Shown here piece after piece: positions 1-37,530 of a DNA stretch of 37,530 bases. Numbering within the stretch: position 1 is the first letter of the stretch; each line of letters opens with the position of its first letter. The DNA is from a virus. The notes beneath the pieces were generated by a model that worked only from the letters and a program-made list of their open reading frames with translations, had not been told where the DNA came from and searched no databases. The translations under genes and the position numbers were made by a program. The DNA lies in the IMG/VR virus record IMGVR_UViG_3300030107_003543, positions 31,354 to 68,883 of that record; one strand, 5' to 3'.

Positions 1-124
<124 letters not shown>

Positions 125-125
<1 letters not shown>

Positions 126-241
126 TGAAAATTAAACGACTTAAACACTGTAAGTTATCCCAAATGAAATTCTTCTACTGGGATGAACCATCAGATGATA
201 CAAGAGAGTCTCCTTCGGGGGACTCTTTTTTATTACATTAA
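125..241 (+). CDS. Possible 38-codon ORF overlapping the psbA stop and terminator
   Basis: The ATG overlaps the psbA stop codon (TAATG) and the frame stays open for 38 codons, running through the terminator hairpin to TAA 239-241. The product would be a small, mixed-charge peptide. The TAATG overlap is a common translational coupling arrangement in this genome, which is the only support. No family is recognised, and the last third of the peptide is dictated by the terminator stem, so it may be chance. Treat as doubtful. Confidence 0.2.
205..232 (+). terminator. Rho-independent terminator of psbA
   Basis: A 9-bp stem (205-213 with 218-226, one G-T pair) is closed by a TTCG tetraloop at 214-217 and followed by a run of Ts. 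It lies about 80 bases after the psbA stop, separating photosynthesis-gene transcripts from the late gene that starts just downstream. Confidence 0.9.
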
Positions 242-257
242 TAAATAACTAAAAATT
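240..257 (+). promoter_or_regulatory. T4-type late promoter, AATAAATA with ACTAAAAATT extension
   Basis: AATAAATA at 240-247 matches the T4/cyanophage late promoter box (NATAAATA), which replaces both -35 and -10 and is recognised by gp55-RNA polymerase with gp33. It is followed by ACTAAAAATT, an extension seen at several other late boxes in this window. It sits about 20 bases before the ATG at 268. Confidence 0.75.
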
Positions 258-267
258 GTCACAAGCA

Positions 268-756
268 ATGAAGACATATCAAAAGTTTATGCAGGAGAGT
301 AGTCTCTCTAGAATAAAAAGTAAATCTGATAAGAGTGGGATAGCAACTCTCTCTGCTGATCGTGGTGATAAATCAAGGAAAGAAAATCAAGCAAGATCAC
401 AGCAATTACAAAAAGATATTCGTGGTAAATTTGGTAGAGGACCGACTAAAGTAAAAGGATCATATTTAGAGAAAGATGATAAGACAGGAGAGGAAAGGAA
501 GGTAAAGGAGAAAAGTTATGTTATAGATCGTGGTAAATTGAGTAAAAGGAAGTTTAAGAAAAAGGTTAAGGAACTTGGTAAGAAGTATACGCAGGATTCA
601 GTCTTGACACAAACCAAAAAAACTGCTACACTCCATAGGACCAGAAAGGGAGGACTGGAAAAGAAAGGAGAAAACGTAGGTAGGTTTAAATCTCAAGGTA
701 AAAACCCATACGGACAATCTCAAATTAAAGGAAAAACTTTCTCATACGGAGATTAA
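268..756 (+). CDS. Basic conserved cyanophage protein, probable virion protein
   Basis: 162 residues, extremely rich in Lys and Arg, with no membrane segment. The N-terminus MKTYQKFMQE and the C-terminal KGKTFSYGD resemble a basic protein found in many T4-like cyanophages. Its function is not known to me. The ATG at 268 is chosen over an in-frame TTG at 256 because that TTG falls inside the late-promoter/initiation region. The late promoter and strong basic charge fit a virion-associated or DNA-packing role, but this is inference. The next gene starts immediately after the stop codon. Confidence 0.75.
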   Translation: MKTYQKFMQESSLSRIKSKSDKSGIATLSADRGDKSRKENQARSQQLQKDIRGKFGRGPTKVKGSYLEKDDKTGEERKVKEKSYVIDRGKLSKRKFKKKVKELGKKYTQDSVLTQTKKTATLHRTRKGGLEKKGENVGRFKSQGKNPYGQSQIKGKTFSYGD

Positions 757-1005
757 ATGACAAAACTTTATGATGACTCCAACTGGAGAGAAGAATACAA
801 AAATTATACTAGTAACGAAAAGCATCTTGAATTACTAGAGAACGGACCTCATAGTCTTTCATCTAGTTGGATATTGGGTGCACTATATAATAAATGGAAA
901 AAGATGAAGGGGTATGATAAATTAGATCCAAAGGAAAATGAGGGTCAATTACAATCATCTCTAGGTGATTTTTTCAAGAAACAAGACACTTACGGAGAGT
1001 CATAA
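757..1005 (+). CDS. Conserved cyanophage hypothetical protein
   Basis: 82 residues, acidic to neutral, rich in Tyr, Trp and Lys, with no signal peptide or membrane helix. The ATG follows the previous stop directly (TAAATG), with a GGAG Shine-Dalgarno at 748-751, 5 bases upstream. Tight packing with its neighbours suggests one late transcript from the box at 240. No domain recognised; function unknown. Confidence 0.7.
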   Translation: MTKLYDDSNWREEYKNYTSNEKHLELLENGPHSLSSSWILGALYNKWKKMKGYDKLDPKENEGQLQSSLGDFFKKQDTYGES

Positions 1006-1184
1006 TGGAAGAAGAAGATCATTATCATGTTAACGATCTATGGGAAGACATGGATAGACTTAATGCTCTTTACGAAGAGTTAATGTGGGATCATGATGAT
1101 GTATTAGAGTTTGTTCCCGACCATCTTAATAGTAGAATTATCATTCGTAATAAATCAAGAGAGGACAATGAAACTACACAATGA
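1005..1184 (+). CDS. Small acidic hypothetical protein (59 aa)
   Basis: The ATG overlaps the preceding stop (TAATG) and a GGAG at 994-997 gives a good ribosome site. The product is very acidic at its N-terminus (MEEEDHYHVNDLWEDMD) and turns basic at the end. It overlaps the next gene by 17 bases. The overlapping starts and spaced ribosome sites make it a likely real member of the post-psbA small-gene run. Function unknown. Confidence 0.6.
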   Translation: MEEEDHYHVNDLWEDMDRLNALYEELMWDHDDVLEFVPDHLNSRIIIRNKSREDNETTQ

Positions 1185-1326
1185 AAAATCCATAGTGGAG
1201 AGGATTAAAGAGTTATCTTTAATGCTAGGTGATTCAGCAGAGTTCAGTACTTGCTATGACAGTAAAGGTGAAAGATGGAAAAAAATTACCATACTATATG
1301 ATAAGGAGTCAGTGAAGAATAAATAA
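1168..1326 (+). CDS. Small hypothetical protein (52 aa)
   Basis: Start chosen at the ATG at 1168, which has GAGAGG 5 bases upstream. A longer frame opening at TTG 1111 would lie within the previous gene and is unlikely. The product begins MKLHNEKSIVERIKELSLML, has an amphipathic N-terminal helix and a mixed C-terminal half. No family recognised. Its 3' end overlaps the late box of the HNH gene. Confidence 0.55.
   Translation: MKLHNEKSIVERIKELSLMLGDSAEFSTCYDSKGERWKKITILYDKESVKNK
1318..1325 (+). promoter_or_regulatory. Late promoter box AATAAATA before the HNH gene
   Basis: AATAAATA overlaps the end of the preceding ORF and lies about 20 bases upstream of the HNH start, followed by an A-rich stretch as at the other late boxes. 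No Shine-Dalgarno is visible before the HNH ATG. Confidence 0.6.
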
Positions 1327-1345
1327 AAATAAGTCGCAAGCACTT

Positions 1346-1717
1346 ATGGAAATCTTCTCTACTCCTAATCAGTATTTGTTTAATTTGAAAACCACAAGTT
1401 CACAAGAAGCAAAAAGGTTATGGAGGAGAAAGATAAAAGAAAGGTGGGATTATGAGTGTGCCTATTGTGGTTCTGAAAAGAATCTAACAATGGATCACAT
1501 TGTACCTCGTTCAAAAGGTGGAGCAGATTTTACAAAGAATGTAGTGTGCTGCTGCCATAAATGTAATCAAGATAAATCACATAGTCCTTGGGAAGAATGG
1601 TATCTTTCTCAGGGATTTTTTGATGTTGATAGGTATGAAAAGATTAAAGAGTGGATGGAACCAGAACCTCCACAGAATTTATTTGCCTATCGTCCAAGAC
1701 GGAATGATTTAACTTGA
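1346..1717 (+). CDS. HNH endonuclease
   Basis: 123 residues. The HNH core is complete: a CAYC zinc knuckle near residue 39, DHIVPRSKGG with the catalytic His near residue 51, an Asn in KNVVC, and a second knuckle CHKCNQDKS. This is a small free-standing nuclease of the phage HNH/McrA-type group, acting on double-stranded DNA. Such genes in T4-like phages are often selfish homing endonucleases. Being close to psbA is notable because psbA is a known homing target in cyanophages, but nothing here proves the target. It has its own late promoter, and the giant fibre gene follows after 56 bases. Confidence 0.9.
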   Translation: MEIFSTPNQYLFNLKTTSSQEAKRLWRRKIKERWDYECAYCGSEKNLTMDHIVPRSKGGADFTKNVVCCCHKCNQDKSHSPWEEWYLSQGFFDVDRYEKIKEWMEPEPPQNLFAYRPRRNDLT

Positions 1718-1724
1718 ATAAATA
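1717..1724 (+). promoter_or_regulatory. Late promoter box AATAAATA for the giant fibre gene
   Basis: AATAAATA starts at the HNH stop and precedes the fibre ATG by about 50 bases, the longest leader among the fibre genes. The leader carries a perfect 14-base palindrome at 1730-1743. Confidence 0.65.
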
Positions 1725-1729
1725 AATCA

Positions 1730-1743
1730 GCAGTATATACTGC
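1730..1743. repeat. Perfect 14-base palindrome in fibre leader
   Basis: GCAGTATATACTGC is a perfect inverted repeat lying just downstream of the late box and 30 bases before the fibre ATG. As RNA it could form a short hairpin only with an unstable AT-rich tip; as DNA it has the form of a dimeric-protein site. Function is unknown. Confidence 0.5.
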
Positions 1744-1773
1744 ATTAACTGGTAAATACCAACGTAAATTATA

Positions 1774-4700
1774 ATGGCAGATCCAAAAATTAAGATTAGG
1801 CGTTCGGCCACGCCTAATAAAGTTCCGTCTAAAGATCAATTACAATTAGGCGAATTAGCGATAAACACTTACGATGGTAAGTTATATCTTGAACAGGATC
1901 AAGGCGGTGTTGGAGTTGGTAATACAGTTATTGCAGTCAATCCCTGGGGCGTTGGGATTGGTTCGACGGCATATAATACACAATTTACAGCAGGTAAGGT
2001 TGGGGTAGGTACTACCAATGCACAGTACAACCTAGATGTTGGTGGAGATATAAACTTTACAGGAAATCTGTATCAAGATGGTAGTGCATTTACATCTGGT
2101 GTAGGTATCAGAACTGCTGGTGGAACAGTAGGTTGGGCAGCAACTATAATTGATTTTAGAGGTCCAGGTGTTACCACTGCATATTATAGTTCTTCTACAG
2201 GTATAGGAACAGTCTACTTCCAAGGAGGAGGCGGCGGCGGTGGAAGTAATGCTTCTGTTACTGTTAGTGACAGTGCTCCTAGTTCTCCAAGTAATGGTGA
2301 CTTATGGTTTAAGTCAGACGTAGGTGAGTTATATCTTTGGTATACAGACGGTAGTAGTAACCAGTGGGTAGAAGCATCTGGTGGTTCTAATACAGTTATT
2401 ACATCAGACACTGCACCATCAAGTCCTCAAGATGGAGACTTATGGTGGAACAGTGATACTGGTGAGTTAAAGGTTTATTATAACGATGGTAATAGTTCAC
2501 AGTGGGTAGATGCAAACTCAGAGGGTGGGTTTGTGCAGTACTGGACACAAACTAATACGAATGGAAATCTTGGTGTTACTACTACAGGATTTGTTGGAAT
2601 AGGAACTACCACAGCAACAGATGCTTTAACTGTCAGTGGTAATGTTAATGTAACTGGTGTTTCTACATTCACTGGTGGTGCTAACGTACCAGATAGTAGT
2701 AGTGGTGCTGCAGCATTAAATCTTGGTAATAATAAAGATTTAAAAATATATCATACAGGCAACCACTCAATTATAAAAAACGGTACTGGAAATTTAATTC
2801 TTCAAGATGATAATAATATTGTTTTAGAAAAAAATGATGGTACAAATATGCTTGTTGCTGCTGGCGATGGCTCAGTAGAATTATATGAAGCAGGAGATAA
2901 AAAATTCGAGACAACTTTAACTGGAGCATCAGTAACAGGCGACTTAGCTGCTAGTGGAAATGTAACTGGTGTTGCTGCTACCTTTACTGGTAATGTTACT
3001 GTTGGTGGAGTATTAACTTATGAAGATGTTAAGAATGTAGATGCTATTGGTGTTGTAACTGCTAGAACAGGAATTAAAGTTCTTGCTGGTGGTGCGAATG
3101 TTGTAGATGGAACTACAACAGATGAATTAAATGTAACAGGTGTTGCTACAGCAGTACAACTTAATGCAACGACTCTTAATGTATCTGGTGTATCAACCTT
3201 TGCTGGTCATGTTGGCACTAGTGCAACAGTTGGAATTGGTTCAACAGCTTATGCTCATAAATTTGCTTTACTTGATGCAGGTACTAATGGTGGTAAAGAT
3301 GCAGCTGCTATAGGAAGCAGTGGTAAGAATTTAAGATTTTGGGGTACTGGTGGTTCTGCTGGTATATGGGGTTCAACTGGTTTAAAAATTGCTGGAAATG
3401 GAGCAACTGCTGATACTCCTGTTGATACTAATGTTCATTTACATTTATTAAGTGGACAGAATACTAAGTTTAAAATGGAAGCCTCTGGTTATTCTAGTTT
3501 AGAACTTGTAGCAAATCAAGGTGGTAGTGGTGTACAAAATCATATACAATCTAATAAACCAATATTATTCTTTACTGGACCTAGTTCAGGATTAACTACA
3601 GCATTTAGAATTGGTGAAGATGAGGGTAGTACTTTCTATCATCCTTTAGAATTTAGACATCCTTATGCTACTCATCCTGGTGGAACTAGAACCATTGTAA
3701 TGGAACCAGTTTCAGGTATTATAACTGCAACTAAGTTTAAGGGTGATGGTAGTGAATTAACAGGTGTTATATCTGGTATAGGTATTGGAACTGAAGGTGG
3801 TGTTGTAGGATACGCTGCTACCATAGTTCATTTTAAAGGAGCAGGTGTTACCACTGCATACTATAGTTCTGCTACTGGAATAGGAACAATTAATTTCCAT
3901 AGTGCAACTACTGGTGGTGGCGGTGCTAACGTAACTGTTAGTGATACTCCTCCAGGATCTCCAAGTGCTGGTGACTTATGGTGGGAAAGTGATATTGGTG
4001 AGTTAAAGATATACTACAGTGATGGTGATAGTGCACAGTGGGTAGATGCTAGTGGTGCAGATTCATTAGTTCAGATAGGAACTAGTGCTCCTACTGGTGC
4101 TGTATCAGGTGATCTCTGGTTTAATAGTGAAACTGGTGATTTCATGGTTTACTATACAGATGCTAATTCATCTGCATGGGTTTCTGTTAATGCTGTCAAT
4201 TCAAACACTAAGTGGATAACAAATGCTACTGGTATTCATACTTCAAGTTATGTTGGTATAGGAACTACAACAGTAACAGATGCTTTAACTGTTGTTGGTG
4301 CTACTGACCTTGATGGAACCTTACTTGTATCTGGTATTACTACATTCGGAAGTCATGTGTATCATGGTGATAATGATAGGGATATTTACGGTGATGGTTC
4401 AGATCTTCAGATATTTCATAATGCACTTGACTCTCATATTGATAATAATACAGGTAATTTAATACTTCGTACCAACGTAACTTCTGATGTTGGTGGTAAT
4501 ATTAAGTTAATGCCAAAGGCAAGTCAAAATGGAATTATCATTACACATGATGCGTCTGTAGAATTATATGAAGCAGGAAATAAAAAATTTGAAACCACTA
4601 ACACGGGAGTTTCAATAACAGGAAATAATGTTGTAAGTGGTAATGTAACTGCAGTTGATGGAACCTTTAGTGGTGATCTTGATGTAGATGGACATACAAA

Positions 4701-7700
4701 CTTAGACAATGTAAGTATTGCTGGAGTAACAACTTTTGCTAATACTGCTAGGTTTAGTGGTGATGTTAATATTGTTGGTACATTAACTTATGAAGATGTA
4801 AAGAACGTAGATTCTATAGGAATAATAACTGCAAGAGCTGGTGTTAAAGTATTAGGTTCTGAAGGTGGTAATGCAGAAATAGAAATATTTGGAGATGAGG
4901 GTGATGATAATAATGATAAATGGAAGTTAATGGCGAATGCTAATACCAATTTCTATTTACAAAATTATGGTGCTGGTTCATGGCAAAATTCAATACTAGC
5001 CAGACCAACTGGAGCAACAGAATTATATAATACAGGAAATTTAAAATTAGCAACCACTACTACGGGAGTAGATGTAACGGGTATTGTAAAATCAGTATCA
5101 GATGGCAGTGCTGGTGTTGTATTACATAGAACATTTAGTGGAAATGTTGCAAGTTCTGCAGTAAACACTCCTCAAATAGATTTTACACTAACCGATACTG
5201 CAACTAGTAACCAAGTAGTTGCAAAAATTTCCCCTCAGGCTCTTGCTGGTACTGGAGATGCATTTAAGGGTTTGCTGAGATTTTTTACAGCAAATGATGC
5301 TGGTACAAGTACTGAAAGACTTCGCATCGACTCAGATGGTCGTTTAATGGTTGGAACCACTACTCCAGGTAATAGTAGTGCAGATGATTTAACATTACAT
5401 AATTCTGGTAATTGTGGTGTAACAATTCGTGCTGGTAATAGTAGTAATTCATATGTATTCTTTGCTGATGGAACTTCTAGTGATGAACCATATCGAGGAT
5501 TTATATCTTATTTTCATAATGGTGATTTCTTTAAATTTGGAACAGCAGGTGCAGAAAGACTTCGCATCACATCAGACGGTAATCTTGGATTAGGTGTTGA
5601 TTCTCCAGTAGCGAGACTTCATGTTCATAATGCTGGAACTGGATCTGGAGATCATGCTTATGCTTATTTCACTACAGGAGACACAGGATCTGATGCATCT
5701 AGTGGATTAACAATTGGTGTAGCTGCTAATCAAGTTGCAACTGTAAATTATAGAGAAGCAGGTGTTTTAAGTTTTGGAACTTCTAGTACAGAAAGACTTC
5801 GCATCGACTCAGATGGTAGATTATTAGCAGGAACTACTACAGAAGGTCATGGTAATGCAGATGATTTAACGATTGCAACAACAGATCATACAGGAATTAC
5901 ACTTCGTTCTGCAACTAATAGGAATGGATCTGTGTTTTTCTCTGATGGCACATCAGGTGCTGATGAATATCGTGGATGGATACAATATACTCATACTAGT
6001 GATTATTTGACTTTTGGTACTAATGGAGGAGAAAGACTTCGCATCACATCAGCAGGTGATCTGGGATTGGGAACTAACAGTCCTGATAGACAGTTACATA
6101 TTAGAGGTGCTGCTCCTATTATAAGACTTGATGATACTGGTGGTGGATATTCAGAAATCTCTGCTAATACTGCAATTTTATCATTAAGAGCAGATCAAGG
6201 TAATACTCAATCGAGTTCTTATATAAATTTTCAAGTTGATGGAACAGAAAGACTTCGCATCACATCTGATGGTAAAGTTGGTATAAATGAGACAAGTCCT
6301 GATAGGGCACTACATGTAAAAACAACTACTGATACTGAACAAATATACGTAGAAAATACTGCTTCATCTGGTAGAGCACAAGTAAGATTTGTGAATCCTC
6401 ATGGAGATTGGGTAACAGGATTAATTGGTGGTACTACAGACGGTGATTTTATTACTTATACATCAGCAGCAAAAAATTTCAGAGTTTATACTAATAATGC
6501 AGAAAGATTTCGTATCAAATCAGATGGTGCTTTCTCTTTAACATCTGAAAATACAACTGGATGGTTACTGAAAGCAGGTCAAGATTCGTCTTCATATTCA
6601 GCTATTGATGGTCATTTTGCTACCACAAATAGAACATTATATTTAAACCAAGAAACATCACATAGATCTTTTGTAGTTTGGAATAAAAATGGTAGTGATG
6701 GATATGGATTTGGTTTAGATAGTAGTGGTAACTTTAAAGTTGTTAGGGGCACAAATGAAAGACTTCGCATCAATTCAGATGGTGAAGTTGGCATCGGAGA
6801 AAATAATCCAACTAGAAGGTTACATGTTGCTTCTGATGATGATTTAACTACTTTCACAGGAGGTAGTTATGGAACTTTTGCTATAGAGAATAGTCAATGG
6901 GACAATGGTGACTATACTGCAATGGATTTTCTATATAATGGTTCAGCCAAGGCAGTATCTCGTATAGCATCAAAGATAACAAGTAGTGGAGCATCCTTAC
7001 ATTTTGGAGTCTCTAATAATTATTCTACTGGAATTACTCATGAAGCAATGGTGATAGACTATACTGGTAATCTTTTAATAAATTCTACTTCTAATAATGG
7101 TGCTTCTAATGCTGGACAAACTCCTGTTTTATATGCAAATGGTTATTGTAACTTTGGTGGATTGAGAGTAAAAGGTGGTGATGATGGGAATACTATCTAC
7201 AAAGACGGTGGTGATTTGTGCATTGTTACTGCTTCTGCACATAACATAATTTTAAAGGCAAATGGTGGTACTAGTTTTACTATCAACTCAAGTGGGAACA
7301 TGTTAGTAAACACATCATCTTCTCATGCTGCTAAACATGCTATTCATTCTGGTTCAACAGTGGGTTGTGCAGAGTTTGCATCAGCTTTAGGTGGTGCAGG
7401 TGCTGCTTGCCAAGTTAATGTTAGAGTTAACACTTCAGCATCTCAGGGTCTTTATATAAGACAAGGTGGTTCTTCTCAGACGATTGCAGGTGGTAATCAT
7501 GCTGCTCGTTTCTGGAACTCAGAAAATGCAAGAATGCAATTTGGAGTTAATAATACAGAACGTTTCCGCATAGAAAGTAATGGTGATTTAAAAGCTACTG
7601 ATACATCTATTGGTTCATTATCTGACAGTAGGTTGAAGAAAAATATTGTAGACTTTACTTATGACTTGACTAAATTTAAACAGTTTAAACCTAGAACATT

Positions 7701-7989
7701 TGATTGGATTAATCCAGAACTTCATACTGATAAGACAGGTATAAGAGGTTTTGTTGCTCAAGAAATAGAAACAGTTGATAGTGTTCTTGTAGGTGATTAT
7801 GAATTGTTTGATGAAACTGAAGATACAAAGAACCCAGATTTGGAAATCATTAAGGCTGATGATGGTACAAATAAAGCAAAGGATGCAAAATTAGGATCGA
7901 ATGATGCTATGTATATCTCTGTCATTCAGCAATTGATAACCAAGATTGAAACTCTTGAAACAAAAGTTGCTGCCCTTGAGGGTTCATAA
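1774..7989 (+). CDS. Giant tail fibre protein with S74 chaperone domain
   Basis: 2071 residues. The N-terminus (IRRSATPNKVPSKDQLQLGE to KLYLE) resembles the N-terminal domain of phage tropism determinant proteins (Mtd_N). Two GPGVTTAYYSS/GAGVTTAYYSS modules and four 'GDLW..S..GEL...Y.D....QWV' modules follow, then two copies of LTYEDVKN-(V)D-(I)G, then many ERLRI(T/D)SDG beta-repeats. From about residue 1950, SDSRLKKNI to the end matches the peptidase S74 / intramolecular chaperone of endosialidase family, which folds the trimer and self-cleaves before the Ser; a coiled-coil ending ETKVAALEGS closes it. The likely role is host receptor binding at the tail. It starts at the ATG after a late-type leader with no Shine-Dalgarno. 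About 2.5 times longer than many phage fibres, apparently by module accretion. Confidence 0.9.
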   Translation: MADPKIKIRRSATPNKVPSKDQLQLGELAINTYDGKLYLEQDQGGVGVGNTVIAVNPWGVGIGSTAYNTQFTAGKVGVGTTNAQYNLDVGGDINFTGNLYQDGSAFTSGVGIRTAGGTVGWAATIIDFRGPGVTTAYYSSSTGIGTVYFQGGGGGGGSNASVTVSDSAPSSPSNGDLWFKSDVGELYLWYTDGSSNQWVEASGGSNTVITSDTAPSSPQDGDLWWNSDTGELKVYYNDGNSSQWVDANSEGGFVQYWTQTNTNGNLGVTTTGFVGIGTTTATDALTVSGNVNVTGVSTFTGGANVPDSSSGAAALNLGNNKDLKIYHTGNHSIIKNGTGNLILQDDNNIVLEKNDGTNMLVAAGDGSVELYEAGDKKFETTLTGASVTGDLAASGNVTGVAATFTGNVTVGGVLTYEDVKNVDAIGVVTARTGIKVLAGGANVVDGTTTDELNVTGVATAVQLNATTLNVSGVSTFAGHVGTSATVGIGSTAYAHKFALLDAGTNGGKDAAAIGSSGKNLRFWGTGGSAGIWGSTGLKIAGNGATADTPVDTNVHLHLLSGQNTKFKMEASGYSSLELVANQGGSGVQNHIQSNKPILFFTGPSSGLTTAFRIGEDEGSTFYHPLEFRHPYATHPGGTRTIVMEPVSGIITATKFKGDGSELTGVISGIGIGTEGGVVGYAATIVHFKGAGVTTAYYSSATGIGTINFHSATTGGGGANVTVSDTPPGSPSAGDLWWESDIGELKIYYSDGDSAQWVDASGADSLVQIGTSAPTGAVSGDLWFNSETGDFMVYYTDANSSAWVSVNAVNSNTKWITNATGIHTSSYVGIGTTTVTDALTVVGATDLDGTLLVSGITTFGSHVYHGDNDRDIYGDGSDLQIFHNALDSHIDNNTGNLILRTNVTSDVGGNIKLMPKASQNGIIITHDASVELYEAGNKKFETTNTGVSITGNNVVSGNVTAVDGTFSGDLDVDGHTNLDNVSIAGVTTFANTARFSGDVNIVGTLTYEDVKNVDSIGIITARAGVKVLGSEGGNAEIEIFGDEGDDNNDKWKLMANANTNFYLQNYGAGSWQNSILARPTGATELYNTGNLKLATTTTGVDVTGIVKSVSDGSAGVVLHRTFSGNVASSAVNTPQIDFTLTDTATSNQVVAKISPQALAGTGDAFKGLLRFFTANDAGTSTERLRIDSDGRLMVGTTTPGNSSADDLTLHNSGNCGVTIRAGNSSNSYVFFADGTSSDEPYRGFISYFHNGDFFKFGTAGAERLRITSDGNLGLGVDSPVARLHVHNAGTGSGDHAYAYFTTGDTGSDASSGLTIGVAANQVATVNYREAGVLSFGTSSTERLRIDSDGRLLAGTTTEGHGNADDLTIATTDHTGITLRSATNRNGSVFFSDGTSGADEYRGWIQYTHTSDYLTFGTNGGERLRITSAGDLGLGTNSPDRQLHIRGAAPIIRLDDTGGGYSEISANTAILSLRADQGNTQSSSYINFQVDGTERLRITSDGKVGINETSPDRALHVKTTTDTEQIYVENTASSGRAQVRFVNPHGDWVTGLIGGTTDGDFITYTSAAKNFRVYTNNAERFRIKSDGAFSLTSENTTGWLLKAGQDSSSYSAIDGHFATTNRTLYLNQETSHRSFVVWNKNGSDGYGFGLDSSGNFKVVRGTNERLRINSDGEVGIGENNPTRRLHVASDDDLTTFTGGSYGTFAIENSQWDNGDYTAMDFLYNGSAKAVSRIASKITSSGASLHFGVSNNYSTGITHEAMVIDYTGNLLINSTSNNGASNAGQTPVLYANGYCNFGGLRVKGGDDGNTIYKDGGDLCIVTASAHNIILKANGGTSFTINSSGNMLVNTSSSHAAKHAIHSGSTVGCAEFASALGGAGAACQVNVRVNTSASQGLYIRQGGSSQTIAGGNHAARFWNSENARMQFGVNNTERFRIESNGDLKATDTSIGSLSDSRLKKNIVDFTYDLTKFKQFKPRTFDWINPELHTDKTGIRGFVAQEIETVDSVLVGDYELFDETEDTKNPDLEIIKADDGTNKAKDAKLGSNDAMYISVIQQLITKIETLETKVAALEGS

Positions 7990-8010
7990 ATAACTAAAAA
8001 TATTATATAG
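7985..8010 (+). promoter_or_regulatory. Late promoter overlapping fibre stop codon
   Basis: ATAAATA at 7986-7992 contains the TAA stop of the giant fibre and runs into ACTAAAAATATT. The ATG follows at 8011, so the predicted transcript leader is only about 10-15 bases. The sequence 7986-8016 is identical to 11576-11606. Confidence 0.75.
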
Positions 8011-9027
8011 ATGGCAGCATTAGATTTTCCAGCAAGTCCCAGTTTAAACCAAAAGTATTCAGCAAATAATGCTACTTGGGAGTGGAATGGTAGTGCGTGG
8101 GTAAGGATTGGTGATGCTGGACCAGGTAATGCTGTTGATACATCTAATAATACAACATCAACAGCATTATATCCTGTCATGGTTGATGGTGCTGGTAATG
8201 ATAAAGTACCATATGTATCTACATCTAAATTAAAATTTGATGCTTCTGCTGGTGGACTAACAGTTATTAGTGGTGTTGGAACAGTTACTGCTGGTATAGG
8301 TAGTACTGCATTAATTGTTAAAGGTGATGCTCGTATTACTGGTATCCTTACAGTTGGTGAAGGTTCTCTTACTATTACTAGTAGAGATATTAATGCTGTT
8401 GGTGTAGTAACAGGTTCTAACTTTAAGACTGGAACAACCAATGTACATAATGTAGGTGTAGAAGCAGCAGGTATAAATGTTCTCGGTGCTGACACTCCTA
8501 TTGGTACTGGTGCTACGGTATATAATAGTGGTTTAGTTGTAAGTAAATCAGGAGCAGAGTTTCAGGGTGTAGTTACAGCATCTAGTTTTGTAGGAACTGA
8601 AGGAGAAGTAATAACTGGTGTAGGAATTGAGACTGGTGGTACTGTCGTAGGATATGCTGCTACCATCATTCACTTTAGAGGACCAGGTGTTACCACAGCA
8701 TATTATAGTTCTACTACTGGAATTGCTACAGTTAATTTCCAAGGTGGTGGTGGAAGTACTGGTGCTGGTGGTACTTGGAACTCCTATGTTGCTGGTATTG
8801 CTACAACCAAGACAGCAGTTGGTATTAGTACCGACAATCTCGATGACAAAGATTTAACTGGTATTGGTAATTCATTCAAGGGAATGTATATTTCTAATGG
8901 AATGATGATATATGACAATGCTCTTAGTGGAAATCATTATATTGGTACAGCATTCAATGGTTTAATGGCAGGTCCAGTTACAATTCATGGTACGTTGTCA
9001 GTCGATGGACAATATGTGGTGGTGTAA
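8011..9027 (+). CDS. Short fibre/structural protein paralogue
   Basis: 338 residues. The N-terminus (LDFPASPSLNQKY, WEWNGSAWVRI) is a module shared with the fibres starting at 11601 and 19733, probably the part that attaches to the virion. Residues about 110-190 (INAVGVVTGSNFKTGTTNVHNVG to VVTASSF) are closely similar to the fibre at 19733. A GPGVTTAYYSS module and a C-terminus rich in conserved blocks (FKGMYISNGMMIYDN, YIGTAFNGLMAGPV) follow, the latter typical of a widespread cyanophage structural protein. It lacks the long repeat body and S74 domain of its neighbours, so it may be a short fibre or adaptor. Function inferred. Confidence 0.8.
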   Translation: MAALDFPASPSLNQKYSANNATWEWNGSAWVRIGDAGPGNAVDTSNNTTSTALYPVMVDGAGNDKVPYVSTSKLKFDASAGGLTVISGVGTVTAGIGSTALIVKGDARITGILTVGEGSLTITSRDINAVGVVTGSNFKTGTTNVHNVGVEAAGINVLGADTPIGTGATVYNSGLVVSKSGAEFQGVVTASSFVGTEGEVITGVGIETGGTVVGYAATIIHFRGPGVTTAYYSSTTGIATVNFQGGGGSTGAGGTWNSYVAGIATTKTAVGISTDNLDDKDLTGIGNSFKGMYISNGMMIYDNALSGNHYIGTAFNGLMAGPVTIHGTLSVDGQYVVV

Positions 9028-9033
9028 TAAATA
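9026..9033 (+). promoter_or_regulatory. Late promoter box AATAAATA
   Basis: AATAAATA overlaps the stop codon of the 338-residue gene and lies 23 bases before the next ATG at 9057. Unlike the other fibre late boxes it lacks the ACTAAAAA extension. Confidence 0.6.
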
Positions 9034-9056
9034 TAGTGATGAGGGTATAAAGTAGA

Positions 9057-11576
9057 ATGACAATTATTAATCCCAATAGTATTGCAGGGATAACATCAGT
9101 AACTGCAGAAGCAGGTGTAATGAACTTCTATAAGTCTGACGGGACTTTGGCAGGGTTGCAGTTGAATGGTGTTAACTTTAATACTACATCTGGAGTTTCT
9201 ACTTTTAACAATCTATATGTTGGTGGTGTATTAACATATGAAGATGTAAAGAACGTAGATTCAGTAGGTATAATAACAGCAAGAGGTGGAGTATTCATAC
9301 CTGATAGTACAAAATTACAATTAGGAAACGCAGCTGGAAGTGCAGATTTACAAATTTACCATAATGGATCTACATCTTTCATAGATGATGCTGGAACGGG
9401 AGACTTATGCATAAGAGCAAATAGTGGTGCAGTTTATATACAAAATACTTCTGGTACAAACCAAGCAAAATTTAATGCAGGTGGATCATCAGAATTGCAT
9501 CATAATGGAACAAAGAAATTTGAAACCACTACTAGGGGAATAAAATTACAATCTGGTTTGACATCTGGTAATGGTATGTCAAATATGTTGCAACTTGATA
9601 ATGATGGTAATAGTAATGATGATGGAAGTTATATTACTTTCTCAAGAGCAGGGTATCTAAGATCGAAAATAGGAGCAATAAAAAATGAGACTGCTAATAA
9701 TGAAACTGATATAGTATTTGAAACAACTCTTGCTGGAAGTATTGCAGAAAAACTTCGCATCAAATCGAATGGTTTAGTTGGAATCGGAACTAATAATCCT
9801 ACAGAAGATTTACATATTGGTAGTAATTCTCCTTATATTTTACTTGATGATTATGATAATTCTCGTAAATGGAGAATAAAAGGAACTGGTTGGTTTGCAA
9901 TAGAAGATGTAACAGCAGGTGCAGACAGATTTCGCATCGACTCAAACGGTAATTTTACTTTTTATCCTGTTGCTGCTGCTTGGAATAAAATACAAAGAGG
10001 AACTGCTACTCATTATGTAGGAATAGCAATACAAGAAAGTGATGCTACACAGAGGATGCAATTTGGTGTTGCTGGTGGTACAAATCAAATTGTAAGTGGT
10101 GCTGCACAGCACGATGTTGTTCTAAAGGCATACGATGCGAATTTAATTTTAGCTACAGACTCAACAGAAAGACTTCGCATCACATCAGCAGGTTTAGTTA
10201 GTATTCCAAATACTGGTAGTTTACAGGTTGGTGGTGCAGGTAGTGGAGAGACTGATACTAAAATATATGTTGCAAATACTGGAGGTAATGCATATATTCA
10301 ACTTAAGGGTGCTGATAGCAGTGGAACTGTTGGGCTTAAATTTGGTAGAAACTCCGTAGCAAATCGTGCTGGTATTGATTGGAGTGCATCAACTGATGCA
10401 TTAGTGTTTAGAACTGGTGGAACTGGAGAAAGACTTCGCATCTCATCAGCAGGTAAAGTTTTAATTGGAAGTGGCACACTAAGAAATGTTGGTGGTTCAG
10501 GTTCAAATGGTCAAGTTCAAATTGAAGGAACAAGTACAAATACTTCTTCATTAGCAATAATCAATAATCAAAATAATGTAAATGCTCCTTATTTTAATTT
10601 TGGAAAAACAAGAGGCACGTCTACTGGTGCAGTCACTACTGTAGCAGATGGTGATAATTTGGGAATGATAAGATGGTCTGGTGCTGATGGAACTGATTTA
10701 GAAAATTCAACTGCAAATATAAAAGCAATTGTAAATGGAACTGTAGCTGGAAATCAAATACCCACTGATTTAATTTTTGAAACAAGTGCCACTAATAGTA
10801 GTGGTAGGACTGAAAGACTTCGCATCACATCTAGTGGAATTAGTAAGTTTCAGAATTTTGGTGGGGGGCAGATATGGTTAGGTGGTGATAGTGCTCATAC
10901 TGCAAAAGTAACAATTACTGATAATGCTGGAACAGGTAATGGTAATTTTATATTAGCAGGGCCTAGTGGAGATCATCTTAAGATTACATCAGCAGGTGGA
11001 GTACATATAGGCAATACTTTTTCTGCTCATGCTGCAGCAGATAATTTAGTTGTTGGTTCTACCAGTGGTAGTAATGGAATGACTATTCTTACTGGTGTTG
11101 CAACTGGAAGTATATTCTTTAATCATGGTAGTGGAAATGAGGGTGTAATTCAGTACGTTCATACTGGTACTGAACATATGAGGATTAAGAGTGAAGGATA
11201 TATTAAACTTGATGCTGGTGGGAATAATCATGGAGGTGGTGTATATTCTCGTGAGAAAGCATGTACTACTTCTGGTACTAATGTCTGTAGATTTACTTTA
11301 ACACACGGTGCATTAGCTGGAACTTTATACGCAATAGGTTCTAATAATGGTAATTCTGTTTCAAAGGTATATGCTTTTGCTGGTCATTTTGGTTCTAATG
11401 ACTTGCAAAAAATAGCAGATAGTGGTGCTTATAGTGGTAATAATTTCAGTGTATCTTGTAGTACAAGTAATCATGTGCATACGTTTAGTGTAACAACAAC
11501 TGGTGAGAATGTTGAAATATCATTAACTTTTCATATGGGTGCTCCTAATCAGAATCTAACTTATGAGGAACTATAA
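9057..11576 (+). CDS. Tail fibre protein
   Basis: 839 residues. It opens with INPNSIAGITSVTA, a different N-terminal cap from its neighbours, then one LTYEDVKNVDSVGIITAR module (from about residue 59), a DLQIYHNGS...FIDDAGTG module, and a body of ERLRI-type beta repeats. These carry three exact copies of the 15-base repeat GAAAGACTTCGCATC. The C-terminal 110 residues are non-repetitive, with Cys residues and a Ser/Thr/Asn-rich beta-like composition, and end HMGAPNQNLTYEEL. No S74 domain. A host-recognition fibre or fibre segment is likely. A late promoter lies upstream. Confidence 0.85.
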   Translation: MTIINPNSIAGITSVTAEAGVMNFYKSDGTLAGLQLNGVNFNTTSGVSTFNNLYVGGVLTYEDVKNVDSVGIITARGGVFIPDSTKLQLGNAAGSADLQIYHNGSTSFIDDAGTGDLCIRANSGAVYIQNTSGTNQAKFNAGGSSELHHNGTKKFETTTRGIKLQSGLTSGNGMSNMLQLDNDGNSNDDGSYITFSRAGYLRSKIGAIKNETANNETDIVFETTLAGSIAEKLRIKSNGLVGIGTNNPTEDLHIGSNSPYILLDDYDNSRKWRIKGTGWFAIEDVTAGADRFRIDSNGNFTFYPVAAAWNKIQRGTATHYVGIAIQESDATQRMQFGVAGGTNQIVSGAAQHDVVLKAYDANLILATDSTERLRITSAGLVSIPNTGSLQVGGAGSGETDTKIYVANTGGNAYIQLKGADSSGTVGLKFGRNSVANRAGIDWSASTDALVFRTGGTGERLRISSAGKVLIGSGTLRNVGGSGSNGQVQIEGTSTNTSSLAIINNQNNVNAPYFNFGKTRGTSTGAVTTVADGDNLGMIRWSGADGTDLENSTANIKAIVNGTVAGNQIPTDLIFETSATNSSGRTERLRITSSGISKFQNFGGGQIWLGGDSAHTAKVTITDNAGTGNGNFILAGPSGDHLKITSAGGVHIGNTFSAHAAADNLVVGSTSGSNGMTILTGVATGSIFFNHGSGNEGVIQYVHTGTEHMRIKSEGYIKLDAGGNNHGGGVYSREKACTTSGTNVCRFTLTHGALAGTLYAIGSNNGNSVSKVYAFAGHFGSNDLQKIADSGAYSGNNFSVSCSTSNHVHTFSVTTTGENVEISLTFHMGAPNQNLTYEEL

Positions 11577-11600
11577 TAAATAACTAAAAATATTATATAG
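11575..11600 (+). promoter_or_regulatory. Late promoter overlapping preceding stop
   Basis: AATAAATA at 11575-11582 overlaps the TAA of the preceding fibre, followed by ACTAAAAATATT. It is identical through the next start codon to the promoter at 7986, and the leader has no Shine-Dalgarno. Confidence 0.75.
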
Positions 11601-14600
11601 ATGGCAATAAATTTTCCCGATAGTCCAAGTCTTAACGATTCCCATGTTTCTGGTGGCAGAAGATGGAAATGGAATGGAACAGTTTGGGAAAGAATACCTG
11701 CTTCAGGAGCACAGGGTGTTCAAGGTGCACAGGGAGCACAGGGTGTTCAAGGTGCTCAAGGAGTTCAAGGTGCACCTTCAACTGTTGCTGGACCACAAGG
11801 TGCTCAAGGAAGACAGGGTGCTACAGGATCTGGTGCTCAAGGACATCAAGGTGTTCAGGGTGCAGTAGGAGCACAAGGTGTTCAAGGTGCACAAGGTGTT
11901 CAAGGTGCACAAGGAAGACAGGGAGCACAAGGTGTTCAAGGAGCACAGGGTGCTCAAGGTGCACAAGGACATCAGGGTAGACAGGGTGCAGTAGGAGCAC
12001 AAGGTAATCAAGGAGTCCAAGGAGCACAAGGTGTTCAAGGTGCTGATGGAAACTTTGGTGGAGCAACCTTTGATTATACATTTAATACATCCACATCAGA
12101 TGCAGATCCAGGTGCAGGTAAATTAGGATTTAATAATGGTACATTATCTTCTGCTACTGTATTGTATATTGATGATGAAGATGGTGGTGGTACAGACGTA
12201 CAAGCATTTTTAAGAACGATTGATGATTCAACATCAACAATCAAAGGACATGTAAGAATATCAAATAGATTAAACGCAGATGATTTTGCTATCTTTACGA
12301 TTAGTGGAACGAATACAGAAGCAACTGGGTATCATAAAGTAACTGTTGCCTATGTTTCTGGTGCAACATCATTCAGTAATAACGAAGATATAATAGTAAC
12401 CTTTGCTAGGACAGGTACAAAAGGAGATACTGGTGCTCAAGGTGCAGTAGGAGCACAAGGTAATCAAGGAGTCCAAGGAGCACAAGGACATCAAGGACAT
12501 CAAGGTGTTCAAGGTGCACAAGGAAGACAAGGTGCAACAGGTAACACAGGAGCACAAGGACATCAAGGTGTTCAAGGTTCTACTGGAGCAACAACAACGA
12601 TAAACAATAACGCAGATAATCGAGTAATTACTGGTTCAGGAACTGCAAATACATTAAATGGTGAATCAACATTAACTTATGACGGAAGTGAATTAAAAAT
12701 TTTAAAATCTTCAGGTGCTTTAATTACTCTTGAAAATACAGGTAATGCAGGAGTTACTTTAACTGGTGATGCCGATAGAAGTGGAGCAGATGATTATATT
12801 TTTTCACTAGATGGTAAATGGAACGGTACAAGTGTTGCTGCTATTAGGTTTGAAAGTGGTGCAGATACAACCAATAAAGATGATGGAATTATTAGTTTTT
12901 GGACAGCACCTGCTGGTACTAAAAGTGAAAGAGTTCGCATCAACTCAAGTGGACAAGTATCTGTTGGAACTGAACCCAGTTCTGGGCAAGGGTTATTAAA
13001 TGTAAAACCTAGTAGTGGTGATGAATATCTTAAAATTAGAGATGCTGGTGATTTTGATGGTTCTTTAAATGGAATTGCAGTTGATAATCGTAATTCTGCT
13101 AATACTGCAAGTAAAGATTTTTTAGTTAGATCACTAAGTTTAGTTTTATGGCAAGGTACAGGAGAAAAACTTCGCATCACATCAGGTGGTAGTGTAAACA
13201 TCGGAAGTGCCAGTGGTGTTTTAAGTCAAACAACATTTAAAACACAGATTGAAACAGCAACTAATAAACTTATATCGTTTGGAAATGCAGCACACGATGA
13301 TTTAAGTGATGAAGGGTCTGGTATTTTCTTTTCAAGACAGAGTGATGGTGCTGATAGGATAAGTGGTATATTTCAACATACTAATCAGTCGCTTGGAGTG
13401 GCATCAAGAGGTGGTTTAACATTCCATACTGGTGGTTCTAGTTTTTATAGTGCTGCTGATGAAAGACTTCGCATCGATTCAAGTGGAAACATATGTGGTG
13501 CTAGTGGTATAATAAATTTAAAAAATCCTAGTGGTAGTGGTGATGTTTTTGTTAATATGCTTGGAACTAGTGGAGATGCAAGATTAGATTTAGAGAGTAC
13601 TGGAAATGGAAATTATGGTGGTATAGATTTTGTAAGAGAAAGAGCATCTGGTACTGGTGTAGTTGGTGGTGCTATCTTTATGAAGTCTGATACTTCAAAT
13701 AATCTAGCACATTTATACATTCAGGCACAATCTGCAAGTGCTCAATCACCTGTAACAAGTGCATTAGTTGCTAATAATGGTGTTCGGTTGTTATTGGAAG
13801 GTGGTAGTGGAAAATTTGGAATTTCAAATGGAGATACTGAAAGATTTCTCCTTACAGCATCAGGTGGATGTCATATAGGTCTTCCAGCTACAACAAACTC
13901 TTGGGATACACATGCAATTTCTCTGACTACTAACTCAGCAACCTTTGCATGTCCAGCGACACTAACACTATTTGGAGGAACTGGATATGGTACTGCAAAT
14001 ATGGCAGGTGCAGGATTACGTTTTGTTGGATATTACGATTCTTCTAATTTTACAACCTTTGCTCATGTAGCAGGTGTTAAAGAAAATACAACCAGTGGTA
14101 ATTATGCTGGAGCATTAACCTTCCATACAAGAGCAAATGGAGGACTTGGTGCAGAAAGATTTCGCATCACATCAGATGGTACTATTAATATTGGTGTAGG
14201 TAATGAGTCTTCTGCTGTTGAAAATCTTGTTGAGTTATATGTTGGTGGTGCTAATGGATCACATGCAACAATTCGTGGTAAGTACAATAGAACTAATGGA
14301 TATAATAGAAGTGAAGTAAGATTTGGTGTAGAGGATAATTCTGCTGGTAAAGGATTCCTAGCATTTGCAACTGGAACTAATAGTGCATCAGAAAGAATGC
14401 GTATCCAATCAAATGGAAATACAGATATTTATGCAAATCAAGTACATTTATATAACTCTGTTGATACTTCTAATACTTATTTCGTAGCACAAAATACTGG
14501 TGCTGGAAATGCTGGTATAAGGATGAAGAATAATCAAGGTGACTTCGTAATTATTGCTAATGATCGTCTTAGATTCTATGATATAGAAAATGATGAAGAA

Positions 14601-15719
14601 AGACTTGCTATCGAATCAGATGGTACTGTTTCTGTTAATCCTGTCCGAGGTTATGATAATGGTATACTTAGAGTATATGGTACAAATGCTGGAACTGCTG
14701 GTGTTATAGCTGGTGGTACTAGTAGTGGGCAATCTACTGGTTATATGGAAGTGAATCAGGATGGTGTCCACGGTGGTGGAATGTTCTATAATGGTGATGG
14801 AACTCCTTCTTTTGCAACTGGTGAGAGTGCTGATCAATTCTCATTATATAGAAATCATAATGGAACCAGAAATGTTCTTGTTCAATGGCCTTATGATTCT
14901 AATGATTCACACTTCAAGGGTGATATGCTAGTTGATAATGGCAGTAGTACTATAATAAGAGTAAGGGGAGATAATGATGGAACTGCTGGTATTAGTTGTG
15001 GTGGTCAGCAAGGTGGTCAAACACAATGCACAGGATATATAGAGGTTCATCAGGATGAAATTCACGGTGGTGGTATCTCATATAATGGTGATGGTACTCC
15101 TTCGTTCTGTACTCAAGAAGGTGCAGACAGAATTACATATTGGAGGATGCAGAATGGTACAAGGCAAGAAGTCTTTTCATATCCGTATAGTGATAATAAT
15201 ATTCGCTTTAGAGGAGATTTACGTCCTGCATCGAATAATAATGTTGATTTAGGTTCTAATTCTATTAGATGGAGGGATGTTTATTGTAATCAGGGTGCGT
15301 TTAATAACTCAGATGAAACTCTAAAACAAGATATTGCTTCATTAACTACTGCTGAAATGAATGTTGCAAAACGTTTATCTGGACTGTTTAAAACATATAG
15401 ATGGAAGGATGCTGTAGTAAAAAAAGGAACTGATAAAGCAAGAACTCATACTGGAATTATTGCACAACAAATAGTAGCAGCAATGGAAGCAGAAGGTATT
15501 GACTATACAAAATATGGATTCATAGGTTATGGTGAATGGTATGAAAATGATGAAGGAGAAGTTATTGAGCTTGATAAAGCAGACGATAGTAATCTTGATG
15601 GTTACACTAAAGTAGGAAGATATTCTGTAAGGTACACTGAATTATTATCTTTTATTGCTGCTTATAATGATCAAAGGTTTGTAGATTTAGAAACTAGAGT
15701 TGCTGCCCTTGAGAGTTGA
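11601..15719 (+). CDS. Tail fibre with collagen-like repeats and S74-type C-terminus
   Basis: 1372 residues. It starts with the shared module [15 protein letters not shown] and [12 protein letters not shown]. Two collagen-like Gly-X-Y tracts built from GAQ, GVQ, GHQ and GRQ triplets lie at about residues 36-152 and 275-331, separated by a globular domain of about 120 residues. A long body of ERLRI/RLRITSDG repeats follows. At about residue 1237 SDETLKQDI begins an S74-type chaperone domain, with the [15 protein letters not shown] helix and a terminal coiled coil ending ETRVAALES, close to the end of the giant fibre. The collagen-like parts should form a stiff triple helix lacking proline, relying on Gln. 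Probable trimeric adhesin. The tract DNA is itself repetitive. Confidence 0.9.
11707..12056 (+). repeat. Collagen-like coding repeat tract 1
   Basis: About 115 codons of Gly-X-Gln triplets written with near-identical DNA units (GGTGCTCAAGGTGTTCAAGG-like). Long false reading frames arise in other frames and on the opposite strand because of this. Such tracts are prone to length change by slippage or recombination. Confidence 0.85.
12424..12594 (+). repeat. Collagen-like coding repeat tract 2
   Basis: About 56 codons of the same Gly-X-Gln units in the same fibre gene. It includes stretches identical to tract 1 (the block encoding [16 protein letters not shown] occurs in both), implying duplication within the gene. 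Confidence 0.8.
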
Positions 15720-15720
15720 A

Positions 15721-15745
15721 TATAAATAACTAAAAATATATAAGC
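15721..15745 (+). promoter_or_regulatory. Late promoter TATAAATA
   Basis: A perfect T4 late box TATAAATA at 15721-15728, followed by ACTAAAAATATA, lies just after the stop of the preceding fibre, with an ATG at 15746. There is no Shine-Dalgarno. Confidence 0.8.
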
Positions 15746-18700
15746 ATGGCATCTGAGATTCGTGTAAATCGGTTAAGTAATAGGTCTGGGTTAAGTACTA
15801 TAACCTTTGCGAATGGTGGTGTTCAGTTTAGTGGTATAACAACTTTTGCGAATGGAGAGTTCTATGTAGGAACTGGTGCGACGATAATAAATCCTTCAAG
15901 TAATGAATTTAATTTTCATACTGGTGGTTCAAATAGATTTACGATAAACAATAGTGGTGTTAATTTAGGAACAGGAAATATAACAGCAGTAGATGGAACC
16001 TTTACAGGTAATGTTTCTATTGCGAAGACATTAACATATGAAGACGTTAAGAATGTAGATTCAGTTGGAGTTGTTACTGCTAGGACTGGGGTTAAAGTAA
16101 CTGGTGGTGATTTCACAGTTGGTACAGCAATCACTGCTAGTTCTGTAACTGGTAACGTAACACAGGATGTAGGAATAACAACTTATAGTGGTTCTGCTGT
16201 ATGGTTTAAGGGTGCGACTGCCAATAAGGATATGTATTGGAGTCATGCTTCTGGTGCTACTGTCTATAAAGACAATGCCCAAATTTTAATGGGAGATTCT
16301 TCAGACCTACAGATATATCATTCAGGAAGTCACAGTTTTATTAAAGATGCTGGCACAGGGATGTTAAAAATCTGTGCTGATATGATCGACTTTAGAAATG
16401 CTGCTGATAATGCAACATTAGCATATGCACAAGAGGGAAATAAATTTGAATTATTTTATGCTGGAAATGCAAAACTTGCTACTACTAATACGGGAGTCAC
16501 AATAACTGGAAGAGCAACTGCTGGTGGATTAACATTAAATGATGGTGGTGCATCTTCTCCAATACTTAGTGTTAGAGCAGATGACACTAACCCTTGGGCT
16601 TTTATATTTGGAAATGATACTTATAATTCCAGTGCTGGACTTTATGGTTTACAAAACAATGGTGGTGATTTCCTTATAAGAATGAGAGGAAATGGTGAAT
16701 ATAAGGGAATTAATATTGAAAGATGGGATGGAACTACAAATCAATCATGGGTAGATTTAAGTAGTGCAGGAGGTGTAAATGTAAAATATCAAGGAAGTAC
16801 AAAATTATCAACAAAAACCGAAGGTATTTCTGTTGAAGGTTCTGTTAATTTAGAAGGTTCACAAAATACCCAACCATCACATGGAGGAATGCAGAGACAC
16901 ACAAATGGATGGGTTTATTTTACTGGTAAATCTGATGGTTCTGGAGCAAGTTTAAGTAATGGAGATGGAACTGCAACGGTAAGAGCAGTATCTCCAGGCG
17001 GAAGTAATGGTTATGTAACTATGGAGTCTGGAAATGGAACAGAAAGACTTCGCATCACATCAGCAGGTAGATTAGGTATTGGAATTCAAGCTCCAACAAA
17101 ATTATTAGATATAGCAACATCTACTTCTGCAGATGGTATTAGAATTAAATCAACAGGTAATACTTATAATGAATTGAGTTTTGATGCAAATAGAACAAGT
17201 GCTAGCACTCATCTAGGAAGGATAATTTCTCATTGGAATGGCACTGCTGTTTCATATATTTCAATGGATGCTGGTAGTGATACTACAAATAAAGATGATG
17301 GAATAATTCGTTTTTGGACTGCTGCTGATAATAATGGATGCTATGAAAGACTTCGCATCGCAACAAATGGTTCAGTCGGAGTCAACGTAACTAATCCTCA
17401 AGTTTATGATCCAGCCGCAAGAGCTTTAGTTGTTGGTGAAGTTGATGGGTATGGTCATACTGGAATGACTATTAGATCAAATGGAACAGATAAACAGGGT
17501 GCAATATATTTTGCTGATGGTACTGGTTCATCATCCTATAGAGGTCGTATTGAATATTTACATACTGATGATTCATTAAGATTTGGTACTGCTGGAGGTG
17601 GTAACAAAGTTAATATCGCATCAAATGGTAGAGTACAAATTGCCAATGGTGGTGATTTGTATGTTGTAGGTAGTTCTTACAACGCAACCCTTAATGGTAA
17701 TATATTATCATTTGATAGAGCAGGTTATTCTTATATTGATCAAACCAGTAATTCTGGTGCATTATCATTTAGAGTTGGAGCATCAGCTGCTCAAATATTG
17801 AGATTAGATACTACAAATGCAATATTTCCACAAGGAACTTTATATCTAGGAACACAAAATACATCATCTGGTCACTTAAATGCATATGAACTTATGACAT
17901 TTAATATTGATACAGATAATGATGATACAAATAGATATTTTGCATTTTATAAAGATGGGGCTAGTGGTAGTGGAACTAAATTGTTCCACATTGGCGAAGA
18001 TGGTGTAGTACAGATTCCTGCTACTAATGATAATAAATTACTACTTACTGGATCATCTAATCCATATATACAATTCCAAGAAAGTACAACTAATAAAGCA
18101 TTTATTCAATGGAACGCAGGTGGTTATTTTCATATAGTCAATCAAGAAGATTCTTCTGCATTAAAACTTAAAGATAATTTTGAATTCTCTGATAATAACT
18201 CAGATTTTCATAAAGTCCATCATGATGATTATTTTGGACATTGGGGAGATGATTATACAAGTGTTTGGGTAGGAACACAAAATGCTAGTACTACTGTTAG
18301 AGACGATGAAAAAGATAAGTGGTATAGAATAGAGATATCTGAAGCTTCATGGAGTGGTGGTTGTAATACACTTGATATTGTAAGGGCAAATGTTCACCAA
18401 AATAGTGCTGTTCATGGAAACTGGTATGGATCATTAGATGCCAGAATACAATTCCGTACCTCACATTGTGGTCATGGTGCTAATTACGTTAGATGGGTAC
18501 ATCATTACTCCTCTTCACCTCCATCTGGTGGATTTATTGGTAAAACTAATGCTTATCTGTCTTGTGGTGAATCATCTAGGATGATTGTTTGGTTAAGAGG
18601 TCAAGCATCTTATCAAATTAGAGTTAATGGTAGAAAAGCTCACGTTCGGACTTCATCTGGTGGTAGTACTCAAGGGGGCCCTGACAATACTTCTCAAATA

Positions 18701-19369
18701 AATGCAACAGAACTATGGGATCCTATTACTTCCGTCCAAGCTAGTAGTGTCATGGCAATCGGTAATGATAGATATTGGTATGCAAAATCATTAAGATATG
18801 GTGGTCAAGGTGCTACAGGTGCTGGTGTTAAATGTGAAGCAGTTTCTGGTGGTATTGATATTACTGGAAACTTATCTAAGGACACTGGTTCATTCAGAAT
18901 TCCTCATCCACTTGTAGGATTATCTACTACTAAAAATTTGGTTCATTCATTTATTGAAGGACCACAGATGGATCTTATCTATCGTGGTAAGGTTGATTTG
19001 GTAAACGGCACTGCTTCAGTTAATATTGATACAAAAACAGGAATGACAGAAGGAACATTTGTTGCATTGAATCGTGATGTTCAATGTTTTACAACTAATG
19101 AAACAGGTTGGACAAACATAAAAGGATCTGTAACTGGTAATATAATTACGATTGTTGCACAAGATAATACTTGTACTGATACAATTTCTTGGATGGTAGT
19201 TGGTGAACGTCAAGATGATAAAGCAAAAGAAAGTATCTTAACTGATAATGATGGAAATCTAATTGTTGAACCAGATCAAGAACCAATTACTGAGGAAGAT
19301 TTTGGAGGTACTCCATTAGAAAATCAAACTGATGAACAGGTATCTATAATGAACTCAATGATGAATTAA
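15746..19369 (+). CDS. Tail fibre protein with conserved marine-phage C-terminal domain
   Basis: 1207 residues. The N-terminus is MASEIRVNRLSNRSGLSTIT. An LTYEDVKNVDSVGVVTAR module begins at about residue 96, a DLQIYHSGS...FIKDAGTG module follows, then ERLRI repeats (two exact 15-base DNA repeats) up to about residue 800. The C-terminal 350 residues are non-repetitive and Trp/His-rich. They finish with FRIPHPLVGLSTTKNLVHSF, DLIYRGKVDLVNG, MTEGTFVALNRD and SWMVVGERQD, a block I recognise from many cyanophage and pelagiphage fibre tips. The acidic tail may be flexible. Likely a receptor-binding fibre or fibre tip. No S74 chaperone is present. Confidence 0.88.
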   Translation: MASEIRVNRLSNRSGLSTITFANGGVQFSGITTFANGEFYVGTGATIINPSSNEFNFHTGGSNRFTINNSGVNLGTGNITAVDGTFTGNVSIAKTLTYEDVKNVDSVGVVTARTGVKVTGGDFTVGTAITASSVTGNVTQDVGITTYSGSAVWFKGATANKDMYWSHASGATVYKDNAQILMGDSSDLQIYHSGSHSFIKDAGTGMLKICADMIDFRNAADNATLAYAQEGNKFELFYAGNAKLATTNTGVTITGRATAGGLTLNDGGASSPILSVRADDTNPWAFIFGNDTYNSSAGLYGLQNNGGDFLIRMRGNGEYKGINIERWDGTTNQSWVDLSSAGGVNVKYQGSTKLSTKTEGISVEGSVNLEGSQNTQPSHGGMQRHTNGWVYFTGKSDGSGASLSNGDGTATVRAVSPGGSNGYVTMESGNGTERLRITSAGRLGIGIQAPTKLLDIATSTSADGIRIKSTGNTYNELSFDANRTSASTHLGRIISHWNGTAVSYISMDAGSDTTNKDDGIIRFWTAADNNGCYERLRIATNGSVGVNVTNPQVYDPAARALVVGEVDGYGHTGMTIRSNGTDKQGAIYFADGTGSSSYRGRIEYLHTDDSLRFGTAGGGNKVNIASNGRVQIANGGDLYVVGSSYNATLNGNILSFDRAGYSYIDQTSNSGALSFRVGASAAQILRLDTTNAIFPQGTLYLGTQNTSSGHLNAYELMTFNIDTDNDDTNRYFAFYKDGASGSGTKLFHIGEDGVVQIPATNDNKLLLTGSSNPYIQFQESTTNKAFIQWNAGGYFHIVNQEDSSALKLKDNFEFSDNNSDFHKVHHDDYFGHWGDDYTSVWVGTQNASTTVRDDEKDKWYRIEISEASWSGGCNTLDIVRANVHQNSAVHGNWYGSLDARIQFRTSHCGHGANYVRWVHHYSSSPPSGGFIGKTNAYLSCGESSRMIVWLRGQASYQIRVNGRKAHVRTSSGGSTQGGPDNTSQINATELWDPITSVQASSVMAIGNDRYWYAKSLRYGGQGATGAGVKCEAVSGGIDITGNLSKDTGSFRIPHPLVGLSTTKNLVHSFIEGPQMDLIYRGKVDLVNGTASVNIDTKTGMTEGTFVALNRDVQCFTTNETGWTNIKGSVTGNIITIVAQDNTCTDTISWMVVGERQDDKAKESILTDNDGNLIVEPDQEPITEEDFGGTPLENQTDEQVSIMNSMMN

Positions 19370-19377
19370 CCGAACAG

Positions 19378-19406
19378 TTGACAGGTAGAAAAACTTACTA
19401 TATAAT
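19378..19406 (+). promoter_or_regulatory. Full-consensus sigma70 promoter (TTGACA-N17-TATAAT)
   Basis: TTGACA at 19378-19383 and TATAAT at 19401-19406, separated by exactly 17 bases, lie upstream of the small coiled-coil gene. The next bases (AATAAAGTCACTAAAAATTT) look like a decayed late box with its usual extension, so the gene may have both classes of promoter. Confidence 0.75.
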
Positions 19407-19433
19407 AAAGTCACTAAAAATTTTTACATAGAA

Positions 19434-19682
19434 ATGGCACTTACTGAACAGCAAAATCATTTGCAACAGGTTGTTGAACAACAGAAGAATCTTGTTGCTG
19501 AAATTCAGGCATTGAATAGTCAGGTTGAGCAGAAAAGAAATATGGCAACCAAACTTCAAGGAATTGCTGAGTACCTAGACGGACTTGGTGTTAAACTCCC
19601 TGAACCAGAAGCAGCAGCAGAAGGTGAAGCACCTGCAGCACCTGCAGCAGCAGAGACAGAAGTAGTAGCACCTGAGTCCTAA
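19434..19682 (+). CDS. Small coiled-coil protein inside fibre cluster
   Basis: 82 residues. Residues 5-50 are Gln/Leu/Val-rich with heptad character (QQNHLQQVVEQQKNLVAEIQ), predicted to be a long helix or coiled coil. A short linker follows, then an Ala/Glu/Pro-rich acidic tail. Small oligomeric partners of this sort could cap or join fibre segments or assist trimerisation, but no homologue of known function is recognised. It sits alone between two huge fibre genes and has its own strong promoter. The ATG at 19434 has no clear Shine-Dalgarno. Confidence 0.75.
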   Translation: MALTEQQNHLQQVVEQQKNLVAEIQALNSQVEQKRNMATKLQGIAEYLDGLGVKLPEPEAAAEGEAPAAPAAAETEVVAPES

Positions 19683-19700
19683 AAAACATTAGGGGTTGTG

Positions 19701-19732
19701 CACTAATAAATAACTAAAAAATTAGTGTTATA
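19701..19732 (+). promoter_or_regulatory. Late promoter AATAAATA within an inverted repeat
   Basis: AATAAATA at 19705-19712 with ACTAAAAAA downstream, ahead of the ATG at 19733. The box is flanked by CACTAAT (19701-19707) and ATTAGTG (19721-19727), so promoter and initiation region form the loop of a 7-base inverted repeat. Confidence 0.75.
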
Positions 19733-22700
19733 ATGGCAATAGATTTTCCAGGCAGCCCCTCGAATGGACAAAGGCATAGTCACAATAATACAACCTGGGA
19801 GTGGGATGGTTCTTCTTGGAATCGTATCACTATTGATTTAAGTACTACTGATGCAACAACAGTTGTTGGATTAGCAGTAACTCAATTCGCCAGAAGAGAC
19901 GACGACAATATAATAACTGGTGTAACGACATTCATTGGGAATGGTTATACTGGTGTAGGAAACACTGTTTTGATAGTGGAAGGGGACGCTCGTGTTACGG
20001 GTGTCCTTTCTATTGGTCAGGGTTCTGTATCAATTAACGAAAGAGATATAAGTGCAGTAGGTGTTATAACAGGTGCAAATTTTAAGACTGGAACAACTAA
20101 CGTACATAATGTTGGTGTAGAATTAGCAGGAGTTAACGTACTAGGTGCAGACACACCTATAGGTACAGGAGCAACAGTATATAATAGTGGTTTAATTGTA
20201 AGTAAGGCAGGAGCAGAATATCAGGGTGTCGTTACTGCATCATCATTTAAAACATCTGGTGGTGGTAATATAACTCTTGGTGATAGCAGTGGTGCGTCTG
20301 ATGATAGAATAGTATTAGGAGCTGGTTCAGATTTATCCATATATCATAATGGGTCCAATTCATACATAAGTGATACTGGTGCTTTATACATTCAAGGTGT
20401 TTATGTTGTTTTAGAATCAACGACTGGTGAAAATTATTTTAAAGGTACATCAAATGGAGCCGTTGAGTTGTACCATAATAATATTAAAACTTTTGAAACT
20501 GTTAGTGGTGGAGCAAAGGTAACTGGTGATTTAGATGTAACTGGACATATAGATGTAGCAGACAATGTAAGATTAAAACTTGGTACTCATGATGATATTA
20601 ATATCTTTCATGACGGTACAAATTCAACCTTCGAAAATTCAGGTGGAAATCTTACAATACAGAATGATGTTGCAGGTGGAAATTTATATCTTAAAGGAAA
20701 GTCTGGAGAACATAGTATAATTTGTAATAGAGACGGGGCCGTTGAGATCTACCATGATAATGCAAAGAAGCTAGAAAGCACTAGCGGTGGAATAAATGTA
20801 GATGGTAAGGCAATTATAGATGGTGTAGATGTAACTCAGTTAACAAATGGTGCTACAACTAACGGTATCTTTCTTAATGCTGGTGATACTGGAGCAGGTA
20901 ATAGACCTTATATAGATTTAAAAGGTGCTGGTACTGATGCGTTATCTGGTAAAGCATTACGAGTTTATTATGATAATGGTGGAACTGAATCCTTCTATGT
21001 TGATTATGAAGGAAATATTTCAGGAAAGGATATAACAATACAAGAGAATATAGTTCATAGTGGAGATACAGATACAAAAATATATTTCTCTGCAGCCAAT
21101 ACCTTTAAGATACAAACAGGTGGTACTGATAGAGTTACAGTTACTAATGCAACTACTACAGTTGCTAATGATTTATCGGTTGCAGGTGATGCTACCTTTA
21201 GTGGTAATGTTTCTATTGGTAAGACATTAACATATGAAGACGTTAAGAATATAGATTCCGTTGGTGTTGTAACAGCAAGATCTGGTTTTGAAATTACTAG
21301 TGGTACCTTTAAGGCAAATAGTCAAGTAGGTGCTGCAGGTTCTGTCCTTGGTTCTACTGGTTCTGGAGTAAATTGGATAAGTCCATTAACAGGACCACAG
21401 GGTGCTCAAGGTGCTCAAGGATACCAAGGAGTTCAGGGTGCTCAAGGGCATCAAGGTGTGCAGGGTGCTCAAGGACACCAAGGAGTTCAAGGTGCTCAAG
21501 GAGTTCAGGGTGCTGCTGGTGTTGCTGGTGCTCAAGGTGCTCAAGGTGCTACGGGTTCTAGTGGTGGAACAGGTGCTCAAGGACATCAAGGACATCAAGG
21601 AGTTCAAGGTGCTACAGGTGCTACAGGTTCAACTTCATATAATGCTGGAACTCTAGACAGTCTCGATTCAACTCAATTCTTAAGATCGGATGCTAATGAC
21701 ACTACGACTGGAGTGTTAACCATTAACACAAGTTCAGCATATGGATTAACAATAAATGGTTCAAATGATGGAAAGATAGTTCTTAATGGTACAAATCCTT
21801 ATATTAGATTACAAGAAGGAGGAACTAATAAAGCTTATCTTCAATGGCATTCAGATGGATTTATTCAACTTTATAATCAAGAATCAGGTGAAATTTTAAG
21901 AATTGGTAGTGGTAGTGATGGACTGAAATTCTGGGAAGGTGGTGCTGAGAAAACTGTTTTTCATTCAGGAAATTTATCGACTTTTGGTGCCAATCAAATA
22001 GAATTAACTACGACAACTAATTATCCATTAAAAATTAATAGTTCAGCAGAGGGAAAAATAGTTCTTCAAGGTTCTAGTAATCCTTATATCCGATTCAGAG
22101 AAGGTACAACTGATAAAGCTTATATTCAATGGAGTAGTAGTGGACATTTACAATTTGTAAATTCAGAAAGCAGTGAATATTTAAGAATTAGTAGTGGTAC
22201 AAATGGACTGACATTTACAGAAGGTGGTAATGAACGAATTGTTTATCATGCTGGAAATTTAGCACCTATGGTGACTAATGGTAGTAATACAGTGGATGGT
22301 GATATATTATTGGCTGCTGGACATCATTTTCACCGATCAGATCATCATTCAGGACATCTAGAAGGTTCATATAATAACGTTGGAACTAACTCAGCTAAGA
22401 CAAACCCAATTTATACTATAGGTTCTAGCTACAACCCTGGTGATGCTGCTCTTAGCAACATGTATGGGATTGGATATACCAAAGGTAGTACTGCTTCATT
22501 TTTGAGTGGTCTTACAGGCATAGCTAATGCTTGGGGAATGTATGTTGCAGCAAATGGTAGTGCAAGAGTATTTTTAAATGGATCTAATGGTCATATTAAT
22601 ATGACTGGACATCTGTATTGTGATAGAGTATATACTGATTTACAGACAACAAGATACTTATCAGATGTAACTGGAAGTTATGGTTCAATTCAGATAAATG

Positions 22701-23596
22701 GTAGTGGTGAAGGTAACTGGGAAGGATTTAGTATAGATGGACGTGTTGTATTCATGCACGATGGCGGTACAAGTTCAGGAATATATGATGATGTGAATAA
22801 TCAATGGATGTTCCACGCTACTCTTGGTGGCGATGCTACTATGCGTTGTAATGGTACTACAAGAGTTACTGCTACTAGTAGTGGTGCTACCATTGCTGGT
22901 GCTTTAACTGTAAATGGTACGTGTGCTCTTAATGGTAATATAACTGTTGGAACTGGATCTGCTAGTTACATTACGATGAATGATTCTGATCATGGATCTA
23001 GACAGATTCATTGTAATAGTGATTACATTGGATTCTTAACATCTGCTGGTGCATGGGCTGTTAGATGTAATGATGCTGGTCATTTGGACATTGTGACTCG
23101 AACCACCACGAAAGAATTGAGAGTAGCTGAAGGTACTAATGGTTTTATGTTGTCTAGTGATGGACAGTATATGACTCATAGTATTGGACGTACTGCTCCC
23201 CATGAGGAAGGTATTTTCTGGCATACAAGTACTAACTATGGAATTTATAGAACTGCTGGTGGTTGGAGTGGAAACTATCAACAATTAAGACTTGACTGGC
23301 CTACTGGAATTATTTTAGATGGTGGTAGTTCTTATGGAAAATCAGGAGTTCTTTATGAATGTCATGCTCGTCCTGCAACTAATAATACCTACAATTTAGG
23401 TAGTTCTTCATATCGTTGGGCAAACTTATATGTAAACGACTTACAATTATCAAATGAAGCAAAGAAAGATGAAGGTGGAAATAGTGTAGATGGAACTTGG
23501 GGTGACTGGACACTTCAAGAGGGTGAGGAGGACATCTATATGATAAATAATCGTACAGGTAAGAAGTATGCCATGATGTTAAAGGAGGTTGAGTAA
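19733..23596 (+). CDS. Tail fibre with collagen-like segment
   Basis: 1287 residues. It starts with the shared module (IDFPGSPSNGQRH, WEWDGSSWNRI), then a region close to the 338-residue protein (FKTGTTNVHNVG, IGTGATVYNSGL). One LTYEDVKNIDSVGVVTAR module follows. A collagen-like Gly-X-Gln tract at about residues 554-635 leads into paired modules of the form 'GKIVL.G.NPYIR..EG...KAY.QW'. The last 70 residues (NTYNLGSSSYRWANLYVNDLQLSN, GTWGDWTLQEGEEDIYMINN, then the end) form a C-terminus common in cyanophage fibres. No S74 domain. The stop is followed directly by the next gene, so the two are probably co-transcribed and translationally linked. Confidence 0.9.
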   Translation: MAIDFPGSPSNGQRHSHNNTTWEWDGSSWNRITIDLSTTDATTVVGLAVTQFARRDDDNIITGVTTFIGNGYTGVGNTVLIVEGDARVTGVLSIGQGSVSINERDISAVGVITGANFKTGTTNVHNVGVELAGVNVLGADTPIGTGATVYNSGLIVSKAGAEYQGVVTASSFKTSGGGNITLGDSSGASDDRIVLGAGSDLSIYHNGSNSYISDTGALYIQGVYVVLESTTGENYFKGTSNGAVELYHNNIKTFETVSGGAKVTGDLDVTGHIDVADNVRLKLGTHDDINIFHDGTNSTFENSGGNLTIQNDVAGGNLYLKGKSGEHSIICNRDGAVEIYHDNAKKLESTSGGINVDGKAIIDGVDVTQLTNGATTNGIFLNAGDTGAGNRPYIDLKGAGTDALSGKALRVYYDNGGTESFYVDYEGNISGKDITIQENIVHSGDTDTKIYFSAANTFKIQTGGTDRVTVTNATTTVANDLSVAGDATFSGNVSIGKTLTYEDVKNIDSVGVVTARSGFEITSGTFKANSQVGAAGSVLGSTGSGVNWISPLTGPQGAQGAQGYQGVQGAQGHQGVQGAQGHQGVQGAQGVQGAAGVAGAQGAQGATGSSGGTGAQGHQGHQGVQGATGATGSTSYNAGTLDSLDSTQFLRSDANDTTTGVLTINTSSAYGLTINGSNDGKIVLNGTNPYIRLQEGGTNKAYLQWHSDGFIQLYNQESGEILRIGSGSDGLKFWEGGAEKTVFHSGNLSTFGANQIELTTTTNYPLKINSSAEGKIVLQGSSNPYIRFREGTTDKAYIQWSSSGHLQFVNSESSEYLRISSGTNGLTFTEGGNERIVYHAGNLAPMVTNGSNTVDGDILLAAGHHFHRSDHHSGHLEGSYNNVGTNSAKTNPIYTIGSSYNPGDAALSNMYGIGYTKGSTASFLSGLTGIANAWGMYVAANGSARVFLNGSNGHINMTGHLYCDRVYTDLQTTRYLSDVTGSYGSIQINGSGEGNWEGFSIDGRVVFMHDGGTSSGIYDDVNNQWMFHATLGGDATMRCNGTTRVTATSSGATIAGALTVNGTCALNGNITVGTGSASYITMNDSDHGSRQIHCNSDYIGFLTSAGAWAVRCNDAGHLDIVTRTTTKELRVAEGTNGFMLSSDGQYMTHSIGRTAPHEEGIFWHTSTNYGIYRTAGGWSGNYQQLRLDWPTGIILDGGSSYGKSGVLYECHARPATNNTYNLGSSSYRWANLYVNDLQLSNEAKKDEGGNSVDGTWGDWTLQEGEEDIYMINNRTGKKYAMMLKEVE
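21394..21640 (+). repeat. Collagen-like coding repeat tract 3
   Basis: About 80 codons of GAQ/GVQ/GHQ-type triplets in the last big fibre, using the same DNA units as the tracts in the 1372-residue fibre. Homologous recombination between the two genes would be possible here. Confidence 0.8.
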
Positions 23597-24115
23597 ATGA
23601 CAATTCATTTTGGTGATGGTACTAGCCAAACTAGTGCTGGTGTTACTGAAGGTGGTAAAATTATACAAGTAAAACAAAATACAAAAACTGCAGCAGGATC
23701 CTATAGTACAGGTGGTAGCTGGGTAAATATAGGTTTTAGTGAATCTATTACACCAAGTAGCTCAAGTAATAAAATATTGATTCTATGGTATATTGGTAAA
23801 ATATCATGTAATGATTGGTCAGGAGCAACAAGATTGTTAAGAGGAGGAACTGTGATAGGTATGGGTGATGCTTCAGGTAGTAGATCAAGGATTGGAACAT
23901 CATTTCCTAGATCACATGATAATAATCATTGGGGTGGTACAGCAATGATGTGGCTTGATAGTCCATCAACAACTTCTTCAACAGAATATAAAATACAAGT
24001 GAACGGACACTCAAGTGGAACCGTCTATATTAATAGAGGACATGGTGATGGTAACTCAGCAGATGTTTATGCTGGACGTTCAGCATCTTCAATGATTTGT
24101 ATGGAGATAAGTTAA
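23597..24115 (+). CDS. Distal fibre/knob-type structural protein
   Basis: 172 residues. It starts IHFGDGTSQTSAG and contains WVNIGFSESITPSSSSNKILI, TRLLRGGTVIGMG, LDSPSTTSSTEYKIQV and a Ser/Gly/His-rich end (SSMICMEIS). This pattern is common to small structural proteins near fibre genes of marine phages and resembles a beta-sandwich tip or knob. A strong AGGAGG Shine-Dalgarno at 23583-23588 lies 8 bases before the ATG, in contrast to the Shine-Dalgarno-less fibres upstream. It probably acts with the 1287-residue fibre. Receptor binding is inferred from position. Confidence 0.75.
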   Translation: MTIHFGDGTSQTSAGVTEGGKIIQVKQNTKTAAGSYSTGGSWVNIGFSESITPSSSSNKILILWYIGKISCNDWSGATRLLRGGTVIGMGDASGSRSRIGTSFPRSHDNNHWGGTAMMWLDSPSTTSSTEYKIQVNGHSSGTVYINRGHGDGNSADVYAGRSASSMICMEIS

Positions 24116-24423
24116 TGACTACAAATTATGATATGGAGGCAATCCATAAAGCTTATCCTTATCCTGCGGTATGTCGCATCGAATGTGGTGGACCTGATGA
24201 AGGCATATGGGATGCAGATGGTAATGCTGTTACAGTAGATCAATCAAAAGTTGATGCCGCAAGAGCTGAATTAGATAAACTAAAATATAGACAAGATAGA
24301 AGCTTTGAATATCCAGAAATTACAGATCAATTGGATATGATTTATCATGATCAAGTTAATGGTACAACAACTTTTAAAGATGCAATAAAAGCAGTGAAGG
24401 ATAAGTATCCAAAACCTAGTTGA
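24115..24423 (+). CDS. Putative tail/fibre assembly protein (XkdW-like)
   Basis: 102 residues from the ATG at 24115, which overlaps the previous stop (TAATG) and has GGAG at 24102-24105. An in-frame ATG at 24097 would lie inside the preceding gene. The C-terminal half (EYPEITDQLDMIYHDQVNG then DAIKAVKDKYPKPS) resembles the conserved block of XkdW-type and other phage tail-assembly helpers encoded just after fibre genes. It may be a chaperone for the adjacent fibre rather than a virion part. Moderate confidence in family, low in precise role. Confidence 0.6.
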   Translation: MTTNYDMEAIHKAYPYPAVCRIECGGPDEGIWDADGNAVTVDQSKVDAARAELDKLKYRQDRSFEYPEITDQLDMIYHDQVNGTTTFKDAIKAVKDKYPKPS

Positions 24424-24429
24424 CACCTA

Positions 24430-24438
24430 TGCTATAAT
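24430..24438 (+). promoter_or_regulatory. Possible extended -10 promoter (TGC-TATAAT)
   Basis: TGCTATAAT at 24430-24438 is an extended -10 element 24 bases before the glycosyltransferase ATG. The TTGACA at 24420 is only 7 bases from it and cannot serve as its -35. It could pair with TATTAT at 24441-24446 at a poor 15-base spacing. Which box is used is unclear. Confidence 0.45.
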
Positions 24439-24461
24439 TATATTATGTGACAATCGATTGA

Positions 24462-25700
24462 ATGAAGTTTAGTATTATAACTCCTGCTCATAAGAAGACA
24501 CCATATATTAAAGAATTATATGACAGTATAGTTGCCCAGACATATGAGAATTGGGAGTGGATTCTTTGGTTGAATAATGAGATTCAGAAATCAGATTTGG
24601 ATGAAAGTATATTGAATGATGAGAGAGTCATTATTCATAGGACTGAAAGTGAATCAAAAGATGTAGGATATCACAAGCACTATGCTTTCCATGAAGGTAG
24701 TGGTGATGTTTTAGTAGAAATAGATTCTGACGATTTGATTACATCAGAATGTTTGGAAGAATTATATAAAGCATATCAAGATCCTGAATTGGGTTTTGTT
24801 TATAGTGATGTTGTCATGTATCAGGATGATTTTCTTCCATATCTTCGTGAACATGGATGGACAGAGTATCCTGAGAAGTATAAATTTAGGGGTAAAGAAT
24901 ATACTGTAATGAACTCGTGGAAACCTACGAGTCAATCTCTTTCTTTCATATGGTATGCTCCTGATCATGTAAGGAGTTGGAGAAGAGATGTTTATAGAAG
25001 TGTTGGTGGACATGATAAGGAGTTAAGTATATGTGACGATCATGATTTAATGATTCGTACATATCTTGTTACTAAGATGCATCATATTGCTAAACCTTTG
25101 TACATCTATAGAGTAACTGGTGATAATACATGGTTAGAAAGGAATGAAGCAATACAAAGGATTACTCGTGAACTTTGCCATAAGTATGCTTTCCAGTTAG
25201 CAGAAAAGGATGCTGATGATAGAGGATTAATGAAGGTTGATATGGGTGGTGGATTGTATCCAAAACCAGGATATATGACTATTGATCAAGCAGATGCTGA
25301 TATGATTTGTAATCTTGATGATGGCATTCCATTACCAGATAATAGCGTTGGTGTTCTTAATGCTAGTCATATTATAGAGCATCTTAAAGATCCTATAAAG
25401 ACGATGCGTGAGATTCATAGGGTATTAGCACATGGTGGATGGGCAATGATTGAAGTTCCTTCTACTGATGGTAGAGGTGCATGGCAAGATCCAACTCATG
25501 TTAGTTTCTGGAATGAGCATAGTTTCTGGTACTATACTAATCGTGACAAGGCAGTATTCATTCGTAATAATGATATTAGATTTCAGACATATAGATTAGA
25601 GACATGGGAGATGGCACCACAGATTCCAGTTGTAACTGCATGGTTGATAGCAATTAAAGATGAAGATGGAGAAAGATTTCCAGGAGAACTTGGAATATGA
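24462..25700 (+). CDS. Bifunctional glycosyltransferase (GT2) - SAM methyltransferase
   Basis: 412 residues in two domains. Residues 1-240 are a GT-A family 2 glycosyltransferase: the N-terminal strand MKFSIITPAH, a DSD metal/nucleotide-sugar motif at about 88-90 and an acidic CDDHD near 191, typical of the base position. Residues about 255-400 are a class I SAM methyltransferase: the DMGGGL loop, DDGIPLPDNSVG, the HIIEHL motif and a GGWAMIEVP strand (Methyltransf_11 type). It probably adds and methylates a sugar on a glycan or protein. Substrate unknown. The stop overlaps the next start (ATGA), so it is the first gene of a coupled cassette. Confidence 0.85.
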   Translation: MKFSIITPAHKKTPYIKELYDSIVAQTYENWEWILWLNNEIQKSDLDESILNDERVIIHRTESESKDVGYHKHYAFHEGSGDVLVEIDSDDLITSECLEELYKAYQDPELGFVYSDVVMYQDDFLPYLREHGWTEYPEKYKFRGKEYTVMNSWKPTSQSLSFIWYAPDHVRSWRRDVYRSVGGHDKELSICDDHDLMIRTYLVTKMHHIAKPLYIYRVTGDNTWLERNEAIQRITRELCHKYAFQLAEKDADDRGLMKVDMGGGLYPKPGYMTIDQADADMICNLDDGIPLPDNSVGVLNASHIIEHLKDPIKTMREIHRVLAHGGWAMIEVPSTDGRGAWQDPTHVSFWNEHSFWYYTNRDKAVFIRNNDIRFQTYRLETWEMAPQIPVVTAWLIAIKDEDGERFPGELGI

Positions 25701-26407
25701 TTCCATATGATCATTGGGTGCTTGATGATTTTTTTCCAGTTGAAATGGCAAGGCAACTCTCTAAGGAGTTCCCAGACTATAACGAACCTAATTGGCACTG
25801 GTATAATAATCCATTAGAAAATAAGAAAGCAAAGAACCATTGGTATGAGTTTCCACCTTTTACCTATCAGATATTTGCACATCTAAATTCTGCTGAGTTT
25901 TTAGAATCTATTCGTGAGATTACTGGTATTCAGACTCTGTATCCTGATGTAGGATTGCATGGTGGAGGATGGCATATGCATTCTCGTGGTGGTAAATTAA
26001 ATATACATCTTGATTATAATATTAATCCTAAATTAAATCTCCAACGTAAGCTAAATCTAATTGTATATCTAACAGAGGATTGGGATACGTCTTGGGGCGG
26101 TGGATTGGAATTGTGGTCACATGATGAGGAAAATAACTTACCTTTAAATAGAGAGGTTGTCGTTGACAATATCTTTAATCGTGCTATACTCTTTGATACA
26201 ACACAGAACTCTTGGCACGGATTACCACAACCAATAACCTGTCCTGAAGGAGTATATAGAAAGAGCATTGCTGTCTATTATATGACAGATATTCCAGAGG
26301 ATGCTAATCAGAGAAAGAGAGCATTGTATGCTCCTACGAAAGAACAAGAAAACAATTCAGAAGTTTTGGACTTTATTAAAGAGAGAGTGACATGGACAAG
26401 CAAGTAA
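25697..26407 (+). CDS. 2-oxoglutarate/Fe(II)-dependent oxygenase
   Basis: 236 residues. The double-stranded beta-helix signature is visible: HLD with iron ligands His104 and Asp106, the distal ligand His174 in NSWHGLP, and a likely 2OG-binding Arg188. This fits the prolyl-4-hydroxylase-like 2OG-FeII_Oxy_3 group, which hydroxylates proteins or small molecules using O2 and 2-oxoglutarate. It overlaps its upstream and downstream glycosyltransferases, suggesting a shared substrate such as a sugar or a side chain to be glycosylated. It is a distant paralogue of the oxygenase at 32192, sharing the GGKL(N/S)(I/L)H(L/V)D block. Confidence 0.88.
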   Translation: MIPYDHWVLDDFFPVEMARQLSKEFPDYNEPNWHWYNNPLENKKAKNHWYEFPPFTYQIFAHLNSAEFLESIREITGIQTLYPDVGLHGGGWHMHSRGGKLNIHLDYNINPKLNLQRKLNLIVYLTEDWDTSWGGGLELWSHDEENNLPLNREVVVDNIFNRAILFDTTQNSWHGLPQPITCPEGVYRKSIAVYYMTDIPEDANQRKRALYAPTKEQENNSEVLDFIKERVTWTSK

Positions 26408-27510
26408 AGATAGCGATGATAACGATGTTCAAGAATGAAGCATCGGTTATGGAAAGGATGTTAGAGTCTTGCTATAAGTATATTGACTACTATGTCATGC
26501 AGGACAATGGTTCTACTGATGGTACTGCTGATATTGTAAGAGAATTTTTTAAGGATAAGGATATACCTGGATTCGTTTATGAAGTAGAAGAAGGTTGGGT
26601 AAGTTTTGGATGGAATAGAGATCATCTATTACAAAAGTGTCTTCAAACAGATCATGGATGTGATTGGATACTTAAGATGGATTGTGATGAGTACCTAGAA
26701 GTCGATGATGATTTTGATTGGACACCTATTAATGATACTTCCCATCAAAGTTTTCATATCACAGCAGTAAATCCTGGTTGTGTCTACTATCGTGCATGGA
26801 TGTGGAATGCAAAGTTACCTTGGCATTTTAAACATGATCTAGCACATGAATGTATTGTATGTGATTTACCAGGAGTTGGTGAAGATTTTGAAAGATATAA
26901 TTTATTAAATGGCATGAGGCAGGTTGGAACGAATGATGGTGAAAGTTATACTGTTCCTACTAAGTATCTTTCTGATGCATTGAAGTTAGAGGAGAAACAT
27001 ATACGTGAGGGTGATTTATTGGAAGATACATATCACTTCTTTTATGTGGCAAAGAGTTATGATGATTGTTATAAGTCAGACATTTATCCACTTGAGAATC
27101 ATTCAAAAGAGTATGCTAGACGAGCACTCTTTTATTATGAAGAGTATATAAATCATACTCAAAACTATAGAGAACTAGGATATGCTAGGGGGATAAATGA
27201 GATGGCATATTTTAGTTTCTATGCTATGGGTGACATTCATAAACATCTTGGTGAGTATGAGAAGGCAATGGATTGTTGTATTCGAGCAGAGGATTTCTGT
27301 CCTGTGAGGAATGAACATATTGTTTGTCTTGCTGAGTGTTTTATGCACATGGGTGATTATATTTCTATGAAAGAACAAACTAAAAAATTAGTAGATGAGA
27401 ATAGAAAGTTACCATTTCCTGCGTATTATTTTTTAATTAATAGTAATTTCTATCCAGACTCAGGAACCTATGGTAAATACCTCCATCAGATTGCTTGCGA
27501 AAACACATGA
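26392..27510 (+). CDS. Family 2 glycosyltransferase with C-terminal TPR-like helices
   Basis: 372 residues. The N-terminal GT-A domain shows IAMITMFKNEASVM, the nucleotide-binding DNGSTDGT at 38-45 and the metal-binding DCDE at 97-100. Residues about 255-345 form paired helices (YAMGDIHKHLGEYEKAMDCC and CLAECFMHMGDYISM) like tetratricopeptide repeats. This layout (GT2 plus TPR) is known in SPBc2-type and other bacterial/phage glycosyltransferases. It overlaps the preceding oxygenase by 16 bases and the next gene by 4. Donor and acceptor unknown; action on fibre proteins or host surface glycan is a reasonable guess. Confidence 0.85.
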   Translation: MDKQVKIAMITMFKNEASVMERMLESCYKYIDYYVMQDNGSTDGTADIVREFFKDKDIPGFVYEVEEGWVSFGWNRDHLLQKCLQTDHGCDWILKMDCDEYLEVDDDFDWTPINDTSHQSFHITAVNPGCVYYRAWMWNAKLPWHFKHDLAHECIVCDLPGVGEDFERYNLLNGMRQVGTNDGESYTVPTKYLSDALKLEEKHIREGDLLEDTYHFFYVAKSYDDCYKSDIYPLENHSKEYARRALFYYEEYINHTQNYRELGYARGINEMAYFSFYAMGDIHKHLGEYEKAMDCCIRAEDFCPVRNEHIVCLAECFMHMGDYISMKEQTKKLVDENRKLPFPAYYFLINSNFYPDSGTYGKYLHQIACENT

Positions 27511-28088
27511 AATTTATTCCAGTTACATCAGTAAATCAACGAGCACAAAAAACTGTATGGGTAGTTGATAATTTCTACTCAAATCCTTATGCTGTTAGGG
27601 ATTTTGCATTGAAGCAAGAGTTTAAAGAAGATTTACGATACTATAAAGGAAGACGGACTGAAGAACAGTTCTATGTTCCAGGAACGAAGGAAGCATTTGA
27701 ACGTATTATGGGTATCAAGATACGTGAATGGGAATCTCATGGTATGAATGGTAGGTTCCAGTATTGTGTCCCTGAAGATCCTATTGTATATCATAATGAT
27801 GGACAGACATGGGCAGCAATGATATACCTACATCCTAATCCAGCATATAGTTGTGGTACATCTCTCTATGCTACTAAGGATGGTGCTATGAGGACTAGTG
27901 ATTCAAATTATGAAGGTGCTTTTGATGGTGGATTCTATGATGGGACTAAGTTTGAGTTAGTAGATTCTATTGGTAATGTATTCAATAGACTATTCATTTT
28001 TGATGCACAACATATACATGCAGCATCACAATATTTTGGAACCAACAAAGAAGACTCTAGACTATTTCAAATTTTCTTCTTTGATTAA
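27507..28088 (+). CDS. DUF6445-like protein, probable 2OG-Fe(II) oxygenase fold
   Basis: 193 residues from the ATG at 27507, which overlaps the previous stop; an in-frame TTG at 27495 is less likely. The sequence has a possible iron triad, His96-x-Asp98 (YHNDG) with a distal His169 or His171 (QHIHAAS), followed by Arg185. It also has the GTSLYATKDG turn typical of the DUF6445 group, which is distantly related to 2OG oxygenases. It would be the third such fold in the window and the second in this cassette. Catalysis is inferred from motif spacing only. Confidence 0.7.
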   Translation: MKFIPVTSVNQRAQKTVWVVDNFYSNPYAVRDFALKQEFKEDLRYYKGRRTEEQFYVPGTKEAFERIMGIKIREWESHGMNGRFQYCVPEDPIVYHNDGQTWAAMIYLHPNPAYSCGTSLYATKDGAMRTSDSNYEGAFDGGFYDGTKFELVDSIGNVFNRLFIFDAQHIHAASQYFGTNKEDSRLFQIFFFD

Positions 28089-28092
28089 TGTA

Positions 28093-28101
28093 TGATATAC
28101 T
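28093..28101 (+). promoter_or_regulatory. Extended -10 promoter before glutaredoxin
   Basis: TGATATACT (TGN plus TATACT) lies 5-13 bases after the upstream stop, with a weak TTTCTT-like -35 region and a leader of about 30 bases to the ATG at 28133. It marks the break between the glycan cassette and the next operon. Confidence 0.5.
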
Positions 28102-28132
28102 ACACTTCTAAATAATTTTTTTAAGTTAAACA

Positions 28133-28372
28133 ATGCAGAATTTTACCATTTATAGTAAAGACGGTTGCCCATACTGTGAAAAAATTCAAGAAGTAATGAA
28201 GCTAGCAAAATTGAGTCATGTTATCTATAAACTTGATGAACATTTTACTAAAGATGGTTTCTATGGACAGTTTGGTGAAGGTTCTACATTCCCTCAAGTA
28301 GTTTTAAATGGTGATAATCTTGGTGGATGTATTGATACTGTCAAGTATTTGCAAGAGAAGAGTATGGTTTAA
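28133..28372 (+). CDS. nrdC: Glutaredoxin
   Basis: 79 residues, the usual size for phage glutaredoxins. The active site CPYC is at 12-15 after the first beta strand (NFTIYSKDG). The cis-proline TFPQVV is near residue 63 and the glutathione-binding GG turn (LGGCIDT) follows. Such proteins supply electrons to ribonucleotide reductase, linking to dNTP supply with the flavin-dependent thymidylate synthase further down. The symbol follows T4 usage. Confidence 0.92.
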   Translation: MQNFTIYSKDGCPYCEKIQEVMKLAKLSHVIYKLDEHFTKDGFYGQFGEGSTFPQVVLNGDNLGGCIDTVKYLQEKSMV

Positions 28373-28401
28373 TTGACAAACAAAAAGTTCTGATGTATAC
28401 T
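28373..28401 (+). promoter_or_regulatory. Sigma70 promoter TTGACA-N17-TATACT
   Basis: TTGACA at 28373-28378 directly follows the glutaredoxin stop, and TATACT at 28396-28401 gives an exact 17-base spacer. The -10 box overlaps the ATG at 28393, so transcripts from here begin downstream of that start codon and would need another start or serve the following genes. Confidence 0.7.
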
Positions 28402-28743
28402 GAAGAGAAGTCTATAAATAAAACCAAAGAACATATCAATCGTGGGGTTGAGTTCATACTAAAAGGAGGTAACAAAAAACCAACTAGTAAAACCATTACC
28501 ATAGGAAATAGAAGTATGACTCTCGACACAATTTTAGTTTTAGTATTACCAATATCTTTATTATTCTTTTTTGTTGGAGGACTGATAGGATGGGTAGCAA
28601 GAGACTACATGATGAACTATCGAGAGATACCACGCCCACATCCAGAAATGTTTGATGAACTAGGTAACTTAGTTCCCGATGAAATTGTAGCATTCAGATT
28701 TGAAAACAATTATGACAACAGCGAAGAAGAAGACAACGACTAG
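28393..28743 (+). CDS. Conserved cyanophage single-pass membrane protein
   Basis: 116 residues from the ATG at 28393. A charged N-terminal part (NKTKEHINRGVEFILKGG) precedes one strong transmembrane helix (about residues 44-69, LDTILVLVLPISLLFFFVGG). A hydrophilic acidic C-terminus follows (PHPEMFDELGNLVPDEIVAF, then EEEDND). The start is uncertain: if transcribed only from the promoter overlapping it, the ATG at 28516 (75 residues, helix kept) would be used. It overlaps the next gene by 32 bases. Function unknown; the location should be the cytoplasmic membrane of the host. Confidence 0.7.
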   Translation: MYTEEKSINKTKEHINRGVEFILKGGNKKPTSKTITIGNRSMTLDTILVLVLPISLLFFFVGGLIGWVARDYMMNYREIPRPHPEMFDELGNLVPDEIVAFRFENNYDNSEEEDND

Positions 28744-29311
28744 GAAACCAAGAGTAGTAAAAGTAGCTGCTCCAATTCCAGATCTTCCTAAAAAACCTTT
28801 TGTATTTGAGGTATTGGATCTTGTATCAAAACAAAAGACAAAGGCAAAGAAGATTGAAGTATTAAGAAAGTATGATGAGTTTCATCTTAGAACTATCTTC
28901 CTATGGAATTTTGATGAGGTAATTCAATCTGTACTTCCAGATGGTGATGTTCCTTATCAATCATATGATGATCAAAATACTTATAGTGGAACTCTTTCAA
29001 CTAAAATGAAAGAAGACATTCGTGCTATGCATGAGACTGGTTCATTCTCTATGGGTGTATCAGATACTCAAGGTAGAACCACTATCAGAAGAGAGTGTAA
29101 GAATTTTTATCATTTTGTGAAAGGTGGTAATGATGGTATGAATAATATGCGTAGAGAATCTATGTTTATTAATATTCTTCAAGGACTTCATCCATTAGAA
29201 GCAGAAATTATTGTTCTTGTAAAGGATAAGAAACTTTCTGATAGGTATAAGATTACTAGAGAGATTGTTGAAGAAGCATATCCTGACATTGTATGGAGAG
29301 ATAGAGCATGA
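28712..29311 (+). CDS. Conserved T4-like cyanophage protein (DUF6433-like)
   Basis: 199 residues from the ATG at 28712; an in-frame TTG at 28700 is less likely. A Lys/Thr/Arg-rich N-terminus is followed by blocks KIEVLRKYDEFHLRTIFLWNFD, LPDGDVPY, FYHFVKGG and RRESMFINILQGLHPLEAEI ending in DKKLSDRYKIT. I recognise this as a widely conserved family of T4-like phages, annotated DUF6433. Its function is unknown, though its conservation beside DNA metabolism genes suggests a replication or nucleotide role. The stop overlaps the next start (ATGA). Confidence 0.72.
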   Translation: MTTAKKKTTTRKPRVVKVAAPIPDLPKKPFVFEVLDLVSKQKTKAKKIEVLRKYDEFHLRTIFLWNFDEVIQSVLPDGDVPYQSYDDQNTYSGTLSTKMKEDIRAMHETGSFSMGVSDTQGRTTIRRECKNFYHFVKGGNDGMNNMRRESMFINILQGLHPLEAEIIVLVKDKKLSDRYKITREIVEEAYPDIVWRDRA

Positions 29312-29652
29312 CTTCTACACCAGAGTTAAAGAAACCTGAAAAGAAACAAGTTATATGGACAAAGGAAGAAAAGGATACTTTGAAAGAAAAGTATGGATCT
29401 GAAATTATTATAGAGGATGGATCTCTTGAAGATGTTTCTACAACAAATGCACCTAGTGATGCATATATTATCAAGTATGTACATGATGATCAGGTTCGTT
29501 ATGATTTAACAAGAGGTACAAAGGTAACTATCTTTGATATGTATTGGGATAAGTTTAAGGGTAGTATAAAGTCTATTGATTATGGTAAAGGTACAGTAAA
29601 ACCTAACCTTTGGGGTTATTCATCACCAACCAAAAAGAAAAAGCGAAAGTAG
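29308..29652 (+). CDS. Conserved cyanophage hypothetical protein
   Basis: 114 residues with a Lys/Glu-rich N-terminal third, a central region (SDAYIIKYVHDDQVRYDLTRG) and a basic Lys-rich end (SSPTKKKKRK). The sequence GTKVTIFDMYWDKFKGSIKS looks like a small beta domain. No family of known function recognised. It is translationally coupled to the upstream gene through ATGA. The end of this operon is followed by an A-run/T-run pair at 29668-29690 that might act as a weak terminator. Confidence 0.65.
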   Translation: MTSTPELKKPEKKQVIWTKEEKDTLKEKYGSEIIIEDGSLEDVSTTNAPSDAYIIKYVHDDQVRYDLTRGTKVTIFDMYWDKFKGSIKSIDYGKGTVKPNLWGYSSPTKKKKRK

Positions 29653-29725
29653 TTTCAAATATATCGCAAAAAAAACTCCGCCATTTTTTTCCTCTGTAGG
29701 ATTTTTGTAACAAATCGTAAACTAC

Positions 29726-29754
29726 TTGCATATATACTATACATGTGTTAATAT
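29726..29754 (+). promoter_or_regulatory. Sigma70-like promoter before riboswitch-like RNA
   Basis: TTGCAT at 29726-29731 and TAATAT at 29749-29754 have a 17-base spacer. Predicted transcription would start near 29761, exactly at the beginning of the structured RNA at 29763, which supports the assignment. Confidence 0.6.
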
Positions 29755-29762
29755 GCACATAT

Positions 29763-29805
29763 CGTTCAACCTCTTAGGAGGTCGCAAGTAAGCCGACTCG
29801 GAACG
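29763..29805 (+). ncRNA. Glutamine-II (downstream-peptide) riboswitch-like element
   Basis: CGTTC (29763-29767) can pair with GAACG (29801-29805) as P1. ACCTC (29769-29773) and GAGGT (29778-29782) form P2 around a TTAG loop. The core then reads CGCAAGTAAGCCGACTC. This arrangement and wording match what I know of the cyanobacterial and cyanophage downstream-peptide RNA, a glutamine-binding riboswitch class found before very short ORFs. A short ORF follows at 29821. The P2 3' strand contains AGGAGG, but it is 37 bases from the ATG, so it is part of the fold rather than the ribosome site. Ligand binding is inferred. Confidence 0.65.
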
Positions 29806-29809
29806 GATA

Positions 29810-29980
29810 CGTTCATTCTCATGGAACTACTTCTCGCCACATTATTATCATGCGAAAGTGCCCAGAGTGTTATCGACAACATCAAATCCTCAACTCCTAA
29901 TAGAGATGAGTTAGTTGAAGTTATACAACTGAGCACTGAGAAGGGATGCTTTGAGGACGCAAAAGCCGACTAAAGGAACG
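29810..29980 (+). ncRNA. Second, degenerate riboswitch-like element enclosing a short ORF
   Basis: CGTTC (29810-29814) can pair with GAACG (29976-29980), and TTCTC (29816-29820) with GAGGA (29953-29957, one G-T). They are in the same order as P1 and P2 of the element at 29763. The 3' core CGCAAAAGCCGACTAAAGGAACGG is strongly similar to that of the first copy. The loop of P2 would hold nearly the entire 50-codon ORF, whose stop lies inside the core. The core lacks the GTA seen in copy one. It may be a working element, or a decayed tandem copy upstream of the DUF4278 gene. Confidence 0.4.
29821..29973 (+). CDS. Short 'downstream peptide' ORF (50 aa)
   Basis: 50 codons starting MELLLATLLSCESAQSVIDN and ending GCFEDAKAD. 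The N-terminal dozen residues are hydrophobic with one Cys, and the rest is amphipathic and acidic. The ATG follows at once after the 5' P2 strand of the second RNA element and has no Shine-Dalgarno. The codons for EDAKAD and the stop make up that element's 3' core, so RNA and protein constraints overlap. Short peptides of this sort are typical genes under downstream-peptide riboswitches. Function unknown. Confidence 0.6.
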   Translation: MELLLATLLSCESAQSVIDNIKSSTPNRDELVEVIQLSTEKGCFEDAKAD

Positions 29981-30012
29981 GAGTAAAATCCCTACTACTT
30001 TGGAGAAAGCCA

Positions 30013-30135
30013 ATGGCAAAAGTCACTTATCGTGGTGTCCAGTACGACACCAACGACAGCAAGCAAGTAAAATCACAGAAGGTTCAAGAAACCTACCGTG
30101 GTATTAAGTTTGAAAAAGAACTCACTGCTGCTTAA
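30013..30135 (+). CDS. DUF4278 family small protein
   Basis: 40 residues with two YRG motifs (VTYRGVQYD and ETYRGIKFE), the hallmark of DUF4278, a small family in cyanobacteria and their phages with no known activity. GGAG at 30002-30005 sits 7 bases before the ATG. It lies downstream of both riboswitch-like elements and is closed by the terminator at 30154, so its mRNA would carry both structures. Glutamine- or nitrogen-responsive expression is an inference from that position. Confidence 0.75.
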   Translation: MAKVTYRGVQYDTNDSKQVKSQKVQETYRGIKFEKELTAA

Positions 30136-30153
30136 TCAAAACTGAATAATATT

Positions 30154-30184
30154 AAAGGAGGGTTATTGCAACCCTCCTTTTTTT
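30154..30184 (+). terminator. Strong rho-independent terminator
   Basis: An 11-bp stem (30154-30164 with 30070-equivalent arm 30170-30180) with a 5-base ATTGC loop is followed by a run of Ts to 30184. It ends the riboswitch/DUF4278 transcript. Confidence 0.92.
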
Positions 30185-30194
30185 ATGCTATACT
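30166..30194 (+). promoter_or_regulatory. Sigma70 promoter nested in the terminator
   Basis: TTGCAA at 30166-30171 spans the terminator loop, and TATACT at 30189-30194 (with TG at -15/-14, an extended -10) lies just after the T run, spacer 17. Transcripts would start near 30201 and serve the gene at 30215 onward. Confidence 0.7.
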
Positions 30195-30214
30195 ATATAA
30201 AATTAAAATTTCTC

Positions 30215-30382
30215 ATGGATAGAGACAAATTGAAACTAATTATTCGCAATATGGAATTGTTAGTTGACTCTCTTAAGGCAGAGGTGTATTCTGATGTAGA
30301 TTCCTATACTGTAGGACTAAATCCAGATTCAAGAGCTGATTATGATGAACTTTATGACGATGATGACGGTTATGCAGACTAG
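30215..30382 (+). CDS. Small acidic conserved phage protein
   Basis: 55 residues from the ATG at 30215. A longer frame from 30185 starts before the predicted transcription start and is rejected. The N-terminal half is helical and basic (MDRDKLKLIIRNMELLVDSL). The C-terminus is strongly acidic with a run of Asp and ends YAD. Similar small proteins sit before thyX in other T4-like cyanophages as far as I recall. Function unknown. It overlaps the next gene by 11 bases. Confidence 0.65.
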   Translation: MDRDKLKLIIRNMELLVDSLKAEVYSDVDSYTVGLNPDSRADYDELYDDDDGYAD

Positions 30383-30533
30383 TAGAGCACAACGACTTGT
30401 TAAAATGCTTGAAAGATTACTCAAGCAAGAACATCTTTATACTGATGATCAACTTAAGACTATTAAGTCTCAACTTAGAGTAGTTAAAGAAGAACTTGCA
30501 CAGTCAAAAACATCAAAAGGATTTGGTAAATGA
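30372..30533 (+). CDS. Small conserved phage protein, helical
   Basis: 53 residues from the ATG at 30372; an in-frame upstream ATG at 30342 is inside the previous gene's acidic tail. The product (SRAQRLVKMLERLLKQEHLY, then QLKTIKSQLRVVKEELAQ, ending SKGFGK) is predicted to be two helices, possibly a coiled coil. Its stop overlaps the thyX start (ATGA). Function unknown. Confidence 0.62.
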   Translation: MQTSRAQRLVKMLERLLKQEHLYTDDQLKTIKSQLRVVKEELAQSKTSKGFGK

Positions 30534-31162
30534 ATGTAAAACTTGTTACTGTTACTCCTGATGCGGAGAAACTCATGGCATATGTTGCCAGAGTATCTAA
30601 CCCATCTAATCAGGATAATGAAAAGTATGCAGGACTATTGAAGTACTGTATTAAACATAATCATTGGAGTGTGTTTGAACAGTCTTCGATGACTCTTGAA
30701 ATAGAAACTACTCGTGCTATTGCTGCACAGATATTAAGACATAGATCATTTACATTCCAAGAGTTCTCACAGAGATATGCAAGTAGTAATGATCTAGGTG
30801 ATATTGAACTACCAGAACTTCGTAGACAAGATACAAAGAACCGTCAGAATTCTACTGATGATTTAGATCCTGAAATAGTTGATAAATTTGAACGTCAGAT
30901 GATTACTTTGTTTAGTTCTGCTAAGAGTCTTTATACACAGATGTTAGATGCTGGTGTTGCTAAAGAGTGTGCTAGAATGGTATTACCACTCTGTACTCCT
31001 ACAAGGATCTACATGACTGGTTCATGTCGTTCTTGGATACATTATATCAATCTACGTTCTGCACACGGTACACAGAAGGAACACATGGAGATTGCAGAAG
31101 CATGTAGGAATGTATTTACCGAACAATTCCCTGCAGTCTCAGAAGCCCTAGAGTGGGTATAA
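30530..31162 (+). CDS. thyX: Flavin-dependent thymidylate synthase
   Basis: 210 residues. The ThyX signature RHRSFTFQEFSQRY lies at 70-83, with the FAD/dUMP-binding RHR at its start. Further conserved blocks are NHWSVFE (44-50), ARMVLPLCTPTRIYMTGSCR, which carries the substrate-binding Arg region, and the HGTQKEHMEIA stretch. The enzyme methylates dUMP to dTMP using methylene-tetrahydrofolate and reduced flavin. It feeds thymidine to phage DNA synthesis, alongside the glutaredoxin upstream. It has AAGGA 7-10 bases before the ATG. A standard cyanophage nucleotide-metabolism gene. Confidence 0.95.
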   Translation: MNVKLVTVTPDAEKLMAYVARVSNPSNQDNEKYAGLLKYCIKHNHWSVFEQSSMTLEIETTRAIAAQILRHRSFTFQEFSQRYASSNDLGDIELPELRRQDTKNRQNSTDDLDPEIVDKFERQMITLFSSAKSLYTQMLDAGVAKECARMVLPLCTPTRIYMTGSCRSWIHYINLRSAHGTQKEHMEIAEACRNVFTEQFPAVSEALEWV

Positions 31163-31165
31163 ATA
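31158..31165 (+). promoter_or_regulatory. Late promoter TATAAATA inside the thyX 3' end
   Basis: A perfect TATAAATA overlaps the thyX stop (31160-31162) and lies 22 bases before the next ATG. It would give the small gene, phoH and following genes a late transcript in addition to the early one from 30166. Confidence 0.65.
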
Positions 31166-31186
31166 TCTTTACATTACGTTATTATT

Positions 31187-31435
31187 ATGGCAACATATCC
31201 TGTTAGAAATAAAGAAACTGGTGAAACGAAAGAAGTTGTGATGAGTGTTCATGACTGGGATCAATGGAAAGAAGACAACCCAGATTGGAGTAGAGATTTT
31301 TCAGATCCAAGTACATGTCCTGGTGTAGGTGAGGTTGGAGAATGGAAAGATAAACTTATAAAGAGAAAGCCTGGTTGGAATGAAGTTCTTGATAGAGCAT
31401 CACGACAACCTGGAGCAAATAAGTTAAAAATCTAA
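31187..31435 (+). CDS. Conserved small cyanophage protein upstream of phoH
   Basis: 82 residues: MATYPVRNKETGETKEV, then a Trp-rich middle (VHDWDQWKEDNPDWSRDFSDPSTCPGVGEVGEW) and WNEVLDRASRQPGANKLK. The middle looks like a short module of the type found in many T4-like cyanophages, with Pro-rich turns. The C-terminal WNEVLDRASRQPG is reminiscent of the tail end of FmdB-type regulators, but the zinc ribbon is absent. It has its own late promoter, and the stop overlaps the phoH start (TAATG). Function unknown. Confidence 0.68.
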   Translation: MATYPVRNKETGETKEVVMSVHDWDQWKEDNPDWSRDFSDPSTCPGVGEVGEWKDKLIKRKPGWNEVLDRASRQPGANKLKI

Positions 31436-32190
31436 TGCCAAGAAGAAAAAAGAGTTCCGATCAACCGATTGGGGTTGGATTGACGACTAAACAAATGAAG
31501 AGGAAGAAACCTCTGAGTGCAGGTTATCTTCTTGATATAGAACCAATCACTGATAATCAGAGAATTTTATTTGAATCTTATAAAGCAAATAAACATCTGA
31601 TTGCATACGGTGCTGCTGGTACAGGTAAAACCTTTGTTACACTTTACAATGCACTTAAGGATGTCTTAGATGATAATACTCCTTATGAGAGAATCTATAT
31701 TGTACGTTCACTAGTTGCTACTAGGGAAATAGGATTTCTTCCTGGTGATTATGAAGATAAGTCTGACATATATCAAGTACCGTATAAGCATATGGTTAAG
31801 TACATGTTTCAGATGCCATCTGATGCAGACTTTGAAATGTTATATGGAAATCTTAAGTCTCAGGATACAATTAAGTTTTGGAGTACTTCATTCTTAAGAG
31901 GTACTACTCTAGATCATTCTATTATAATTGTAGATGAGTTTCAGAATTTAAACTTCCATGAACTTGATAGTATTATGACAAGGGTTGGAGAGAATAGTAA
32001 GATAATGTTTTGTGGTGATGCTAGTCAGACAGATTTACAAAAAACAAATGACAAGAATGGTATTGTAGACTTCATGAACATCTTGCGTAAAATGCCATCT
32101 TTTGATATAATAGAGTTTGGTATTGATGATATAGTTCGTTCAGGACTTGTCAAAGAATATATCATTGCTAAGCTAGACTCAGGTTTATAA
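31435..32190 (+). CDS. phoH: PhoH-like P-loop ATPase
   Basis: 251 residues. Walker A GAAGTGKT is at 59-66, Walker B IIIVDEFQN at 163-171 and a sensor-like CGDASQTDLQ follows, all in the order of the PhoH family. The N-terminus is a basic tail. PhoH is widespread in marine phages. Its role is debated, with phosphate-stress and RNA/helicase-type functions both proposed. It follows the 82-residue gene with overlap and precedes a 2OG oxygenase by 1 base, so all are likely co-transcribed. No Pho box was identified. Confidence 0.93.
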   Translation: MPRRKKSSDQPIGVGLTTKQMKRKKPLSAGYLLDIEPITDNQRILFESYKANKHLIAYGAAGTGKTFVTLYNALKDVLDDNTPYERIYIVRSLVATREIGFLPGDYEDKSDIYQVPYKHMVKYMFQMPSDADFEMLYGNLKSQDTIKFWSTSFLRGTTLDHSIIIVDEFQNLNFHELDSIMTRVGENSKIMFCGDASQTDLQKTNDKNGIVDFMNILRKMPSFDIIEFGIDDIVRSGLVKEYIIAKLDSGL

Positions 32191-32191
32191 T

Positions 32192-32917
32192 ATGCAGATC
32201 TTTAGTGATTATGAACAAGGGAAAAAATTAAACTTTAATTATTCAAAGTCTAAACCATTCCCTCATATAGTCTTGGATAATTTTATTGATAATACTGTAG
32301 CAATGCAGTGTTTTAAGGAATTAAAAACTACAGACTATTGGGTGACTGAATCATCTGATAATGCATATATGGCACCACATCAAGTGAGTAAATGGTTTAC
32401 TCCTTGGGATGCTGAGAGTATAGAACAACTTAGATACACCACACCTACTGTCTATAATACTATTCAGTATTTTAATTCTAAATTATTTCTATCATATCTT
32501 GAGGACTTAACTGGAATACAAGGACTAATGGGAGATCCTGGTTTCTCAGGTGGTGGAGCACACAAGATAAGAACTGGTGGTAAGTTATCATTACATGTTG
32601 ACTTTAATATCCATTCTAAAACAAAATATTTTAGAGTTCTTAATCTACTTCTTTATTTAAATCCTCAATGGGAGGAAGAGTGGGAAGGTGCATTAGAGTT
32701 GTGGGATTTGGATAATAAGAAACTTTCTGATAAGATATATCCTATCTTTAATAGAGCAGTTATCTTTACCTTGTCTGATAAGTCAGTTCATGGACATCCT
32801 GTTCCTTTGAAAACACCAGAGGGAATTGAAAGATATTCCTTGGCACTTTATTATTACATTGAAGAACCCAACCAAGAATATTATGAAAGGAACTCAGTCG
32901 TTTGGCATGAACTTTAA
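32192..32917 (+). CDS. 2-oxoglutarate/Fe(II)-dependent oxygenase
   Basis: 241 residues. Iron ligands are visible in HVD (His135, Asp137), with distal His200 in KSVHGHP and Arg214 as probable 2-oxoglutarate ligand. It is similar in layout to the oxygenase at 25697 (GG..KIRTGGKLSLHVDFN, then NLLLYLNPQWEEEWEGALELW), so the two are paralogues. Its N-terminal 30 residues differ. Substrate unknown. Its place between phoH and a nuclease suggests a nucleic-acid or cell-metabolism role rather than glycan tailoring. The last 11 bases overlap the exonuclease gene. Confidence 0.87.
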   Translation: MQIFSDYEQGKKLNFNYSKSKPFPHIVLDNFIDNTVAMQCFKELKTTDYWVTESSDNAYMAPHQVSKWFTPWDAESIEQLRYTTPTVYNTIQYFNSKLFLSYLEDLTGIQGLMGDPGFSGGGAHKIRTGGKLSLHVDFNIHSKTKYFRVLNLLLYLNPQWEEEWEGALELWDLDNKKLSDKIYPIFNRAVIFTLSDKSVHGHPVPLKTPEGIERYSLALYYYIEEPNQEYYERNSVVWHEL

Positions 32918-33593
32918 GCACGTTGATTTAGATCTCCAACCTCTTGAAAGAGAGCATATAGATGGAGTCAGATACTATAAAATTCCTGATGAAGAAGAAC
33001 CTATTAAGATGGTATCTATTACTTCGGTAACTAGTCATTTTAATAAAGAGATCTTTATTAATTGGAGAAAGAAAGTAGGTAATGAGAAGGCAGATAAGAT
33101 CACGAAAGCGGCAACAACCCGTGGAACTGATATGCATACTCTTACTGAACATTATTTAAAAAATGATGAAGAACTTCCTAAAGTTCCACCCATTTCTGAT
33201 TTCTTATTTAAGATTGCTAAACCTAAACTTAACCTGATAAATAATATATACGCTCTGGAAGGACCGCTATATAGTAAGCAATTGGGAGTTGCTGGAACCG
33301 TTGATTGTATTGCAGAATATGATGGCGAGTTAGCGATAATAGATTTTAAGACATCTAAGAAACCTAAACCACGGGAATGGATTGAGCATTATTTTGTTCA
33401 AGCAATGGCATATGGTTGTATGCTATATGAAATGCGAAACATCCCTATAAAAAAATTAGTCATTATAATGGCATGTGAAAATGGAGAATGCGTAGTCTAT
33501 GAAGAAACTGACAAAGCAAAATACATCAAACTCCTTGGTGAATACATTAGGAAATTTGTTGGAGATAAAATGGAGCTCTATGGAACCAACTAA
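32907..33593 (+). CDS. PD-(D/E)XK family exonuclease
   Basis: 228 residues from the ATG at 32907; a longer frame from 32826 lies within the previous gene. The catalytic core is GVAGTVDCIAEYDGELAIIDFKTSKK, with Asp, then the D-x-K of motif II, as in the RecB/MGME1-like nucleases. A conserved RGTDMHTLTEHYL helix lies upstream (motif I region) and a QAMAYGCM Gln-x-Tyr motif follows. Such proteins occur in the replication region of T4-like cyanophages as a DNA exonuclease, taking part in recombination or host DNA breakdown. It overlaps the gp33 gene by 14 bases. Confidence 0.85.
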   Translation: MNFKHVDLDLQPLEREHIDGVRYYKIPDEEEPIKMVSITSVTSHFNKEIFINWRKKVGNEKADKITKAATTRGTDMHTLTEHYLKNDEELPKVPPISDFLFKIAKPKLNLINNIYALEGPLYSKQLGVAGTVDCIAEYDGELAIIDFKTSKKPKPREWIEHYFVQAMAYGCMLYEMRNIPIKKLVIIMACENGECVVYEETDKAKYIKLLGEYIRKFVGDKMELYGTN

Positions 33594-33840
33594 AGAATTA
33601 GAACAAGCAATAGAGAGTAAGTTTTTAACTCCTCAGAAATTTGCAATGGAAATTGAAAAGATTGTAGCGAATGATGAACTCAATTACATCGATGCTATAC
33701 TACACTATTGCGAAACTAACAATCTTGAGATAGAATCAATAACGAAACTTATATCAAAACCTTTGAAGGAACGATTGAAGTGGGATGCTACCCGTCTTAA
33801 CTTTATGAAAGCAACTTCAAGGGCTAAACTTCCTATATAA
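33580..33840 (+). CDS. 33: Late-transcription coactivator gp33
   Basis: 86 residues from the ATG at 33580, with GGAG 4-5 bases upstream; an upstream in-frame ATG at 33499 lies inside the exonuclease gene. The sequence (FLTPQKFAMEIEKIVANDEL, then YIDAILHYCETNNLEIESI, LISKPLKERLKWDATRLNFM) matches the short T4-like gp33 family, which bridges the sliding clamp gp45 and RNA polymerase carrying gp55 at late promoters. It would act on the AATAAATA boxes listed in this window. The stop overlaps the next start (TAATG). Confidence 0.8.
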   Translation: MEPTKELEQAIESKFLTPQKFAMEIEKIVANDELNYIDAILHYCETNNLEIESITKLISKPLKERLKWDATRLNFMKATSRAKLPI

Positions 33841-34007
33841 TGATTGCTTATCCATTACCACCTCTATCACCTAATCAACAAACATATATTGAGTATAGAG
33901 TATTAGTACCACAACATACTGTTGGGTTTAAAGATGGTGCTCGGTTTGTTGAATCAACTATGGTTCATCCTGAATTACCAAATCCTTATTATTATAATTC
34001 TTTTTGA
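33840..34007 (+). CDS. Small hypothetical protein between gp33 and gp59
   Basis: 55 residues, rich in Pro and Tyr (MIAYPLPPLSPNQQTYIEYR), ending in an aromatic stretch PNPYYYNSF. The start overlaps the gp33 stop (TAATG) and the stop overlaps the gp59 start (TGATG), so it is embedded in a tightly coupled operon, which supports its being real. No family recognised. Confidence 0.62.
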   Translation: MIAYPLPPLSPNQQTYIEYRVLVPQHTVGFKDGARFVESTMVHPELPNPYYYNSF

Positions 34008-34606
34008 TGAAGGTGACACCGTTTGAAACCTACCAAACTTATCTTTCTATGAAGAGTCATTTTACTAATCGTAAGTATGACTTTTTTAAGTATGGTGGTA
34101 AGTCTCGTGCTACTATGGCATCTTTTAATAAAAGAAAGGATAAGTATTGGTTCGAGAAAACTTCTAGGAAATACTCTGATAAAGAGATACTAGACTTTTT
34201 ATTATCTAATTTTGTATCCGCAAACAACCCAGAAAACTTATGGATTGGAGAAATAATAAATTCTGGCGAAAGAACTTACGCAGAATGGATGAAACGACAG
34301 CAGAGTTTGACTTACTTGTTCAAAGAACAGTCAAACGAATTACTGTTCAACAAAAAATTGAACGAAGTATTCGACTGCTCAAACAACAAGCATCCAATAG
34401 TTCTAAAAAAATATCTGGGTGGAGAGATCTCGCTAGAAACGCTTATGATACTGGAAAAAGTCTTTTCTTTCAGAAAAAACTTTGATAAAAAGTTAACGGA
34501 TCCTGTATGGGAAACCGTAAGTTTAAAAATAAAGAAGTACACACCCTTCCTAAATATTAATGTGTTCCCTTATAAAAAAATTCTAAGAGAGTTAATCAAT
34601 GACTGA
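34007..34606 (+). CDS. 59: Helicase loader gp59
   Basis: 199 residues from the ATG at 34007; a TTG one codon earlier is not needed. It aligns in layout with T4 gp59: KSHFTNRKYDFFKYGGKSR near the start, KRKDKYWFEKTSRKYSDKE, LWIGEI near residue 79, GGEISLETLMILEKVF in the middle and WETVSLKIKKYTPFL near the end. gp59 loads the gp41 replicative helicase onto gp32-coated DNA at forks and recombination intermediates. gp32 is encoded two genes downstream, fitting the known functional link. Confidence 0.88.
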   Translation: MKVTPFETYQTYLSMKSHFTNRKYDFFKYGGKSRATMASFNKRKDKYWFEKTSRKYSDKEILDFLLSNFVSANNPENLWIGEIINSGERTYAEWMKRQQSLTYLFKEQSNELLFNKKLNEVFDCSNNKHPIVLKKYLGGEISLETLMILEKVFSFRKNFDKKLTDPVWETVSLKIKKYTPFLNINVFPYKKILRELIND

Positions 34607-34928
34607 TTTTTTTAAATCTGAAATCGTACAAGATGAGTTACGTGAAATTAATAAATTACAAGAAGCTGTCTATGGAGATCTAAATCAATTTCCTAGTCTC
34701 TCTCAAGAAGAAAGGAAGGAACACATTGGAAAATTAACTGAATTATTAGAAAGACAACGTGTAATGTATACACGATTGTCTCTTTCAGATGATCCAGAAG
34801 CGAAGAAATTAAAGGAACAATTACAGCAGTCAGTTATGGCGATGGGATTTCCCAAAGGCACTGACATACAAGTACTGTTCAGTGGAATGACTCAAACTAT
34901 TGAGACACTAAAACAATATGTTGACTAA
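34599..34928 (+). CDS. DUF1825 family protein
   Basis: 109 residues. It begins MTDFFKSEIVQDELREINKLQ and continues with YGDLNQFPSLSQEERKEHIGKL, LLERQRVMYTRLSLSDDPEAKKLKEQL, then GFPKGTDIQVLFSGMTQTIETLKQYVD. This is the helical DUF1825 pattern of cyanobacteria and cyanophages. Function unknown. It overlaps the gp59 stop by 8 bases, and its own last codons overlap the gp32 -35 box. Sitting between gp59 and gp32 suggests a replication link. Confidence 0.8.
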   Translation: MTDFFKSEIVQDELREINKLQEAVYGDLNQFPSLSQEERKEHIGKLTELLERQRVMYTRLSLSDDPEAKKLKEQLQQSVMAMGFPKGTDIQVLFSGMTQTIETLKQYVD

Positions 34929-34949
34929 TATTCCAATCCTTGTTATAAT
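34921..34949 (+). promoter_or_regulatory. Sigma70 promoter TTGACT-N17-TATAAT for gp32
   Basis: TTGACT at 34921-34926 overlaps the end of the DUF1825 gene and TATAAT lies at 34944-34949, a 17-base spacer. This gives gp32 its own strong early/middle promoter, fitting the large amount of single-strand binding protein needed. A good Shine-Dalgarno (GAGGT at 34980-34984) follows. Confidence 0.82.
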
Positions 34950-34991
34950 CTAAACATCCAATTAAATCTAACTTAATCCGAGGTAACTTAA

Positions 34992-35876
34992 ATGTCGTTT
35001 GCTAATCTTAAAAAGCAATCTAAACTTGGCTCTCTTACCGCTAAACTGGTAAAAGAAGTTGAGAAACTCAACACTAATGGCGGTTCAGATGAACGCCTTT
35101 GGAAACTAGATGTAGACAAAAGCGGTAATGGATATGCCGTCATCCGTTTCCTACCTGCTCCTAACGGTGAGGATCTACCGTTTGTAAAACTATACTCCCA
35201 TGCCTTCCAAGGCCCTGGTGGTTGGTACATAGAGAATTCTCTGACTACTTTAGGTCAGAAGGATCCTGTATCAGAGTTCAATACACAACTCTGGAACAAC
35301 GGCACTGATGCTGGTAAAGAGACTGCTCGTAAGCAGAAGCGTAAGCTAACATACATCAGTAACATCTATGTCGTAAAGGATCCTGCTAATCCTGAGAACG
35401 AAGGTAAAGTATTCTTATACAAGTATGGGAAGAAAATCTTTGACAAACTTACTGCTGCAATGCAACCTGAGTTTGAGGATGAGACTGCAATTGATCCATT
35501 TGATTTCTGGCAAGGTGCTAACTTCAAGTTGAAGGCAAAGAACGTTGCTGGATATCGTAACTACGATTCTTCAGAGTTCACTGCTCAATCTCCAGTATTG
35601 GATGATGATGATGCAATGGAAGCACTATGGAAGAAAGAGTTCTCTCTTGCAGAACTAGTTGCTACAGATCAGTTCAAGTCTTATGACGAACTTAAGAAGC
35701 GTCTTGAGTATGTTCTTGGTAATAAGGCACAAGTACGTCAGGATCCTGAAGTCATCGATGAAGATGATGATCGTGGTTCAGCAGAACAAGCAGTTACTAC
35801 TGCTACTGCTAGTACATCAGCTGCTGGTGAAGAAGATGATACACTATCATACTTCGCACAACTTGCTGCAGATTAA
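34992..35876 (+). CDS. 32: Single-stranded DNA-binding protein gp32
   Basis: 294 residues. The N-terminal KKQSK stretch resembles the basic LAST-type cooperativity motif of T4 gp32. The OB-fold core carries GNGYAVIRFLPAPNGEDLPFVKLYSHAF and YISNIYVVKDPANPENEGKVFLYKYG. The C-terminus is acidic with a flexible Ser/Thr/Ala linker, as in T4, where it contacts other replication proteins. There is no cysteine in the entire protein, so the zinc site of T4 gp32 (three Cys, one His) is absent. It has a promoter and Shine-Dalgarno of its own. The last 4 bases overlap the oppositely transcribed gp53. Confidence 0.93.
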   Translation: MSFANLKKQSKLGSLTAKLVKEVEKLNTNGGSDERLWKLDVDKSGNGYAVIRFLPAPNGEDLPFVKLYSHAFQGPGGWYIENSLTTLGQKDPVSEFNTQLWNNGTDAGKETARKQKRKLTYISNIYVVKDPANPENEGKVFLYKYGKKIFDKLTAAMQPEFEDETAIDPFDFWQGANFKLKAKNVAGYRNYDSSEFTAQSPVLDDDDAMEALWKKEFSLAELVATDQFKSYDELKKRLEYVLGNKAQVRQDPEVIDEDDDRGSAEQAVTTATASTSAAGEEDDTLSYFAQLAAD

Positions 35877-36532
35877 GGGGAAGTATTTCTAGTATTCTCT
35901 GTTTCTACTAGTCGTCTGTTAACGAATTGAGAGGACTTATCATAATGCATAATTTCTCTCATGTCGTTTAGATACATTTGCAAGTAGTCTCTTCTGAGTA
36001 AAAATATACTTCTTTTTTCTTCATTAATAAGAGTTTCATACTCCCAATTTGTCACCCCAATCACTGGATTCGGGGTGATATTTACTTTATTGGCATTGTC
36101 TGGATTTACCATTGAGAATGTAGAGTCTACTCTCTTGCCAGCAGGAAGGATAACTCTTCCTTTTGAGTCTTTAACTTCTTTTGTTTCGTAGTGGTGTATA
36201 TTGTTTATTTTTTCAAGTCCATATTTACTTTCAACAAATCTATATAAGTGTCTGTTATCAAGAGGCCACTCATTTCTTAGGTTAATAATTCCAGCAGTTA
36301 ATATTACAACCCAATCCAAATCAGAACTACCATATAGTTCCTCTGCAATAGTATCAGGTCTAGCACCTTCAGGTATTTGATACTTGTAGAATATGGTAAA
36401 CACATCATTGAGATCATCACGAAGTTTAACTCTTCTAAAAAGATTCTTAACTCTTATGTAAGAACGAGAAGATGTTTTTGTTGATAGTGGTGACTGATAA
36501 TTTAAATCAGGAAGTTCTCTGAAATATGACAT
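35873..36532 (-). CDS. 53: Baseplate wedge protein gp53
   Basis: 219 residues. It begins MSYFRELPDLNYQSPL and has NLFRRVKLRDDLNDVFTIFYKYQI, then GARPDTIAEELYGSSDLDWVVIL, as in the gp53 family. It also has a C-terminal RRDYLQMYLNDMREIMHY. gp53 completes the baseplate wedge and permits wedges to assemble around the hub. It starts by overlapping the gp48 stop by one base (TAATG on the minus strand), so they form a late operon. It ends convergently with gp32, with a 4-base overlap and no terminator between. Confidence 0.92.
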   Translation of the reverse strand: MSYFRELPDLNYQSPLSTKTSSRSYIRVKNLFRRVKLRDDLNDVFTIFYKYQIPEGARPDTIAEELYGSSDLDWVVILTAGIINLRNEWPLDNRHLYRFVESKYGLEKINNIHHYETKEVKDSKGRVILPAGKRVDSTFSMVNPDNANKVNITPNPVIGVTNWEYETLINEEKRSIFLLRRDYLQMYLNDMREIMHYDKSSQFVNRRLVETENTRNTSP

Positions 36533-37530
36533 TAGAATCCAACTCCGTTTAAACCTACTCCTTCATCATATTGTTCACTATATACTGGATTCAATTCTTG
36601 GAAGTTCAATGTTAATGTCATTGAAGTTGGTGTTCCATCATAGAATGTTGAGTAAGTTCCTTGTCCTGTATAGTTAACATTCATTGATGCAAGAACTGCA
36701 GGTTTAAAAACATTTAAGAATGGATGAGGTGCACCACCTTTCATGTACTCACATATAAAAATGTCTGGTGAACCAATAAAGAATCCATTGCCACTTACAC
36801 CTTTCGCTGCTGAATGTTTCTTGAATGTTCTTATGATTTGTTTTACTTGTTCTCCTTCATTTGCATTTCTTGGTGCTAATGTGAAGGTAAAACTAAAGTC
36901 CCTAATCGAAACACCAGAGAAGATAGTTTCTAGGTTTGGATTCATTACTTGTCCAGTAGCCCTAGTTACCATACTCTCTGCACCTACAGCACTACCAGTA
37001 AGTTTTGCTAGTATTGCTTGCTTGGTAGTTTCATCTATCTTTCCAAAAGAATCTATATCAACTGCTTTCTTTAAAGTTTCTCCTGGTTGAGTCATCATAC
37101 CCATAGCAAACTGTGCCATTGCTGCTTTTACTGGGTTCAAGTCATCACTTTTATATGATACAGAATTATTATCTGTTACTCCCTGTGGTATAGGTAGGAA
37201 TATCATTGAGAGTGGTGATTGTTTTCTTGCTCTGGAACTTGCTGTCTCCATGTTAACTGCTCTACCTACCTTAGCAGTTAAAGATTTTCCTTGTATACCA
37301 GCAACATGTCCTGATGCAGGTCCACCTTGTTTTTGAGATGCTTTATCACTCTTACTCATAAGGTTTGAGTTAGGAGTATATTTAACTACTTTAATTTGTA
37401 AGTAGTCACTACTATTATCCAATCTCTTATTAGGATACCTTAGAACTGTGGCACCTCCTCCACCTCCTCCTTTAGAAGATCTTCCACTTGGTAGTGGATT
37501 GTTTTTCGCTTTCTTATGTTCCCGTAAGGA
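36532..37530 (-). CDS. 48: Baseplate tail-tube cap protein gp48 (5' end outside window)
   Basis: At least 332 codons are open. The frame continues past the TTG at 37420-37422 to the window edge with no stop, giving a Gly-rich stretch followed by LRYPNKRLDNSSDYLQIKVV, which is the expected gp48 N-terminal region, so the gene starts outside the window. The rest shows NPNLETIFSGVSIRDFSFTF, APRNANEGEQVKQIIRTFKK and NFQELNPVYSEQYDEGVG, typical of gp48, the cap on which the tail tube polymerises together with gp54. Late genes of this operon run on the minus strand. Confidence 0.92.
   Translation of the reverse strand, partial: SLREHKKAKNNPLPSGRSSKGGGGGGATVLRYPNKRLDNSSDYLQIKVVKYTPNSNLMSKSDKASQKQGGPASGHVAGIQGKSLTAKVGRAVNMETASSRARKQSPLSMIFLPIPQGVTDNNSVSYKSDDLNPVKAAMAQFAMGMMTQPGETLKKAVDIDSFGKIDETTKQAILAKLTGSAVGAESMVTRATGQVMNPNLETIFSGVSIRDFSFTFTLAPRNANEGEQVKQIIRTFKKHSAAKGVSGNGFFIGSPDIFICEYMKGGAPHPFLNVFKPAVLASMNVNYTGQGTYSTFYDGTPTSMTLTLNFQELNPVYSEQYDEGVGLNGVGF

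Follow-up and report, generated by a model that had tools for sequence, protein, structure and literature searches.

Covariation points to two interleaved glutamine-I half-aptamers with a protein gene nested in a P2 loop in T4-like cyanophages

Here we report that positions 29763-29980 of a viral DNA stretch of 37,530 nt (IMG/VR record IMGVR_UViG_3300030107_003543, positions 31,354 to 68,883; hereafter the window) probably encode one composite RNA, built of two interleaved glutamine-I half-aptamers, in which one loop houses a 50-aa gene and the glutamine-closed fold would block translation of that gene. We go further, more tentatively and with slightly less than even confidence, in proposing a double glutamine aptamer with swapped strands and with P2 loops that act as gene slots, which would control the nested peptide (made at low glutamine) and a downstream DUF4278 protein (made at high glutamine) reciprocally, perhaps cooperatively by way of two glutamine sites.

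A repeated set of riboswitch parts in cyanophages

The elements named in a preliminary description of the region lie where it placed them: CGTTC at 29763-29767 and 29810-29814, GAACG at 29801-29805 and 29976-29980, TTCTC at 29816-29820, GAGGA at 29953-29957, CGCAAAAGCCGAC at 29958-29970 and, in the ORF list, the ATG at 29821 that opens a 50-codon ORF (29821-29973). The gap between the two sets of parts, given there as five bases, is 4 nt (29806-29809). The parts as we now read them are listed in Table 1.

Table 1. Features of the composite element and its surroundings in the window
Feature	Position	Strand	Remarks
Putative promoter	29726-29754	+	-35-like TTGCAT 29726-29731, -10-like TAATAT 29749-29754; assigned by eye
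Outer P1 5' strand CGUUC (half 1)	29763-29767	+	predicted partner 29976-29980
P2a hairpin ACCUC-UUAG-GAGGU	29769-29782	+	short-loop form
Core 1, CGCAAGUA	29783-29790	+	conserved; carries AGUA half of loop-E motif
P3 5' strand AGCCGACU	29791-29798	+	predicted partner 29964-29971 in half 2, from covariation of cores 1 and 2
Inner P1 5' strand GAACG (3' end of half 1)	29801-29805	+	predicted partner 29810-29814
Linker GAUA, loop of the inner P1 hairpin	29806-29809	+	3-6 nt among relatives
Inner P1 3' strand CGUUC (5' start of half 2)	29810-29814	+	
P2b 5' strand UUCUCA	29816-29821	+	last base is the A of the nested start codon
Nested ORF, 50 aa, phrog_504 family	29821-29973	+	start at P2b, stop UAA in P3/core
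P2b 3' strand UGAGGA	29952-29957	+	
CGCAA, P3 3' strand AAGCCGACU and AAA	29958-29974	+	GAA, the other loop-E half, in most relatives
Outer P1 3' strand GAACG	29976-29980	+	
Shine-Dalgarno GGAG	30002-30005	+	
DUF4278 gene, 40 aa	30013-30135	+	
Intrinsic terminator closing the transcript	30154-30187	+	

The second set of parts is a genuine repeat, for the same order recurs elsewhere. At least 45 IMG/VR loci with relatives of the 50-aa peptide repeat the layout CGTTCA-core-GGAACG-(3-6 nt)-CGTTCA-ATG-ORF-core-GGAACG, and so do the named phages P-SSM2, P-SSM7, P-SSM4, P-TIM40, Syn33, ACG-2014i, S-BM3 and MED4-213; in two of the 45 (L031 and L048-like cases) the first 5' arm was missing from a simple scan because of a contig end or a long first loop. 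DNA patterns for core 2 alone and for P1 variants, in which the first or last GGAACG could be GHAACG and the partner letters were left free, yielded at least 226 unique loci, with the first arm identified in at least 223; these loci are related, and the counts tabulated from them are not independent events. The repeated layout is conserved in hundreds of T4-like cyanophages, and the nested peptide family is found in at least 311 phage records. A scan for the first core only found a second-half CGTTC 3-6 nt later in 116 of 116 unique first halves, so that the first half is never alone. Within the window the 23-nt core pattern occurs once against 0.00 expected per shuffled window, which places the layout beyond chance. 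PhotoRC-II and manA RNAs share contigs with glutamine composites at three loci (L073, L063, L076).

Host copies were sought on genome contigs with the pattern CGCAN{2,10}GACTRAAGGAACG, which was too loose and gave chance matches in unrelated bacteria, the exception being one Prochlorococcus single-cell contig (L190) that is phage-derived in appearance. RF01739 matches in 121 genomes of Prochlorococcus's family are single aptamers of the canonical form, with P3 as a local hairpin; of the 30 examined, none is interleaved. The P1 of host cyanobacterial aptamers, CGUUG/CAACG, has the letters of the variant inner P1 described below.

Assignment to the glutamine-I class

The preliminary description took the element to be riboswitch-like, which is borne out, and of the glutamine-II class, which is not. 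The sole Rfam match in the whole window is to RF01739 (glutamine-I, the glnA model) at 29761-29809, with 38.1 bits against a gathering threshold of 35, whereas RF01704 (glutamine-II, the downstream-peptide model) reaches 23.8 bits against a threshold of 33, and membership in that family was rejected on this score. On one half of two short-loop relatives RF01704 does attain 34.0 and 35.7 bits; glutamine-I scores higher there. By covariance model, then, the class is glutamine-I and not glutamine-II.

Rfam does not call the second half because its P2 loop contains about 130 nt. In a short-loop relative (L073), alignment to RF01739 covers the whole composite at 43.6 bits and accommodates the inner half within the P3 loop, as an insertion of 38 nt. 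Loop E, the AGUA and GAA that flank P3, is present only across the halves, with AGUA in core 1 and RAA in core 2; the window has AAA in core 2 where GAA is expected. A local P3 hairpin inside one aptamer, a glutamine-I trait, is not found in the composite, whose P3 covaries between halves.

The two halves share P1 and P3

The preliminary description read the region as two tandem riboswitches. Covariation among relatives indicates instead that 29763-29980 is one interleaved structure. The outer P1 is kept in 223 of 223 loci (CGTTC/GGAACG in 213, CGTTT/GAAACG in 10), and so is the inner P1, in which the end of half 1 would pair with the start of half 2 (GGAACG/CGTTC in 146, GCAACG/CGTTG in 77). 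Even with the partner free in the search, a second-half CGTTG accompanied every first GCAACG (77 loci), and CGTTT in the first half accompanied every last GAAACG (10 loci). Interleaved P1 pairing thus survives swaps of G-C for C-G and of C-G for U-A; tandem pairs would be broken in 79 of the 223 loci, among them the pairing once proposed between CGTTC at 29810 and the last GAACG at 29976. The suggested covariation of 29810-29820 with 29953-29980 is seen in its P2 part; the P1 strands of that interval have their partners elsewhere. Tandem pairing of each half with itself was ruled out by these compensatory changes.

P3 ties the halves together as well. Core 1 holds the AGUA of loop E without GAA, core 2 holds (G/A)AA without AGUA, and the strand that follows AGUA in core 1 co-varies with the strand that precedes RAA in core 2 (AGUCG/CGACU, AGUCA/UGACU, AGACAAC/GUUGACU, and likewise GAC-U-C/A-GCC, GAC-A-C/U-GCC, GAC-G-C/C-GCC), from which P3 is predicted to span the halves. 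Core lengths are matched, 20 nt with 20 and 23 with 23. A local P3 hairpin for each half was also considered and discarded, being impossible in the 20-nt core class and at odds with covariation that runs between halves. Given a shared P3, loop-E halves drawn from each core and strand-swapped P1s, the region does not contain two separate riboswitches. P3 in the window has two A.C mismatches (29793/29969 and 29796/29966). Both mismatches are retained in the 23-nt class, where the AGCCGACU strand is nearly self-complementary, and in some loci they are replaced by A-U pairs (AGACAAC with GUUGACU).

Folding calculations are consistent with this topology. RNAalifold, applied unprompted to 22 short-loop loci, returned the outer P1 (alignment positions 1-5/100-104) and the inner P1 (44-48/53-57); with P3 added, and with P3 tested alone too, the covariation lay above all 500 shuffles and every slid version. 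ViennaRNA at 25 C gave mean probabilities over 80 nested-ORF loci of 0.89 for the outer P1, 0.75 for the inner P1 and 0.00-0.03 for tandem P1s, and in the window itself it favors the interleaved P1/P2 set over the tandem set by 5.4 kcal/mol. The ViennaRNA probability of P3 is low (0.1-0.25), so that it is covariation that supports this helix. On the peptide tree, which is unresolved, about 16 changes of inner P1 type are counted; four co-switches fall on supported branches and all are concordant, too few for the test to reach significance. Inner P1 variants were searched for by pattern in the 23-nt class, and none was found.

We draw the outer half as a canonical glutamine-I aptamer with the outer P1, P2a and P3, in which loop E would combine the AGUA of half 1 with the GAA of half 2. 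Within its P3 loop this aptamer would house the inner half, a set of circularly permuted aptamer parts comprising the inner P1 hairpin, P2b, CGCAA and the shared P3.

A protein gene written into the RNA

The preliminary description placed a whole ORF within the second P2 loop, with its start codon at the P2 stem and its last codons and stop doubling as the RNA core, and this is borne out. In 189 of 196 P2b loops with an ORF, the frame opened by an ATG 3-5 nt past CGTTNA has its stop precisely on the TRA of GACTRAAGG, so that the core UAA or UGA is the stop codon, and in 167 of the 196 the AUG adds one or more bases to the P2b helix. The core TRA is present in short-loop loci too, where no gene requires a stop codon, which suggests that the RNA is older or independently constrained. 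One locus (L122) has a 22-nt core 2, and its nested ORF reads past the core to a later stop, the sole such frame break in the set.

The 178 distinct nested peptides (49-66 aa, mostly phrog_504) have a pN/pS of about 0.4, and the nested ORF is accordingly read as a protein-coding gene under purifying selection within an RNA loop. Two cysteines, C11 and C43, are invariant in the family alignment (A3), and an AlphaFold model has two helices with a pLDDT of 79; possibly this is a disulfide-bonded exported peptide. Searches of Pfam, NCBIfam and PDB for a function gave no match.

Constraint at the RNA level is visible within the coding sequence. In the window's group pS falls from 0.48 in mid-ORF to 0.04 in the last 8 codons, and in the 53-aa group synonymous diversity falls from 0.60 to 0.32 in the last eight. 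P2b covaries across the ORF, with C-G in 77, U-A in 27, A-U in 10 and U-G in 8 loci at position 4, and with 353 Watson-Crick pairs at positions 4-8 against 244 +/- 9.6 when partners are shuffled. In 40 non-redundant loci, synonymous codon shuffles of the ORF interior bring the P2b probability down to 0.37 from 0.72 (p 4e-7), and this halving suggests that the ORF interior is selected so that P2b can close; in the window itself the P2b probability is 0.43 (ViennaRNA). Against synonymous shuffles the folding energy has a z of -2.46 for nested ORFs; coding windows elsewhere in this phage are more stable than their shuffles too (z -1.14), which tempers this reading.

P2 loops as gene slots

The distance from CGTTCA to core 2, which measures the P2b loop, is bimodal, being either an 18-33 nt hairpin or a 144-201 nt ORF with nothing between, so that the same core and downstream gene occur whether or not an ORF is nested there; among the named phages, S-PM2 has the short-loop form. 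Among the 223 loci an ORF occupies P2b only in 173, both P2 loops in 20, P2a only in 8 and neither in 22. An occupied P2a loop is 196-230 nt long and holds an ORF of 61-69 aa; for 22 of the 28 such ORFs the stop falls within the 3' strand of P2 or on the GUAAG UAA. P2a covariation in ORF-bearing loci is confined to positions 3 and 4 (26 loci). The P2a ORFs (28 loci, e.g., L061, L067, L074, L081, L090 and L100) belong to other families, phrog_6471 and another, and their peptides have two cysteines and a hydrophobic start; the GUAAG that often supplies their UAA stop belongs to loop E. An ORF for a GIY-YIG-like endonuclease (MIYYTYYSYEPFGRGYIGSRG...; assigned by eye from its motif) lies in the inner P1 linker loop at L305 (2238-2994) and also at L323, L372 and L385, which suggests that a third loop can house a gene.

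Genomic context

The putative promoter of Table 1 was not called by a consensus scan at 29726-29754; relatives have TTGACT...TATAAT at the same place. Its -10-like box lies inside the dyad TGTGTTAATATGCACA (29744-29759), and a near-perfect palindrome surrounds the -10 box among phages with varying letters (TGTGTTAGTATTAACACA, GGTCTATAATAGACC, GGTATGCTAACATACC, TGTCATGCTATCATGACA). An inverted repeat with an arm of at least 5 is present in 85% of 173 unique upstreams (34 nt) and in 27% of shuffles; the palindrome may be an operator or a cruciform.

Downstream, a DUF4278-like gene (a TYRGV...YRG protein) follows within 29-65 nt in most loci. According to reviews, DUF4278 genes are the main partners of cyanobacterial glutamine riboswitches, DUF4278 covers the N-terminus of the glutamine synthetase inactivating factor IF17, and both glutamine riboswitch types are reported to raise expression on glutamine binding, i.e., to be ON switches (PMC6316151). 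The 30-65 nt spacer was folded in search of an expression platform shared by the DUF4278 genes and gave various weak hairpins, none of them general. A thyX-like thymidylate synthase gene (30530-31162) lies downstream of the cassette.

Proposed mechanism and alternative explanations

The pairing topology, P2b around the ORF, coding and RNA-level constraint come from the comparisons above; glutamine binding, the direction of switching and mutual exclusion we infer. Bound glutamine would stabilize P1, P2b and P3, burying the nested AUG and turning the peptide off, and DUF4278 would be on in this state, translated from a Shine-Dalgarno of its own that lies 22 nt past the fold. At low glutamine the AUG would be exposed and the peptide made; the nested ORF has no Shine-Dalgarno of its own. 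A ribosome crossing it would strip P2b, P3 and, on stopping, the end of the outer P1, so that sensing and nested translation would exclude each other on one RNA. Since both binding regions are built with strands from each half, the halves would have to fold together, and a cooperative response is possible; the inner half is without loop E, which makes a second glutamine site uncertain. The earlier suggestion of a ligand- or translation-coupled switch governing the peptide and DUF4278 is plausible.

That the region might simply hold a pair of ordinary aptamers in tandem, with a P1 apiece and the ORF in the P2 loop of the second, is suggested by the identity of all P1 strands in the window, which permits such pairing on paper, by the match of the first half alone to Rfam, and by a review that counts 157 doublet glutamine riboswitches as sequential (PMC9481103). 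We regard it as highly improbable: tandem P1s are broken in the 79 loci noted above and interleaved ones in 0, P3 and loop E require both halves, the tandem P1 probability is near zero and the linker is constantly 3-6 nt, as a hairpin loop requires. The covariation refutes tandem pairing as a general ground-state fold; such pairing could survive only as a transient folding intermediate.

The remaining alternatives accept the interleaved fold and differ in what it does. An attenuator-like device, in which access to DUF4278 is governed by ribosomes translating the nested ORF and glutamine has a small role or none, would fit a core stop codon 35-45 nt before DUF4278, where the outer P1 strand would be covered by a ribosome as it terminates, and an inner half without loop E. 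We consider it unlikely, because ORF-less short-loop relatives such as S-PM2 keep the same RNA and downstream gene, so that the nested ORF is dispensable, and because the aptamer core is conserved and the peptide, with its invariant cysteines, is under protein-level selection. Varied cargo (ORFs in P2a, P2b or both, and an endonuclease gene in the inner P1 loop) is what one would expect of genome compaction only, with small genes tolerated in a P2 loop, translated regardless and uncoupled from regulation; the AUG nonetheless sits 3-5 nt past CGUUNA in nearly all P2b ORFs, in most of them at least one AUG base extends the P2b helix, and ORF interiors favor P2b above synonymous shuffles, which leaves this explanation quite unlikely. 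Finally, an RNA that has lost its glutamine sensing and functions as a structural 5' element, e.g., in mRNA protection, could account for a core diverged from consensus (CGCAAGUA for CGGAAGUA) and for an inner half without AGUA. We think this very unlikely, as the strands CGUUCA, P2 base, CGSA and GNAACG, which carry the ligand site in solved structures (PMC6698751), are near invariant in both halves and same-class host aptamers retain the same parts.

Comparison with known systems

The cyanophage carriers of the element infect dominant ocean phototrophs, and the proposed switch would make small phage proteins of the DUF4278 kind responsive to nitrogen status, read as glutamine. On paper, the same stretch of RNA is either a folded sensor or a translated message and not both simultaneously. 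A literature search with partial coverage of key papers found neither a gene inside a riboswitch aptamer nor an interleaved glutamine riboswitch. As far as the literature was searched, these would be the first genes to have start codon, body and stop codon all incorporated in the aptamer of a riboswitch.

With the glutamine-I riboswitch (glnA RNA, RF01739) the composite has in common P1, P2, the CGSAAGUA core, P3, GAA, GNAACG and the DUF4278 partner gene, and its outer half aligns end to end with the family model. It differs in having a second, permuted aptamer-like module to close P3, where glutamine-I has a small loop, and in that one or both P2 loops contain a gene. The glutamine-II riboswitch (downstream-peptide RNA, RF01704) shares CGUUCA, CGCA, GGAACG and a short peptide gene nearby, but that gene lies downstream, whereas the composite has it inside the aptamer. 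Group I intron loops can carry homing endonuclease ORFs, another case of a gene in a peripheral loop of a structured RNA; in the composite, by contrast, the host RNA is a leader of the metabolite-sensor type, and the start and stop codons of the ORF belong to its helices and core. The tandem glycine riboswitch likewise has two homologous, interacting aptamers, each of them complete, whereas the composite shares every P1 and P3 between its halves.

Doublets offer a further comparison. The aptamer class is already known, tandem glnA RNAs are on record (PMC2864571), and 157 doublet glutamine riboswitches have been described as serial aptamers (PMC9481103). A 99-nt RF01739 match reported in cyanophage S-CREM1 (PMC9964418) is nearly twice the length of the 53-position model, which fits the composite. 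Doublets are known but drawn as serial, with the same repeated parts in sequence, whereas the composite swaps P1 and P3 strands between its halves. Many of the published doublets are probably this composite element, and we suggest that doublet glutamine riboswitches should be redrawn as one interleaved fold instead of serial aptamers.
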